Assembly (NCBI GenBank): GCA_020846745.1
Contig: JADLDI010000043.1
Coordinates: 1 to 64,000 of the forward strand
Direction of reading: 5' to 3'
Origin: Bryobacterales bacterium
GTDB lineage: Bacteria > Acidobacteriota > Terriglobia > Bryobacterales > Bryobacteraceae
DNA length: 64,000 nt
Shown: positions 1 through 64,000 of the stretch, in pieces
Position numbering within the stretch: the stretch's first letter is position 1
Layout: the number at the start of each line of letters is the position of its first letter
Program-made: the position numbers and the translations under genes
Notes under the pieces: model-generated
What the model was told of the DNA's origin: nothing
The model's database searches: none
The model's input: only the letters and a program-made list of their open reading frames with translations

Positions 1-2
1 TC

Positions 3-383
3 CAGCAGATCTCCAACGGAAACCCGCCCGACGAGTTCGCCCCGCTCGCGGATGTCCCCAAAATTGATAGCTTTGCGAGACGAATTGCCCGGGCACCGGC
101 GACCATCGACGACAACATCCGTCACGCGCTCTCCACCCAAAACGCCATCCTCACCCTCGAAAGTCAAATCCGCGAAAAAGGCGTCGTGCCCGTCTCCGGC
201 CACCGCTACGTCAAAACCGCCCAAGCCGCCGCCGCTACCCAAACCAAATCAACAACTTGCGAGACGAAATCCGCCCCGCAACCCGAAATCGGCCGCAACT
301 CCCCCTGCCCCTGCGGCTCCGGCAACAAATACAAACGCTGCTGCGGTGTCAACGCTCCCCCCATCCTCAACAACGCCGCCTAG
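3..383 (+). CDS. C-terminal part of a SEC-C motif protein (5' end outside window)
   Basis: Frame 3 is open from the window edge to TAG at 381-383. The C-terminus reads [20 protein letters not shown], a canonical SEC-C zinc motif. Confidence 0.75.
249..279 (+). repeat. Diverged copy of the TTTGCGAAACGAA repeat inside the SEC-C protein gene
   Basis: tcaacaacttgcgagacgaaatccgccccgc; encodes [10 protein letters not shown] just before the SEC-C motif. Confidence 0.55.
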
Positions 384-390
384 TCGTCAC

Positions 391-423
391 CTTCTGTCTC
401 CTGACTTCTCGCTTCTGACTCCT
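391..423. repeat. Degenerate CTTCTGACTCCTGACT-type simple repeat
   Basis: cttctgtctcctgacttctcgcttctgactcct; similar to 21393-21425. Confidence 0.45.
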
Positions 424-441
424 AAATACGTTCTTTGAAAT

Positions 442-470
442 CAACACTTTGCGAAACGAAGTCCCCCCGC
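442..470 (+). repeat. Dispersed short repeat, TCAACRCTTTGCGAAACGAA-TCCCCC type
   Basis: caacactttgcgaaacgaagtccccccgc. Near-identical core at 50411-50440, diverged copies at 71-91, 249-279 and 50071-50100. Confidence 0.7.
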
Positions 471-587
471 AGCACAATCCGCCTTTACAAACTTTTAGTA
501 TTCTCCGCTCACATCCGGTACACCGCTTTTCGAGTTGTCCCGTCTATTTGTTTGGACCCACCAAACACAACACATTCTGGAGGCTAC

Positions 588-2060
588 ATGAATTTAGGGA
601 CTCTCAGCGCCCCACGGAAAGCCGTGCTCGCGCTCGCACTGGCTGTCGGTCTGGTGACCGGCATTGCGGCCAAGGAAGTCTATGATATGAAGAATCCGCC
701 GGCTACATTGAAGCTGGCTGACCCGCGCGAGGGGTCCTTAAAGAACACCTTTGCGCCTGTCGTGAAACGCGCATTACCCGCCGTCGTGAACATCTCCACG
801 TCCAAAGTCGTGAAGGCGCCCACGTCGATGCGTGGCGGCCGTGGCGGCGCGCCGATGGACCCGTTCCGCGAGTTTTTTGGCGAAGATTTCGGCGGACAAT
901 TCCAGGCTCCTAAGGACCGTCGTGAACAGAGCCTTGGCTCCGGCGTGATCATCAGCCCGGAAGGGTACATTCTCACTAACAACCACGTAGTCGATGGCGC
1001 TACCGACATTAACGTGACGCTTTCTGACCGGCGCGAATTCAAGGCTCGCCTGGTTGGCGGCGATTCGCGCAGCGACGTTGCGCTGCTCAAGATTGAAGGC
1101 GCTGGCACGCTGCCGGTCATCACCATCGCCGATTCGACCAAGGTCGAAGTGGGTGATTGGGTACTCGCCATCGGCAACCCGTTCGGTGTCGGCCAAACCG
1201 TCACCATGGGCATCGTTTCCGCCACAAAGCGCGGCAACCTCGGTATCGAGGAATACGAAGATTTCATCCAAACCGACGCCGCTATCAACCCCGGCAACTC
1301 CGGTGGCGCCCTGGTGAACGAACGCGGTGAACTCATCGGCATCAACACTGCCATCCTGTCGCGTGCCGGCGGTAACCAGGGTATCGGTTTCGCGATCCCG
1401 GCCAACATGGCTCGCGATGTTATGGAGCAGTTGCGGCGCAGCGGTAAGGTGGTGCGTGCTTATATGGGCATCATTCCGCAGGACCTCACTCCCACGATGG
1501 CCAAAGCTTTCGGCGCGAAGGACCTGCACGGCGCCCTGGTCGGCGACGTAACGCCCGACAGCCCCGCCGCCAAAGCCGGACTGCAGAAAGGCGACATCAT
1601 CACCGAAGTGAACGGTAAGACTGTTGAAACCGCCAACCAACTGCGCAACAGCATCGCGCTCATGCCGCCTGACCAGGCTGTGTCGCTCAAGGTGTGGCGC
1701 GACGGCAACGCTCGCAACCTGTCGGTTACCCTCGCTGAGTTTCCGACTGAGCAACAGCGCGCGTCCAACGACACTCGCGACGACAACACTGAGCTTTCCG
1801 GTGTCCGTGTCGAAGATATCGATGCGCAGACCCGCCGCCAGCTTAACCTGAAGCCCGGTACCCAGGGTGTGGTCGTAACGGAGATCTCGTCCTCCAGCCC
1901 GGCCGCCGATTCCGGCCTGCGCGTTGGCGACGTGATTCAGGAAGTGAATCGCAAACCTGTGCGGAGCGCCGCTGATTTCCAGCGCGCCATGCGGCAAGCG
2001 GGTGAAGTTCCGCTGCTGTTAGTCAACCGCCGCGGTAACACCCTCTTTATCGCTGTGTAA
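588..2060 (+). CDS. degP: Do/DegP-type (HtrA) trypsin-like serine protease with two PDZ domains
   Basis: ATG at 588 with RBS ctggagg upstream. NNHVVDGA (His), SDVALLKI (Asp), GNSGGALV (Ser) triad motifs, then two PDZ domains (GDVTPDSPAAKAGLQKGDIITEVNG and SSSPAADSGLRVGDVIQEVN). Confidence 0.93.
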   Translation: MNLGTLSAPRKAVLALALAVGLVTGIAAKEVYDMKNPPATLKLADPREGSLKNTFAPVVKRALPAVVNISTSKVVKAPTSMRGGRGGAPMDPFREFFGEDFGGQFQAPKDRREQSLGSGVIISPEGYILTNNHVVDGATDINVTLSDRREFKARLVGGDSRSDVALLKIEGAGTLPVITIADSTKVEVGDWVLAIGNPFGVGQTVTMGIVSATKRGNLGIEEYEDFIQTDAAINPGNSGGALVNERGELIGINTAILSRAGGNQGIGFAIPANMARDVMEQLRRSGKVVRAYMGIIPQDLTPTMAKAFGAKDLHGALVGDVTPDSPAAKAGLQKGDIITEVNGKTVETANQLRNSIALMPPDQAVSLKVWRDGNARNLSVTLAEFPTEQQRASNDTRDDNTELSGVRVEDIDAQTRRQLNLKPGTQGVVVTEISSSSPAADSGLRVGDVIQEVNRKPVRSAADFQRAMRQAGEVPLLLVNRRGNTLFIAV

Positions 2061-2152
2061 CTCAACTTTAGTCAGCGATCGATAACCGACAGCAAAGTCC
2101 GGAGCGATTCGCGAACCACCTAAGGGTTTGGGGCCGCTCAAGGTGACGCGAG

Positions 2153-2203
2153 AAGATCCGGCCCGGAGTCGAACCAGTACTCCCGGGCCGGATCTTTTGT
2201 TTT
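2153..2203 (+). terminator. Rho-independent terminator downstream of the degP-like gene
   Basis: Inverted repeat aagatccggcccgga...tcccgggccggatctt followed by a T-rich tract (ttttgttttt). Confidence 0.7.
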
Positions 2204-2439
2204 TGCCTGCAACGGTGCTTCGCGCGATCTATACCATCCGAGGATTTATGTTACGGACAGCCGTTGGGACTTCGCCCATCAGTTTGTTCAGATCAGCCAG
2301 CAACTTCGGGACGGCGGCCCGTCATCACGGGCTGCTCGAATCCCCGCCTGGTAGTAGTCCGCCAACTTGCTTTTGCTGATCGGCGAATACGTCCGCTCCC
2401 GCCGGAATACTTGACAATAAAAGGAGGAGAAGCCAGAGC

Positions 2440-2952
2440 ATGGAGTTTAAGAAGAAAGTTCCTCAGTGGAATCAGTTTAGCTGCCTGGTTCGCGGGACTG
2501 TCATCGGCATAATTGCCCTATCATTGTGTGTGGCGCAGGAACTGCCAGGCGATTGGAGCACGGTGCAATTGTTATCACCAGGCTTACGCGTCCGGCTGAT
2601 TGTCGTTCCCGGCGGTGAGGTAAGAGGGCGCCTCGTCGGCGTCAGCCAATCGGGAATCGATGTCAACAGTAAGGGCTCCCGGCAAACTTACCCAAGACAT
2701 TCGGTGACACGCGTGTGGGCGGGAACGGCTCCGCGGCGTGGCCGGGGCGCACTGATCGGCGCCGCCGTCGGTGCAGGCGCCGGCACCGCTGTCGGCGGGT
2801 GGATGTACTCGAAGGGCGATTTCGTGCCTTCCGTGATCCTGGCCACAGCAGTGATTGGCGCCGGGATTGGCGCGGCAATCGGCGCAGTGACCGGCGGACG
2901 TGGGTCGGACAAACTCGTCTATGCCGCTTATCCCGCAGCCTCTCGTAGATAA
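2440..2952 (+). CDS. Glycine-zipper-containing exported/membrane protein, unknown function
   Basis: RBS aaggagg upstream, N-terminal hydrophobic segment, repeated GAAVGAGAGTAVGG / GAGIGAAIGAVTGG glycine zippers. Confidence 0.75.
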   Translation: MEFKKKVPQWNQFSCLVRGTVIGIIALSLCVAQELPGDWSTVQLLSPGLRVRLIVVPGGEVRGRLVGVSQSGIDVNSKGSRQTYPRHSVTRVWAGTAPRRGRGALIGAAVGAGAGTAVGGWMYSKGDFVPSVILATAVIGAGIGAAIGAVTGGRGSDKLVYAAYPAASRR

Positions 2953-2969
2953 AATGGTTGCGCAGGCCG

Positions 2970-5372
2970 ATGAGACTTCAGCTGTTTGTTGCCGGAGTAA
3001 CGCTTGCCCTGTCGATGCAGGCAGAGGTGGACTTCGTTCGCGACGTCCAGCCCATCTTGCGTAAGCGCTGCCTCGCCTGCCACGGCGCGGTCCGCCCGCA
3101 AAGCGGTTTGCGCCTCGACACCCGCGAGCATGCCTTGGAAGGCGGCTACTCCGGCGCCGTTCTCAAACCCGGCGATAGCGCCAATAGCAAGCTCTACCGG
3201 GTGGTCGCCGGTAAAGATACACTCACGATGCCGCCCGGAGGTGGGAAGCTGCCGCAAGCGGAAGTGGATACCTTCCGAAGCTGGATCGATGAAGGAGCGA
3301 GATGGCCGGCTATGCCAAATGCTGCCCCCGCGTTCGCAGCGACAAAGCTTTGGTCGTTTCAGCCGCTGCACAAGCCCGCGCTGCCGGACTCCACAGTGCA
3401 CCCGGTAGACGCGTTTGTCCTGACGAAGCTTCACAAGCAGCGAATTCAGCCATCCCCCGAAGCGCCGCGGCACACCCTGCTGCGCCGGCTGTATCTCGAC
3501 CTCACCGGACTCCCTCCCACTCCCGCGGACCTCGTCCGCACCGAGCCTTATGTAACTACGGTTGACCGTCTGCTTGCCTCACCCCACTTCGGTGAAAAAT
3601 GGGCTCGAATGTGGCTCGACCTGGCACGCTATGCCGATAGCGACGGATACGAGCAGGATCAGGTGCGGCCCCATGCCTGGCGGTACCGGCAGTGGGTCAT
3701 CGACGCCTTTAATCGCAATATGCCGTTTGACCAGTTCACCGTCGAACAGGTCGCCGGTGACCTCCTTCCAAACGCCACCATCGCCCAACTTACTGCCGCC
3801 GGCTTCCATCGCAACACCCTCACTTCCCGCGAAGGCGGCATCGACGTTGAGCAATTGCGCACGGAGCAGGTGACGGACCGTGCCATCACCACAGGCAGCG
3901 TCTGGCTCGGGCTCACCTTCGAATGCACACGCTGTCACGACCATAAGTATGACCCCATCACTCAGCGCGACTTCTACCGGTTCTACGCCTTCTTCAACTC
4001 CATCGACGAGATCAATCTGACTGACCCCTTGCCCGGCGAGCGCGGCCGCTTCGAAAAGACTTGGCCCGAGTACAAACGCCAGTACGACGAGATAGCCGCC
4101 AAAGCCCGGGTAGCCGAGTTACAACCCAAGTGGGAAGCCGAAGTAATGCAGGCCATGCAGGACCCGGCGGCGCGCCTCGAATGGACCCAGGTGCTCGATT
4201 ATGTGGCTGTCTATCAGGACCGTGGCCACGACATGCTGCGCACCCCGCCCGCCCAACGCACCTTTCGCCAGTCCCACGACCTCACCCGAGTCTTCCTCAA
4301 GTACCCCGGTCCCCTCGCATCCTGGCCGGAAGTCAAAGGCGTCCGCTTTGGCGAAGGGTTTCAGAAACTCGAAGACCTGGACGCCAGTTACCCTGGCCTA
4401 AGTGAAATTCCCTCCGTTCGCGAACGCTCGGCCCCGCGCGAGTCCCACATATTTCTCCGTGGCGACTTCCGGAATCCGGGTATTGCCGTTACACCGGGCA
4501 CGCCGGAGTCGCTGCCGCCCCTCGAAAGTCCGCCCACGCGCCTCGCGCTTGCGAAGTGGCTCGTGTCGCCGACCAACCCCCTCACGGCGCGCGTCACTGT
4601 GAACCGCTTCTGGCAGGAACTGTTCGGCCGTGGACTGGTTACTACGCCAGAGGACTTCGGAACTCGCGGCGATGCGCCTACGCATCCCGAGTTACTCGAC
4701 TATCTGGCCGCCACGTTCCGCGATTCCGGCTGGGACATGAAGGGACTTATCCGGCTGATAGTTACCTCCCAAACTTATAAGCAGTCCTCCCGCACCCGTA
4801 CCGACATCGACGATCCTGACAACCGCTTGCTTGCTCGGCAAAACCGCTTCCGCCTCCCCGCTGAACTCGTTCGCGATGCGGCTTTGTCCGCGTCGGGCTT
4901 ACTGAACCCCACCGTCGGCGGACCCAGCTTCCGTCCGCCGATTCCAGCCGGTGCACTGAAGGTGGCCTACCGCGTCAAATGGCAGGAAAGTCAGGGACCC
5001 GACCGTTACCGCCGCGGCCTCTACACGTTCCTGCAACGCTCTCTTCCCCATCCACAGTTGATGAACTTCGATGCGCCCAGTTCCCTGGTCTCGTGCAGCC
5101 GGCGTACACGATCGGTGACCCCCTTGCAGGCCCTAAACCTACTGAATGCGCCTGAGTTCACCGAAGCTGCCGCCGCTTTGGCCAAGCGTGTCGAGACCAA
5201 CCGCTCGGGCGGCTTCGACGAACAAGCCCGTTATGCCTTCGAGTTATGCCTCTCGCGCACGCCCTCGCCCGAGGAGATAGTGCTGCTTAGAAACTACTAC
5301 AACACGCGCCGTAACTGGACCGGCGTCGCCGCGGCCCTTCTTAACCTCGATGAGTTCATTACCCGTGAGTAA
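2970..5372 (+). CDS. PSD1 / DUF1549-DUF1553 protein with planctomycete-type cytochrome c domain
   Basis: Signal peptide, RKRCLACHG heme motif, VDAFVLTKL...LRRLYLDLTGLPP (DUF1549) and NRFWQELFGRGLVTTPEDFG (DUF1553). Confidence 0.9.
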   Translation: MRLQLFVAGVTLALSMQAEVDFVRDVQPILRKRCLACHGAVRPQSGLRLDTREHALEGGYSGAVLKPGDSANSKLYRVVAGKDTLTMPPGGGKLPQAEVDTFRSWIDEGARWPAMPNAAPAFAATKLWSFQPLHKPALPDSTVHPVDAFVLTKLHKQRIQPSPEAPRHTLLRRLYLDLTGLPPTPADLVRTEPYVTTVDRLLASPHFGEKWARMWLDLARYADSDGYEQDQVRPHAWRYRQWVIDAFNRNMPFDQFTVEQVAGDLLPNATIAQLTAAGFHRNTLTSREGGIDVEQLRTEQVTDRAITTGSVWLGLTFECTRCHDHKYDPITQRDFYRFYAFFNSIDEINLTDPLPGERGRFEKTWPEYKRQYDEIAAKARVAELQPKWEAEVMQAMQDPAARLEWTQVLDYVAVYQDRGHDMLRTPPAQRTFRQSHDLTRVFLKYPGPLASWPEVKGVRFGEGFQKLEDLDASYPGLSEIPSVRERSAPRESHIFLRGDFRNPGIAVTPGTPESLPPLESPPTRLALAKWLVSPTNPLTARVTVNRFWQELFGRGLVTTPEDFGTRGDAPTHPELLDYLAATFRDSGWDMKGLIRLIVTSQTYKQSSRTRTDIDDPDNRLLARQNRFRLPAELVRDAALSASGLLNPTVGGPSFRPPIPAGALKVAYRVKWQESQGPDRYRRGLYTFLQRSLPHPQLMNFDAPSSLVSCSRRTRSVTPLQALNLLNAPEFTEAAAALAKRVETNRSGGFDEQARYAFELCLSRTPSPEEIVLLRNYYNTRRNWTGVAAALLNLDEFITRE

Positions 5373-5376
5373 TCAG

Positions 5377-6768
5377 ATGGACCGGCGACGCTTCTTATCC
5401 ACCTGGGCTCACGGCTTTGGCAGTATCGCACTCTGGCACCTGCTCGCGTGTGAAGGCAGCGCGGCCATCAGTCAGAAAGGTCCGCACTTCCGCCCCCGCG
5501 CCAGGAACGTCATCTTTCTCTTCATGGAAGGCGGCCCCAGCCAGATCGACCTGTTTGACCCCAAGCCCGAACTCACGCGTCTCGACGGCCAACCGCTTCC
5601 GCCATCGCTCCGCGACGGTCTGCGGTTCGCCTTCATCAAACCCACCGCCAAGGTCTGGGCCAGCCGCCGCCCGTTCCGGAAGCACGGCCAATCGGGCATC
5701 GAAATGTCAGACTGGCTGCCCCACCTCTCCCAATGCGCGGACGACCTCTGCCTCGTCCGCGGCATGTTTTCCGAACAGTTCAACCATCACCCCGGACAGT
5801 TACTCATGCACTGCGGCAGTCCGATTGTCGGCCGCCCCTCAATGGGCTCCTGGCTTCTCTACGGCCTCGGCTCTGAATCGCAAAACCTGCCCGGCTTCGT
5901 CGTCCTCCAGTCCGGCCCGCGCGGCGGCTCCAGTTCCACCGGTCTGTTCGCCTCGGGGTTCCTGCCATCCGAGTATCAGGGTGTGCCGTTCGCCGCGGGT
6001 AGCGAACCCATCTCATATCTCAAGAACCCCCAAGGCGTCGACGCCGCTGAGCAGCGCGCCCGCCTCAACCTGATCGGCGCCCTGAACAAACAGCACCAAT
6101 CCCAAACTGGCGATGCCGAGATAGCGGCCCGCATCGCTTCTTACGAGTTAGCTTTCCGCATGCAGTCGGCCGCGCCGGAGTTACTCGACTTATCCCAGGA
6201 ATCCCCCGCCACGCTCGCTATGTACGGTGCGGATAAGCAGCCGACGAAGCAGTTCGCCACCAACTGCCTGCTTGCCCGGCGCATGGTCGAGCGCGGCGTC
6301 CGCTTCGTTCTTGTGTCGCACGCCACCTGGGACGATCATGGAAGCCTCTTGAGCGGCCACAAGAAGAACTGCGAAACGACTGACCAGCCCACTGCCGCCC
6401 TGCTCCTGGACCTGAAGCGCCGCGGCCTGCTCGACGACACCATTGTCGTCTGGGGCGGCGAGTTCGGCCGCACACCGCTCGCACAGACTCTCAACCCAGG
6501 CCAGGAAAGCGCCATGGGCCGCGACCATCATCCCGACGCGTTCACCATGTGGCTGGCCGGAGGCGGCATCAAACCGGCAACGGTGGTCGGCCGCACCGAT
6601 GACCTTGGCATGAAAGTGGTCGAAGACCGCGTCCATGTGCACGACCTGCACGCGACGCTGCTCCACTGCCTGGGTATCGATCACAAGCGCCTCACGTGGC
6701 GCCATCAGGGGCGCGACTTCCGTCTCACAGACGTCGCCGGAAACGTGATAGACAAGATGCTGGCATGA
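5377..6768 (+). CDS. DUF1501 family (sulfatase-fold) secreted protein
   Basis: MDRRRFLSTWAHGFG Tat-like signal, FLFMEGGPSQIDLFDPKP, VVWGGEFGRTPLAQ...GRDHHPDAFTMWLAGGG. Follows the PSD1 gene, as is common for this pair. Confidence 0.9.
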   Translation: MDRRRFLSTWAHGFGSIALWHLLACEGSAAISQKGPHFRPRARNVIFLFMEGGPSQIDLFDPKPELTRLDGQPLPPSLRDGLRFAFIKPTAKVWASRRPFRKHGQSGIEMSDWLPHLSQCADDLCLVRGMFSEQFNHHPGQLLMHCGSPIVGRPSMGSWLLYGLGSESQNLPGFVVLQSGPRGGSSSTGLFASGFLPSEYQGVPFAAGSEPISYLKNPQGVDAAEQRARLNLIGALNKQHQSQTGDAEIAARIASYELAFRMQSAAPELLDLSQESPATLAMYGADKQPTKQFATNCLLARRMVERGVRFVLVSHATWDDHGSLLSGHKKNCETTDQPTAALLLDLKRRGLLDDTIVVWGGEFGRTPLAQTLNPGQESAMGRDHHPDAFTMWLAGGGIKPATVVGRTDDLGMKVVEDRVHVHDLHATLLHCLGIDHKRLTWRHQGRDFRLTDVAGNVIDKMLA

Positions 6769-7703
6769 CACGCCGCTCGTTCCTTTCCGTCCTGCCGGCT
6801 TCGGCCGTCGCCCTCGCCCAACCAGCCCGCAAAGCTCGCATCGCCATCACTTATGACCTTGAAATGAGCCGCAACTTCCCAACCTGGGAAGCCACGCACT
6901 GGGACTACGAAAAGGGCAACCTCGATTCCGATTCCAAGCGGTACGCCCTTGACGCGGCTCGGCTGGTCCGCGATCGCGGTGGCCGCATCCACTTCTTTGC
7001 CGTAGGCCGGGTATTCGAGCAGCAAGACGTCTCGTGGCTCGAAGAGATAGCCAAAACAGGGCACGCCGTCGGCAACCATACCTACGATCACGTCAACGTG
7101 CTGGCACGAAAACTCGACGACGTGCAGTTCCGGTTTAAGCGGGCGCCTTGGCTGCTTAGGGGTGCAACACCCGCCGAAGCCATCGCAGACAATATCAAGC
7201 TCTGCACCAATGCCATGAAGTCCCGGCTTGGCATCGCGCCCAACGGATTTCGCACTCCTGGCGGTTTCGCCGGCGGGCTGAACGATCGTGCGGATGTGCA
7301 GCGTTTGCTCGCCGCCCAAGGCTTCAACTGGATCAGCAGTAAGTACCCGCGCCACCCGATCGACATTACCGCGCCCGCACGATACCTGCCCGAACCCCTC
7401 AAGGCCGCCCAGCCTTACAAGTACCCCGAAACCGGCTTGACCGAAATCCCGATGAGTCCCGTCAGCGACATCAACGCATTCCGCAATGGCCGCTGGCCGC
7501 TCCCGAAATTCCTCGATGCCATCCGCTACGCCTTAGATTGGACCATCGAGAATCGCGCAGTATTCGACCTGTTGGTTCACCCCTCCTGCATCGGCGTAAT
7601 GGACCCGCGCTTGGAGACCATGAAGCTCATCTGCTCACGTGTCGAAGCTGCGAAAAACCAAGCCGAGTTAACGACGCTCGACCAGGTCGCGGCTTCCGTT
7701 TAG
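6765..7703 (+). CDS. Polysaccharide deacetylase (NodB-like) family protein
   Basis: Tat-like signal, AITYDLE..., GHAVGNHTYDHVNV; ATGA overlap with the upstream gene. Confidence 0.85.
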   Translation: MTRRSFLSVLPASAVALAQPARKARIAITYDLEMSRNFPTWEATHWDYEKGNLDSDSKRYALDAARLVRDRGGRIHFFAVGRVFEQQDVSWLEEIAKTGHAVGNHTYDHVNVLARKLDDVQFRFKRAPWLLRGATPAEAIADNIKLCTNAMKSRLGIAPNGFRTPGGFAGGLNDRADVQRLLAAQGFNWISSKYPRHPIDITAPARYLPEPLKAAQPYKYPETGLTEIPMSPVSDINAFRNGRWPLPKFLDAIRYALDWTIENRAVFDLLVHPSCIGVMDPRLETMKLICSRVEAAKNQAELTTLDQVAASV

Positions 7704-7742
7704 AGCCCCGCTTTCAGCACGGATGCGGACACCCTCAGTTGC

Positions 7743-9128
7743 TCAAAAACCGTAGCTTTCGGTGGCGAACAACTGCCGCTGCTCGGGGCTGAGTCGTTCT
7801 ATCAGTTCGAATTCCGATCCGGGCAAGGCGTCGAGTTCTTCGCCTAAGCGGTCGAGCCACATTGCTTCTTTTCGCGGCAGTATGAGGCTACGGCCGGCGG
7901 CTCGCTCAATCAGGAGGTGCACGGCGGCCTTGCCGGCGGCGACCGTGCGGCGGTACGGGTCTGGCTCGCTGACGATAGCGGTCGCGATGCGCAGGGTAGC
8001 CTCGGGTGTTAGTAAGGCGGCCTGGGGACTCAGTGCCTCATCGGAGCGTACGAGCCAATCGCGTAGCATGCGTTGACTGCGATCGCGAATCGCGGTGTTC
8101 ATGAGGCGGCAGTCGTAGATCAGTATTTCGGCAAAGGCCTCGGGGGCGTTACCGGACAATAGGCGGATGTTCTGGACAGACTCGTTGCTCCACAAGTCGC
8201 ACATTGATGAGGCGATGTTGCCGACAGGGCTGAAGTGAGCGCAGGCGGCCGACTTGCCCTCCATCGAAATCGGACACCCAGTGATAGCTTTCAGCACAGG
8301 CCCTTCGTAGGCGCAATCTTTCGAGGGTCCTCGAGCGCCGTGTTCGAAGGCGGCCAAAGAGCGCGCCGCACTCATCGCGCGAACCACGGCCGCCAGCACC
8401 TCGGGCAGCATACGCTGGTGCGCCAGTTGCATCGCGGTGTTGGCGAATCCACAGGCGGTGTCGCCTCCGGGAACAGAGTGAACAGAAGCATTGGCAATCG
8501 ATGTGATGCGGTCCCAAAGCCAGGCCATATCTTGGGGCGCCAACACGCCGAGGGCAAATGCGATCGCACTGATGTCGCCGTAGAGCAGACCATGATCGTG
8601 CAGTTCCTTGCCGCCGATCGACTCGATTGAGAGAATGTCGGCGCCTGCCTGCGCACACAACGCAAAGGACCGCCACAAGGTTTCGCATTTCGAGCGCTCG
8701 CGGAGGCGTGGAGGTTTGGACTGGTCACGAATATCGGCGGGCGTTACTCGCAATGCTGAGCGCAAGCCATGCCGCTGATGCGCTTCACCCAATATCTCGT
8801 GAAGCAGTGCTGTGATCTCAGCGCCCCATTCCGGATTCTCCGTCATGGCTGGGAGATGCTCAAACTCCAGGACGATGCCGGGTACTTGCAGAGCGACCGC
8901 CCGTTTCGCGACGGCGGTACCAATTTGCTGGTAGTGGCTTCGGATCTCGGACCAGTTAACCGAGTCGACTTCAATCGCCGGAAGGGTGAAGTTCACTTCG
9001 GGGAAGACGGTTCCGGCGCCAATCTGCAGGTCGAAACCGCACGAAACCGGGTGGGGGCACGAGCCGAAAACCAGATCGGATTCGCGCTCAATCGCGAGGC
9101 GGCCCGAAACCGCCGGTGCAGAGAGCAT
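7743..9128 (-). CDS. mtaB: Methanol:corrinoid methyltransferase MtaB-like protein
   Basis: Many MtaB segments: VSCGFDLQIGAGTVFPEVNF, NPEWGAEITAL, ADILSIESIGGKELHDHGLLYGDI, GGDTACGFANTAMQ, PSKDCAYEGPVLKAITGCPISMEGKSAACAHFSPVGN, C-terminal YGF. RBS aaaggag 7 nt upstream of ATG. Confidence 0.88.
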   Translation of the reverse strand: MLSAPAVSGRLAIERESDLVFGSCPHPVSCGFDLQIGAGTVFPEVNFTLPAIEVDSVNWSEIRSHYQQIGTAVAKRAVALQVPGIVLEFEHLPAMTENPEWGAEITALLHEILGEAHQRHGLRSALRVTPADIRDQSKPPRLRERSKCETLWRSFALCAQAGADILSIESIGGKELHDHGLLYGDISAIAFALGVLAPQDMAWLWDRITSIANASVHSVPGGDTACGFANTAMQLAHQRMLPEVLAAVVRAMSAARSLAAFEHGARGPSKDCAYEGPVLKAITGCPISMEGKSAACAHFSPVGNIASSMCDLWSNESVQNIRLLSGNAPEAFAEILIYDCRLMNTAIRDRSQRMLRDWLVRSDEALSPQAALLTPEATLRIATAIVSEPDPYRRTVAAGKAAVHLLIERAAGRSLILPRKEAMWLDRLGEELDALPGSEFELIERLSPEQRQLFATESYGF

Positions 9129-9145
9129 AATCACTACTCCTTTCG

Positions 9146-9286
9146 TCAGCCGTCCGTCGCGTGTAGCATCCCTCTCCAGCCCTGTCCCTGTCCGGCGGCC
9201 AGCATGGCCAGGCCCACCAGCTCTTCCGCGGCACGCCGCGCGCCCAGTATTCCTTGCAGCGCCTGGCGTCGGTCACCGTGCCAACT
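9146..9286 (-). CDS. Small ORF (about 46 aa) directly upstream of mtaB, unknown
   Basis: GTG start candidate; MSWHGDRRQALQGILGARRAAEELVGLAMLAAGQGQGWRGMLHATDG. GC-biased third positions; ends 17 nt before the mtaB ATG. No clear RBS. Confidence 0.3.
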   Translation of the reverse strand, partial: SWHGDRRQALQGILGARRAAEELVGLAMLAAGQGQGWRGMLHATDG

Positions 9287-9350
9287 CACGGTGGTTCGGC
9301 TAGTGACGCAGCGCGTGGCCGGCATCCTCGCCAATCGAGTGCGCGCTCGT

Positions 9351-10787
9351 TTAAGGCCGGCCGGTGATATCGAGAGCGATCACGCTCGCGATGCGGTCGG
9401 GCGCGGCGGAGCCTGTGTTGATGGTTGTCGCACCGGCGGCGCTGGTGACGGGCAGCGTCTTCCCGGTGGCGAGCAGGCGTGCCACGGCTAACTTGCCGCC
9501 ATTGACGGGAACCACCAGTTTGCCGTCCTTGGGCCAATCGAAGACGTGCAGATACAGGCGTGTCTTTCCGCCGGGCAGGGCTTTGCGCGTGCAGCGCCCC
9601 CAGTCGAGTTTCTGGAACGGACTGGCTGACGTCGCATAGATCGATTCGCCGTTGACACGCATCCAGGCGCCGATCGCTTTCATCGATTCAATACTTTCAA
9701 CAGGTACGCTGCCGTCCGCCTTGGGACCGATGTTGAGCAGGTAATTGCCGCCTTTGCTCGCGATATCGATGAGGTTGCGGATGAGGGTTTCCGCGGATTT
9801 CCAGTCGCGGTCGTGCTCGTTGTAGCCCCAGGTGGTGTTCATGGTCATGCAGGTTTCCCAATCGACACCCGGCATGCCGGTGGCGGGAATATGCTGCTCA
9901 GGCGTGATGAAGTCGCCGTATTTGGGATTCAGTTGAGGCGCGATGGCGGCAGTACCCATGCCGGTGAAGCCGGCTTCTGGGATGCGGAACAGGCGATTGT
10001 TCTGGATGACGCGCGGCTGCTTTGATCGCACCAACGACATGAGTTCAGTGGCACGCCAGGCCTGGTCACCCTGAAAGTCGACAGCACTGAAATCCCACCA
10101 CAAGATATCGATGGGGCCGTAGTTGGAGACGAGTTCGTTGACCTCGTCATGCAGGTACTGTTGGTAGATGGCATGGTTGCGCTTTCCGTTCGGATAAGGC
10201 GATCCCTTGAGCGGATGCGGCAACTGTTTGGAAAGGGCGTACTCGTACTGGTCGTGATGCCAATCGATCATCGAATGATAGAAGCCGACCTTGAGGCCTT
10301 CGGCGCGAGCGGCATCGACGAACTCCTTAATCAAATCGCGGTGCAGCACGGACCCGGCGTCATAATCGCTGACCTTCGAATCGTGCAGCGCAAAGCCGTC
10401 GTGGTGTTTCGACGTGAGGACAACGTACCGGGCTCCGGCTTCGCGGGCCAGGCGGGCCCATTCTCGGGCAAAGTTCGGCTTGGGCTTGAACTGTGGGATC
10501 GCACGTGCGGCGTAGGTGGCCGTGTCGGCCTTGACGCGTTGCTGAATCCACTCCATACCGCCTTTGTTGCCCACCGGCTTCCCTTCCCACGTTCCGGCCA
10601 GTGCGGAATAAAGTCCCCAATGGACAAACATGCCGAAGCGGGCCTCACGCCACCACTTCATGCGCGCATCGCGCTGCGCCGGCGTTTCGGGGGCCGGTTG
10701 GGCGATTCCTACTCGTGCGGCGCCGACAATCAAAAGTGCAATAACTGCAGCGCTCATCAACTTCTTAACGGATGCTGGGCCGGACAT
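9351..10787 (-). CDS. Alpha-L-fucosidase (GH29)
   Basis: MKWWREARFGMFVHWGLYSALAGTWEGK, YVVLTSKHHDGFALHDSKVSDYD, PIDILWWDFS, GGNYLLNIGPKADGSVP. Confidence 0.93.
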   Translation of the reverse strand: MSGPASVKKLMSAAVIALLIVGAARVGIAQPAPETPAQRDARMKWWREARFGMFVHWGLYSALAGTWEGKPVGNKGGMEWIQQRVKADTATYAARAIPQFKPKPNFAREWARLAREAGARYVVLTSKHHDGFALHDSKVSDYDAGSVLHRDLIKEFVDAARAEGLKVGFYHSMIDWHHDQYEYALSKQLPHPLKGSPYPNGKRNHAIYQQYLHDEVNELVSNYGPIDILWWDFSAVDFQGDQAWRATELMSLVRSKQPRVIQNNRLFRIPEAGFTGMGTAAIAPQLNPKYGDFITPEQHIPATGMPGVDWETCMTMNTTWGYNEHDRDWKSAETLIRNLIDIASKGGNYLLNIGPKADGSVPVESIESMKAIGAWMRVNGESIYATSASPFQKLDWGRCTRKALPGGKTRLYLHVFDWPKDGKLVVPVNGGKLAVARLLATGKTLPVTSAAGATTINTGSAAPDRIASVIALDITGRP

Positions 10788-10892
10788 AATTCCAAGATAA
10801 CCGACTTTACGATACGGAAACCTGTATGGTGCACGGACTTGGAAAACAACTAAGCGGACCGGCGCGTTCTCCGTATCTTCTACACTGGGTTC

Positions 10893-13001
10893 ATGGCCGC
10901 CCGTGGACGTCGCAACGCCGCCGTCTCAACCCCCCCCGCCGCTATCCCTGCTGCGCCTTCCTTAAACGACCCCGCGCTGTACATTAACCGGGAATTATCG
11001 CTGCTCGAATTTCAGCGGCGAGTTCTTGAGGAAGCGCAAGATGCGGCGAATCCGCTGCTCGAGCGCATCAAATTCTTATCGATTCTCGGGTCGAACCTGG
11101 ATGAGTTCTACATGGTCCGTGTGGCGGGCCTGCAGAACCAGGTGGACGCCGGCATCCCGGAAACGGGTCCCGACGGCATGACGCCGGCCCAGCAACTGGA
11201 GGCCATCCGCGCCGCCTTTGTGGAACTCTGGGAAACCGCCCACGCCTGCCTGAGCGATCTGCTGGCGCAGTTGAAGGACCAGGATATTTTCGTCCTCAAC
11301 TACGACCAACTCTCGGATACGCAGAAAGAACTCGCCGATCTTTACTATCAGGAGACGATTTACCCGGTTCTGACGCCACTGGCCGTCGATCCGGGACGCC
11401 CGTTTCCGCACATTTCAAACCTGTCGCTGAATTTGTCCGTCCTGATTCGCGGCAAGGACGGCGAAGAGCACTTCGCGCGCGTGAAGGTTCCGGATACGCT
11501 GCCGCAACTGGTCCCCCTGCAAAGCTCGCGCAAAGCGAAGGGTCCACTGTCGTTTGTGTGGCTGGAGCAACTGATTCAGGCCAATTTGCAGGCTTTGTTC
11601 CCGGGCATGGAAGTTGTGGAGTCATACCCGTTCCACGTGACGCGCGATGCGGACTCCGCGATTCAGGAACTGGAAAGCGGCGACTTGCTTGAGACCGTAG
11701 AAGAGGGCGTTCGGCAACGGCGGTTTGGGGCGGTGGTGCGATTGATCGTTGAAGCGGGCACGCCGGATGGACTGGTCGAAATCCTCACGCAAAATCTGGA
11801 AGTGGACGATGCCGACGTGTATCGGCTGGATGGTCCGATTGCGTTGTCGCGGTTGCGCAATCTCGGCTCGCTTGATCGGCCTAATCTCAAAGACACTCCA
11901 TTCGTTGCCCGCCCCCTGCAGGCGAAGGCGGACGACGAAGACATCTTTGCCCAGATCCGCCGCGGCGATATCCTCTTGCATCACCCGTTCGATTCCTTCC
12001 AACCGGTGGTGGACTTCCTGCGGACCGCCGCGAAAGACCCGCAGGTGCTGGCCATCAAGATGACGCTGTACCGCGTGGGCCGGAACTCGCCGGTGGTGGA
12101 GGCGCTGCTGGAGGCCATGGAATATGGCAAGCAGGTAGCGGTGCTCGTGGAGTTGAAAGCGCGGTTCGACGAAGAGTCGAACATCGAATGGGCCCGGGCG
12201 CTGGAACGCGAAGGCGTCCACGTCGTTTATGGGTTGATCGGCTTGAAGATCCACGCCAAGGTGTGCCTGGTGGTACGGCGCGAAGGCGACGTGATCCGCC
12301 GCTATGTCCACATGTCGACCGGGAACTACAACGCCGTAACGGCTCATCTTTACACGGACCTTGGCTTGTTCACCTGCGACCCCGAAATTGGCGCCGACGC
12401 TTCGGACCTTTTCAATTACCTGACAGGTTACTCCGCCAAGTCGGATTACAAGAAGTTATTGGTGGCTCCGATCAATTTGCGCAAGAGCCTGGAAGGCCTG
12501 ATTTCCCGGGAAATTGATCACGCGAGGGCCGGGCGCGCCGGCCGCGTGATCTTGAAGGCGAATTCCGTCGTTGACGGCCGGATCATTCGCCTGCTATACG
12601 CCGCTTCTCAGGCTGGAGTCCAGGTGGATCTGATCGCACGCGGAATTTGCGCGTTGCGGCCGGGCGTTCCGGGCGTTTCGGACAATGTCCGGGTGCGCTC
12701 GATTGTGGGCCGCTTTCTGGAGCATTCGCGCATCTTCTATTTCCACAACGGCGGCGACGAGGAGATCTACCTCGGGTCGGCCGACATTATGCCGCGTAAC
12801 ATCAACAGGCGCGTGGAAGTGCTGTTCCCGATTCAGAAAACGGCGCTGCGCCGGCAGATACGCGACCGAATACTCTCTGTCTATCTGGCCGACAATGTGA
12901 AAGCGCGTCAGATGGATTCGCAGGGCGTTTACCGCCACGCGGCGCGGGCCGCCAACGAAAAGCCTATCAATGCGCAACTCGCATTATTGAAAGCACGGTA
13001 A
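10893..13001 (+). CDS. ppk1: Polyphosphate kinase 1
   Basis: YINRELSLLEFQRRVLEEA, FLSILGSNLDEFYMVRVAGL, KMTLYRVGRNSPVVEALLEA, KIHAKVCLVVRREG, HMSTGNYNAVTAHLYTDLGLFT, STGNYN and SADIMPRNINRRVE. Confidence 0.96.
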   Translation: MAARGRRNAAVSTPPAAIPAAPSLNDPALYINRELSLLEFQRRVLEEAQDAANPLLERIKFLSILGSNLDEFYMVRVAGLQNQVDAGIPETGPDGMTPAQQLEAIRAAFVELWETAHACLSDLLAQLKDQDIFVLNYDQLSDTQKELADLYYQETIYPVLTPLAVDPGRPFPHISNLSLNLSVLIRGKDGEEHFARVKVPDTLPQLVPLQSSRKAKGPLSFVWLEQLIQANLQALFPGMEVVESYPFHVTRDADSAIQELESGDLLETVEEGVRQRRFGAVVRLIVEAGTPDGLVEILTQNLEVDDADVYRLDGPIALSRLRNLGSLDRPNLKDTPFVARPLQAKADDEDIFAQIRRGDILLHHPFDSFQPVVDFLRTAAKDPQVLAIKMTLYRVGRNSPVVEALLEAMEYGKQVAVLVELKARFDEESNIEWARALEREGVHVVYGLIGLKIHAKVCLVVRREGDVIRRYVHMSTGNYNAVTAHLYTDLGLFTCDPEIGADASDLFNYLTGYSAKSDYKKLLVAPINLRKSLEGLISREIDHARAGRAGRVILKANSVVDGRIIRLLYAASQAGVQVDLIARGICALRPGVPGVSDNVRVRSIVGRFLEHSRIFYFHNGGDEEIYLGSADIMPRNINRRVEVLFPIQKTALRRQIRDRILSVYLADNVKARQMDSQGVYRHAARAANEKPINAQLALLKAR

Positions 13002-13008
13002 CTCTCGC

Positions 13009-13830
13009 ATGCTTGAGAAACTAAATCTCGACCGCAAACTGTCGCGGGAAGACTTCAAACAGATACTCCCCGGCCTGCAGCGCCGCCTGTACGACCTGGA
13101 GAAGGCGTGCTGGGATAACCAGATATCATCGATCGTACTGTTTGAGGGGTGGGACGCAGCCGGGAAGGGCGGTGCGATCTCAACTGTTACGCAGCGATTG
13201 GACCCGCGCGGGTTCAAGCTCTATTCGATTGAGTTGCCGCGTACTTTTGAGCAGCACCGGCCGTGGCTGTACCGGTTTTGGTTGAAGGTTCCCAATCGAG
13301 GCGAGATGGTGATCTTCGATCAATCGTGGTATCTGCGTGTAATGCGCATGCGCGTGGATAAGTTGGTGAGTGAGAAAGAGTGGCGCGCCGCTTATCAGGA
13401 CATCAACGAATTCGAGCGCATGCTCGCCGACGACGGCACAGTGATTATCAAGTTCTTCCTCCACATTTCAAAGAAAGAGCAGAAGAAACGATTCGAAGCG
13501 ATTGCGGACGATCCGCTGGAATCGTGGCGGATTGATAAAGAGGCCTGGCGGCAGCACCGGCAGTATGACCGGTACTTGGAGGCGGCTGAAGAGATGCTGG
13601 AGTTGACGGAATCGGGTTTCGCCCCGTGGACGATTGTCGAGGCAACGTCGCGAGGGTTTGCCCGTAAGAAGATCTTCGACACGATCATTGGCGCGTTGGA
13701 GCATCGCCTGGGCGATAAGACGCCCGAGCCAACGCAGATCAGCCTGGAAGACGCATCGCATGACGCCGAACTTCGTAGTGCGATGGAATCGCTCGACCGG
13801 CAGGACGCCGCCAGCGGGGAGGATCGCTAG
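13009..13830 (+). CDS. PPK2 family polyphosphate kinase/phosphotransferase, variant Walker B
   Basis: VLFEGWDAAGKGGAIS (Walker A), variant VIFDQSWYLRVMRMRVDKL; starts 8 nt after the ppk1 stop. Confidence 0.88.
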   Translation: MLEKLNLDRKLSREDFKQILPGLQRRLYDLEKACWDNQISSIVLFEGWDAAGKGGAISTVTQRLDPRGFKLYSIELPRTFEQHRPWLYRFWLKVPNRGEMVIFDQSWYLRVMRMRVDKLVSEKEWRAAYQDINEFERMLADDGTVIIKFFLHISKKEQKKRFEAIADDPLESWRIDKEAWRQHRQYDRYLEAAEEMLELTESGFAPWTIVEATSRGFARKKIFDTIIGALEHRLGDKTPEPTQISLEDASHDAELRSAMESLDRQDAASGEDR

Positions 13831-14577
13831 ATGCTCGAAGCCCTCGACCTTACCCGCCATCTGAGCCACGACGAATATGTCAAGCAACTAACTCGCCGCC
13901 AGATCCAGTTACGGGAACTGGGCTATCAGGTGTATTTGCGGAAACGTCCCGTCGTTATTGTGTTCGAAGGATGGGACGCCGCCGGCAAGGGCGGCGCCAT
14001 CAAGCGGATTACAGAGAAGATCGATCCGCGCGGCTATGTCGTTTATCCCATCTCCGCACCGCATGGGGAAGATAAGACACGTCACTATCTCTACCGCTTC
14101 TGGCGGAGACTGCCCGAGTTAGGGCAGATCGCGATATTCGATCGGTCGTGGTACGGACGCGTCTTGGTCGAACGCGTCGAAGGGTTCGCCCAGGAAGCGG
14201 AATGGAAGCGCGCCTATAAAGAGATCAATTCGTTCGAACGCCAGTTGACCGACTTCGGCGCGATCGTGGTGAAGTACTGGATTCACATAACCCGCGAAGA
14301 GCAGCTCCGCCGGTTTGAAGAGCGCCAGCAGATCGGCTACAAAGCCTGGAAGCTGACCGAAGAAGACTGGCGCAATCGCGAGAAGTGGGGCGCATACGAA
14401 GATGCCGTCAACGAGATGCTGCTGAGGACCAGCACACGCACCGCTCCGTGGCATCTGATCGAAGGCAATGACAAGTACTGGGCCCGGGTGAAGATCCTGA
14501 AGATTCTGACGCAGACGTTGTCGAAAGATCTCGACTATAAGGCGGCTGATCCGCTGAAGCGGAAGAACGGCAAGTAG
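13831..14577 (+). CDS. ppk2: PPK2 family polyphosphate kinase/phosphotransferase
   Basis: VFEGWDAAGKGGAIKRITEKIDPRGY, AIFDRSWYGRVLVERVEGF, APWHLIEGNDKYWARVKIL; immediately abuts the previous gene. Confidence 0.92.
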   Translation: MLEALDLTRHLSHDEYVKQLTRRQIQLRELGYQVYLRKRPVVIVFEGWDAAGKGGAIKRITEKIDPRGYVVYPISAPHGEDKTRHYLYRFWRRLPELGQIAIFDRSWYGRVLVERVEGFAQEAEWKRAYKEINSFERQLTDFGAIVVKYWIHITREEQLRRFEERQQIGYKAWKLTEEDWRNREKWGAYEDAVNEMLLRTSTRTAPWHLIEGNDKYWARVKILKILTQTLSKDLDYKAADPLKRKNGK

Positions 14578-14617
14578 CCAAATTTGGAGGGTCTTCCCAA
14601 ACCGCCTCAACTTACGC

Positions 14618-14646
14618 TTGATATACGAAGATATTCGTAGTAATCT
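14618..14646 (+). promoter_or_regulatory. Predicted sigma70-type promoter with embedded BlaI-type operator
   Basis: TTGATA (14618-14623), 17-nt spacer containing inverted repeat TACGAA-GATA-TTCGTA (14624-14639), TAATCT (14641-14646), 8 nt before the blaI ATG. Confidence 0.6.
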
Positions 14647-14654
14647 CTTCGTAG

Positions 14655-15041
14655 ATGCCCGCGCCACCGCGACCGACTGACGCCGAACTCGAAATCCTTA
14701 CCATTCTCTGGACCCGTGGACCCTGTACCGTCCGCGATGTTCATGAAGCCGTGGTTCAGCGGAAACCTACGCAGTACACCACCATATTGAAGCTGATGCA
14801 GATTATGGCCGAGAAGGGGTTAGTGAAACGGGATCAATCCGAACGCGCGCACCGCTATGAGGCCGCGCGATCGAAGGAGTCGACACAGCGGCAGCTTGCG
14901 GGCGACCTGTTGAATCGCGCGTTCGAAGGCTCGGCGAAGAGCCTGCTAATCGGCGCCTTATCCGCGAAGAAAGCCTCGACGGAGGAACTGGCCGAAATGC
15001 GCCGGCTGTTGGACGAGTACGCAAAGGAGCACAAGCGATGA
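14655..15041 (+). CDS. blaI: BlaI/MecI family transcriptional repressor
   Basis: PTDAELEILTILWTRGPCTVRDVHEAV...PTQYTTILKLMQIMAEKGLVKRDQSERAHRYEA. Confidence 0.92.
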   Translation: MPAPPRPTDAELEILTILWTRGPCTVRDVHEAVVQRKPTQYTTILKLMQIMAEKGLVKRDQSERAHRYEAARSKESTQRQLAGDLLNRAFEGSAKSLLIGALSAKKASTEELAEMRRLLDEYAKEHKR

Positions 15042-16465
15042 TCTACGGCCTGGGCTGGGCGTTGATTCACTTTGTATGGCAAGGAACGGCCATCGCATTG
15101 GTGCTGGCGCTTGCGTTGGCGCTGGCCCGCTCGGGACGTGCGCGATATGCGTTGGCCTGCGTGGGATTGGCGGCGATGGCCGGTAGTTTCGGCGCGACGT
15201 TCATACTTTGGATGCCAGGCGCTAGCGGCAACTCTGGCGCAGTATCGTTCGCGCGGTCATCGGCGTCACCGGGCTTTGCGCTGGGCGCTCCGGGGTTCGA
15301 CTGGATGGCTCAACTGCAGTTCGCAATGCCATGGTTGGTTGCTTTGTGGATGGCGTGTGCCGCCATCTTGGGTGTTTATCGCGTGTTCGGATGGTTTGCT
15401 GTACGGCGGCTTCGCACCGTGGGTGTGTGTGTTCCGGGCGGCGCATGGAGGCAGCGCTTCGAACTGTTGCGGCAGCGCGCCGGAGTGTCACAGCCGGTGG
15501 TCCTGCTCGCGTCAGCCTTGGCAGAAATACCGATGGTGGTCGGCTTCCTCAAGCCAGTAGTCCTGTTGCCGGTCTCCGTACTAACGGCTTTACCTGCCGA
15601 GCAGTTAGAAGCAATTCTGGCGCACGAACTTGCTCATATTCGCCGCGCCGACTATCTGGTGAACTTACTGCAAACCCTCGTCGAAACTGTGCTGTTCTAT
15701 CATCCGGCGGTCTGGTGGACATCGCGAGTTATCCGGGTGGAACGCGAACACGCTTGCGACGACATCGTACTTGAACTGCAGGGCCATCCGCATAGTTATG
15801 CCAGCGCCCTGGTAAACCTGGAACATCAGCGCGCGGGGGCGCAGCGACTTGCCGTTGCCGCCACCGGAGGAGATCTTATGCATCGTATTGAACGTCTGCT
15901 TGGACAAGGCGAATCGGACAGGCGAGCGGCTTCGCTTCTTCCCGCGCTCGCAATCGTATTGGCGGCCTGCGGCACGCTCGCGTTCGCTTGGCAGGGCGCC
16001 ACGAAAGCAACTCCATACGAGAAATGGCTGAACGAGGATGTCGCTTACATTATCAAGCTCGATGAACGCAAGGCCTTTACGCGATTGCGCACCGATGAAG
16101 AACGCGATCGCTTCATCGAACAGTTCTGGCAGCGGCGCGATCCGACTCCGGGCGCCGCGCCGAATGAGTTTAAGGAAGAGCACTACCGCCGGATTGGCTA
16201 CGCTAACAAGCGATTCGGAACACAGTCGCGGGCGGGTTGGACTACTGATCGCGGCCGCATGTACATCACCTACGGTCCGCCGGATGAGATCGAGAGCCAT
16301 CCGCGTGACGGTTTCGAGAAGTGGCTTTATCACGAGATGAGAGGGCTCGGCGAGAGAGTCGTGTTCAGCTTCCATGACCCCGACAAGACCGGCGAGTATA
16401 GGATGAGCGGCCCTCCCAAGCCGCTTCATCCTCCCAAACCGATACCCCTCCACAAGTCTAAGTAG
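15038..16465 (+). CDS. BlaR1/MecR1-type M56 metallopeptidase fused to a GWxTD domain
   Basis: Overlaps blaI stop. LEAILAHELAHIRRADYLVNLLQTLVE (M56 HExxH), C-terminal EQFWQRRDPTPGAAPNEFKEEHYRRIGYAN...RAGWTTDRGRMYITYGPPDEIE (GWxTD). Confidence 0.9.
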   Translation: MIYGLGWALIHFVWQGTAIALVLALALALARSGRARYALACVGLAAMAGSFGATFILWMPGASGNSGAVSFARSSASPGFALGAPGFDWMAQLQFAMPWLVALWMACAAILGVYRVFGWFAVRRLRTVGVCVPGGAWRQRFELLRQRAGVSQPVVLLASALAEIPMVVGFLKPVVLLPVSVLTALPAEQLEAILAHELAHIRRADYLVNLLQTLVETVLFYHPAVWWTSRVIRVEREHACDDIVLELQGHPHSYASALVNLEHQRAGAQRLAVAATGGDLMHRIERLLGQGESDRRAASLLPALAIVLAACGTLAFAWQGATKATPYEKWLNEDVAYIIKLDERKAFTRLRTDEERDRFIEQFWQRRDPTPGAAPNEFKEEHYRRIGYANKRFGTQSRAGWTTDRGRMYITYGPPDEIESHPRDGFEKWLYHEMRGLGERVVFSFHDPDKTGEYRMSGPPKPLHPPKPIPLHKSK

Positions 16466-16922
16466 CCCGTGCTGCCAGTGCTCGTTTCAAACGCTCCCGT
16501 AGTAACTGAGTAATGGCGCGGTGGCACGTCAGGCATACGGTGCGGATATTATCGAGTCCGCATGTGCCGCCGCCCTCGGCCACCGGAATGATATGGTCGG
16601 CATCCCACAGATTTTTGCGGCGATTGAGTGGGACGCCTAACTCCTGGCAACGTAATTTATGGGCAGCCGGGTTGCGGCGGCGCAAGGTCCGTAACTCGCG
16701 CTCTAACTTCACGGTGTCGATGCCGCACCCGGCACAAACACCACGGTCGCGCTCGAACACCTTTTCGCGCAAGTAGCTCGGGTTGCTGCGCAGCTTCCAT
16801 TCGTGAACGCACATGTCGGAACAGAACGTCCGCCGGCGCCGTGGAATCGGTTTCTGGCACCACCGGCAGGCATCCAACCTGCCCTTGATCCATCCCCCGG
16901 CTAACTTGCGCTGGCTGGTCAC
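16458..16922 (-). CDS. HNH endonuclease domain protein
   Basis: CRWCQKPIPRRRRTFCSDMCVHEW zinc ribbon plus LWDADHIIPVAEGGGTCGLDNIRTVCLTCHRAIT. GTG start overlapping the TGA of the upstream aldo/keto reductase (GTGA). Confidence 0.85.
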   Translation of the reverse strand: MTSQRKLAGGWIKGRLDACRWCQKPIPRRRRTFCSDMCVHEWKLRSNPSYLREKVFERDRGVCAGCGIDTVKLERELRTLRRRNPAAHKLRCQELGVPLNRRKNLWDADHIIPVAEGGGTCGLDNIRTVCLTCHRAITQLLRERLKRALAARAT

Positions 16923-17863
16923 TGAAACGAAGCGATCTCCTCGATTTCCTGCGGCGATAGCCGGAACTCGGCCGCGCCGATCACGCCTTCCAACTGTCCC
17001 TTGTTTCGGAGACCCACAATGGCGGCGGTAACGGCCGTGTGGCGCAACGTCCACGCGATGGCGACTTCACCAGGCGTGCGGCCATGGCGGTCGCCGATTT
17101 CGCGCAGTTTTTCGACCAGGGCCAGGTTGCGCGACAGAAGCGGTTCCTGAAAGTTAGGCGTCCGCGGGCGAAAATCGTCGGGCGGCATCTGCGCAATCCG
17201 CTCGCGGGTCATCTTGCCCGTAAGCAGTCCGCTCTTCATGGGCGAATAAACGATAACGCCGATGTTGTTCTGCCGGCAATAGGGCAGCACGTCTGCCTCA
17301 ATGTCAGGTGTGATGATGTTGTACGGCGGTTGCAACGACGTGATCGGCGCGATGGCCGCCGCGCGCTTCAACTGCGAGACATTGAAGTTCGACACTCCGA
17401 TCCAGCGGACCTTGCCTTCTTCCTTCAGCCGGACCATCGTCTCCCAACCTTCTTCCACATCCTCGTCCGGTTCCGGCCAATGCATCTGATAGAGGTCGAT
17501 CACGTCCACCTTCAGGCGGCGTAGCGATTCCTCGCATTCGCGCCGCACGGAATCGCGCTTCAGGCTTTTGCCGATCTGCCGCTGCTCGTTCCACACGCGC
17601 GCACACTTGGTGAAGACGTACGGCCGGCGCGATACACCCTCCAGCGCCTTGGCGACCACCTCTTCGGCATGTCCGAGCCCGTAAACGGCGGCCGTATCGA
17701 TCCAGTTCAACCCGGCATCGAGAGCGGCGTGGATCGCGTCAATCGAGTCCTGATCCTCCTGATGCCCCCACCCAAAAGCCCAGTTCCCGCCCCCCATGGC
17801 CCACGCTCCAATGCCCAGCGGGGTAATGTGAAGATCGCTGTTTCCTAACTGCCGTGTCTGCAT
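16919..17863 (-). CDS. Aldo/keto reductase
   Basis: IGAWAMGG, ALDAGLNWIDTAAVYGLGHAEEVV, VDVIDLYQMHWPEPD, VRWIGVSNF. Confidence 0.93.
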   Translation of the reverse strand: MQTRQLGNSDLHITPLGIGAWAMGGGNWAFGWGHQEDQDSIDAIHAALDAGLNWIDTAAVYGLGHAEEVVAKALEGVSRRPYVFTKCARVWNEQRQIGKSLKRDSVRRECEESLRRLKVDVIDLYQMHWPEPDEDVEEGWETMVRLKEEGKVRWIGVSNFNVSQLKRAAAIAPITSLQPPYNIITPDIEADVLPYCRQNNIGVIVYSPMKSGLLTGKMTRERIAQMPPDDFRPRTPNFQEPLLSRNLALVEKLREIGDRHGRTPGEVAIAWTLRHTAVTAAIVGLRNKGQLEGVIGAAEFRLSPQEIEEIASFQ

Positions 17864-17959
17864 TCAACCATCAGACTAGCAGCAACTCGGCGATCGCCCA
17901 GATTGATACGATAAAGGTATGGCCTGGTAACGTAACCTACTTGTTCCACTAACCTCTCA

Positions 17960-19936
17960 TCACACCAACATCCCCTTTACATCTACCACCGCCTCAGTAA
18001 TCTGCCCCAGGTAGCGTCCATCACACACCACATCCGCGGCAATCGCGAATCGCGGAGCCGGAGCGGCCCAGTCCTTTGGGATCGACACTTTGATCGTTGC
18101 CGTCGTCTTCCCGCGGGCCGGTACCGTCAACTTCACCGTGTCGGGCGTGACGCTCCATTCTGAGGGGCCGATCAGTCCCGCTTCGATCTTCATGGGCGAG
18201 TTCTTGTAATTCTGCACATGGATGGTTATGTCCTGCGCCTCGCCTGGACCGATCAGGATCTGATACGGGTACAGCCGCACCCACGACGGGTCGAGTCCAA
18301 AGTCGGTCTGGCCTTCCGGGAGTACATCGAAGAAGAACTGCTGTTGTTTGCGGAACTTCTGCTCGGTAGCCAGCAGAATGGACCGGTCTACCGGATACGC
18401 TTTCCCGTGACCGGGGCAGATCATGTTGGGTTCACGCTCGATCATGTTGCGCACCGATTTCAGGTGCGAGTCGTTTTCGACGTGATTGCGGAAGATAAGG
18501 TTGTGACGCAGCGTGCCGTCCTGCAGCGGGTTCGGGAAGAAGGCATCGCCGGTGAACGCGACCTTTTGCCCGTCGATGGTCGTGAATAGCGCCATCTGGT
18601 ATTCGGTATGGCCCGGCGAGTGTTTGATCTCGAACTCATACTCTTCCCACTTGAACCGCTCGCCGTCTTTGAACGCGCGGCTCACCTTGAACGGTTCGCC
18701 AAGGATGCACCCCAAGTTGTAGCCTCGGGGATTCTCAAACACGTCGACCATGTTTTCGTAACACCAGACCTTCGTGTTGTGATGCCGGATCAGGTGCGGA
18801 AACCCGTTCATGTGATCGTCGTGCATGTGGCTGGGCATCGCCACATCCACCGACTTCAGGCCGTAGTCGCGTTTCAGTCGCTCAATGTTGTGTTCAACAA
18901 ACCGGATGCGGTGCGTGGGCGCCGTCGCGCGTTCGAAGTTGCCGAAGTGGATACCCGAGGCTGAGCCATAATCGATGAACAGCGCCTTGCCGGAATTCGA
19001 CAGCAGCGCATAAAAGGACGATGTCGTCTGGAAGTGGCAGATCAGGTGCGGCGTCACCGCATAGGGCATGCCTTCTTCCGAAGGGGCATTGCCGGTTTGG
19101 AACCGGTAGTATGCCGTCAGTTTCTCGATGGTCTGGCGTATACCGGCGCCCGGGTCCGGCAGCGGTTCACCGTGCGATGGGCACAGCAGTTCCGGTTTCA
19201 TTTCGGCTAATCGCGCCAGCGAATAGATCCCTAAATCGATGCCCTCGCTACCACCGTAGTTCACCTGGGTGTCGTAGAGGTTCTGGATCTTTCCCGGCGC
19301 GTACATCAGGTCGCCGGAGAATGCCGTCTTCTTCCCATCGATCGTTGCCACCAGCGTGATCGAGCCTAGCGTGTGCCCCGGCGTAGGTAGGACGTAGAAG
19401 TCGAGGTTCTGCCACTTGAACGTCGAATAGTCCTGCAGCACCTTCGCCACCGGAATGTTCTCGGTTAGCGTGTTGAAGTCGTTCCGTACGTAATAGAGGT
19501 GGAATATACGGCGATTGCGCCAGAAGTTCTGGGCATCCGCAAACAGGTGGCTTTCGTGCGCGGGGACCGCAATCGCGATCTTGCGTGCCGCGGCTTTGTG
19601 ATCGCCCTGGCACTGGTCGCGGTGGTGGTGTGTGTGCAGAATCCAGTCCACCTGGGTTATTCCCATCCTGTTCAAGTGGTCCAAAACCTTACCTGATCCA
19701 AAATCGATCAAGACCGCCCGTGTCCCGGATTTGACGATGTAAACGCTGCACGTATCTTCGAACCGGTACAGATTGTCAGAGATCCTGACGGGGGCGCCGC
19801 CGGGCGCGAACTTCGTTTGGCGAAAGGGCTTCGCCTGTTTTTCGGTGGTGGCAGGCGCCGGGGCGGCTGCGGCAGGGGTAGCGGCGAGGGAGGCTGATTT
19901 CAGGAACTGGCGGCGGGAGTTGTGGGACATGGCCAT
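17960..19936 (-). CDS. Tat-exported protein with two tandem metallo-beta-lactamase-fold domains
   Basis: MSHNSRRQFLKSASLAA signal. Domain 1 DWILHTHHHRDQCQGD...LPTPGHTLGS; domain 2 DVAMPSHMHDDHMNGFPHL...KHSPGHTEYQMALF...CPGHG. Confidence 0.85.
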   Translation of the reverse strand: MAMSHNSRRQFLKSASLAATPAAAAPAPATTEKQAKPFRQTKFAPGGAPVRISDNLYRFEDTCSVYIVKSGTRAVLIDFGSGKVLDHLNRMGITQVDWILHTHHHRDQCQGDHKAAARKIAIAVPAHESHLFADAQNFWRNRRIFHLYYVRNDFNTLTENIPVAKVLQDYSTFKWQNLDFYVLPTPGHTLGSITLVATIDGKKTAFSGDLMYAPGKIQNLYDTQVNYGGSEGIDLGIYSLARLAEMKPELLCPSHGEPLPDPGAGIRQTIEKLTAYYRFQTGNAPSEEGMPYAVTPHLICHFQTTSSFYALLSNSGKALFIDYGSASGIHFGNFERATAPTHRIRFVEHNIERLKRDYGLKSVDVAMPSHMHDDHMNGFPHLIRHHNTKVWCYENMVDVFENPRGYNLGCILGEPFKVSRAFKDGERFKWEEYEFEIKHSPGHTEYQMALFTTIDGQKVAFTGDAFFPNPLQDGTLRHNLIFRNHVENDSHLKSVRNMIEREPNMICPGHGKAYPVDRSILLATEQKFRKQQQFFFDVLPEGQTDFGLDPSWVRLYPYQILIGPGEAQDITIHVQNYKNSPMKIEAGLIGPSEWSVTPDTVKLTVPARGKTTATIKVSIPKDWAAPAPRFAIAADVVCDGRYLGQITEAVVDVKGMLV

Positions 19937-20054
19937 ATAGTAGTCCCGTGAGCGGCCGGAGGGAAGGGCGGGTGCGAAGTTCCTGGGTGCGGAGATGCAC
20001 CGCAACTAACCTCATCGGCGGTCTGCTAATCTAGTGATAAGGTATATTTTATCC

Positions 20055-20282
20055 ATGGCAAAGCCCGCATTTGCGACCGGCGCGCAGGTTGAGCACCCCA
20101 AGTTCGGACTTGGCAGCGTAATTTCCTGCAATGACGAACATATCGTGATCAAATTCGACGATCACGGCGAAAAGAAGTTCGTGTCGTCGATCGCGGTCCC
20201 GAACCTGAAGAAGAGCGACCGTCAGCCACCCGCCGAAAAGAAGCGGGGCGGCAAGAAGAAAGCCGCCACCCCGGCATCGTAG
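20055..20282 (+). CDS. Small stand-alone UvrD C-terminal/Tudor-like domain protein
   Basis: MAKPAFATGAQVEHPKFGLGSVISCNDEHIVIKFDDHGEKKFVSSIAVPNLKK resembles the C-terminal DNA/RNAP-binding domain of UvrD/PcrA; Lys-rich tail. Confidence 0.65.
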   Translation: MAKPAFATGAQVEHPKFGLGSVISCNDEHIVIKFDDHGEKKFVSSIAVPNLKKSDRQPPAEKKRGGKKKAATPAS

Positions 20283-20296
20283 AGTCGCGGTCCGGC

Positions 20297-21328
20297 TTAG
20301 GGCTGGATAATCACCTTCATCAATCCCGCTTCTTTGCCGTACAGGCGCTCGAACCAAGACGGTCCCTCGAGCAGCGGAGCTTTCGCCGAAATGATGGGGT
20401 CGACCTGAATGGCCCCGCGCGCCAACAGATCGATACACTGCGGATACTCACCATTCGACGCGCATGATCCATAGAGCGTAATCTCACGAGTCACCACCAC
20501 CTGCAGCGGTAACTCCACCTGCGGGGTAATGTTGCCAATCAACGACACGCTGCCGCCCTTGCGGATCGCACCCAGACAGGCCTTGATCGGCGAGGTCGCG
20601 CCCACGGCGTCCACCGCGCAATCCGCACCCGTGCCATCAGTAAGCGCGAGTACCTCTTTGGTGATGTCGTCGCGCTTGGGGTTGAAAGCATAGTCGGCGC
20701 CCAACTGCTTGGCCAATTCGAGCTTGTTGTCTTCGAGATCCACCGCGATGATCTTGCCCGCGCCCGAATTTCGGAGCACCTGCACCACCAGCAAACCGAT
20801 CATGCCGGAGCCGACAACCACCGCCGAATCGCCCAAACGTAGCGGCAATCGGCCCACGCCGTGCACCGCCACGGAGATGGCTTCGATCATCGCGGCGTGT
20901 TCAAACGGAACCGATTCGGGCAGCTTGTAGGAGATGCGGGCGGGTACGGTGACGTACTCGGCGAAGGCGCCGTGACGGCGGAAGTCCGGTGTGGAAACGC
21001 CCAGGACCTGGCGGTTGTCGCACAGGTTGATCTGCCCGCGGCAGCAGAATTTGCAGCAACCGCACGACACGGTCGAGTCGAACGTGACCCGGTCGCCGGC
21101 GGCGAAGTTCTTCACGTTTGCGCCGACAGCCTCTACCACGCCGGCCGCTTCGTGTCCCATCACGATCGGAGGAAGGCGGCGTCCGGTGGAACCGTCGTAG
21201 CCGTGCACGTCCGACCCGCAGATGCCGCACGCCTTCACGCGAACCAGCAGATCGTCTGGTCCGTAGCCCGGCACCGGCATATCGGCCACTTCGAGCGACC
21301 TATATTCCCGCATCAAGAGCGCTTTCAT
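20297..21328 (-). CDS. Zinc-dependent medium-chain alcohol/polyol dehydrogenase
   Basis: CGICGSDVHGYDG, GHEAAGVVEAVG, structural Zn CGCCKFCCRGQINLC, Rossmann VVGSGMIGLLVVQVL. Confidence 0.92.
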   Translation of the reverse strand: MKALLMREYRSLEVADMPVPGYGPDDLLVRVKACGICGSDVHGYDGSTGRRLPPIVMGHEAAGVVEAVGANVKNFAAGDRVTFDSTVSCGCCKFCCRGQINLCDNRQVLGVSTPDFRRHGAFAEYVTVPARISYKLPESVPFEHAAMIEAISVAVHGVGRLPLRLGDSAVVVGSGMIGLLVVQVLRNSGAGKIIAVDLEDNKLELAKQLGADYAFNPKRDDITKEVLALTDGTGADCAVDAVGATSPIKACLGAIRKGGSVSLIGNITPQVELPLQVVVTREITLYGSCASNGEYPQCIDLLARGAIQVDPIISAKAPLLEGPSWFERLYGKEAGLMKVIIQP

Positions 21329-21392
21329 AATCCCTCAGGATATCGAAGTGGCGGTAAGATCCGAAAAATGCCCTTTGTGGCCCGTGGACGCA

Positions 21393-21425
21393 GCTTCCGA
21401 CTCCTGACTCCCGACTTATGACTCC
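21393..21425. repeat. Degenerate (T)CCGACTCCTGACT-type simple repeat
   Basis: gcttccgactcctgactcccgacttatgactcc, similar to cttctgtctcctgacttctcgcttctgactcct at 391-423. Confidence 0.45.
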
Positions 21426-21449
21426 GCAAGACGCCCACGTCCACTCATC

Positions 21450-24400
21450 TCAAAAGATGTACTTCAGGCCGAACTGCACCACGCGTTCGGTCTGGCGGAA
21501 GCCGAAGTCGCTCGCCGAGGTGACCTTGCCGGCGGTGGGGTTTAGGATGCGCCCGGCCGCATCGCGAACGGCGGGCTGCAATACCGGATCGTCAAACTGG
21601 GCGTGGTTGAAGAAGTTGAACAACTCCGCGCGGAACTGCACCCGGTGGCGTTCGGTGAGATAGAAGTTCTTCGAGAAGTTGACGTCCCAGTTATTAACGC
21701 CGCTGCCCTGAATGATGCCCTTGCCGGCATTGCCGAAGCGCCCGGGCGTGGCGTTGGCGATGGCCTCGGTGTCGAACCAGCGGTCGATGGTGCGGTCGCC
21801 TCGCGACAGGTTGGGATTGCGCAGCACGTCGGGCCGCGTGCCGGTGTTCTGGACGTTGAAGTTGCCGGGGGTGAGGTAGGCGCCGACGTAGGCGGTCCAC
21901 ACCGGGGCAATCTGCCAACCGCCCAGGAGCAGACGAAGAGGTAACCGCGAACTCTTGAAAATCGGCGGTTCGTAGACGGCGCTGAAGTTCAGTTGGTGCG
22001 GCCGGTCGAAGACCGCAGGCCCTTTGTTGTCTTTCAAATTGCGGATGGTATTGGGCCCAAACGAGCCGGCGCCGACGGCGATACCGACGGTGGTCGCCTC
22101 AACGTCCGTCAACGTTTTAGAGAATGTGTAGTTGGTGAGGAAGGTCAGGCCGTTGGAATACCGGCGTTCCAGGCGCGTGGTGAGGGCGTGGTAGTTGCCG
22201 GCAGCGCGCGATTCGAGCACGTTGACGGCGGCCAGGTTGGGCCACGGGAAAATCTGCCGGAAATCGGGCGGCTGGGGCGGGTTGGGAAAGATTTCGTTGT
22301 AGTTGAGCTGTGTGCCGAGGCGCGTGCTTTTCGAGCCGCGATAGGCCACTTCCCACAGCGTATTCTTGGTGACCAGTTTCTGAATGCTGAGGTTCCACTG
22401 CTGCACATAGGCATCGCGGAAGTTGCGATCGACGCCGGCGCGCGTCTGGTTGGCCAAACGGTCTGCGCCGACCAGCGGAGCGTCGGCGGTGAATTCAGGC
22501 AGAGGACTCGTTGTGCTGGCGGGCCGATACACGCGAGTGACCTGGAAGGCAAACGGGTCCTGGAAGCCGCGTGAACGGAAGTCGCCGCCGATCGGCGGGT
22601 TGTAGTAGATGCCGTACGCGCCGCGGACCACCAACGAATCGTTGCCGAGTGCGCGCCACGCAAAACCGAACCGCGGACCGAAGTTATTGCGGTCGGGATT
22701 CATGAGGCTGCGTGGTGTGCCGTTCTGGCCCGGCAGCAACTGCTGGCCCGTGTTGAGGTCGAATGTGGCGATGCGGTCGAACAGGTCGATCGGTTTGCCG
22801 AAGTATTCCCAACGGAGACCGATGTTGAGCGTGAGGTTGGGGTTAACGCGCCAATCGTCCTGCACATACAGGCCAAGGTTGGAGTAGCGCATACGCTGCT
22901 CGTAGGGAGTCGTCTGGACGTTGTAGGTGGCGGGATAGCCCAACAACAGGTCGGCGATCGCCGCCTGGCGTGTTGGCGTGCCGACTGGAACAGGACTGGT
23001 GTAGACCCCGGTGAATGCGTAGTTGCCGTTCGGGGCGCCCCACTGCGTGGAGTTCAACTGCTTGCGTTGATAGGTGCCGCCCATCTTGACCGTGTGCTTG
23101 CCGAGCATGAGCGACAGGTTGTCCACCACCTGCGCCGATTGCGTAATCCACTGGAAGAACGCGTTGTTTGTGGAAAAGCCGGCCTGTGGGAAGCCTGAGA
23201 TGGTGACGGCGGGAGCGCCATAGGTGAGCGGCTGCGTGGGCACGCCCTGAATGCCCAACTCCTTCACCCAATCGCGCTTGAACGAATCGTCGGAGTTGCG
23301 GATGCGGTTCATGCGGACAAACCCGACGTTCACCTCATTCACAATGCGCGAACTGAAAATGTGCGTGTCGCCGAGCGTGTGCTGAACGTGGCGCTCGGTC
23401 TGTACCGCGTCGTACTTGAACGTCTGTGTCAGCGCCTGGCCGGGACCGATGTCGCTCGGCTCGTTCACCGTAGTGCGCCAGAACAGGTTGTTGGCATTCG
23501 ACAGGCGGTGGTCGACGCGGAACGACGGTACCGAGAAGTCGAACTTGCGCAGCGGAGCGTTGACGTAGTTACGCGCCGGGTCGGTGCTGTTGGCAACCGG
23601 GTAGAGAGCCAAAAGCCCACGCCCAACGGAGCTGATGCGGCTTTCAGGAATTCGATTATTGGGGAACGGCGTCTTGGTGAACGGGTCAACCACTGGGGTG
23701 ACGACGTTGCTGAAGTCGCCCGTCCGTTCCTGGGCCGTAGGAACGATGGCCGTGCTGGTGGTGCCATTGCGCTGGCGCTGCCACTCCCAGCTGAAAAGGA
23801 AAAACGTCCGGTCTTTGCCGTTATAGATCTTCGGGATCAGTACCGGGCCGTTGCCCACGAAACCGAACTGGTTGCGCTTGTTGGGGGCCGAGCGCCCGGT
23901 TACGTCGAAGAAGTTGCGTGAATCGAAGCGGTCATTCCTCAGGAACTCGAAAGCGGAGCCGTGAAAGTCGTTAGTGCCGCGGCGGGTGACGACGTTGACG
24001 AAAGCGCCGGAGTTGCCGCCGAACTCGGCCGAGGCGCCTGAGGTCAACACGCGGAACTCGGCCACCGATTCGAGCGAGGGGATCGCGTAGGGGTAGTTGT
24101 TCAACTCCATGCCGCTGATCTCAATTCCGTCGACGATCACGGTGCTGGTGTTGTCGCGCTGCCCGCCCGCGGAAAACGCGGGTCCGTAGTTGGCCTGGCG
24201 CTGTGTCGCGCTGGCGCGTCCGGCGGTGACAATGCCGGACGACAGAAACGCCAGTTGCATGAAGTTGCGGCCGTTGAGCGGCAGTTCGCGCACGCGCTTC
24301 TCGTCGATCACCTGCGCCAGACTGGCTTCGCTCGCCTGTACCTGCGCGGCGGACGCTTCAACCGTCACCGCTTCACTCACTTGCCCCACCGTCAGTTTCA

Positions 24401-24710
24401 AGTCGAGTTGTAGGGTTTGCGCCACCGTTAGCTGCACGTCTTTGATCTCTTCGCGCTTGAAGCCCGCCATTTCCACGACAAGCTTGTAACTGCCGCGGGG
24501 CAGCGCCCGGAATTCGTAAATGCCGGAAGGATTCGTCATCTGGTCGCGCGTCTGATTTGTCTCCTCCTGCGTGAGAGACACTTTGGCGCCCGCTACGGCA
24601 GCGCCGCTTGAGTCCGTGATCGAACCTGAAATGACACCACTGGCTGTTTGGGCCGCTAGCGGCGCCAAACTGATGAGAGAAAATAGTACCAAAGCGGATA
24701 TTGTTCGCAT
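21450..24710 (-). CDS. Oar-like TonB-dependent receptor with N-terminal carboxypeptidase-regulatory-like domain
   Basis: Signal peptide, SGVISGSITDSSGAAVAGAKVSLTQEETNQTRD, plug-like RELPLNGRNFMQLAFLSSG...NTSTVIVDGIEISG, beta-barrel, C-terminal FGLKYIF. Confidence 0.93.
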   Translation of the reverse strand: MRTISALVLFSLISLAPLAAQTASGVISGSITDSSGAAVAGAKVSLTQEETNQTRDQMTNPSGIYEFRALPRGSYKLVVEMAGFKREEIKDVQLTVAQTLQLDLKLTVGQVSEAVTVEASAAQVQASEASLAQVIDEKRVRELPLNGRNFMQLAFLSSGIVTAGRASATQRQANYGPAFSAGGQRDNTSTVIVDGIEISGMELNNYPYAIPSLESVAEFRVLTSGASAEFGGNSGAFVNVVTRRGTNDFHGSAFEFLRNDRFDSRNFFDVTGRSAPNKRNQFGFVGNGPVLIPKIYNGKDRTFFLFSWEWQRQRNGTTSTAIVPTAQERTGDFSNVVTPVVDPFTKTPFPNNRIPESRISSVGRGLLALYPVANSTDPARNYVNAPLRKFDFSVPSFRVDHRLSNANNLFWRTTVNEPSDIGPGQALTQTFKYDAVQTERHVQHTLGDTHIFSSRIVNEVNVGFVRMNRIRNSDDSFKRDWVKELGIQGVPTQPLTYGAPAVTISGFPQAGFSTNNAFFQWITQSAQVVDNLSLMLGKHTVKMGGTYQRKQLNSTQWGAPNGNYAFTGVYTSPVPVGTPTRQAAIADLLLGYPATYNVQTTPYEQRMRYSNLGLYVQDDWRVNPNLTLNIGLRWEYFGKPIDLFDRIATFDLNTGQQLLPGQNGTPRSLMNPDRNNFGPRFGFAWRALGNDSLVVRGAYGIYYNPPIGGDFRSRGFQDPFAFQVTRVYRPASTTSPLPEFTADAPLVGADRLANQTRAGVDRNFRDAYVQQWNLSIQKLVTKNTLWEVAYRGSKSTRLGTQLNYNEIFPNPPQPPDFRQIFPWPNLAAVNVLESRAAGNYHALTTRLERRYSNGLTFLTNYTFSKTLTDVEATTVGIAVGAGSFGPNTIRNLKDNKGPAVFDRPHQLNFSAVYEPPIFKSSRLPLRLLLGGWQIAPVWTAYVGAYLTPGNFNVQNTGTRPDVLRNPNLSRGDRTIDRWFDTEAIANATPGRFGNAGKGIIQGSGVNNWDVNFSKNFYLTERHRVQFRAELFNFFNHAQFDDPVLQPAVRDAAGRILNPTAGKVTSASDFGFRQTERVVQFGLKYIF

Positions 24711-24960
24711 TCCCTTGCTAACTCCTGATCGCAATCGGTTAGGGTCTCACCCGCGACCCGACGGACGTCCACACGTGGAACGTACCGGGTAGCGGCCACT
24801 ATACACCAAACAGGAGATGTCGGTGAAGACGTGGGAAAGATTGTTTCGAGGCGCGCCGCAATCAAACACCGTACGATCCACGGCGACAGCAAGCGGGACA
24901 TAGCGCACCACGTCGAAATGTCCCCGCCGGACTCATCCCACCTGAGCGAGGATAGTCCTT

Positions 24961-26271
24961 ATGAAGCGAAGAGAGTTTGTCGCCGGTCCGCTGGCGGTCT
25001 CCGCCGTGGCCGGTAGTTCCGTAATGGCGCAAGCAACACCGGTGTACGACACGGTGCTCAAGGGTGGGCATGTGATCGACCTGGCGAACCAGATCAATCA
25101 GCCGATGGATGTGGCGGTGCTTGACGGCAAGATTGCGAAGGTCGACCGCAACATTCCGGGTTCGGCGGCGAAGAAGGCGGTGAACGTTGCCGGCTATTAC
25201 GTCACGCCGGGGCTGATCGATCTGCATATCTGCTGCTTCTACACGCGGCTCGACCTGACCCCTTCAGTAATTGCGGACCACCATTGCCTGCCTTCAGGTG
25301 TAACTACGACCTGTGACGGGGGCACCGCCGGGGCGGACAGCTTTGAGGATTTCAAGAAGATTATCGGCCGCTCGAAGATGCGCATCCTCTCGTTTCTCAA
25401 TATCGCCGCGCCGGGCGCCCAAGCGGGAGGAGCGGAGCAGGACCCGGCGCAGTTCAAGGTGCAACTGGCGGCCGAGACCGCAAAAAAGTATCCGCAGTTG
25501 ATTGTCGGGTTCAAAACCGGGCACTATGGCGGCAAGTTCAGTGAGACGCGCCCCCCGTGGGCGTCGATGGATGCGGTGCTCGAAGCAGGCCGGTTAACCA
25601 ATCTGCCCATTTTGGCGGACTTCACGCCGCAGCCGGCGCAGGGTAAATTCCCCGCGAGAAGCTATCGCGAGTTTCTGCTCGAAAAGATGCGGCCAGGCGA
25701 CATCGTGACACACTGCCTGGCAGACCGGTATGCGTTTCTGCAGGCCGATGGCACGCTCAATCCGGACGTGAACAAAGCGCGGGCGCGCGGCGTAAAGTTC
25801 GATTTGGGGCATGCGGCCGGCAGTTTTTCGTTCCGCCGCGTGATCCCCGCTATTGAACAGGGCTTCATCCCCGATTCAATTAGCGCCGACTTGTTCGCCG
25901 ACACGCCCTACACCGTCGGCATCAACCTCGCTTACGTGATGTCGAAGTTCCTGGCCTTGGGTGTGCCGTTTGAAGAAATCCTCCGCCGCACGACCGTATT
26001 TCCCGCGCAGATGATCAAGCGACCGGAACTCGGCAATCTCAGCGTCGGCTCCACCGCCGATGTGGCCGTATTGGAGATCCGGAAAGGCAAGTTTGCCTAC
26101 CTCGGATCGTTCGGCGGCAAGGTGGAAGGCAACCGGAAGATCGAATGCGTGATGACGATGGTCGGCGGCAAAATCCTCTACGACCATCCGTATGGCTTGA
26201 GCGTGCCCAATTGGAAAGACATTCCCAAGGATTCGAAGTATTGGGCGGATACGACCCAACAGAAGTTTTGA
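24961..26271 (+). CDS. Exported amidohydrolase/dihydroorotase-like metallohydrolase
   Basis: MKRREFVAGPLAVSAVAGSS signal, YDTVLKGGHVIDLANQI, VTPGLIDLHICC, VTHCLADRY, GNLSVGSTADVAVLEI. Confidence 0.85.
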   Translation: MKRREFVAGPLAVSAVAGSSVMAQATPVYDTVLKGGHVIDLANQINQPMDVAVLDGKIAKVDRNIPGSAAKKAVNVAGYYVTPGLIDLHICCFYTRLDLTPSVIADHHCLPSGVTTTCDGGTAGADSFEDFKKIIGRSKMRILSFLNIAAPGAQAGGAEQDPAQFKVQLAAETAKKYPQLIVGFKTGHYGGKFSETRPPWASMDAVLEAGRLTNLPILADFTPQPAQGKFPARSYREFLLEKMRPGDIVTHCLADRYAFLQADGTLNPDVNKARARGVKFDLGHAAGSFSFRRVIPAIEQGFIPDSISADLFADTPYTVGINLAYVMSKFLALGVPFEEILRRTTVFPAQMIKRPELGNLSVGSTADVAVLEIRKGKFAYLGSFGGKVEGNRKIECVMTMVGGKILYDHPYGLSVPNWKDIPKDSKYWADTTQQKF

Positions 26272-26285
26272 GGCCGGCGTGTGCG

Positions 26286-27395
26286 TCACCCCCGCCACGC
26301 GTCGATGATCGTTTCGACTGCCGCGTAAACGCGGTCGCGGGCATCCACACGGTCGACTCCTTTTCCCAGCAGTTCGTCGTAGTTCGTGTGCCGGTGGCGA
26401 ACCGCGGCGCGCACCGCAAGGGTCAGGGCCTGTTCCTCCAGTTTGCGGCCGGCGGCGCTTCGCCCGACACGGCCGCTGCCGCGCTGAGCGGTGTGCTTTG
26501 CAATCTCCTGCACTTCGGCACGCGGGCACCTCGGAAACAGCGCCGCGATCTGCTTAGACATCTCTTCGACAAGAAGCCGGTCCTCTTTCTGGCGCCGCTC
26601 AGCGCCTCTTACTCGGGCAATCGCACGCTCCTCCGCATCTTCTTCGCAACTCGCCTCAGCCTTCTCGATAGCGGCGGGTTCGGCGAGAATGCCCTGGCGC
26701 TCGTACCGGTTTCGCGAGCGGCTGAACCGGACCACCGTGGCCACCTTGCTGCTGAACTTGGTGGCCCTTCGCGTGAGCGCGGTGTTGCCGGCCGGGAGAA
26801 ATTCCAGATCGTCCAGTTGCGCGCAAGCCAGGCACAACGGCTGGCCCGCTTCCATCATCAGGAACGACTCCTTGAAAATCTCCGTGCCGCATTCGGAGCA
26901 TTCGGAATCGCGAACAACCTGAAAAATCACGGCCCGCGGCGTCTCTTCCAGTTTTTCCTGCAGTTTGCGCTGCTTTTGTTCAGAAAGGACGGGCGACACA
27001 TAATGCGTGCGATAGTTGCGTTCGATGTCGCGGTCGCCGCTCGTGCTGAACTGCAGGTCGATCGAACCGCCGCGCGTGCGGCGAACGTAGCGGGTTTCGC
27101 TAGGCTTCAGCCCCTTGTCGCTGGCCCACGCGCGGAAGAACTTCATGGCGAGCGTGATTTTGTTCAGATTCGTCTGGATGACCTGTTCCAAAGGGCCGGC
27201 CTGCCCTCTTCGCCAGGCTTCGAGATTCGAATGTTGCAGCCAGCCGATACCGGTCAGCACATCAATGGCGGAGACGTAGTTATGATGGGCGAGCGCCGCT
27301 TCTGCGGCCACCGCCACGCGGTGCTCCAACTTCTCCTTAGGCGTATTCAACGAACGGCCGCCGCTTGTCTTCTTTGAATCGATTTCTGTTTCCAT
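26286..27395 (-). CDS. DUF2293-like protein
   Basis: C-terminal FPRCPRAEVQEIAKHTAQRGSGRVGRSAAGRKLEEQALTLAVRAAVRHRHTNYDELL; central CSECG...LCLAC zinc pairs. Confidence 0.75.
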   Translation of the reverse strand: METEIDSKKTSGGRSLNTPKEKLEHRVAVAAEAALAHHNYVSAIDVLTGIGWLQHSNLEAWRRGQAGPLEQVIQTNLNKITLAMKFFRAWASDKGLKPSETRYVRRTRGGSIDLQFSTSGDRDIERNYRTHYVSPVLSEQKQRKLQEKLEETPRAVIFQVVRDSECSECGTEIFKESFLMMEAGQPLCLACAQLDDLEFLPAGNTALTRRATKFSSKVATVVRFSRSRNRYERQGILAEPAAIEKAEASCEEDAEERAIARVRGAERRQKEDRLLVEEMSKQIAALFPRCPRAEVQEIAKHTAQRGSGRVGRSAAGRKLEEQALTLAVRAAVRHRHTNYDELLGKGVDRVDARDRVYAAVETIIDAWRG

Positions 27396-27444
27396 GACGG
27401 GCTCCCCTTACGTGTGCGCTTCCTAAAACGCATGATGCCACAGG

Positions 27445-28053
27445 TCAGGCGCCCACAAACCGGCACGACAGTTTCAATGCCGCCTCCAGGCGCCGCATAT
27501 ACTCGCGTGCCTGGATCTCAATTGCCCCCAAACTTCGTAAGTGCGGTGTCAGGTACTGCACCTCCAGTAGGTCGAACCCGCGCTCGCGCAGGCGAGTTAC
27601 TAAGTAGCTTAGGGCGGCCTTCGACATATCCCGCTCGCGGTGAAACTTCGATTCCGCGAAAAACGCGCCGCCGATCTGCACTCCGTAGACGCCGCCCGCC
27701 AACCGGTTGTCCATCCAAACCTCCACCGAATGCGCGTGGCCGCGGCGGTGCAGCTCTTCGTAAGTTTCACGGATTTCGTCGGTAATCCAGGTCTCGTGAC
27801 CATCGCGCTCGCCGCAGGCGCGGATCACATCGCCGAACGCGTCGTCGAAGCTGACCCGGAATCGCGCCTGGCGCAGCGTGCGTGCCAATGACCGCGACAC
27901 GTGAAATCCGTCGAGCGGAATAATCGCCCGCGGATTCGGCGAGTGCCAGGTGACGATACCGAAACCAGGGTTGCCCATCGGGAACAGTCCCTTCGCATAA
28001 TTCTCCAGCACCATCTCGGGCGTAACTTCCCGCGTGGCAAACCGTACGTCCAA
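27445..28053 (-). CDS. aat: Leucyl/phenylalanyl-tRNA--protein transferase
   Basis: YAKGLFPMGNPG...WHSPNPRAIIPLDGFHVSRSLARTLR, HAHSVEVWMDNRLAGGVYGVQIGGAFFAESKF. Confidence 0.92.
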   Translation of the reverse strand: MDVRFATREVTPEMVLENYAKGLFPMGNPGFGIVTWHSPNPRAIIPLDGFHVSRSLARTLRQARFRVSFDDAFGDVIRACGERDGHETWITDEIRETYEELHRRGHAHSVEVWMDNRLAGGVYGVQIGGAFFAESKFHRERDMSKAALSYLVTRLRERGFDLLEVQYLTPHLRSLGAIEIQAREYMRRLEAALKLSCRFVGA

Positions 28054-28075
28054 AACTGCTTACCCCAAAACGATC

Positions 28076-28957
28076 TTACTTCGTGCGGAGCGCCGCCGGC
28101 ACCTGATAATCCCTTCCGGCGTAGTGCATTTCTTCCGCGGCTTTGTATTGCGTATCTTTGGCGCAAACCGTGCCTAGGCCGCGAACGTTCGTCTCGACCA
28201 GTTTGTTCACGCTGGCCTCGTCAACGCGTTCGAGCAGGGGCAGTTTGCGGTTCGTCTCGTCCAGCCGTTGTTTGATGCGATGCGCCAGGCTGTAGTTGAT
28301 GGTTTTGAGCGATTGCGCGGCGCGGATCTTCTTGTCGAGCGTGGCCGCGATGTCTTTCGTCACCGGCTGCGGCACGAACGTGGCGGTGGACTCCGCCTCG
28401 CGCCGCCGCGGGTCGAACGGCTGGGCATAGTAGTAAAGCTCCGGCGTGACGTGTGTCTCGACGCCCACCACGGCCAGCGGCGGCTGGTGATTCTTCAACC
28501 CTGCCACGCGGCGCGCTTCTTCCGCTGCCATGCCCGTGTAATACCGGTCGAGCACCTCGACATATTCGGCGTACGGATTGGGAATGAACATCGCATCGGG
28601 CTTATGCACGCGGACGTAGAACATGATGCGGTCGCGTAACTCGGTCGGTGAAACCCCCGCTAACTCACCGGCCCGATAGCCTAGTGAAACTACTTTCTCG
28701 ATACCCAGGATCTTAGCCGCCGCTTCGCTTTCCTGCTTCACGCGGCGGGCGGTCTCTTCCGCATCGAGCTGCCACGAGTCTTTGTCGTCGTTGGTGACGC
28801 GGATCAGAATCGCCTTGTCGCCATTCGCGATCATCCCGGCTAGCGTCCCTCCCGCCGATAGGATGTAATCGGACGCATCGGCCGTCACCACCAGAATCGT
28901 CTTCGCCGGCGCCGGCGCGCCGAGCAACAGCCCCAACACAATCATTCGCAGCATCAC
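28076..28957 (-). CDS. PIG-L/LmbE-like secreted protein with degenerate active site (pseudoenzyme candidate)
   Basis: Signal peptide; ILVVTADASDYILSAGGTLAGMI aligns with canonical AHPDDE...GGTLA; EAAAKILGIEKVVSLGYRAGEL; no HPDH motif. Confidence 0.8.
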   Translation of the reverse strand: MMLRMIVLGLLLGAPAPAKTILVVTADASDYILSAGGTLAGMIANGDKAILIRVTNDDKDSWQLDAEETARRVKQESEAAAKILGIEKVVSLGYRAGELAGVSPTELRDRIMFYVRVHKPDAMFIPNPYAEYVEVLDRYYTGMAAEEARRVAGLKNHQPPLAVVGVETHVTPELYYYAQPFDPRRREAESTATFVPQPVTKDIAATLDKKIRAAQSLKTINYSLAHRIKQRLDETNRKLPLLERVDEASVNKLVETNVRGLGTVCAKDTQYKAAEEMHYAGRDYQVPAALRTK

Positions 28958-29886
28958 TTCTTCACCACGTTCGCTTCCAAATAGCCTTTCAATCCGGGCA
29001 CATGATCGAACTCATTCCAGAACCAGTAGACCTCGGCGTATTTCACGCCGTTCTCCGTTCCCCGCTTGCGCGAAATCCAGTTCATGTACCATTCCTCGAT
29101 AATCACCGCCGCTTCCTGATCGGTTTTGCCGTCCAATTCGGGAATCGTCAGCCCCTGCTTTTCTAACTGCGCCCGGACGCTGCGCGCCATGCCGGGATGC
29201 GCATATACGTTGCGGTGCGTCGAGTAAGCCTTCTCTTTTTTCTGCACCTGGCTTTCCGATAACTCCACCGCGCAGTTCGCATGATGCCCACGCCCGTAAT
29301 CGACCCGAGCCTTCAGAAACATATACGACACCCGGTGCGGTTTAAGACCGACCGCGAAGTGTTCCGGGTGAACGTTCTCAAGCCCGGCCATCCACACCGC
29401 TTCAGCCGACGCCCGCGCCACCTTGCGATGGTCCGGATTGCGGTCGTAGTGCGCCCACGGATCGTGCCCTAGCACCAGGTCCGGCTTATGCTTCCGGATC
29501 AGCAGGATCAACTGCGCACGCAGTTCCTCGAGCGGCGCCGCGTCCATATAGTCGTTTCGCCAGCCGAGCGAATACACGCCTTTTATCCCCAACACCGCGG
29601 TTGCGGCTTCGCTTTCCCGCAGGTTGATCATGTCGTTGTGCGGATAGCCGGACGACCCGTCTTTTTCGTCGTTAGACGACCGTACGTACCAGCCCTGCCA
29701 CCCCGCTTCGGTCAGCTTCGCGATCAGCCCACCCATACCGTAATCGGTGGTGTGGTCGTCATGATGCGGCTGCAGCACCATAAAGGTCTTGCCCGGCGGC
29801 AATTGCGCCAACGGCAGTGCCGCGGCCAGCGCCAACACCGCCGCCATCATGGCAACACCGCCTTCAGCCCCGGCACAAAGTCCCAC
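28954..29886 (-). CDS. PIG-L/LmbE-like secreted deacetylase, metal motif retained
   Basis: FMVLQPHHDDHTTDYGMGGLIAKL, ESEAATAVLGIKGVYSLGWRND, GHDPWAHYDRNPDHRKVARASAEAVW. Confidence 0.85.
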   Translation of the reverse strand: MGLCAGAEGGVAMMAAVLALAAALPLAQLPPGKTFMVLQPHHDDHTTDYGMGGLIAKLTEAGWQGWYVRSSNDEKDGSSGYPHNDMINLRESEAATAVLGIKGVYSLGWRNDYMDAAPLEELRAQLILLIRKHKPDLVLGHDPWAHYDRNPDHRKVARASAEAVWMAGLENVHPEHFAVGLKPHRVSYMFLKARVDYGRGHHANCAVELSESQVQKKEKAYSTHRNVYAHPGMARSVRAQLEKQGLTIPELDGKTDQEAAVIIEEWYMNWISRKRGTENGVKYAEVYWFWNEFDHVPGLKGYLEANVVKK

Positions 29887-30605
29887 TCACCGCGATAGAA
29901 CATCTTCTCCACGCCATATTCAGCGGCGGGCAGCGTAGGCGGGTCGGGTGCCTTGCCGCGAACGTTCGTGTGCGCCCACCAAGCCAGGCCTTTCTTCTTC
30001 AGTTGCGAATCGGTCAGCTTCACGCTGAAGTTCGGCGTGTGCCCAAGGCCATAATCGTCGCGCTGGCCGTAGTACACGTGCGGCACACGATATGGCTTCA
30101 GCCCCAGTTCCGCATGCTCCGGATTGACGTTCGCCAAACCGGACAGCCAAAGCGCCTCGCCAATGGCGCGGCCCACTTTCCGATGGTCCGGATTGCGATC
30201 GTAGTGGCCCCACGGGTTGTACGTCATCACGACATCCGGCCGAAACTTCCTCAGCAGCAATATGTAGTGTGCGCGCACTTCCTTCAGCGGCACCGAATCC
30301 ATGTGATCGTTTCGCCAGTTCAGGCTGATCACGTCTTTCAACCCGATATGAGCCGCCGCTGCCCGCGCTTCTTTCAGATTGACTTGATCGCCGCCGCCCC
30401 AGCCGAGTTTCAGGTTGCTGTCCTTTTCGTCGTTGGTCGTACGGACGAAATATCCGGTCCAGCCCTCCTCCACCAGCTTTGACGCGAAGCCTGAAAAGCC
30501 CCACCACCACGTGTGGTCGTCATGGTGGGCCATGATGATCAAAAACGTCTTCGACGGCGGCTGTTGGGCGGCCGTTGTCGCCACCAGCAGGAACAGCAGT
30601 CCCAT
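29847..30605 (-). CDS. PIG-L/LmbE-like secreted deacetylase, metal motif retained
   Basis: MGLLFLLVATTAAQ signal, FLIIMAHHDDHTWWWGFSGFASKL, YNPWGHYDRNPDHRKVGRAIGEALW. Confidence 0.85.
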   Translation of the reverse strand: MGLLFLLVATTAAQQPPSKTFLIIMAHHDDHTWWWGFSGFASKLVEEGWTGYFVRTTNDEKDSNLKLGWGGGDQVNLKEARAAAAHIGLKDVISLNWRNDHMDSVPLKEVRAHYILLLRKFRPDVVMTYNPWGHYDRNPDHRKVGRAIGEALWLSGLANVNPEHAELGLKPYRVPHVYYGQRDDYGLGHTPNFSVKLTDSQLKKKGLAWWAHTNVRGKAPDPPTLPAAEYGVEKMFYRGEWDFVPGLKAVLP

Positions 30606-30630
30606 CGCATGATAAACTGTCCGCTTTCCA

Positions 30631-31434
30631 ATGCGGTTTTTGTTTGCTTTGCTCTTGGTCACGTCTTTGTTCGCACAGGATCGCCGCATACTCGTCGTCA
30701 CGGCGTCATCCGGCGATTATATCTTTGGTGCGGGCGGAACGCTTGCCAAATTCATCCGTGACGGTTGGCGGGTGGACGTCGCGCAGTTCGGAAACGACGA
30801 AAAACAGTCGCTCGGCTTGACTCAGGCGCAGACTCGTCTGGCCAATGTTCAGGAGGGTAAAGCGGCCGCGAAACTGCTGGGCGTCAAAGATACCGTCAAC
30901 ATGGATTTCAAATCCGGCGAGATCGCCTACGTTTCGACCACTGAGATGCGCAACCAGTTGTTCGCGCTCATCCGTGGGATCAGGCCGCAGATAATCTTCA
31001 TCCCCGACCCTTACGTGCACTACCAAAACGATAGCGACCTGATCACTGTCGGCCGCATGGCCGAAGAGGCGTGGGGCTATTCGAGTGGTTCGATGTTCGG
31101 CAACGAACTGACACGCATGGGGCTGAAGCCGTACGGCGCACCCGAGGTCTTCTTCTACGCGCCTTACCGGCCATACCGCAAGGGCGAAGGCGGTGCGGGC
31201 CGCGCGAAATTCGTGGCCATTGATGTTGCCGAAACAATGGAGCATAAGTTGGGTGCGCTCGAGTTGCTGCTCACTCACAACCGGACCTGGGTGGCCAATC
31301 GTACCCAGCTACAGCCCGATCAGAGCGTATCCGCTTACGTTCGCGCTTTTGCCACAGAGATGGCTAAAAAAATCGGTGCCAGGCACGGGTTTCAATTTGG
31401 AGAGGAGTTTAACCATGTCGGTCCGCGCCGCTAG
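30631..31434 (+). CDS. PIG-L/LmbE-like secreted protein with degenerate active site
   Basis: MRFLFALLLVTSLFAQ signal, ILVVTASSGDYIFGAGGTLAKFI, EGKAAAKLLGVKDTVNMDFKSGEI; no HPDH. Confidence 0.8.
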   Translation: MRFLFALLLVTSLFAQDRRILVVTASSGDYIFGAGGTLAKFIRDGWRVDVAQFGNDEKQSLGLTQAQTRLANVQEGKAAAKLLGVKDTVNMDFKSGEIAYVSTTEMRNQLFALIRGIRPQIIFIPDPYVHYQNDSDLITVGRMAEEAWGYSSGSMFGNELTRMGLKPYGAPEVFFYAPYRPYRKGEGGAGRAKFVAIDVAETMEHKLGALELLLTHNRTWVANRTQLQPDQSVSAYVRAFATEMAKKIGARHGFQFGEEFNHVGPRR

Positions 31435-32269
31435 CCTGTTTCTCGGATGCGCGCTGTTCGCGGCCGCCCAGACACCCGGACCTGTCTTGGTGATCACTGC
31501 CTCAGCCCGCGATTGCATTATGGGAGCCGGCGGCACGCTCGCCAACATGGCCCAGGAAGGCCGCGCGATCTACGTGGCCGTGATGACGAACGAAGAGAAG
31601 TCGTCAGTCGGGAAAGTTCCGGCCGATACTCGCATCGCCAACAACAGCGAAAGCGAGGCGGCCTTGAAGTTGTTAGGCGTCAAAGAAGTCATCAATCTAG
31701 GGCACAAGGCCGGCGAGTTAGGGTATATCTCCTCGAGCGAACTGCGCAATCAGGTGATGACGCTCACCCGTCTGTACAAGCCCGAAATCATGTTCTTCCC
31801 GGACTGGTACACACACTACCTCGGCGACCTCGACATCTGGTACACCGGCCACATGGCCGAAGAATCCCCCTATGGCGGTGGCAGCCTGTTTCTGCAGGAA
31901 ATGACTTACCTCGGTCATCCCGGCGCCGCGGCTCGCCAGTATTACTTCTTCTCGCCCTACCGCCCCTACCGCGACAAAGAGGGCGGTGAGGGCAACGCCA
32001 CCATGAAGCAGGTGGATGTTTCCGCGGCCATGGATAAGAAGATGACCGCTTTGGGCATGCTGAAAACCTCCAATGCCGCGTGGGCCGGCGAGTTGCGCGC
32101 GCGTTCCGGCCGCACGTTCCAGGACGAAAACTTCGTCAGCGCCTTTGCGAAAGAAATGGCGGAGACCATCGGCGCGAAGCACGGCATGCGCTTCGCGGAA
32201 GAGTTCAATCACCTGCGGCCCGTGCCCGGCCTGCCTGCGCACGTCCTCGAACACGCCCGAAAGAAGTGA
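31415..32269 (+). CDS. PIG-L/LmbE-like secreted protein with degenerate active site
   Basis: MSVRAASLFLGCALFAAAQ signal, VLVITASARDCIMGAGGTLANMA, ESEAALKLLGVKEVINLGHKAGEL; no HPDH. Overlaps the 3' end of the previous paralog. Confidence 0.8.
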   Translation: MSVRAASLFLGCALFAAAQTPGPVLVITASARDCIMGAGGTLANMAQEGRAIYVAVMTNEEKSSVGKVPADTRIANNSESEAALKLLGVKEVINLGHKAGELGYISSSELRNQVMTLTRLYKPEIMFFPDWYTHYLGDLDIWYTGHMAEESPYGGGSLFLQEMTYLGHPGAAARQYYFFSPYRPYRDKEGGEGNATMKQVDVSAAMDKKMTALGMLKTSNAAWAGELRARSGRTFQDENFVSAFAKEMAETIGAKHGMRFAEEFNHLRPVPGLPAHVLEHARKK

Positions 32270-32366
32270 CCTGAAAGGAACGGCGAATCCCAACGGGTTA
32301 TCGCCGCCGCCACGACGCAAACCGCATTCACTGTAAATGACGTCGCATGCCGGTTAAACTGATTCC

Positions 32367-33602
32367 GTGGCAATCACTCGTCGAAATCTGATTCTCGGTG
32401 CTCCCTTCGTTGTGGCGGCGGCCGCGCCCGCGGATGCAGTCCGCTTCGGTTGGATCGGCGTCGGCAACCGTGGTACGTCGCTGTTGCGCGCAGGGCTTGG
32501 AGTCGGAGCGATTGAGGTCACCGCGGTGTGCGACCTCGATCCGCAGAAGACCGGGCGCGCCGTCGACTTCGTCCAAACCGCCCGCTCCCGCAAACCTGCG
32601 GTCGTTACGGGAGGTCCCGATGAGTACAAGCGCCTGCTCGACCGTAAAGATGTCGATGCTGTGCTGATCGCGACCCCCATGCAGGAGCACGCCCGCATGG
32701 CGATTGACGCCCTGAAGGCCGGCAAGCATGTGATCAGCGAAGTACCCGCCGCTCTCACTGTTCAGGAATGTTGGGACCTCGTGCGTGCCGCCAAAGCGTC
32801 AAAGGCCACCTACATGATGGCCGAAAACGTCTGCTACTACGAAACCAACATGGCCGTGCTCAACATGGTCAAGCAAGGCCTGTTCGGCGAACTGACGTAC
32901 GGAGAGTGCGGCTATGTTCACGACACGCGCTACCTGCAGTACACGCCTGAGGGCAAACTTACCTGGCGCGGCGAGCGTCTCAACCAGCCCGGCAATCGCT
33001 ACCCGACCCACGCCATCGGCCCGGTTTCCCATTGGATGGACATCAATCGCAGCGATCGCTTCGTCTCCATCGCTTCCCAATCCAGCCGCGCCGCGGGTTT
33101 GGCCGACTATGTGAAGAAGAAGTTCGGCGCTGACTCTCCGCTGATGAAGATGCCGATGGCCGGCGACTCGAACATCTCTCTGCTTCGCACAGAAAAAGGC
33201 CGCCTCATCGAACTCCGTTACGACACCACTTCCCCACGGCCTCACCCCAGCACCACCTATCACAACTTACAGGGCACCCAAGGCTCCTACCGCGACGAAG
33301 AGAATCGACAGGACATCTGGCTCGAATCGCGGTCGCCCAAGGTTGAATGGGAAGACTTTAAGAAGTATCTGGCCGAGTTCCAGCATCCGCTCTGGAAGAA
33401 GCAGACCGGCGATCAGTACACCATGCACCGCGGCGCCGACCAGTTGATGCTCCGCGACTTCGCCAACGTCTTCCAGGAGAAACGCGAAAGCCCCGTTACT
33501 GTGCTCGATGCCGCAGCCTGGAGCGCCATCCTCGAGCTATCCGCCACGAGCGTTGAAGCCGGCGGAGCGCCGCAGCAATTCCCGGACTTCGCACGTGCCT
33601 AA
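32367..33602 (+). CDS. Gfo/Idh/MocA family oxidoreductase, Tat-exported
   Basis: MAITRRNLILGAPFVVAAAAPADAVRFGWIGVGNRG, VDAVLIATPMQEHARMAIDALKAGKHVISEVPAALTVQE. Confidence 0.92.
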   Translation: MAITRRNLILGAPFVVAAAAPADAVRFGWIGVGNRGTSLLRAGLGVGAIEVTAVCDLDPQKTGRAVDFVQTARSRKPAVVTGGPDEYKRLLDRKDVDAVLIATPMQEHARMAIDALKAGKHVISEVPAALTVQECWDLVRAAKASKATYMMAENVCYYETNMAVLNMVKQGLFGELTYGECGYVHDTRYLQYTPEGKLTWRGERLNQPGNRYPTHAIGPVSHWMDINRSDRFVSIASQSSRAAGLADYVKKKFGADSPLMKMPMAGDSNISLLRTEKGRLIELRYDTTSPRPHPSTTYHNLQGTQGSYRDEENRQDIWLESRSPKVEWEDFKKYLAEFQHPLWKKQTGDQYTMHRGADQLMLRDFANVFQEKRESPVTVLDAAAWSAILELSATSVEAGGAPQQFPDFARA

Positions 33603-33615
33603 GCGGGATCACGCC

Positions 33616-33669
33616 ATGACCAGACGCGAATGTGTCCAAACGGGTGGCGCCGCCCTTCAGTTCACGTAA
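33616..33669 (+). pseudogene. Possible remnant of a Tat-signal-bearing gene (17 codons)
   Basis: atgaccagacgcgaatgtgtccaaacgggtggcgccgcccttcagttcacgtaa = MTRRECVQTGGAALQFT*, a Tat-leader-like start ending abruptly. Confidence 0.3.
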
Positions 33670-33704
33670 GCCCCGATAGGCCGCTGATCTAAAATTGAAG
33701 TGCC

Positions 33705-35279
33705 ATGGCCCCCCTCGCATGGGTCCTTCTGCTTGCCGCCGCGCTTCCGCAACCGCGCCTGCTGTGGGACGGTCCTGGCGCTACCCACCTCGGTTCCCCT
33801 TCACCCGACGGCCGCTACCTGACAGGCGTCGACCCTGACAGCGGCGATCTCATCCTGCGCGACCTTGCCTCTCAATCCACCCGCAAACTTACCGGCAAAC
33901 CGGTTCGATCGCGAGAGTTTGCCTATTTCTCCGTCGTCTCCCGCGACTCGCGCACCGTTGCCTACGCCTGGTTCAACACCGAAGGCTTTTACGAGCTCCG
34001 TATCATCCCCATAAACGGCGGGGCGCCACGCACCCTTTATCGCAACGAAGAAGCAGGGTTCGTCCAACCCACGGCCTTTTCGCACGACGGCAAGTCGATC
34101 GTCACCCTTTTATTTCGCCGCGATAACATCAGCCAGATCGCGCTCATCGACAGCGCCACCGGCGCCGCCAAGATCCTCAAGTCGCTTAACTGGATCTATC
34201 CCAAGCGCATGGATATCTCCCCCGACGGCCGCACGCTTGTCTACGACAGCTTCTCGCGCGATGGCGCGGCCGACCGCGACATCTACCTTCTGTCGCTCGA
34301 TGGTGCGCGCGAAATCAAACTAACCACCGGTCCGGCAGAAGATGTTTTTCCTTTGTTCGACCTGACTGGCAAGAGAGTCTTCTTCTCGTCCGACCGATCC
34401 GGCGCCCCCGCCCTGTTTTCTACAACGATCCACGACCCGCAACCCGTCCTTGTTCTCGACAAACTTGGCCGCTTCCTGCCGCTTGCCATCCGCACACCAG
34501 GCGACCTCGTCTACGCAACACGCACTGGTGGCTCACATATCTACCAGGCCACGCTCGACACCGCCGCCCGTCGCCTCACGGAACTCCCCCAGGCCGTTGG
34601 CGAAGGCTGGTCGCCCGTCTGGTCGCCCGATGGGCGAACGCTCGCCTGGCTGGGCCGCCGCGCCGGAGAAAACTTCGGGACCGATTCCCGCTTCGTCGCC
34701 ACGCGCGACACCTCTACCGGCGCAAACAAGATCTACGACACGCACCTGGCCCACATGGAGCGCCTGGCGTTCCGCAACGCCGGCCTGCTCATCAGCGGTA
34801 GCGACGGCAAGGGTCGCGGCGGCCTGTTCCAACTCGACCCTGCTAACGACACCGCGCGCCCGCTCACTCGCGACCATGCCGCGCCACACCGCGGCTTCCC
34901 CGCTGCGGGACCATTCTGGGCCAACGGCAATCAAATCTTCAAAGGTGACCAGCCGGTCTTTACCCTCCCCGCCGAAATTCTTACGCTTGCCGTTTCCGCA
35001 AAAAACCGCATCGCCGCCGCTACCGGCAAAGGGCTCTATGTCGACGCCAAACCCATCCTCACATCACCGGTGAACGCCGTTATATGGCACCCCGATAATG
35101 AGCACCTGCTTTACTCAGGCCACGATGGTCTTTTCCTCCTCCACCTGCCATCGTTAACCGCAACCAGGCTTCTCCAAACCACCGACCCCGTGGATAGCCT
35201 CACCCTCCATCCCGACGGCCGCCAGCTACTGTTTGCCTCCGGCCGCGCGCGCACGCAAATCTGGGCCGTCCAACCATGA
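33705..35279 (+). CDS. TolB/PD40-like beta-propeller protein
   Basis: Repeated propeller motifs: GSPSPDGRYLTGVDPDSGDLILRDL, MDISPDGRTLVYDSF, PVWSPDGRTLAWLGR, LTLHPDGRQLLFASG. Confidence 0.85.
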   Translation: MAPLAWVLLLAAALPQPRLLWDGPGATHLGSPSPDGRYLTGVDPDSGDLILRDLASQSTRKLTGKPVRSREFAYFSVVSRDSRTVAYAWFNTEGFYELRIIPINGGAPRTLYRNEEAGFVQPTAFSHDGKSIVTLLFRRDNISQIALIDSATGAAKILKSLNWIYPKRMDISPDGRTLVYDSFSRDGAADRDIYLLSLDGAREIKLTTGPAEDVFPLFDLTGKRVFFSSDRSGAPALFSTTIHDPQPVLVLDKLGRFLPLAIRTPGDLVYATRTGGSHIYQATLDTAARRLTELPQAVGEGWSPVWSPDGRTLAWLGRRAGENFGTDSRFVATRDTSTGANKIYDTHLAHMERLAFRNAGLLISGSDGKGRGGLFQLDPANDTARPLTRDHAAPHRGFPAAGPFWANGNQIFKGDQPVFTLPAEILTLAVSAKNRIAAATGKGLYVDAKPILTSPVNAVIWHPDNEHLLYSGHDGLFLLHLPSLTATRLLQTTDPVDSLTLHPDGRQLLFASGRARTQIWAVQP

Positions 35280-36160
35280 CCGTCCTCGTACTCGCCCTGC
35301 AGCTATCCGTCCCATTAGGTCTCGACGCGTATATCCCCACGCCCGAAACGAACCCGATCACGCGCGACATGGCCTTCCTCGGCAAGCGCCTTTTCTTCGA
35401 CACGGCCCTCTCCCGCGACCGTACCGTATCCTGCGCCACCTGCCATCAACCCGACTACGCCTTCGCCGACCCGCACCCGCGCGCCATCGGCCTCGATGGA
35501 CGCAAAGGTCCGCGCCGCACGCCCACAATCCTCAACCGCGGCTACGGCAAAGCGTTCTTTTGGGATGGCCGCGCGGCGACTCTGGAAGATCAGGTGCTCG
35601 GGCCCATCCGGAATCCCGACGAGATGGGCATGACCGTCGAAGCGGTGCTTGCGCGCATCCCCAATCTCACGCGCGACACTCTCAGCCGCGCTCTCGCTAC
35701 CTACGTGCGCACCGTCCTTGCCGGCAACTCCCCCTACGACCGTTATATCCAAGGCGACAAGTCCGCCCTCACCGCCCAGCAAATCGCCGGCCTGAAACTC
35801 TTCCGGGCAAAAGCCAACTGCGTCGCTTGCCATGTCGGTCCAAACCTCACCGACGAACGCTTTCACAACACCGGCGCCGGCGCCGCCGCGGACCACGGAC
35901 GCTTCACCGTCACCCGCCACGAAGAAGATCGCGCTGCTTTCAAAACGCCAACCCTCCGCCAGATCGCCGTCCGCGCACCCTATATGCACGATGGCAGCCT
36001 GCGCACGCTCGAAGAGGTCATCGATTTCTACGACAAAGCCGAACCCAAACCCGGCCTCGATCCCGAGATCCGTCCCCTCCATCTGACGCCCCAAGAAAAG
36101 GCCGCCCTGGCCGCCTTCTTGCAGTCGCTCTCCGGCGTCGTCAAAGATGGATATGAATGA
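35276..36160 (+). CDS. Di-heme cytochrome c peroxidase/MauG family protein
   Basis: Two CxxCH motifs (CATCHQ, CVACHV), GLDGRKGPRRTPTILNRGYGKAFFWDGRAATLEDQ, FKTPTLRQIAVRAPYMHDGSLRTLEEVIDFYD. Confidence 0.93.
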   Translation: MTVLVLALQLSVPLGLDAYIPTPETNPITRDMAFLGKRLFFDTALSRDRTVSCATCHQPDYAFADPHPRAIGLDGRKGPRRTPTILNRGYGKAFFWDGRAATLEDQVLGPIRNPDEMGMTVEAVLARIPNLTRDTLSRALATYVRTVLAGNSPYDRYIQGDKSALTAQQIAGLKLFRAKANCVACHVGPNLTDERFHNTGAGAAADHGRFTVTRHEEDRAAFKTPTLRQIAVRAPYMHDGSLRTLEEVIDFYDKAEPKPGLDPEIRPLHLTPQEKAALAAFLQSLSGVVKDGYE

Positions 36161-36660
36161 TGCCCGAACCCAAGCCCGTCAGCGCATCCGCCTCCCAGTA
36201 CACCGCCTGGGCCCAACCCAACGACGCCAATGCCCTCGGCACCCTCTTTGGCGGCAGGCTCATGCAGTGGGTCGACCTTGCTGCCGCCCTCGCCGCCGCA
36301 CGCCACGCCCGCTGCACCGTGGTTACCGCCTCCGTCGACTCCATGACCTTCCTCCGCCCCATCCGCATCGGCCAACTCGTCATCCTCCGCAGTTCCGTCA
36401 ATCGTGTATTCCGCACGTCGATGGAAGTCGGCGTAAAGGTCTATGTCGAAGACTTACACTCCGGCGATCGCGCCCACGTCTCCTCCGCTTACCTCACGTT
36501 TGTTGCCGTTAGCCCGGAAGGCCAACGCGTTCAACTCCCGCCCGTCCTGCCCGAAACCGAAGCGGAGAAACGCCGCTTCGCTGCCGCCGGCCACCGCCGC
36601 GAGTACCGCCTCCAATTACGTACACGCGAGTTAGAACACGAAAAGCAAACCAATTCCTAA
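36157..36660 (+). CDS. Hotdog-fold acyl-CoA thioesterase
   Basis: QPNDANALGTLFGGRLMQWVDLAAALAAARHARCTVVTASVDSMTFLRPIRIG. Confidence 0.92.
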   Translation: MMPEPKPVSASASQYTAWAQPNDANALGTLFGGRLMQWVDLAAALAAARHARCTVVTASVDSMTFLRPIRIGQLVILRSSVNRVFRTSMEVGVKVYVEDLHSGDRAHVSSAYLTFVAVSPEGQRVQLPPVLPETEAEKRRFAAAGHRREYRLQLRTRELEHEKQTNS

Positions 36661-36661
36661 C

Positions 36662-37396
36662 TCATCGCCGAACGGCGCTACCTTCGGCATATGCGCAGTG
36701 CCGCACAAAACCCAGCCGCTCATAAACCCGTACCGCAGCCGCGTTCTGTTGGACGACATTCAACACCACCGTTTCAATCCCACCTCCCACTAACTCCCGT
36801 GCAACCGCGGACGTCACCGCTCCAGCCAGTCCCCGGCCGCGAGAGCCGCGATGGGTATAGACGTTCCCGATTGCTGCCGCACGTTCCTCACGAACCACCA
36901 TGTGTGTGCCCGCCACGGCCACCAGCGCATCGCCTTCCCACACTCCGTAGAACACGCCGCTGCCCACCATCGCCGGAAAGAAGAAATCGGGCGACTCTCC
37001 AACTTCCGCGCCATCCGCATACAGCCGCTCAATCGCCCCGGCATCGCCCGCGCCAAGCCTGGCCACCGCAATCGAAGGCGCTGGTGGCTCACGCCGCAGC
37101 ACCATCCGCCACATCGCCTTCTCGCGAACCACATACCGTCGCCGCAACTCAGCCAGCGCCGGTTCCTGCAATTGCAGGCTTACCTCGCGATCCTCAACCC
37201 CCGCCATCAACCGCGCCGCCGCTTCCCCGTCACCGCTCGCAAACAGGATCGGCAAGCTGTACTCGCGATGCAGCAGCACAAGCGATTCGCCGCCCACCCG
37301 CCACTCGGCATGCTGAGCATGCGGCGGATACAAATCGCCTAGCGCGTACGTGCACCATGCAGGGTCGCGCCGTAACAGTTCCCGAACCCGGTCCAC
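36662..37396 (-). CDS. GNAT family N-acetyltransferase
   Basis: C-terminal AAAIGNVYTHRGSRGRGLAGAVTSAVARELVGGGIETVVLNVVQQNAAAVRVYERLGF. Confidence 0.88.
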   Translation of the reverse strand: MDRVRELLRRDPAWCTYALGDLYPPHAQHAEWRVGGESLVLLHREYSLPILFASGDGEAAARLMAGVEDREVSLQLQEPALAELRRRYVVREKAMWRMVLRREPPAPSIAVARLGAGDAGAIERLYADGAEVGESPDFFFPAMVGSGVFYGVWEGDALVAVAGTHMVVREERAAAIGNVYTHRGSRGRGLAGAVTSAVARELVGGGIETVVLNVVQQNAAAVRVYERLGFVRHCAYAEGSAVRR

Positions 37397-38602
37397 TTAC
37401 ACCGCCGGCTTCAGTACCGTGCACACACTCGCGCACAACGGCCCGCCAATGTTAAACGTCGCCGCCGCCCGTGCGTTCTCCACCTGCAACGGCTCCGGCG
37501 CCTTCCCCAACAACTGCTGCGCGCTCCAGCCGATCATCGCGATGCCCGTCGCGCCGACAGGATGACCCTTCGCGATCAAACCGCCCGATGTATTGATGCC
37601 GCACTCGCCGTCCGCAGCAGCCTTGCCGTCCGCCCAGTACCGTGCGCCTTCGCCCACACCCGCCTTGCCGATCACTTCCGTCCCGATCGCGCCCATCACT
37701 GAGAAGCAATCGTGTACCTCGGCAACGTTCACATCCGCCGGCAGCAGTCCCGCCATCTCATACGCCTGCCGCATGGCCCTGTAAGCGCCCTTAGGCCGCA
37801 ACACGTCGCGGCCGCCCTTCTTCAGCGGATCCACTGCCTGCCCGAAGCCCGCCAGTTCCACGCAATCTTCCTTCGCCACTCCCAGCTTCGACAGGCCTTC
37901 TTCCGTTGCCAGGATCAACCCGGCATATCCGTCCGTTATCTGCGAGCAATCGTAAGTCTTCAGCGGCAGCCCGTCCACCACATACCGGTTAAGCCCCTCG
38001 ATCTTAGTAACGTCTTCCGCACTTACCTGCACCTTCTGCATTTGCGCGCACGAGTTATGCTTGGCGTTAGCGTATTCCTGCGCGACAATTTTCGCGAAAT
38101 CCGCTTCCTTGGCCCCATGCTCCCGCATATACTCCTGCATCACTTCGGCAAACAAGTGCGGAAACACGAACACCTTGCCTTCGCGCTCGTCGGGATAGGA
38201 AAAATAGCCGAGCACCTTGCCGATCAGCTTGCCGTCCATCTTGCCTTCGGCGTCTCGCATCTTCTCGTAGCCAACCGCGATACCAGTATCGGCCAGCCCG
38301 GCCAATAACTTATGTGCCACCGATAACACCGCCTGCCCGCCCGACGCGCACGCGTTCTCCACGGCTTCCATCGGCTTGCTTTCGAGCCCCGGCACCTGCG
38401 CCATCAAACCCGCCAGCAGGCCCTGTTCGTTCAGCGTGAAGTTACACGCCGCGCCAATGCTGCCGCATTCCATCGCTTCAGCCGGCACGTCGATCTCGCG
38501 GCACGTCCCTTCCACGGCATTCCTGACAATCGCCGGAACCGTCATGTTCATCAGCTTCCCAAACCGCGATTGATGATATGCCGCTATGTACAACTTCTTC
38601 AT
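37397..38602 (-). CDS. Thiolase family protein (SCP-x-like acetyl-CoA acetyltransferase)
   Basis: VENACASGGQAVLSVAHKLLAG, EVHDCFSVMGAIGTEVIG, GINTSGGLIAKGHPVGATGIAMI, NIGGPLCASVCTVL. Confidence 0.92.
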   Translation of the reverse strand: MKKLYIAAYHQSRFGKLMNMTVPAIVRNAVEGTCREIDVPAEAMECGSIGAACNFTLNEQGLLAGLMAQVPGLESKPMEAVENACASGGQAVLSVAHKLLAGLADTGIAVGYEKMRDAEGKMDGKLIGKVLGYFSYPDEREGKVFVFPHLFAEVMQEYMREHGAKEADFAKIVAQEYANAKHNSCAQMQKVQVSAEDVTKIEGLNRYVVDGLPLKTYDCSQITDGYAGLILATEEGLSKLGVAKEDCVELAGFGQAVDPLKKGGRDVLRPKGAYRAMRQAYEMAGLLPADVNVAEVHDCFSVMGAIGTEVIGKAGVGEGARYWADGKAAADGECGINTSGGLIAKGHPVGATGIAMIGWSAQQLLGKAPEPLQVENARAAATFNIGGPLCASVCTVLKPAV

Positions 38603-38617
38603 AAGGCCTCCTCTGTC

Positions 38618-39394
38618 TTAGGTTCCCGTTACGATTCCGCCGTCTACGGAAAGCACCGTGCCCGTAACAAACGTCGCCGCGTCCGATGCCAGCCATACAT
38701 AAGCGTTCGCGATATCCGCGGGCTCGCCCAACCGTCCGATCGGTGTGCGCGCCCTCATCGTATCCAGCGCCTTCGCCGGCATCCCTTTCACCATATCGGT
38801 CGCGATAAATCCCGGCGCTACCGCGTTCACGCGGATGTTGTACCGCCCCAACTCGCGCGCCCACACACGCGTCATCCCGATCACGCCCGCCTTCGACGCG
38901 ACATAGTTCGTTTGCCCGAAATTCCCGTACAACCCGACAACGGACGAAGCGTTCAGCACCGCCCCGCCGCCGTTCCTGATCATGTGCGGAGCCACCGCGC
39001 GCGTACACACAAACACGCCGCGCAGATTGACGTCGATCACACTGTCGAACACCTCGTCCGTCATCGTGCCGAGCAGTTCGCCGTCCTTCACCTTCACCAG
39101 TTGCCCATCCCGCAATACGCCCGCGTTGTTCACCAACACCCACGGTGCGCCCAATTTCGCCACCACCTCGTCCACCGCCGCCTGCACCGCTTCGGCGTCC
39201 GTCACGTCCACCTGCTGCGCGATTCCCTGGCCGCCCGCCGCCTCCATCTCCGTCACCAGCGTCGCGTCCGTCTTCACATCCCACGCCGCCACCTTCGCGC
39301 CTTCGGCCGCGAACCGCAGCGATGTCGCCCGGCCGATGCCGGCGGCGCCGCCGGTCACAATCACCACCCGTCCCTGTAAACCCGTCTCGATCAT
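38618..39394 (-). CDS. fabG: SDR family 3-oxoacyl-ACP reductase-like
   Basis: VVIVTGGAAGIGRATSLRFA, LVNNAGVLRDG, NASSVVGLYGNFGQTNYVASKAGVIGMTR, VAPGFIATDM. Confidence 0.9.
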   Translation of the reverse strand: MIETGLQGRVVIVTGGAAGIGRATSLRFAAEGAKVAAWDVKTDATLVTEMEAAGGQGIAQQVDVTDAEAVQAAVDEVVAKLGAPWVLVNNAGVLRDGQLVKVKDGELLGTMTDEVFDSVIDVNLRGVFVCTRAVAPHMIRNGGGAVLNASSVVGLYGNFGQTNYVASKAGVIGMTRVWARELGRYNIRVNAVAPGFIATDMVKGMPAKALDTMRARTPIGRLGEPADIANAYVWLASDAATFVTGTVLSVDGGIVTGT

Positions 39395-39397
39395 TTA

Positions 39398-40498
39398 CTA
39401 TGCACCCGCAGCTATTATCGCGTGACACTTGCGCGCGATGGCCCACTCTTCCCTCGTCCGCACAACCAACACGCGCACCGCTGCGCCGTCTGCCGATACA
39501 TCAGCGTCGTCCTTAGCGGAATCGTTCCTCTCTGCGTCGATCGCCACGCCCGCGAACCGGAACCGCTCACACGCTCCCGCACGCACCGCGGCTGCATTCT
39601 CGCCAATTCCGCCGGTAAACACGATCGCATCCGCACCGCCCGCGGACGCAAGCATGCCGCCCAGTTCTCGCGCTAACCGGTGGACATACATATCCCATGC
39701 GAGTTGTGCCCGCGAATCGCCCTCCGCCCGCGCCGCCTCAACCGTCCGCATATTCCCCGCCAGCCCCGAAATCCCCGCTACCCCCGATTCTTTGTTCAGA
39801 ATCCGGTCCAGTTCTTCCGCCCCGTAACCGCAATTCCGCATCAGGTGGATCAGAATGCCCGGGTCCACTGATCCGCTCCGCGTCCCCATCATCAGCCCTT
39901 CGAGCGGCGTAAACCCCATCGTCGTATCGACGCTGCGCCCCTGCCGTACCGCCGCCAGCGACGATCCACCGCCCAGGTGGCATGTTACCAACCGTAACTC
40001 CTCGATTCGACGGCCAAGTAACTCCGCCGCCCGGCCCGCCACATACTCGTGACTTATCCCATGAAACCCAAACCGCCGGATGCCCTGCTCCCACCACGAA
40101 TACGGCCCCGGATACGCCGCCGCATACTTCGGCATCGCCGAGTGGAACTCCGTATCGAACACCGCAACTTGCGGCAGCCCTGAACCGGACCTGCTTTCCA
40201 CCGCCTCAATCGTCTGTAACTCCGTCCGGTTATGTTCGGGAGCTAACTCCGCCGTCCGCCGGATCTCCCGCTTTACCTCGTCGGTCACAACCACCGGCCG
40301 CAGAAATCGGCCGCCCTGCACCACGCGATGCCCAACGCAATCCACTGGACCGGCTCTCTCCAGCAGCTCCCCCACCGCTTCCTGCTCGACGTTCTCTCGC
40401 CACACCGCTTCCGGGGCCTTCAACGGAGCGCCCGCGCCCACCTCATACAGCGCGGCTTTCAGACTGCTCGACCCCGCATTAAACACAAGGGTCCGCAT
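39398..40498 (-). CDS. ackA: Acetate kinase
   Basis: MRTLVFNAGSSSLKAALYE, VGHRVVQGG, VFDTEFHSAMP, RRFGFHGISHEYV, TCHLGGGSSLAAVRQGRSVDTTMGFTPLEGLMMGTRSGSVDPG, VFTGGIGENAAAVR. Confidence 0.96.
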   Translation of the reverse strand: MRTLVFNAGSSSLKAALYEVGAGAPLKAPEAVWRENVEQEAVGELLERAGPVDCVGHRVVQGGRFLRPVVVTDEVKREIRRTAELAPEHNRTELQTIEAVESRSGSGLPQVAVFDTEFHSAMPKYAAAYPGPYSWWEQGIRRFGFHGISHEYVAGRAAELLGRRIEELRLVTCHLGGGSSLAAVRQGRSVDTTMGFTPLEGLMMGTRSGSVDPGILIHLMRNCGYGAEELDRILNKESGVAGISGLAGNMRTVEAARAEGDSRAQLAWDMYVHRLARELGGMLASAGGADAIVFTGGIGENAAAVRAGACERFRFAGVAIDAERNDSAKDDADVSADGAAVRVLVVRTREEWAIARKCHAIIAAGA

Positions 40499-40509
40499 CG
40501 GTCGCGGTC

Positions 40510-42900
40510 CTAACTGCGCCACTGCCAGTCGCGGATCTCCGGCATATCTTCGCCGTGCTCCACAATGTACTGCTTGTGTGCAATCAGTAAGTCGCGCAGC
40601 GCCTGTTTCTGATGTGCCGCCACCCTCTGCAACCCCGGTACACGGTCAATCACATCAATGGCCAGGTGGAACCGGTCCAGGTCGTTCAACACGGTCATGT
40701 CGAACGGCGTCGTAGTCGTGCCTTCTTCCTTGTAACCGCGCACATGCATGTTATCGTGATTGCGCCGCCGGTAAGTTAGGCGGTGAATCAGCCACGGATA
40801 GCCGTGAAACGCAAATACAATCGGCTTATCCACCGTGAACAGCGAATCGAAATCGCGATCCGACAACCCGTGCGGATGCTCGCTTGCCGGCTGTAGCGTC
40901 ATCAGATCCACCACGTTCACCACGCGAATCTTCAGTTGCGGCAGGTTCTGTCTCAGCCACAGCACCGCCGCCAGCGTCTCAAGCGTCGGCACGTCGCCGC
41001 AGCAAGCCATCACCACGTCCGGCTCGCCGCCCTGATCGTTACTGGCCCAGCCCCAAATCCCGATCCCTGCCGTGCAATGCTTCATCGCCGAATCCATGTC
41101 CAGCCATTGCAAAGCCGGCTGCTTGCCCGCCACGATCACATTCACATAGTCGCGGCTGCGCATACAATGGTCCGCCACCGATAACAGGCAATTCGCATCC
41201 GGAGGCAAATACACCCGCACGATATCGGCTTTCTTATTTACTACGTGATCGATGAAGCCCGGATCCTGATGGCTGAACCCATTGTGATCCTGGCGCCACA
41301 CGTGCGACGTCAGCAGGTAATTCAACGACGCAATCGGTCGCCGCCACGGTATCTCGCGGCACACCTTCAGCCACTTCGCATGTTGGTTGAACATCGAATC
41401 GATGATGTGGATGAACGCCTCGTAGCACGAAAAGAACCCGTGCCGCCCCGTCAGCAGGTAGCCTTCCAGCCACCCCTGGCACATGTGCTCGCTCAGCACT
41501 TCCATCACCCTGCCGTCCGTCGCGATGTTCACGTCCGTCGACATGATCTCTTCCATCGACGTCCGGCCGGTCACATCAAACAGTGCGCCCAACCGGTTCG
41601 ATGCCGTCTCATCCGGGCCAAACACCCGGAAGTTGCGCGCGTTCATGTTGCGCTTCATCACATCGCGTAGAAACCCGCCCAACACGCGTGTCGCCTCGGC
41701 TTTCTGTTGCCCCGGCTGCTCGAACTTCACCGCGTAATCCCGAAAATCCGGCATTCGCAATTCCTTCAGCAACAGCCCGCCGTTTGCGTGCGGATTCGCC
41801 CCCATCCGGCGAGTGCCTTTCGGTGCTAACTCCGCTAGTTCCCGCACTAATCGGCCGCTCTCATCGAATAACTCATTGGGCCGGTAACTCTGCATCCATT
41901 GTTCGAGAATCCGTAAGTGGTCCGGCTTCGACCGGAACTCCTCCATCGGCACCTGGTGCGCTCGGAACGTACCCTCTATCTTCACCCCGTCGACTTCTTT
42001 GGGTCCGGTCCATCCTTTCGGCGAACGCAGCACGATCATCGGCCACACCGGCCGCCCCTGTACGCCTCCATTGCGCGCCGCGTCCCGAATCGACTGGATC
42101 TCCGCGATCGCCGAATCCATCACCGATGCCATTTGCTGGTGCATCGACATCGGCTCGTCGCCTTCGACATAGTAAGGTTTGTAACCGTAGCCCACCAGCA
42201 GGCTCTCCAACTCATTTCGTGGCATCCGCGCCAGCATTGTCGGCCCCGCGATCTTGTATCCGTTCAAGTGCAGCACCGGTAGCACCGCCCCGTCCCCCAC
42301 AGGGCTCAGAAACTTATTCGAGTGCCAACTCGTGGCCAGCGGACCCGTCTCCGCCTCCCCATCCCCCACCACGCAGCACACTATCAAATCGGGATTATCG
42401 AACGCCGCTCCATAGGCGTGCAGTAGGGAATACCCCAGTTCTCCGCCTTCATGAATCGAACCCGGCGTCTCCGGCGCAACATGGCTCGGAATTCCCCCAG
42501 GAAAGGAAAACTGCTTAAATAACTCCCTCATCCCCTCCGCGTCCTGCGGGACATTCGGGTAGATCTCGCTATAAGTTCCTTCCAGGTACGTATTCGCCAC
42601 CAGTCCCGGACCGCCATGTCCCGGACCAGTGATATAAATCATATCCAAGTCGTACTTAGTAATTACCCGGTTGCAATGGACATAAATGAAGTTCAAACCA
42701 GGCGTTGTCCCCCAATGGCCCAGCAGCCTCGGCTTGATATCTTCCAGCTTCAGCGGTTCGCGCAGAAGTGGATTGTTGTACAGGTAGATCTGCCCGACCG
42801 ATAAGTAATTCGCCGCACGCCAATAAGCGTCGATCTTCTGTAACTCGCCCAGTGTCAAAGCTTCCCGGCTGGCCGTTTGCCGGCTGTCAACTTCCATCAT
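40510..42900 (-). CDS. xfp: Xylulose-5-phosphate/fructose-6-phosphate phosphoketolase
   Basis: [83 protein letters not shown]. Confidence 0.97.
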
Positions 42901-42918
42901 TGCCGTCCTCCGTACCGA

Positions 42919-43389
42919 TTACTTAGGTAGTTGTCCCGCAATCCACCGCAGCCCGCGATGGACCGAATGGAACCAGGCCCGATTCGGCAGATACATAAAC
43001 GGGCACTCTCCGGCGATGACATGCATGCCGTGTGCCGCCGCCCATCTCACTGCTTCTTCGGATACCGCCCCCTGCCCGCCCCCTCGATACAGCCAGACCT
43101 CATTCACCCCGGCTGTATGACAATCCTGAACCACCTCGAGCGATTGCGCCGCCGCCGTTATCACCAGCGCGCCTTCCGGTTTCGGTTCGATCGCCTGCAC
43201 CCGCCCATGGCAGCGTACGCCGTCGATCTCTTCCGCCTGCGGATTCACCGGAATAACCTCGTATCCGCGCGCGCGAAACTCGCGGGCCAGCGCCCGGCTG
43301 AAGTGTCGCGCATCCCGCGACAGTCCCGGCATCGCGATCCGCCGCAACGCCAAAAACCGGTCGATGTCGCCCATCGTGTGATCGGGCAT
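42919..43389 (-). CDS. CoA-binding (YccU-like) protein
   Basis: ARHFSRALAREFRARGYEVIPVNPQAEEIDGVRCHGRVQAI...VNEVWLYRGGGQGAVSEEAVRWAAAHGMHVIAGECPFMYLP. Confidence 0.87.
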   Translation of the reverse strand: MPDHTMGDIDRFLALRRIAMPGLSRDARHFSRALAREFRARGYEVIPVNPQAEEIDGVRCHGRVQAIEPKPEGALVITAAAQSLEVVQDCHTAGVNEVWLYRGGGQGAVSEEAVRWAAAHGMHVIAGECPFMYLPNRAWFHSVHRGLRWIAGQLPK

Positions 43390-43609
43390 CGGTTCTACCT
43401 GCTTTCCCCACCCTAGCACCATCGGATACGCTTATCCAGGGCCTCCCAATGCCAAACCAGCCGCGTCGCCGCCGCCTTCTCTCCGCCTTCGCCGCTACCC
43501 CGTTCGACGCGCTCCGGGCTTCGGAATCAAGGCAGACGAGAAAGCCCTGCGCGCCCACGCCGTGTAACTCGAACATGATAAGGTATAGGCAAACCTCCCG
43601 GAGGTAGTT

Positions 43610-44536
43610 ATGCTCCGTCTCTGCCTTTCGCTTTTGTTTCTTATTCCCGTCTGGGCGACGGATCCGGTAATCTTCGGCCGCACATACGGGCATATTCCCA
43701 TCCCGGCTTACGACAAAGGCCACCTTCTCTTCCTCACAGAACAGAAAGCGTTCGAAGTCTGGCGACCCAATGGTTACGAGCGTTTCCTCGCCACCGTCGA
43801 CAATCTACACGGCGCCGGCGCCATGAGCGCTGCCGTCGACTCGAAGGGCAGATTGGCCGTCAGCTTCGCATACCTTGGGCCCAACGGCTTCGGCGCCGGT
43901 ATCGCCTACTTCGATAACACCGGCCGGCAGACCGCGCTCATCGACACCGGCAAGTACCTGCCAGCCCACGTCACTTACGACCATACCGGCGCCCTCTGGA
44001 CATTCGGCTGGATGCGCGGTGATAGCGGCGACGGCCGCGAGGCCGAAGAGTACATGCTGTTCCGGAAGTATGTCGACGGCAAAGAGACCGGCCGCTATAT
44101 CTCGCGCTCGCTGTTTCCCAAAGGACTCGCTCCCGGCGCCGGGCAACATGGCGGCTGGCGGCTACGTGCCGCCGCTGACCGCATCGGGGCCTTCGCCTTC
44201 GTCGGCCAATCCTCCGCCACCCAGCGTTGGATCGAAATCAACCTCGACGGCCAACTCCTCGGCCAATACTCCACCGACGACGACTTCGGTGGCGGCACTG
44301 CCTTCACCGGCGACGCCCAACTCTATCGCCGCATCTACGCGAAACCTACGAAAGCGTCCCACCTCCAGCGGCTTGATCACACATCCGGAACCTGGCAAAC
44401 CGTCGATACCCAGGCCCATGACGCCATCCTGCTGGGCGCCGAAGGCAAGCAACTCGTCTATGGCGAAGCTCAAGGTCCCATTCGACTGCAGTGGATCGAT
44501 CAACCCTCATCTGGCCCGCTCCATCAAGTAAAATAG
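43610..44536 (+). CDS. Secreted protein of unknown function, possible beta-propeller
   Basis: RBS ggaggt upstream of ATG, signal peptide MLRLCLSLLFLIPVWA. No recognised family motif. Confidence 0.7.
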   Translation: MLRLCLSLLFLIPVWATDPVIFGRTYGHIPIPAYDKGHLLFLTEQKAFEVWRPNGYERFLATVDNLHGAGAMSAAVDSKGRLAVSFAYLGPNGFGAGIAYFDNTGRQTALIDTGKYLPAHVTYDHTGALWTFGWMRGDSGDGREAEEYMLFRKYVDGKETGRYISRSLFPKGLAPGAGQHGGWRLRAAADRIGAFAFVGQSSATQRWIEINLDGQLLGQYSTDDDFGGGTAFTGDAQLYRRIYAKPTKASHLQRLDHTSGTWQTVDTQAHDAILLGAEGKQLVYGEAQGPIRLQWIDQPSSGPLHQVK

Positions 44537-44572
44537 CCTGAACCTCATCCGAAAACGCTCTTGACGGCAAAC

Positions 44573-45553
44573 CTAAAATCCAGCCTTCTTCGCCTTGCGG
44601 GAAGGCTTTTCTATTTGCGCGAGCAACTGCCGCCACTGCCGCCGCTCTTCCGCCGGTGTCAACCGCCGCGCTACCTCCGCTACACCCTCCCGTAACTTCC
44701 GGTAAAACGCTTCGTCCGTCTCGGCACGCTGCAACTGGTGCGCCAGATCTTCCGCGGACCGCGCCGAGAAAAAACCCAAATACGACTCACCCAGCACCCC
44801 GATATTCCCCGCCACCCGCGACGCCACAATCGGCACCTGGTCCACCGCCGCTTCCGAAATCGCGTTCGCTCCGTCGTCGATTCGCGCCGTATTCACAAGC
44901 AAACTGCTCGACGCAAGGCGTTTCCGCAAATCGCGATGAGCAACCTCCCCGCTCCAGTGATACCGGCCGTTCTCGAGCGTTTCCCGCCTCACCTGCTCAT
45001 GAATCTGCCCATCGATCGCCGCCCCGTAGTGCTCAATCCGAATCCGCGAACTCGTCGGCAGCAGCCGCGCTGCCTCGGCAATCAACAGCGGTTGCTTGTG
45101 ATCGCGAAGGTTTGCTACGGCGATCACGGAAAAACAGTCCCGTCGCGGCAGCACCTGTGCCTTCAACCGCACGGCAGATTGAAAGATCACGCTCACCTTG
45201 TGGCGCACCGGGCGTGGCAGCAGGTCCACCGTCGCCGCCTGAAACGTCACAATCCGCGTCGCCAACTCGATTGAGGCATTCACGGCCGGCTGCCTGGCCA
45301 TAACTTCCAGGTCCGGCCCGGTGATCGCGACAACCACCGCACGCTGCGGAGCCGCCCGATATGACTGGTGAACCTCCGCCGCGCACGCGGCCGCCCCTAT
45401 TGCTACCAAAACATCGCAAGCAGTATCTTCCCCAGGCTCACCCAGAGTTACCTCGTGATGAAGCGCGTAGAAGATTTCGGCCCAACGTTTGGCCGTAACC
45501 ACATCCCCCGACGACGCGAGAGAAGAGTCTGGAACCACAAGCCGGATTTTCAT
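44573..45553 (-). CDS. Glycosyltransferase family 4-like protein, resembles SenB/TIGR04348 selenosugar synthase
   Basis: MKIRLVVPDSSLASSGDVVTAKRWAEIF, VAITGPDLEVM, VIFQSAVRLKAQ, VANLRDHKQPLLIAEAARLL, GGANAISEAA-like DDGANAISEAAVDQVPIVASRVAGNIGVLGESYLGFF. Confidence 0.6.
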   Translation of the reverse strand: MKIRLVVPDSSLASSGDVVTAKRWAEIFYALHHEVTLGEPGEDTACDVLVAIGAAACAAEVHQSYRAAPQRAVVVAITGPDLEVMARQPAVNASIELATRIVTFQAATVDLLPRPVRHKVSVIFQSAVRLKAQVLPRRDCFSVIAVANLRDHKQPLLIAEAARLLPTSSRIRIEHYGAAIDGQIHEQVRRETLENGRYHWSGEVAHRDLRKRLASSSLLVNTARIDDGANAISEAAVDQVPIVASRVAGNIGVLGESYLGFFSARSAEDLAHQLQRAETDEAFYRKLREGVAEVARRLTPAEERRQWRQLLAQIEKPSRKAKKAGF

Positions 45554-47730
45554 CGCTGCACAGGCGTCAAGATTAGCGTATCTCCGTTCGGCGCCTGCGT
45601 AAACGGCAACGGGTAACTACTACCCCCTGAATAAGCCGCCCACTGATCCTTGAAATGGCTCGATAACAGCAACGCCGATTGCCCCAGCGGTAACACCAGT
45701 GTCGACCTGTCCCAGTCGGAAACATCCGCCACCATCCGCATCGACGGGCCCACGCCGTTGATGTTCTGGTTGATCGTCGCAATCGCTCCGGGCATTTCCG
45801 CGTCTATTTTGAAAAACCCTCCCACCAGCGGAACGTCTGCCGCCCCTGGATGCCGCATCGGCACGAAGTTATACAGGCCGTACCGCCACTTCGACAACCC
45901 TCCCCGGTACCGCTTCTCCCCTTCCTGCAATGCCGCCTTCAACGCATCCACCAGCGCCTGGTCGTAATTCTTCAGCAATCCCGCCCCGCGTCGGTCCAGC
46001 ACGCGGTCCACCGCGCCAATCGTCATGTGTCCCGTATAGCGGTCGGCCTTTCCCGGCGCCACTGCCTGCGCTAGCGCCTTGCGGAAATGCGTAAACGCCA
46101 GCTCAACAATCAGCGGCTCCGGCCGGTTCGCCTCCATCTGCCCGTTCCACGCCTTCAACAATCGCACAGCCTCCGCCATCTCCGGATGATCGTTGTGCCC
46201 CGCCGCGGCACGTGCCAGTTCCCGCGCCAAATGATGATCGAAAGCCGAGTAAATATCGGTTTGCAGCTTCCCAAACGATGCCACATCCCACTTCTCGCGC
46301 GACCGCAAGCGCGCCTCGATCTGCGCCGCCCGAAAGTGCGACGCAAACCCGCCATTCACCGGATACCTGTAATTCGCCGGGAACGGATTCTGGTTCGCCG
46401 TCACCAGCCGTCCCGACTGTGGGTTGTACACGCTTGGCAGGTCGTCAAACGGTATCAGCGCCTTCCAATCGTCCTGCGGCGCTTCCTGCGCCGGCTTCGG
46501 TACCGTCCCGTCTCCCCACCCGCGTACCGGAAATTGCCCGGCCACCTGATACCCGATGTTCCCGTCCACATCCGCATAAACGAAGTTGAATCCAGGACCA
46601 GGCAACTGCCGCAACGCCTCCCGGAACTGCTGCCAGTTTGAGGCTTTGTTCAGCTGCACGATTGGATAGGAAAACCGTGGCAGTTCCGCCGCAATCCAGC
46701 GCAGCGCGTACGCTCGCCGCCCCTCCACCTGGAACACCGGCCCGCGCGGCGTCAACGGAATATTTAAGTTCAGGTGACCGCCTCCGCGGATCCGGATGAT
46801 CTCCCGTTCCTGTGCCGGAAACGGCGCGGCGGCCGGATACACATATAGGTCCTGTACGTCGAACCCTAAGTTCGTAATGCCCCAGGCAATCCGCTCATTA
46901 TGCCCGATTCCAACGCCCGGCAACCCAGGCAGCGCCACTCCCGCCACCTTGATTCCCGGCGCTTCCAGCGAAATTTCGTGCCAGACGTTCGGCATCGTCA
47001 GCCGCAGATGCGGATCGCTCGCCAGCAGCGGCTTCCCGCTCACCGTGTGTTGACCCGATACCACCCACGCGTTCGATCCCATCGCCGGCTCCAGCCCTGT
47101 CCGCACCGGAAATAGTTGCGCCACCTTTGCCGGATCGGCCCCCGCCAGCACCATGTCGTAACGCGCCAGTTCCTGCTGCCAACCCTGCGTCATGTTGCGG
47201 AACATTTCGAGCGCCACCAGCACCGAATCGCGAATGGTCCACGGAGCCGGACGAACCCCCAGAGCGCGAAACTCCACCGGCAGCGTGTCCAAATGCGTCT
47301 CGATAAAGTAGTTCACCCCGCGCGCATACGCCGCCAGCGCCGGCCGGTCCTGCGGATTCAACCGTCCCGCGTGTAACTCCGCGATCCGGCGCATCCGCAT
47401 TCGCCTCGATTCGATGTCGCTTTCGAGACCGCGCCCGCCCACCAACTCCGCCAATTCGCCCGATGCGCGCCGCCGCGTCACTTCTAATTGGAATAGCCTG
47501 TCCTGCGCCGTCACGTACCCTTGCGCAAAGAACAGGTCGTCCTCGTTCGCCGCCCGGATGTACGGTATCCCACGCGCATCGCGCGTCACGCTTACCTTAC
47601 CGGATACTTCCACCGGAACTTCTCCGGATGTTTGGGGTAAAGCGCGGTAAACAAACCAGTAAGTCCCAATCAACAACCCTAGAAGCAAAAGCGCGATCAG
47701 GTAGTTGATATATTTTAAGAAGCGCGACAC
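45550..47730 (-). CDS. Penicillin acylase family (Ntn-hydrolase) protein
   Basis: GIPYIRAANEDDLFFAQGYVTAQDRLFQLEVTRRRASGELAELVG, GSNAWVVSGQHTVSGKPLLASDPHLRLTMPNVWHEISL, GIGHNERIAWGITNLGFDVQDLYV. Confidence 0.95.
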   Translation of the reverse strand: MSRFLKYINYLIALLLLGLLIGTYWFVYRALPQTSGEVPVEVSGKVSVTRDARGIPYIRAANEDDLFFAQGYVTAQDRLFQLEVTRRRASGELAELVGGRGLESDIESRRMRMRRIAELHAGRLNPQDRPALAAYARGVNYFIETHLDTLPVEFRALGVRPAPWTIRDSVLVALEMFRNMTQGWQQELARYDMVLAGADPAKVAQLFPVRTGLEPAMGSNAWVVSGQHTVSGKPLLASDPHLRLTMPNVWHEISLEAPGIKVAGVALPGLPGVGIGHNERIAWGITNLGFDVQDLYVYPAAAPFPAQEREIIRIRGGGHLNLNIPLTPRGPVFQVEGRRAYALRWIAAELPRFSYPIVQLNKASNWQQFREALRQLPGPGFNFVYADVDGNIGYQVAGQFPVRGWGDGTVPKPAQEAPQDDWKALIPFDDLPSVYNPQSGRLVTANQNPFPANYRYPVNGGFASHFRAAQIEARLRSREKWDVASFGKLQTDIYSAFDHHLARELARAAAGHNDHPEMAEAVRLLKAWNGQMEANRPEPLIVELAFTHFRKALAQAVAPGKADRYTGHMTIGAVDRVLDRRGAGLLKNYDQALVDALKAALQEGEKRYRGGLSKWRYGLYNFVPMRHPGAADVPLVGGFFKIDAEMPGAIATINQNINGVGPSMRMVADVSDWDRSTLVLPLGQSALLLSSHFKDQWAAYSGGSSYPLPFTQAPNGDTLILTPVQR

Positions 47731-47746
47731 TTCCCTCCCATTTCCG

Positions 47747-49114
47747 ATGGACCTTCATTTAGGATACCGATTTCTTCTTGTTGCCCTCATCATCGCGCTG
47801 AATGGCTTCTTCTCCAGCGCCGAGGTTGCACTCCTTTCCGTACGCCAATCGCGCCTCCGCCAGTTGGCCGATGAAGGCGCAACCGGCGCCCACGCCGCCC
47901 TCAGCCTGCTCGCCAACCCTGAACGCCTCCTTAGCGTCGTCCAGGTCGGCGTTACGCTCGCCAGCCTTGGTCTCGGTTGGGCCGGCGAAGACACCGTCTA
48001 CGCCCTCATGCTGAAAGTCATTCAGCCCGTCGAAACCCCGCAAATCGCCACCGCCCTCCATGCCGTCGCGTTCACCCTCTCTTTCCTGCTCATCACCTAC
48101 ATGCACGTCGTCATCGGCGAGGTCGTCCCCAAAAACCTCGCCATCGACAAGGCCGACCGCCTCGCTGTCCTCGTCGCCCCCACCCTGCTCTTCTTCTCGC
48201 GCGTTGCCGGACCCTTCGTCACCGTCATCGAACGCTCCGCCTCCGTCGTCTCCCGCGCCATCGGACTCACCGGTGAATCGCAAACCGCCTCCCACACCCC
48301 CGAAGAGATCAAGTTCATCGTCGGCGCCGCGCGCAAACACGGCTTTCTCCAAGATACCGAGGAAGGCGCAATCGCCAGCCTCCTCGACCTCCGCGAACTC
48401 TCCGCCCGCGAAATCATGACTCCCCGCGGTGCCATCGCCGGAGCCCCCATCGAGTCCGACCTCGACGACCTCCTTCGTGCCTTCCACGAAAACAAGTACT
48501 CCCGCATGCCCATCTATGAGCGCAGTCCGGAGCACGTGGTCGGTATCGTCTATGCCAAAGATCTCCTCGGCGTCTGGCAGCAGCGCCGCCGCGCCAATCA
48601 ACGCCGTCGCCCGGCGCCCCAGTTCGACATCAAGCGCCTTCTGCGGCAGCCCGAAGTCGTACCCGAAACCAAACCGGTATTGCAACTCATGGAAACGTTC
48701 CGCAGCTCCGGCCGCCACATGGCCCTCGTCGTCGACGAATTCGGTAGCGTCACCGGTCTGGTTACCCTCGAAGACGTCCTTGAACAGATCTTCGGCGACA
48801 TCGCCGACGAACACGACGTTCGCCTCCCTTCCCAAACCGAGGTCTGGGAAGAACTCGAACTCGAAGGCATCACCCGTCTCCGCGACCTCGAAACCCAGTA
48901 CCTCATCGAACTGCCCATGGATGCCGACTACGAAACCCTCGCCGGCTTCCTCCTGTTTCGCTTAGGCTACATCCCCATCCCCGGCGAAACCGTCGAATTC
49001 CAGGACCTCCGCTTCACCGTCCTCGAAATGGACCGCAACCGCATCGTAAAAGTTAAAATCGAACGCGTCCCCCCGCCCCCCGCCGACCCCGCCACCGAAC
49101 CACAACCCTCCTAA
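47747..49114 (+). CDS. Hemolysin/CorC family protein (CNNM-CBS-CorC_HlyC)
   Basis: LIIALNGFFSSAEVALLSVRQSRL, FVIGEVVPKNLAIDKAD-like segment, SAREIMTPRGAIAGAPIESDLDDLLRAFHENKYSRMPIYE, LVVDEFGSVTGLVTLEDVLEQIFGDIADEHD. Confidence 0.95.
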   Translation: MDLHLGYRFLLVALIIALNGFFSSAEVALLSVRQSRLRQLADEGATGAHAALSLLANPERLLSVVQVGVTLASLGLGWAGEDTVYALMLKVIQPVETPQIATALHAVAFTLSFLLITYMHVVIGEVVPKNLAIDKADRLAVLVAPTLLFFSRVAGPFVTVIERSASVVSRAIGLTGESQTASHTPEEIKFIVGAARKHGFLQDTEEGAIASLLDLRELSAREIMTPRGAIAGAPIESDLDDLLRAFHENKYSRMPIYERSPEHVVGIVYAKDLLGVWQQRRRANQRRRPAPQFDIKRLLRQPEVVPETKPVLQLMETFRSSGRHMALVVDEFGSVTGLVTLEDVLEQIFGDIADEHDVRLPSQTEVWEELELEGITRLRDLETQYLIELPMDADYETLAGFLLFRLGYIPIPGETVEFQDLRFTVLEMDRNRIVKVKIERVPPPPADPATEPQPS

Positions 49115-49277
49115 CCCAAGCCCGCAGCGAACTATAACCCCGCGTGGGGCGAACATCCTACGTTCGCGGCCCGACCTCCCGGTCGCCCTCCGCACCGGTC
49201 TGCGACACCGAAGCGCTCAATCTGCTATTCGTCAAGTACAACCTCCCGGAAACCGCGCCGTTAGAGACCAAGTTCGA

Positions 49278-49544
49278 CTAGATAGGGAAGGCTTTGATGA
49301 TCTCGTCGGGCAAGGGATCGAAGAAGGAATCCGGAACCGCGAACTTACCCGCGGCTGCCCCGATGCGCGGCTTGCGGACCGTCTTTTTCCGTAAGGATCG
49401 AACTTCCGCTACCGGCTGGTTGCGGTTGCAGAGCACCAACGTCTCGCCTGGCGCCAGTTCCGCTAAATAACGCGAGAGGTTGGTCGTGGCGTCGTGGATG
49501 TCGACTTGCTTCACAACCAAATTGTGAGCTATCGAGTGAACCAT
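49278..49544 (-). CDS. Phd/YefM-type antitoxin
   Basis: VVKQVDIHDATTNLSRYLAELAPGETLVLCNRNQPVAEVRSL...AAGKFAVPDSFFDPLPDEIIKAF. Confidence 0.82.
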   Translation of the reverse strand: MVHSIAHNLVVKQVDIHDATTNLSRYLAELAPGETLVLCNRNQPVAEVRSLRKKTVRKPRIGAAAGKFAVPDSFFDPLPDEIIKAFPI

Positions 49545-49729
49545 GTCAAAACGCGTCCCTCTCCGCGTGGGGCGACCTTGATACTGTAGCATTATTCATC
49601 AGTACCAACGCCGCATTAGTCCTACCGAAATCGGACACGTTTATCCGTTAACAACCCAATCGAATTTTCTAACTCCCTGATTTCAAACAGTCGCACCCTC
49701 ACCGATCCCCCCAAAACCCCCAAAATCAC

Positions 49730-49784
49730 TTGACAACCCGTGCTACTCCTTGAAGTAGCGACGGCATTCCTGCCGTCCTTTTTT
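49730..49784 (+). ncRNA. Possible short structured transcript or attenuator: -35-like TTGACA, two hairpins, T-run
   Basis: TTGACA at 49730-49735; hairpin GCTACT-CCTTGA-AGTAGC; hairpin GACGGCA-TTCC-TGCCGTC followed by cTTTTTTg. Confidence 0.35.
49760..49784 (+). terminator. Intrinsic terminator-like hairpin
   Basis: gacggca-ttcc-tgccgtc followed by ctttttt. Confidence 0.6.
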
Positions 49785-49854
49785 GTTTGCGGGCGAATGC
49801 GATTCAGTGCGCTCTCTGGCCCGGCAAACCATTGGAAACAAGCAGCATCTAACC

Positions 49855-49876
49855 GAGCCGCGACCGCGAGGGAGCG
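49855..49876 (+). repeat. Dispersed repeat GAGCCGCGACCG-NN-AGGGAGCG, intergenic copy
   Basis: gagccgcgaccgcgagggagcg; 20/22 identical to 50461-50482. Confidence 0.6.
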
Positions 49877-49953
49877 GTGTTCCGGATTTTCGCACCCGCC
49901 CTTAGCGACGGGTCGCCCAGGGCGCACTCCGCCCAGAAAGGTCGTATATTCAT

Positions 49954-50661
49954 ATGTCTACAAACCACAGCACAGGACCCCGCACGCCCGAAGGCAAAGC
50001 GGTCTCCTCCCAAAATGCCAGAAAACATGGGCTCGCCGCCGAGTCCATCCCTACCGATCTTCAGCCTGTTTTCAACGATTTGCGGAACGAACTCCGCTCC
50101 CAGTGCCAACCCGAAGGCCCGCTCGAAGAAATCTTCTTCGATAAACTCGTCACCGCACGCTGGAACATGCTTCGTGCCCTGGATTTTGAAAACGAACTAT
50201 ACGACCGTTCCGAAGGCCGCGACCCCATCACCCACCCCGCCACCCAAAAAGAGGCCGAACTCTACTCCCGCTACTACATCCGCTTCGAAGGTTCGTTCAA
50301 CCGCGCCTGCAAACAACTCAAAGATTCCCAAACGAACCGCATCTGTCAGCTAATCGAAGCCAATCCCGACGCCCCGCGTCCGTCGCTCCCCTTAGCCGAC
50401 GCCCTTAAAATTCAACGCTTTGCGAAACGAACTCCCCCACCGCGCACTGCTCCCGAAACGGAGCCGCGACCGTCAGGGAGCGCCGCGCCACCCGACGACC
50501 TCCTCAACCACTTCCCCCCTTCCGTAGCCGCTGAAATCCGCGAAGACGCTGACGCCCTCGGCATTACCGTCAACTTCCTCGTCAGCCAGTACGCCAAAAT
50601 CGGCTACCAAACCGCCCGGGAGGAATGCGCGAAAAACGAACCCAATCCGCTCTCCCTCTAA
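49954..50661 (+). CDS. Uncharacterised protein of the MSTNHSTGPRTPEGKAVSSQNARKHGLA type
   Basis: Complete ORF with start consistent with the conserved-looking N-terminus; contains two internal copies of a repeat read in different frames. Confidence 0.75.
   Translation: MSTNHSTGPRTPEGKAVSSQNARKHGLAAESIPTDLQPVFNDLRNELRSQCQPEGPLEEIFFDKLVTARWNMLRALDFENELYDRSEGRDPITHPATQKEAELYSRYYIRFEGSFNRACKQLKDSQTNRICQLIEANPDAPRPSLPLADALKIQRFAKRTPPPRTAPETEPRPSGSAAPPDDLLNHFPPSVAAEIREDADALGITVNFLVSQYAKIGYQTAREECAKNEPNPLSL
50071..50100 (+). repeat. TTTGCGAAACGAA-type repeat, in-gene copy 1 (FNDLRNELRS)
   Basis: ttcaacgatttgcggaacgaactccgctcc, 25/30 identical to 50411-50440. Confidence 0.55.
50411..50440 (+). repeat. 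TTTGCGAAACGAA-type repeat, in-gene copy 2 (IQRFAKRTPP)
   Basis: ttcaacgctttgcgaaacgaactcccccac; nearly identical to 441-470. Confidence 0.7.
50461..50482 (+). repeat. Dispersed repeat GAGCCGCGACCG-NN-AGGGAGCG, in-gene copy
   Basis: gagccgcgaccgtcagggagcg, inside the same gene, 20 nt downstream of the other repeat. Confidence 0.6.
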
Positions 50662-50671
50662 GCCGTATCTG

Positions 50672-51868
50672 CTACACCGGAGGCTTGCCGTAATCCGTAA
50701 TCTTCATCGACATCCCGCCGCGCAGCGCCGATTGGTGCGCCACCAGTCCAGGCAGCGTGTATGCAATCGCCTCCCAGATATTCACCGCCGGTTGCCGGTC
50801 CTCGCGAATCGCGCTGATGAACTCGTGCGTTAAAAACGTGTGCGAATTCCCGTGCCCCGTCTTCACCCGCATCTTCTCGGGCAGCGACTCCATATGAGCA
50901 GGCTCCGTGTATACCCGCTTCGACAGCTTGCCTTCGGGATACCCGTTCGAATCGATTACCGTCTGCCCCTCTTTCGAGATCTCGAACATCGTGTTCGGCG
51001 ACCCTTCCGGACGCTCCATGATGTAGCTCATCCGGTCGCCATAGAACGCGCCCCGCTCGGTTCCGCCCGCGGCCACGTGCCAAAATACCGAGATCCGCGA
51101 CGAATGCCCGCCGCTTGTCTTGAACAGCGCGGTCGTGTTCCAGAACGGGTTCCGGTAATGATTGGTCTTCAGGATCTCGTGGTTGTCGCCCCACCCATAC
51201 GCCGTAACTTCGGTCAGCCGCTCCTTGATCACCGGGATCACCAGTCCCGTGCAGTGGGTCGGGTAGTGCATCGGCGGAAAGCCATGGCGCCATGTCGGCA
51301 ACCCGCGCTCGTCCCACATCAGGTCGAGCAGCCCCTCATGGTGATACTCGGCCTCCGAATAGAAAATGGTTCCGAACTTGCCCTGCTGCGCCAACTCCCG
51401 GCACGTGATCACTTCGGCCCGGTAGTAACTGGTCTCCGCCATCATGTACTTCATCCCGGTCGACCGCACCGTTTCCAGGATCTCGACCAGTTCTTCTTCG
51501 CTCATCGCCGCCGGCACCGCGCTGATCACATGCTTGCCGGCCTTCATGGCGGTAGTCGCCATCCACGCATGCAACGGTACCGGCGTGAACACGCCCACCG
51601 CGTTCAACCCCGGATGCTTCAGCATCGCCCGGAAATCTTTATATGTGTTGCCGCACCGGTACACCTCGCTCAACCGCTGCAGCCGCTCCGGACTGATATC
51701 GCAGACGGCGGCCACCTCGCAATCGGGATGGAGATGCCATTGGAAACTCGAACCGAACCGTCCTCCGACGATTCCGATCCGAACCTTTGCATGTGTAGAC
51801 GGCTGGGCTGAGACGGGCTCCGTTGCGGCTAGCGCTCCGGCCGCCCCGATCAGTGTGCGACGGGTCAT
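50672..51868 (-). CDS. Gfo/Idh/MocA family oxidoreductase, Tat-exported
   Basis: MTRRTLIGAAGALAATEPVSAQ, VRIGIVGGRFGSSFQWHLHPDCEVAAVCDISPER, HAWMATTAMKAGKHVISAVPAAMSEEELVEI. Confidence 0.92.
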   Translation of the reverse strand: MTRRTLIGAAGALAATEPVSAQPSTHAKVRIGIVGGRFGSSFQWHLHPDCEVAAVCDISPERLQRLSEVYRCGNTYKDFRAMLKHPGLNAVGVFTPVPLHAWMATTAMKAGKHVISAVPAAMSEEELVEILETVRSTGMKYMMAETSYYRAEVITCRELAQQGKFGTIFYSEAEYHHEGLLDLMWDERGLPTWRHGFPPMHYPTHCTGLVIPVIKERLTEVTAYGWGDNHEILKTNHYRNPFWNTTALFKTSGGHSSRISVFWHVAAGGTERGAFYGDRMSYIMERPEGSPNTMFEISKEGQTVIDSNGYPEGKLSKRVYTEPAHMESLPEKMRVKTGHGNSHTFLTHEFISAIREDRQPAVNIWEAIAYTLPGLVAHQSALRGGMSMKITDYGKPPV

Positions 51869-51905
51869 GCGTTGATTATGCGCCAGCCGCGCTCGCCCCC
51901 GCCAG

Positions 51906-53534
51906 TTAATCCCGGCTTTCGGCTCTTTGTGTCGCCGGGCACTGCTCGGCAGACCGGCAGGCCTCCCACTCCACAAAGATCACCGATACCGGCCGCTCGG
52001 TGTTCCGCAAAACCATCTTTCCCCAACCGTTCTGTGGCGCCGGAGCTTCCAGCACCGACAACGCCGCCGCACGGCGCTTGTTTCCTTTCAACTGCGTCTG
52101 GTTCCACCCGTTCGCCGGATCGGGCGCTTTTGCATTGAAATCTTCATACTCCGGGTCGCCCGGCGCGTACACCACAATCCCGCCCTTTGCGAGTTCACCC
52201 GGATAAACCCTGACCCGCATCGGCCCGTTCGGCAACTGCCCGGTTAACGTGCCCGACGACGGCCTTCCGTTCGCAAACAGCAGGATGCCGTCCTTCGGCA
52301 GATTGCCCGTCCAGATCGCGCGCCCCGCCGCCGGCCCGTCTGTTCGAACCGGCTGGCCCGGCGCTCGGGGCTGAACATCAGCCCTGTCCTTCGCCTGCGT
52401 TTGGGGTGCAACTGGTTGCGTTGCACCGCTGCGCGGCTGCCGGATGAATGTAGCCGTATCTTCAACCCGTGTCGTGCCGCCTTGCGATATCTTCAATCGC
52501 ACCTGCACCTGGTCGGAACTGTTCGTATAGAGCAGCGTCCCCTTTTCAAGACCGGATGGATCGAGCGGAATCGCCTGCGGCGGCAATTGCCCGTCGATAA
52601 TCTCCAGCGCGGCCCCGGTCACTCCTCTGAGCGGCTGGCCCGAACGGTCCCACTCGATTGCGACCTGCTCCGCCGTGCCCGTCACCCGCAGATACGGCCG
52701 CGTGCTCCTGTAGTAAGAGGTCAGCACCGCCGCGCCCGCCAAAAGAGCCGCAGCCGCCGCAACTGCCGCAACGGCCGCCATCACGATCGACATTCTCCGC
52801 TTCGGCTGCGGTCTGCTCTGCAGTGCCATCGCCGGGTCCGCCTCGGCCTCGGCCGGGTCAATCGATCCTTGCACCGGCACCATGGAGTGCCCCGCGGGCG
52901 CTTCCGGAACGATCGCCCCCGCCAGTTCTGCTTCCGGCTTCAATGGTTCCGTCGCATGTACCGGCGCGCCTGCTACGGTCTCGCGCGGCGCCGGCGGCGC
53001 GGGCGCCTCGATCGTGAACTCGCCATGCGGCGCGTCGGTACGCATCGTGCCATCCGGCTCGCGCATGAAAAACGCTGCCCGGGTTGGATCCCACTTATAT
53101 GGTTTCAACACCAGAATCACCTGATGCTGGCCCGGAAAGTAACGTTCGTGTAACTCGACGTCTCGCGGCCTCAGTTCAAGATCGGTTCGCGAGTGCGACA
53201 CAAACCAGCCAACCGCTTCTAACTCCGTCCCGCCACTGGTAAGTTCACCGAGTTGCGCCGCGAGCTTGGCTTCGTCGTTCGCCGATAACACAAACTTCGG
53301 ACTCAACGCGTGTTCGCATTCGATCCTCTTAAAATCCACCACACGGATCCCGGACGTTCCCCGTACGCCTAGCAGGATTCCGCCGATCTCCAATCCGCCG
53401 TGTGGAAGCGCCATAAACGCATCCACCACCGCGGCCCGAATCCGCACCAGTGCTTCTTTCGAATACTCCACCGTCAAGGGATGTTCACCGGTAACCCAGG
53501 CTCCCAATTCCTGGGCCGGCTTTGAAGCGAGCAT
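51906..53534 (-). CDS. JAB/MPN-fold domain protein with one transmembrane segment and proline-rich C-terminal region
   Basis: LPHGGLEIGGILLGVRGTSGIRVVDFKRIECEHALSPKFVLS, ELEAVGWFVSHSRTDLELRPRDVELHERYFPGQHQVILVLKPYKWDPTRAAFFMREPDG; TM MSIVMAAVAAVAAAAALLAGAAVL. Confidence 0.75.
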   Translation of the reverse strand: MLASKPAQELGAWVTGEHPLTVEYSKEALVRIRAAVVDAFMALPHGGLEIGGILLGVRGTSGIRVVDFKRIECEHALSPKFVLSANDEAKLAAQLGELTSGGTELEAVGWFVSHSRTDLELRPRDVELHERYFPGQHQVILVLKPYKWDPTRAAFFMREPDGTMRTDAPHGEFTIEAPAPPAPRETVAGAPVHATEPLKPEAELAGAIVPEAPAGHSMVPVQGSIDPAEAEADPAMALQSRPQPKRRMSIVMAAVAAVAAAAALLAGAAVLTSYYRSTRPYLRVTGTAEQVAIEWDRSGQPLRGVTGAALEIIDGQLPPQAIPLDPSGLEKGTLLYTNSSDQVQVRLKISQGGTTRVEDTATFIRQPRSGATQPVAPQTQAKDRADVQPRAPGQPVRTDGPAAGRAIWTGNLPKDGILLFANGRPSSGTLTGQLPNGPMRVRVYPGELAKGGIVVYAPGDPEYEDFNAKAPDPANGWNQTQLKGNKRRAAALSVLEAPAPQNGWGKMVLRNTERPVSVIFVEWEACRSAEQCPATQRAESRD

Positions 53535-53767
53535 GTAACCGACCTTTCAAGGTTGCTCTAATCGGAACCACCAACCGCATCCGTACACAACCAACCGTAC
53601 TGGTGTCATTGTGACCCGTCCGCCAAAGGCCACGCAAGGAAGTTCTCGATAATTCCGCAACCCCGAAATATAAGCCCTGGAAATGGCGCCTATCGATGAG
53701 TTTCTCTATGTTGCTGCCACGCGCGTCATGTTCGGTATTATACGTTTCCCGTCTTGCCGGCGAACAT

Positions 53768-53796
53768 AGGGGCGAGGCTTTGGCTGGCTCGCCCCT
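53768..53796 (-). terminator. Hairpin downstream of the SBBP gene
   Basis: AGGGGCGAG-N11-CTCGCCCCT perfect 9-bp stem; no strong U-tract. Confidence 0.4.
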
Positions 53797-53817
53797 GGAT
53801 GATGGATCTGGTCGGCG

Positions 53818-56730
53818 TTACTTGACCGACAGAGTCACCTTGGCCGGGCTTTGGGGGCCGGTGCCGAAGCGGAGGCGGACTTCGTGGTCGCCACTGGACA
53901 GCGCGGGCACCTTGAGGTTGATCTGGAACACGCCGGCCATCTGAGTGGGGATTACTCCTTGGTAGAGAATGTCAGTGGCCGGAACTTCCTGGCCACCGAT
54001 GGTGATGGTGAGCGGAAGGGACGGCTTGGGGAACACGGTGTTGGCGAGTTGGCCGTCGACTCCGGCGGGATTGGTTACGCCTTCACCGGTGCCGAAGAGG
54101 GTGATGATCGAGCCGGGTTCGGCAGCGTTGGTGGCGGTGTTCAGGGTGGCGTCCTGGTTGTAGATGGATGCGGGTCCGAAGCCTTGCGAATTCTGGGTGA
54201 ACAGGCCGGCGTGGGAAGCGAGGACGGACATCGACATGGCGTTCGAGCGCTGGCCTTTGTACTGGACGACGATCGAGGTAGTCTGGCGGCCGGCCACGCT
54301 GTAGGGGACGGCGACGACGTGCTGGCGGTCGAGGACATAGACGATGGGGGACGGAGTGCCGTCGAAGAGGACCTGTACATCGCTGAGCGTCGTGGCGACG
54401 CGGCCCGTAGCGGCATCGAGTTCGGCCAGTTTGAGGGTGGCGGGTCCCATGTTCTCGCCTTGGAGGACGATCCATTCACCGGGAGCGACGCCGGCCGAGT
54501 CGAAGCTGGCGGCGCTGGCGATGCGAGTGAGCTTGACGTTGGAGACAGCCGCGGGTTCGTTGAGCCGGACGAGGAAAGCGTCGCCGCGGATTAGACCGGC
54601 GCCGCCGGTTCCGCCGGCAAAAGCGGCCTGGCCGGCGCCGGTTGTGGTGGTGAAGTTGGTGGAGACGGTGGAACCGGTGACCCAGACGTTGCCGGACGGA
54701 TCGACGGCCACCCCGGCGGCGCCATCGTCGCGGCTGCCGCCCATAAACGAGACATAGCTGAAGGCGCTGCCGGAGGCGTTCAGCTTGGCAATAAAGCCGT
54801 CGCCGACGGCAAGCGACTGGCCGCCCGCGCCGCCGAAGGCTTTCTGGTGGGCGTCGTCGGAGAGGGGGAGGTCGCGGGAGTTGGTGGTGCCGGCGACCCA
54901 GGCGTTGTTGTCCTTATCGAGGGCAATGGCGAATCCGGCATCGTCGTTAGCGCCGCCGAGGAGCGTGGAGTAGACGAGCGCGGAGCCGGCGGCGTTGAGC
55001 TTGGTGACAAAGGCATCGCCGGCGATAAAGTAGCCTTGCGCGGAAGCGGGACCTTTATAAGTCTTGTAGGGGGCGTTGTTGGTAGTAGGGAAGTTGGTGG
55101 ATGAGGTGAGTCCGGTGACGTAGACGTTGTTTTCGGAATCGAGCGCGAGGCCGACGGCGGTCTCGTCGCGGCTGCCGCCGAGGAGTGTGGAACAGACAAG
55201 CGAGGTGGCCGTGGGGTTGAGTTTGGTGATGAACGCGTCGCCGAGCGTGAAAATGCCTTGGAAGTCGGAACCAGCCGCGCCGGCATGGGCTTTCTGGTAA
55301 GCATTCGCAGACGTTGGGAAGTTGGTGGAGGCGGTGCCGCCCGCGATGTAAACGGCTCCGGTTGAATCGACAGCAATGTCCGCGGGAGCGTCGCCGAGGC
55401 GGCCGCCGAGATAGGTCGCCCAGGTGAGGGCGGAAGCGGTGGCGTTGAGCTTAGCGACGAAGACATCGCCGGCTTCGATGATGTCGCCGCCGAGCGTGGT
55501 GCCGCCGCCATAGGCGCTTTGGACGACACCGTTCGTGACCGGGAAGTTTGTCGAGACGGTGGTTCCGGCGACGTAGGCGTTGCCTTGGGCATCGACGGCG
55601 ATGGAAATGCCGCGATCGTCAAGGCTGCCGCCGAGGTAGGTGGAGTAGAGGATCTGCGAGCCGCCGTTGCTCAGCTTGGCGACAAATGCATCGCCGCCCT
55701 GGTGGTACTGAGTGCTGCTGCCGCCCTTGTAGCTCGACTGTAGGACGCCGCTCGACACGGGGAAGTTGTTGGAAGTGGTAAAGCCGGTGACGTAGATGTT
55801 GCCTTGGGCGTCGAGGGCGAGGTCCATGATGATGTCGTCCTGCCGGCCGCCGAGGTAAGTGATCCACTGCAGCGCGCCCTGTGGATTGAAGCGGGCGATG
55901 AATCCATCGCCGGTGTCGTTGTTACCCGTGGCCGTGTTGCCGCCGTAAGCGGGCTGCACGCGCCCGGCCGTGCTCGGCAGGTTGTCTGAGGTGGTGAAGC
56001 CCGAGATGTAGACGTTGCCCTGAGCGTCGGTGGCGATGCTGCGGGCGGCCTCGTTGATGCCGCCGCCGACGTAGGTGGCGTAGCTGAGAACGGGATCGAT
56101 AACAAGGTCGCGGGAGCGGTCGTAGCGCCCGACGGCGAAGCGGACGCGGTTTTGCGAGATGACGAAGCGTCCGTCGACTGGAGTCTGCTTACCGTTTAGC
56201 TGTTGGTAAAGCACGGGCTTGGCCCAGCGGGTTTCATAGCGGCCCGCTTTAAGGACGAGATCCCCGGCGGCATCGATCAGGAGAGAATCGGCGCCGTCGA
56301 CTTCGAGTTCGATCCGAGAGGCGTCTGCGCCGGCCTTGACGACGAAGTCGTATTCGAGGCGGCCTTCGGTACCGTAGAAGACGAGGTCGATACCCGGATA
56401 CGCGCTCTCGTAACGGACCCGGCTGTAGGTGGACTGTCCGAGTTTCCAGGAGCGACGGTCGTTGCCGAGCAGATAGTTCGCCTTGGCGGCGGCGGGTTCG
56501 AGGGCGCGGAGGGACGTATTAGGGCTGCTGTTGCGAAAACTGGTGCGGATACGGCGCACGTCACCGGGGTGGCCGAGGGTAAGAGTCTGACCAGCACTAT
56601 CGAGGGTCAGGGAATGCGTTGCACGCTGCACCTTAAAGCCGGATGGCGTGGGCTCGAAAACGAGGGCGCCGGAGTAGGCGAACGCCGGCACAACCGCCAG
56701 GGACGCAAGCAGGGGATATATGAACTTCAA
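53818..56730 (-). CDS. SBBP-repeat beta-propeller protein with Soli_cterm (TIGR03437)-type C-terminal domain
   Basis: Many repeats like DIAVDSTGAVYIAGGTASTNFPTSANAYQ. C-terminus FGPASIYNQDATLNTATNAAEPGSIITLFGTGEGVTNPAGVDGQLA...PLTITIGGQEVPATDILYQGVIPTQMAGVFQINLKVP. TTG start preceded by aaggaga RBS. Confidence 0.9.
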   Translation of the reverse strand: MKFIYPLLASLAVVPAFAYSGALVFEPTPSGFKVQRATHSLTLDSAGQTLTLGHPGDVRRIRTSFRNSSPNTSLRALEPAAAKANYLLGNDRRSWKLGQSTYSRVRYESAYPGIDLVFYGTEGRLEYDFVVKAGADASRIELEVDGADSLLIDAAGDLVLKAGRYETRWAKPVLYQQLNGKQTPVDGRFVISQNRVRFAVGRYDRSRDLVIDPVLSYATYVGGGINEAARSIATDAQGNVYISGFTTSDNLPSTAGRVQPAYGGNTATGNNDTGDGFIARFNPQGALQWITYLGGRQDDIIMDLALDAQGNIYVTGFTTSNNFPVSSGVLQSSYKGGSSTQYHQGGDAFVAKLSNGGSQILYSTYLGGSLDDRGISIAVDAQGNAYVAGTTVSTNFPVTNGVVQSAYGGGTTLGGDIIEAGDVFVAKLNATASALTWATYLGGRLGDAPADIAVDSTGAVYIAGGTASTNFPTSANAYQKAHAGAAGSDFQGIFTLGDAFITKLNPTATSLVCSTLLGGSRDETAVGLALDSENNVYVTGLTSSTNFPTTNNAPYKTYKGPASAQGYFIAGDAFVTKLNAAGSALVYSTLLGGANDDAGFAIALDKDNNAWVAGTTNSRDLPLSDDAHQKAFGGAGGQSLAVGDGFIAKLNASGSAFSYVSFMGGSRDDGAAGVAVDPSGNVWVTGSTVSTNFTTTTGAGQAAFAGGTGGAGLIRGDAFLVRLNEPAAVSNVKLTRIASAASFDSAGVAPGEWIVLQGENMGPATLKLAELDAATGRVATTLSDVQVLFDGTPSPIVYVLDRQHVVAVPYSVAGRQTTSIVVQYKGQRSNAMSMSVLASHAGLFTQNSQGFGPASIYNQDATLNTATNAAEPGSIITLFGTGEGVTNPAGVDGQLANTVFPKPSLPLTITIGGQEVPATDILYQGVIPTQMAGVFQINLKVPALSSGDHEVRLRFGTGPQSPAKVTLSVK

Positions 56731-56918
56731 TGATTTTCTCCTTGTCTTTGCTGGGGACTGGGGAATTCTAACACGAGGATGAACTTCTGCGAATAGTACC
56801 AACGCTCCGAAGGCGAGCAGTCCGACCTAAGTGCGTGCGCGACAAGAGAGATGCCGGACCGCGGGCTTACACGCCGCGGCGCGGCTATGCGGCTGGTGCG
56901 TGTTTGGCGGGATTTGGT

Positions 56919-57350
56919 CTACGGAATCCAGGCGACTAGTTCGATCTCGACGCGCGTTTCTTCGTCGGGAAAGATGCCGCCGAGGGCGGTGCGGGCCGGG
57001 GCATTCTTGGTGAAGTACTCGGCGTAGGCTTTGTTGAAGGCCGGCTTTTCGTTCTTGACGTCGGCTAGGAACGCGGTCACTTTCACGACGTTTTCGAGCG
57101 ACGAACCGAGCGCTTCAAGGTTCGCCTTGTGCGCCTTCATGATCTCGTGGGTTTGCGCGGCGATGTCCTTACCGGCTTTGGTGCCGGTCAGGCCGGAACT
57201 GTAGAACATGTTGCCGAGTTTGACTCCTCCCTTTACATTGGCGCGGCTCGCGGTGGCAGCGGCGGCGGGTGCGGCGGCTGCGGCAGCAGGTACGGCGGCA
57301 GCGGCTGCTGTGAGGCCGGCGGCGAGGAATTTACGGCGTGGATTCTTCAT
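56919..57350 (-). CDS. Exported RidA/YjgF family protein
   Basis: MKNPRRKFLAAGLTAAAAAVP signal, GNMFYSSGLTGTKAGKDIAAQTHEIMKAHKANLEALGSSLENVVKVTAFLADV...PARTALGGIFPDEETRVEIELVAW. Confidence 0.9.
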   Translation of the reverse strand: MKNPRRKFLAAGLTAAAAAVPAAAAAAPAAAATASRANVKGGVKLGNMFYSSGLTGTKAGKDIAAQTHEIMKAHKANLEALGSSLENVVKVTAFLADVKNEKPAFNKAYAEYFTKNAPARTALGGIFPDEETRVEIELVAWIP

Positions 57351-58524
57351 GTGTGGGCTCCTTCTGTGAACGATTGATAATACTCCAGATTGTATATCCG
57401 GCGAGGGGAAAAAGGGCAGCGGCCAGGAAGGCCTGGTTGTAGAGGCGTTGGTCGAAAAGGCGGCCGAACACGGGCATCACCAAAGCGACCAGGGCGCCCC
57501 AGGAACCGGCGCCGATTCCGGCAATCAGTCCGGCGTTGGCCGCGGAGAAAACGCGGGTGGCATAGCTGATAGGCACGATCACGAAACCAGCGGCGGCGAA
57601 CATGGCGAAAAACAGCTGAAACAGCACGATGGGGAAGCTGGCGATTTGGGTGACGGCGGCAAGCGGCAGGCTCAGCAGGGCAGCGACGCCAAAGAGGATA
57701 CGGTAGGCGCGAAGGGGGCGAGGTCCGGAGGCTGTCCGGTCTGTGATCCAGCCCCAAACGAAGTAGCCGACTTCCCAGCCGAGTGGGGGAATCCAGAGGA
57801 CCTTGCCGACGTCGACCTGGGATGCGCCCAGCGCGCGGTTCAAATAGATGGCGGACTGATAGAGGACGAAGGCGAGCGGAAACCCACCTAACGCATAAGA
57901 CGCCATGAAAGCCCAGACTTTGGGATCGCTCCACCGAACGTGCGGCTTGGAGGTGACGGTTTGCTTACGCGTGCGCATATCGGGGCGGCGGCTGACGATA
58001 CTCCACAATCCAAGCCAGAGGAGTCCAATGAATCCGGTGGCGAGGAAAGCGCCGCGCCATCCCCAGGCGGCGGCGATCGGAGTGACGATCAACGGAGTGA
58101 CGACCGCGCCGAGAGATCCGCCGCTATATGACACGGCGATACCGCGGGATTGAAGGTGTCCGGGCAGCGACTGGACGGCCGCACGGAGGCCGCCGGGGAA
58201 GGTTGCGCCCTCACCGAATCCCAAGGCGGCGCGGGCGATGGCGAAATGCCAGAAACCGGTGGCAAAGGCGTGGATGGTGGAGGCTAAGGTCCAGAATGAG
58301 ACAGAGGCGGTCATACCGAGGCGTAGGCCAAACCGGTCGAGCAGCATGCCCCAGACCGGGTTCGCGATCATGTAGGCGATTGAAAAGGCGGAGATGATGT
58401 AGCCGTACTGCTCGACGGAGAGGCCGGTTTCCTTCAGGATGGTCGGCGAAAGGAGGGCGAGCGTATTCCGGTCGACGTAGGAGATGAGCGAGACCAGCAA
58501 CATCGTGAGCGACGGAATCCACAT
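57331..58524 (-). CDS. MFS transporter
   Basis: ISYVDRNTLALLSPTILKETGLS, YIISAFSIAYMIANPVWGMLLDRFGLRLGM, GFGEGATFPGGLRAAVQSLPGHLQSRGIAVSYSGGSLGAVV. Confidence 0.93.
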   Translation of the reverse strand: MWIPSLTMLLVSLISYVDRNTLALLSPTILKETGLSVEQYGYIISAFSIAYMIANPVWGMLLDRFGLRLGMTASVSFWTLASTIHAFATGFWHFAIARAALGFGEGATFPGGLRAAVQSLPGHLQSRGIAVSYSGGSLGAVVTPLIVTPIAAAWGWRGAFLATGFIGLLWLGLWSIVSRRPDMRTRKQTVTSKPHVRWSDPKVWAFMASYALGGFPLAFVLYQSAIYLNRALGASQVDVGKVLWIPPLGWEVGYFVWGWITDRTASGPRPLRAYRILFGVAALLSLPLAAVTQIASFPIVLFQLFFAMFAAAGFVIVPISYATRVFSAANAGLIAGIGAGSWGALVALVMPVFGRLFDQRLYNQAFLAAALFPLAGYTIWSIINRSQKEPTHEESTP

Positions 58525-58572
58525 CAGGACAATGGTAAAGGATACGTCGTTATCGATGGCCGGCGCCGACAG

Positions 58573-60126
58573 CTACTGGCTGGCGGCGATGGAGACCAGA
58601 CCGGGTAGCGATTTCCCCGGCGCTTTGGGAATTTCGAGGCCGGGCATTGGTTTGGCGCGGAAAAGCTTCAGGCACGGCAGGGCCATCCAACGGGCCCAAC
58701 GGTTGGCGCTCTTGCGGCGGGCGCTGTCGGTGGCAATACCGGTGTTGGCGTACATCTGGCGGTAGAGCTTCGAGATGAAGAGAAACGCGAGGCGTGACTT
58801 GATCGACTTGACGCAGTCGGCACGCCGCCAGATCTCTTTGAGCGAGTAGAAGTCGTCCCAAACGATTTGTGTACGGCGGCGGATTTCGTCGGCACTCATG
58901 GTCGGGTGCGGGGTGTAGAGTTTGGGGCGGAGATGACCGGGGATGAGCCAGAACCGTGTGATCGGCACGCCTTCCGATTTCGGCACGTCGTTTTTGAGGC
59001 TCCTCTCCCACTGCTGGAAGTCGACGGTGCCGGGGAACGGGGTCATCATGACGAATTGGGCGAAGGTGAGCCCAGCCTGCTTGGCGAGGTCGGATGTGGC
59101 GGCGAAGGTGTCCTCACGATCGGTTTTCAAGCCGAAGATAAACGATCCGAGCACATGCACACCATGCGTCTTGAAGCGCTGCAGTTGCTCGACAAGGCCT
59201 TCGCCGGAGGAATTGAAGTTCTTGAAGACGGATTTCAGGCCTTCTTCGGTCACCGACTCGACACCTACCAGCGCGCCCTTGATGCGAGCCGCCGCCATCG
59301 CCTTGAGGAACTCGGGATCTTCGGCGGCCTCCATGGTGATCTGCGTGAAGAACACCATGTCTTTCGGGAGCATCGAGAGCCGCTCCATCAACTCGAACCG
59401 CTCGGCGCGGAGGCGCTTCAACTCGGCGAGTCTGGCCTGGTCGTTCTGACGTTCGGCGAGGGCGATATCGGTCAGGGTAACGGGATAGAAATTGTCGTCG
59501 GCCAGGGCAATGAAGCGGTAGCCGAGGCGGCGAAGTTGAACGATCTCGGTGATGACGATGTCGGTGCCGCGCTGGCGGGGCTTCTGGCCGTCGGTCTTCC
59601 AGACAGAACAGAACGAGCAATGTTTCGGGCACCCGCGAACGGTCTGGACCGAGGCCCACATGTAGCCGTTTTCAGGCAAAAGATCCCAGCGTGCGGCAAC
59701 GAAGTCCTCAGAGGCGACGCGCCCACCATCGTATTCCGGTTGGGGTTTGCCGGCGGCACAGTCCGCGATCACTTGAGCCCAAATGGCGTCGCCGTCTCCT
59801 TTGACAACGGCGTGGCCGGCGCCGAGTTCGCGCGCTTCCTCCGGATAGAGCGTGGCATGAATGCCGCCGAACACCACCCAGGCTCCGCGTTCGCGCGCTA
59901 TACGCCCGAGTTCAAGGCCGCGATAGGCATTCGCGGTGTGGATACCGATTCCGACGATATCGCCGGGTTGGATGGTTTGCGGGTCGATGGCGGAGAGCGT
60001 CTCGTCGACAAGGATAGGGTCGCCGTAGTCGGCAGGGGTGGCGGCCGCTAGCACGTAAAGCCAGCGTGGAGTAATGACGCCAACGCCAAAAGCGACATCG
60101 CTGGGGTTGACAAGAAAGATGTTCAA
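58573..60126 (-). CDS. B12-binding-domain radical SAM protein
   Basis: N-terminal cobalamin-binding-like region (VGIGIHTANAYRGLELGRIARERGAWVVFGGIHATLYPEEA), SAM motif RGCPKHCSFCSVWK. Confidence 0.92.
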   Translation of the reverse strand: MNIFLVNPSDVAFGVGVITPRWLYVLAAATPADYGDPILVDETLSAIDPQTIQPGDIVGIGIHTANAYRGLELGRIARERGAWVVFGGIHATLYPEEARELGAGHAVVKGDGDAIWAQVIADCAAGKPQPEYDGGRVASEDFVAARWDLLPENGYMWASVQTVRGCPKHCSFCSVWKTDGQKPRQRGTDIVITEIVQLRRLGYRFIALADDNFYPVTLTDIALAERQNDQARLAELKRLRAERFELMERLSMLPKDMVFFTQITMEAAEDPEFLKAMAAARIKGALVGVESVTEEGLKSVFKNFNSSGEGLVEQLQRFKTHGVHVLGSFIFGLKTDREDTFAATSDLAKQAGLTFAQFVMMTPFPGTVDFQQWERSLKNDVPKSEGVPITRFWLIPGHLRPKLYTPHPTMSADEIRRRTQIVWDDFYSLKEIWRRADCVKSIKSRLAFLFISKLYRQMYANTGIATDSARRKSANRWARWMALPCLKLFRAKPMPGLEIPKAPGKSLPGLVSIAASQ

Positions 60127-60212
60127 CGAAAAGCCTCCAAGTGAAGAGCGGCACGCGAGTCCACGGGCGGACCCTGCTTAGCGATCCTTAATACTAGCAG
60201 ATAAGCGGCAAA

Positions 60213-61133
60213 CTAGTGCGTACCCCGCGAATCTTCGAATAAATGGGAAATGTCGGGGTACCCGTTCATGGCGAGACGGCAGGATGCACCTTCGCCCCAC
60301 CAGCGCGGCGCGTGCCAGGTATAAGGGGGCACATAGACGACGTCACCTTCTTCGGCGATGATGACGCCAACTTTCTCGACGGGATAACGGATCAGGCCTT
60401 TGAGGATGAGCCAGTATTCCGCGCCTTCGGGATGATAGTGACCCTTATTCTTGGGATCGAGCGGCGGCAGCTTGGAGTTATAGCCGTAGATAAAGTTGGC
60501 CGTACCGCGAGCGTCCTCCACGATGTGGATGGTGCCTTTCAACTCACCCTTTTCGAGTTTGCCGGCCACCTCGTCGAACGTGGTGTGCGCTTTGTTTTTG
60601 AAATCGAAACGGCCGATCACGCGGCTGTTGAACTTGACAGGCGTCCAGTCGAAGCCGGGGACCTTCGGAGGCGCCATGTCGGCTTCATAGAGTGTTTTCG
60701 CTTTGGCAATGTTGGTTTCAAAGAAGAGGGCGGGCTTGGGTCCGGTGACCTCGTAGGAGAAGAACGTCTGCATCGGAACTTGAATCATCGACCCTTTGCG
60801 GCCGGCCACCTTGCCGACAGACTCGATATCGAAAGTAACTTCGCCGTCCATAATCACCCACCAGGCGCGCGTATCCGGGTGGAGAGCGCGCTTGACGCCG
60901 GACCCCGGCTTCACCATGACGTATTCGCTGCGAAGGTGGTCGTCGTCGACGATCGTTTCACGCCAGTCGGTTTGTCCGGCATGCTTTTCGAGCAGCGATT
61001 TCAGTTTGGTGTGGGGCTTCATGGGGGTTTTATAGACAGCGGGTTGGCCCTTGGGCGCCCATAAGGTTTGCGACCACAGCAGAGCGGCCGCGCCCAGCAG
61101 GGTAGCGGCGATGAGAAGGAAGTTGCGCAGCAT
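60213..61133 (-). CDS. Exported cupin-domain protein
   Basis: Signal peptide MLRNFLLIAATLLGAAALLWS; cupin region KNKGHYHPEGAEYWLILKGLIRYPVEKVGVIIAEEGDVVYVPPYTWHAPRWWG. Confidence 0.85.
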   Translation of the reverse strand: MLRNFLLIAATLLGAAALLWSQTLWAPKGQPAVYKTPMKPHTKLKSLLEKHAGQTDWRETIVDDDHLRSEYVMVKPGSGVKRALHPDTRAWWVIMDGEVTFDIESVGKVAGRKGSMIQVPMQTFFSYEVTGPKPALFFETNIAKAKTLYEADMAPPKVPGFDWTPVKFNSRVIGRFDFKNKAHTTFDEVAGKLEKGELKGTIHIVEDARGTANFIYGYNSKLPPLDPKNKGHYHPEGAEYWLILKGLIRYPVEKVGVIIAEEGDVVYVPPYTWHAPRWWGEGASCRLAMNGYPDISHLFEDSRGTH

Positions 61134-61136
61134 CGA

Positions 61137-62249
61137 TCAATATCCCTTTTCTTTGTCGACGACGTTTACAAGCGGCAGTCCGGCGGCGTAGCGGCGGACG
61201 TTATCGGCGAAAACGTCGATCAGGCGGACCTGGCGATCGGGCGACCAGCCGGATGTATGGGCCGAAAGGATGACGTTGTCGCAATCGAAAATAGGGTGCC
61301 CGGCGGGGGCGGGTTCTTTGGGGAAGACGTCGAGGCCGGCGCCGGCAATCCAACCCTCTTTCAAGGCCTTGACGAGAGCCATATCATCGAACAGAGCCCC
61401 GCGGGACATGGCGATAAAGTAAGCGGTTTTCTTCATCGAGCGGAATACCTGTTCGTTGAACATGCGCTCAGTTTGCGGAGTGTGCGGCGCGGCGGCAACG
61501 AGAACGTCCACCTGCGGGACCATTTTCATGAGGTAAGCAGGGTCGTGCAGCTCGGCGACATACTCCGGTTTCGGCATCGGCTTGGGATCGATGCCGACGA
61601 TCCGCATATCGAGGCCGTAGTGTGCGCGGCGGGCAATCATCGATCCGATACCGCCCATGCCGACAATGCCCATCGTGCGGCCAACCAACTCGACATGATG
61701 ATCGGACTTGGGCGATCCCACGGGGTTGTTGGTTTTCTTGAGGTAGAACTGCGGCAGGTAATATTTCACCAGGCCGCGCGATAGGGCCAGCAACAAGCCG
61801 ATTGCCGTCTCAGAGATGCCGTGGGCGAACGTACGGGCGTAGTTCGTGATTACGAGAGGACTGGCCTTGATCTTGGGATCCATGCCTTCCATGCCCGCGC
61901 CGCCGGCCTGCATCCACTTCACTTTGGGAGCAAAGTCGAGGTCGGCTCCGGACATGCCGCCGTAGACCACTTCGGCGTCGCGGAGTTCGCGCCGGAACTC
62001 GTCGCGCGTATCGCAGATTTTAATTTCCACGGCCGCGTGCGGCGCCGCACGTTCGACGATCTGCTGCAGCTCGGCGGGATCGAACTTATACATGGTTACG
62101 ATTCGGAGGGGCGCGCCGGCGGGGCGCTGCATGGCGAGTTGCGTGAGGGCGCCGGTTGTCACAGGGGTACGGTCCCCGGCAGCCGCGGCCAGAGGGGCCG
62201 CGCCGGTGGCCGCAAGAATGCTTCGCCGCGTTACCTGGTCTTGAGACAT
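61137..62249 (-). CDS. D-2-hydroxyacid dehydrogenase family protein, Tat-exported
   Basis: MSQDQVTRRSILAATGAAPLAAAAG, VGRTMGIVGMGGIGSMIARRAHYG, VDVLVAAAPHTPQTERMFNEQVFRSMKKTAYFIAMSRGALFDDMALVKAL. Confidence 0.92.
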   Translation of the reverse strand: MSQDQVTRRSILAATGAAPLAAAAGDRTPVTTGALTQLAMQRPAGAPLRIVTMYKFDPAELQQIVERAAPHAAVEIKICDTRDEFRRELRDAEVVYGGMSGADLDFAPKVKWMQAGGAGMEGMDPKIKASPLVITNYARTFAHGISETAIGLLLALSRGLVKYYLPQFYLKKTNNPVGSPKSDHHVELVGRTMGIVGMGGIGSMIARRAHYGLDMRIVGIDPKPMPKPEYVAELHDPAYLMKMVPQVDVLVAAAPHTPQTERMFNEQVFRSMKKTAYFIAMSRGALFDDMALVKALKEGWIAGAGLDVFPKEPAPAGHPIFDCDNVILSAHTSGWSPDRQVRLIDVFADNVRRYAAGLPLVNVVDKEKGY

Positions 62250-62481
62250 GGCTTTTGTTGTATCACATGCTTCGTGCGGGGGGCCGCAATATGCTCTGGT
62301 GAACAATCCGTAACATTTCGGGAGTACGGCGAACTTGTGGCACTTAGGCCGATCGCCTGGCATTTGCGCCGAATATGTAACCACTTATGCAGCCGCCGGG
62401 AGATTTCCGGATGAAATGCCTTCGAATATATAGCTGATGAAGAGAGTTTGTGTTAAGTTCTGAAGTGGCGTAGGGGGTTAA

Positions 62482-63798
62482 ATGGAAAGCAGCAGTCCTG
62501 ACGGGACTGCCCGGAACGATCTGAATACCTGGCAGGAGATCGCAGATTATCTGCGAGTAAGCGTACGTGCCGCGCAGTTGTATGAGAGCAGGAGTGGCTT
62601 GCCGGTTCGCAGGCTAAGTGGTGGTAAGTCGCGGGTTTGGGCTTACAAGGCGGAAATCGACGAATGGAAGCGGGCGTGGGAGGCGCGCGGCCACCAGATC
62701 AGCGAAGAGGATCCGGAGACAAGTAACTTACCGGAAAAAGAGGAAGGCGCCGCCAGTCCCGCGACAAAGCTAAGTCCCACACTGCTCGTCTCGGTTGTTG
62801 CCTTGTCTGTGGTTATTGCGGCGATAGCGTACCTGTACCGTCCACGGCAGCCGTTTCAATTCGGAGTGGAGGAAAGGTCTGTGGTTGCCCGCGACCGCGA
62901 CAATCGTAAACTGTGGCGGCACGGGTTTCCGGAGCCGCTGCAAGTTCCGGCGTACAGCACGAGAGAACAGTGGGTGGAACGTGGAGATCTGGACGCGCGG
63001 CCGGCCACGCTCGAATTTCTGTTCAAGTATGTTCCCTTGAAGTTCCATGAGGGCGCTCATATGGAGCTGTGGGCGTTTACTGAAGACGGACGGGTGAAGT
63101 GGAGATTTGTACCGGGTAAAGTTGTCAGGGCAGGCAGCGAATTTTCTGACCATTACAAAATAGACAGTTTCTCGATCGTTCCCGCAGAAGGAGCTGTCCG
63201 GACTCCCCTGGTTGCGGTTAGTTCGAACCACGCTCATTTCTTCCCGAACCAAACGGCAATAATAGACGGTAATTCGGGATTGTTACTCCGGGAATATTGG
63301 CACTCGGGCTACTTAGGCCACCTGAAGGTATCGGACCTCAATGGGGACCGGGTGCCGGATATCCTGGTGGCCGGAGTGAACGCGGGATACGGGCAGGCCG
63401 CACTAGTAGTACTAAACCCTCTGACGCTGGAAGGGGCTTCGGGGCAACCGGCCGGCAGTTCTTCCCAAATCCACGATCCACGGCCGCCGAGAGAAGAGGC
63501 GGTGGTCCGCTTCCCGCGAACCTGCACAGCCAAATCGGGCGAACCGCATAACCGCGTGAGCGACTTTGTCATACATCCCAGCGGGCTCGACGTGCATGTG
63601 TCGGAGACGCATCGCGACGACGGGCCATCGCTGACGTACACGCTCGACAGGAATTTGAAGCCCGTGCGCGTCGTCGCCTCGGATGCGTTTGTCAGCTATC
63701 ACAGCCAGTTGAGCCGGGACGGAATCCTGAAACATGCGTTCGATCCGCGGGAGGTGGAAGCCCTGCTGGACCAGGTGGCGGTCGAGCGCAAGCCATAA
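62482..63798 (+). CDS. Membrane-anchored HTH protein with extracytoplasmic FG-GAP-like region
   Basis: N-terminal LNTWQEIADYLRVSVRAAQLYESRSGLPVRRLSGGKSRVWAYKAEIDEWKRAWEARG (excisionase/MerR-like), TM TLLVSVVALSVVIAAIAYLY, then VSDLNGDRVPDILVAGVNAG. Confidence 0.8.
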   Translation: MESSSPDGTARNDLNTWQEIADYLRVSVRAAQLYESRSGLPVRRLSGGKSRVWAYKAEIDEWKRAWEARGHQISEEDPETSNLPEKEEGAASPATKLSPTLLVSVVALSVVIAAIAYLYRPRQPFQFGVEERSVVARDRDNRKLWRHGFPEPLQVPAYSTREQWVERGDLDARPATLEFLFKYVPLKFHEGAHMELWAFTEDGRVKWRFVPGKVVRAGSEFSDHYKIDSFSIVPAEGAVRTPLVAVSSNHAHFFPNQTAIIDGNSGLLLREYWHSGYLGHLKVSDLNGDRVPDILVAGVNAGYGQAALVVLNPLTLEGASGQPAGSSSQIHDPRPPREEAVVRFPRTCTAKSGEPHNRVSDFVIHPSGLDVHVSETHRDDGPSLTYTLDRNLKPVRVVASDAFVSYHSQLSRDGILKHAFDPREVEALLDQVAVERKP

Positions 63799-63822
63799 TG
63801 TCCTTCGAAGTACAATTTGAGG

Positions 63823-64000
63823 ATGCGCACTACTCCACTCACGACAGCCGATTTGTGCGGCGTCTTCCCTGTCCCGCCGGTTTGCCGTAATTCGGACGAT
63901 CAGAGGACGATCAACTATGCCGAAACAGGCAAGATCGTGAAGCATATCGCCGCCGGCGGCATCAAGAATTTTCTATATGGCGGCAACGCTTTTCTGTACC
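63823..64000 (+). CDS. Dihydrodipicolinate synthase/DapA-like family protein (3' end outside window)
   Basis: MRTTPLTTADLCGVFPVPPVCRNSDDQRTINYAETGKIVKHIAAGGIKNFLYGGNAFLY. Confidence 0.7.
   Translation, partial: MRTTPLTTADLCGVFPVPPVCRNSDDQRTINYAETGKIVKHIAAGGIKNFLYGGNAFLY

Follow-up and report, generated by a model that had tools for sequence, protein, structure and literature searches.

The genome of a Bryobacterales bacterium encodes five adjacent proteins of the PIG-L/LmbE family, of which two (B and C) retain a complete catalytic motif and three (A, D, and E) have lost it. Together they probably assemble into a hetero-oligomer that is secreted and acts as an N-deacetylase of the PIG-L/LmbE (CE14) type, with the catalytically dead subunits serving as structural partners; the probability of this reading is put at about 0.6. 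The evidence comprises the split of the motifs and its conservation, the all-or-none co-occurrence of the genes, purifying selection, the divergent operon and natural gene fusions. We infer the physical complex, its export, a geometry like that of the Pyrococcus diacetylchitobiose deacetylases (Dac) and the class of substrate.

Organization of the gene cluster

The genes are packed in 4.2 kb of the window, which is the whole analyzed stretch of 64,000 nucleotides. A sequence-only reading of the window had reported five consecutive open reading frames here, three on the minus and two on the plus strand, and this arrangement was confirmed:

28076..28957, minus strand: A, PIG-L-fold pseudo-deacetylase with a signal-peptide-like N-terminus, last gene of the minus-strand operon (PF02585, 52.1 bits)
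28954..29850, minus strand: B, PIG-L deacetylase, candidate catalytic subunit with a signal-peptide-like N-terminus (PF02585, 67.5 bits; PHHDDH...NPDH)
29847..30605, minus strand: C, second catalytic-type subunit, paralogue of B (PF02585, 67.3 bits; AHHDDH...NPDH)
30606..30630, no strand: spacer of 25 nt separating the start codons of the divergent genes C and D, read from the sequence
30631..31434, plus strand: D, PIG-L-fold pseudo-deacetylase with a signal-peptide-like N-terminus (PF02585, 54.8 bits; TASSGDY...SDL)
31415..32269, plus strand: E, PIG-L-fold pseudo-deacetylase, paralogue of D, with a signal-peptide-like N-terminus (PF02585, 48.5 bits; TASARDC...LDI)

All five proteins, including the degenerate ones, score above the curated Pfam cut-off of 28.2 bits that was used to define membership in PF02585 (48.5–67.5 bits), in agreement with the family assignment originally proposed. 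The GGTLA motif on which that assignment had partly relied occurs in only three of the proteins (A, D, and E), with GGLIA instead in B and SGFAS in C. Signal peptides had also been proposed, and a signal-peptide-like hydrophobic stretch, read by eye rather than with a predictor, is found at the N-terminus of each of A–E. With these N-termini as a guide, the start of B was moved from 29886 to the ATG at 29850, that of C from 30701 to the ATG at 30605, and that of E from 31193 to the ATG at 31415; the 310-aa ORF of B and the 358-aa ORF of E were over-extended.

The genes were described as overlapping or lying within about 30 nt of each other, and the packing is indeed that tight or tighter, with overlaps of 4 nt between A and B (GTGA), 4 nt between B and C (ATGA) and 20 nt between D and E. 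A-B-C and D-E thus look like two translationally coupled operons that diverge from a very short shared promoter region. With no more than 25 nt from the start codon of C to that of D, the two promoters or 5' leaders must overlap or be located within genes. The genome contains 14 PIG-L domains in total, and A–E are their sole cluster; the location of 5 of the 14 within 4.2 kb indicates that the clustering is not due to chance. The first motif is non-degenerate in every inspected one of the other nine domains.

Loss of catalytic residues in A, D, and E

In the reviewed LmbE enzymes, the metal is held by the motif HXD1D2 and a further H, with D1 acting as the general base (PMC4101496). The full zinc and base motif is present in B and C (HHDD and NPDH), and the B/C alignment has HHDDH, WRND, and NPDHR conserved in each of its 21 rows. 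A, D, and E have each lost the Asp that serves as general base, along with two of the three zinc ligands. In A, the corresponding sequences are TADASDY and LDR, with H1 replaced by Asp, the base D1 by Ser and H3 by Arg.

The same split extends to the orthologues. In an alignment of 165 relatives, with rows grouped by tree clade, the complete H-D1-D2...H motif occurs in 49/49 B/C sequences and in 29/29 other acidobacterial homologues (one of these 29 being an extra B/C row placed outside by the rooting), and in none of the 32 A orthologues or the 52 D/E sequences. In A rows, H1 is mainly Asp and H3 is Arg. The D/E rows have mainly Ser or Gly at H1 and variable residues at H3; the base position is occupied by Gly or Arg in 47/52 and by Gly, Arg, Ala, or Glu in all, and the D2 Asp is retained in 51/52. 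It is therefore the fold, and not the catalytic site, that makes A, D, and E members of the PIG-L/LmbE family. The suggestion of one secreted hydrolase family holds for the common family and for the two members with a full motif, but not for A, D, and E, which lack the residues for zinc-dependent hydrolysis; this loss is the main point that the sequence-only reading missed.

A, D, and E could in principle remain hydrolases by means of another metal site or of non-metal catalysis, and such an activity would fit the retention of the D2 Asp in most D/E sequences, together with a His close to it (Y.HY), and of all three zinc ligands in the early-branching D domains of loci L065 and L087. It is nevertheless improbable, because the occupation of the base position by Gly, Arg, Ala, or Glu and of H1 and H3 by many unrelated residues points to released constraint rather than to a new fixed site, and the reviewed LmbE-like enzymes all rely on HXD1D2 and H (PMC4101496).

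The early-branching sequences L087 A, L087 D, and L065 D have the three zinc ligands and lack the base Asp, so that the simplest reading of the order of decay is that the base was lost first and the zinc ligands afterwards. In L087, the dead domains of the B-A fusion (1524-3119) and of D (3145-3924) have the base Asp substituted by Glu (HPED and HAED), which appears to be an intermediate stage.

Conservation, phylogeny, and selection

The set is carried by a group of Acidobacteriota from soil and fresh water. Among 201 genomes of the family, strong matches to A and to D/E are found in the same 24, and B/C in 23 of those 24 and in no other; in the genome with missing B (G134), the contig breaks off inside A. 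A search of 396 genomes of the phylum with the D/E profile retrieved, besides the bacterium's own genome, only HxDD-bearing homologues, and a GTDB-wide contig scan with one D/E peptide pattern yielded 23 loci, all in Acidobacteriota MAGs.

The same divergent arrangement was found again in about 20 loci. Five-gene loci contain two B/C and two D/E genes, and three-gene loci one of each; L083 departs from these matched copy numbers, with three B/C versus two D/E genes. In genomes G026 and G033, the D-E pair is on a different contig from A/B/C. The clustering is thus conserved in related genomes, in line with the dedicated module that had been suggested for it.

Phylogenetic analysis places A and D/E in one clade (SH-aLRT 99) and B/C in another (99), with C forming a clade of its own inside B/C. 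The three-gene lineage forms a clade in each part of the tree, whether among the A, the B, or the D/E sequences. As judged from the tree and the co-occurrence, the split into live and dead subunits is ancient, and so is the set itself, which is inherited as a unit. The tandem amplification proposed for the cluster is not borne out as a recent event, given the age of the A, B/C, and D/E clades. Plain amplification of active secreted hydrolases for a wider substrate range accounts for the PF02585 matches of all five proteins and for the duplications within B/C and D/E, which are real. It is, however, very improbable given the incomplete zinc and base residues in every A and D/E sequence and the age and co-inheritance of the set.

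A second type of PIG-L set occurs in the same family (L071 8053-10358, L072 3448-5795, L073 177-2515, and L074 7300-9725), consisting of adjoining single-domain and two-domain secreted PIG-L proteins with HxDD...H intact in all three domains. These all-active sets were considered as the ancestor of the pseudo-subunits and rejected, as they form a separate clade in the tree.

Comparison of four close locus pairs, two of them with dS near saturation, gave dN/dS values of 0.03-0.18 for live and dead subunits alike; for A, dN/dS was 0.115 versus the congeneric L045. Purifying selection on the zinc-less subunits is as strong as on the catalytic ones. The A, D, and E reading frames are intact at 25-50% divergence across the 24 genomes. 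A, D, and E are conserved pseudoenzymes: the catalytic residues are lost in all orthologues, and the frame and purifying selection are kept. That they are functionless, decaying, pseudogene-like leftovers might be suggested by the missing catalytic residues and by the loss of the D arm in this genus (see below), but this explanation is contradicted by the purifying selection, the intact reading frames, the conserved operon and the fusions, and is hardly tenable.

Natural gene fusions

B-A fusions are encoded in L065/L086 (one and the same contig) and in L087, and D-E fusions in L046, L047, L048, and L053. In each of them, the inner domain follows a short linker and lacks a signal peptide. The fusions would thus tie dead to live (B-A) and dead to dead (D-E) subunits; with the co-occurrence and the translational coupling, they constitute Rosetta-stone evidence for a complex, which falls short of proof. 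An AlphaFold2 model of the L087 B-A fusion comprises two folded domains whose relative placement is poorly defined (pTM 0.64, with the A half covered by just two alignment rows).

These fusions bear on another possibility, namely that A, D, and E were repurposed for lectin-like sugar binding or for another reaction of the pathway and act as free secreted proteins, out of complex with B/C. D/E proteins keep pocket-like residues of their own (HKSGEL, PDPY.HY, RPYR, and EGG) along with the nearly invariant D2 Asp (51/52), and the PIG-L fold already houses a non-deacetylase, the 4-oxalmesaconate hydratase GalB (5cgz), which turned up in both the fold and the profile comparisons. Such repurposing is considered unlikely, since the inner domains of the B-A and D-E fusions have no signal peptide and A and D/E never occur without B/C, whereas a binding protein that acts freely should occur on its own in at least some genome.

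Structural relatives and the C-terminal arm

The AlphaFold2 model of D from the window (pLDDT 90.4, pTM 0.88) has the Rossmann-like LmbE fold. Its best Foldseek matches are Pyrococcus diacetylchitobiose deacetylases (1e-17, TM about 0.72), and Pyrococcus Dac is likewise the top solved match for the A, B/C, and D/E profiles. In the Dac hexamer, each subunit extends roughly 20 residues at its N-terminus and 13 at its C-terminus into the pocket of its neighbor, and the catalytic His259*, as well as Gly255*, is contributed in trans by the adjacent subunit (PMC9779004).

This region is retained in the dead subunits. The D/E tails contain an EEFN strand followed by P-x-[HYW] in 41/45 sequences (His in 27, Tyr in 7, and Trp in 7), and the A tails have EEF...[VI]P. 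The arm of B/C is PGLxxY, with Tyr in 40 of about 42 tails, and a Tyr arm is also found in 15/15 pattern-matched tails of stand-alone active homologues. The C-terminal PGLPAHV of E was aligned by phmmer to PGLFYHI of Pyrococcus Dac with a very low score. The position of Dac His259* would accordingly be occupied by Tyr in B/C and by His, Tyr, or Trp in D/E, as far as a weak alignment of short tails can place it. In this genus, D is truncated in the arm and stops directly after EEFNHVGP (31350-31434), and about 50 aa are absent from the C-terminal part of C (29847-30605); these two divergently transcribed neighbors are thus both shortened close to the segment that Dac extends to its adjacent subunit.

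The following mechanism is proposed. B and C would be the catalytic subunits, binding zinc by His-Asp-His and using Asp as the general base, and would release an acyl group, which is probably acetyl, from a substrate of the amino-sugar type. The dead subunits A, D, and E may go back to a single lineage of PIG-L duplicates in which the base disappeared before the zinc ligands did and which was kept as structural partners. They would fill positions in a Dac-like ring, touching the catalytic subunits, and their C-terminal arms could plausibly reach into the substrate pocket of the neighbor. Dead subunits placed in a ring in contact with the live sites are the simplest reading of the data.

A more specific form is proposed only tentatively, as being conceivable rather than likely: the arms of A, D, and E (usually P-x-His in D/E) would enter the zinc pockets of B/C, so that each active site would be made of a live and a dead paralogue and the hetero-oligomer would be obligate. 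Its strictest version, in which the trans residue comes from the dead D/E subunits only and B/C have none, is weakened and not favored because B/C carry PGLxxY like the stand-alone active homologues. By the same token, B/C might work as homomers. The co-occurrence and fusions can also be explained by a shared pathway without contact between the proteins, the arm is gone in some dead subunits such as D of the window, and the separate contigs of D/E and A/B/C in G026 and G033 and the unequal copy numbers of L083 likewise run counter to a hetero-oligomer of either form.

Substrate and neighboring genes

The CE14 relatives act on N-acetyl-glucosamine compounds. The closest solved relatives of A–E being chitobiose deacetylases, the substrate is likely of the N-acyl-sugar (glycan or glycoconjugate) class. 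The glycan or glycoconjugate processing suggested at the outset is thus supported by analogy with Dac at the level of substrate class, and a glycan as the actual substrate would be an extrapolation from it.

A fixed partner gene beside the cluster was sought and rejected, as the flanks differ among loci and no neighbor is general. A SelA-like/aminotransferase-V PLP enzyme adjoins the cluster in L057 (7208-8431), L063 (5806-7275), and L067 (9002-10174), and a SelA-like PLP enzyme lies about 1.5 kb from it in L059 (4804-5985); a link of this enzyme to the breakdown of amino-sugar acids is possible. An FmdA acetamidase adjoins the cluster in L066, with relatives close by in L064 and L069, and ceramidase-like genes flank L047 and L053. 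These recurrent neighbors, together with D-Ser-dehydratase-like proteins, fit the catabolism of amides and amino compounds, each being present in few loci.

The neighbors in the window itself (aat, GH109-like, PD40, and MauG) are not common to other loci. The same applies to an exported-looking amidohydrolase (24961-26271) located within 2 kb of the cluster, which is close to PRK09237/EF_0837 with 343.7 bits, just under the cut-off of 371. Elsewhere in the window, 7743-9134 encodes MtaB, a methanol:cobalamin methyltransferase subunit (PF12176, 517 bits), which is unexpected in an acidobacterium.

Comparison with known systems

Dac is an archaeal enzyme without a signal peptide. The Dac proteins of Pyrococcus and Thermococcus (CE14; 8bgn, 3wl4, and 4xm0) are the closest solved relatives of A, B/C, and D/E in both fold and sequence. 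B/C share with them the His-Asp-His zinc triad and base Asp, and the C-terminal arm region is present. Unlike the Dac homohexamer, in which all subunits are active (PMC9779004), three of the five conserved subunits described here have no complete zinc site. B/C also differ from Dac in having HHDDH and WRND, and apparently Tyr in place of His259*.

The LmbE enzymes BshB, MshB, and Mca of the thiol pathways are cytoplasmic. BshB1/BshB2, MshB, and Mca have the PF02585 fold and the HXD1D2+H motif in common with B/C; unlike the assembly proposed for A–E, they are homomeric biosynthetic enzymes. BshB is a hexamer in the crystal (PMC4101496). Identity of A–E with these enzymes was rejected, as all five score far below the NCBIfam equivalog cut-offs (at best 61.9 versus 182.5 bits). 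GalB has the PIG-L fold and catalyzes a reaction other than deacetylation, and its match to D/E is weaker than that of Dac. To our knowledge, GalB does not occur in clusters with active paralogues.

Complexes of a live and a dead paralogue are known in the mitochondrial processing peptidase. The RNase III editing endonuclease pairs of trypanosomes are another example (PMC9508840). A–E resemble both in that a live subunit is kept with a dead paralogue, and the folds are unrelated. No heteromeric or dead member of the PIG-L/LmbE family was found in a review of these enzymes (PMC4101496) or in the literature searched, which included few subscription journals.

Pseudoenzyme subunits are thus already known in other folds, and A–E would be, within the literature searched, the first complex of live and dead paralogues in the LmbE superfamily. 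Annotation pipelines probably call all five proteins "PIG-L deacetylase," which A, D, and E almost certainly are not. The ordered intermediates of decay, as in L087, make the steps from enzyme to partner protein readable and testable.
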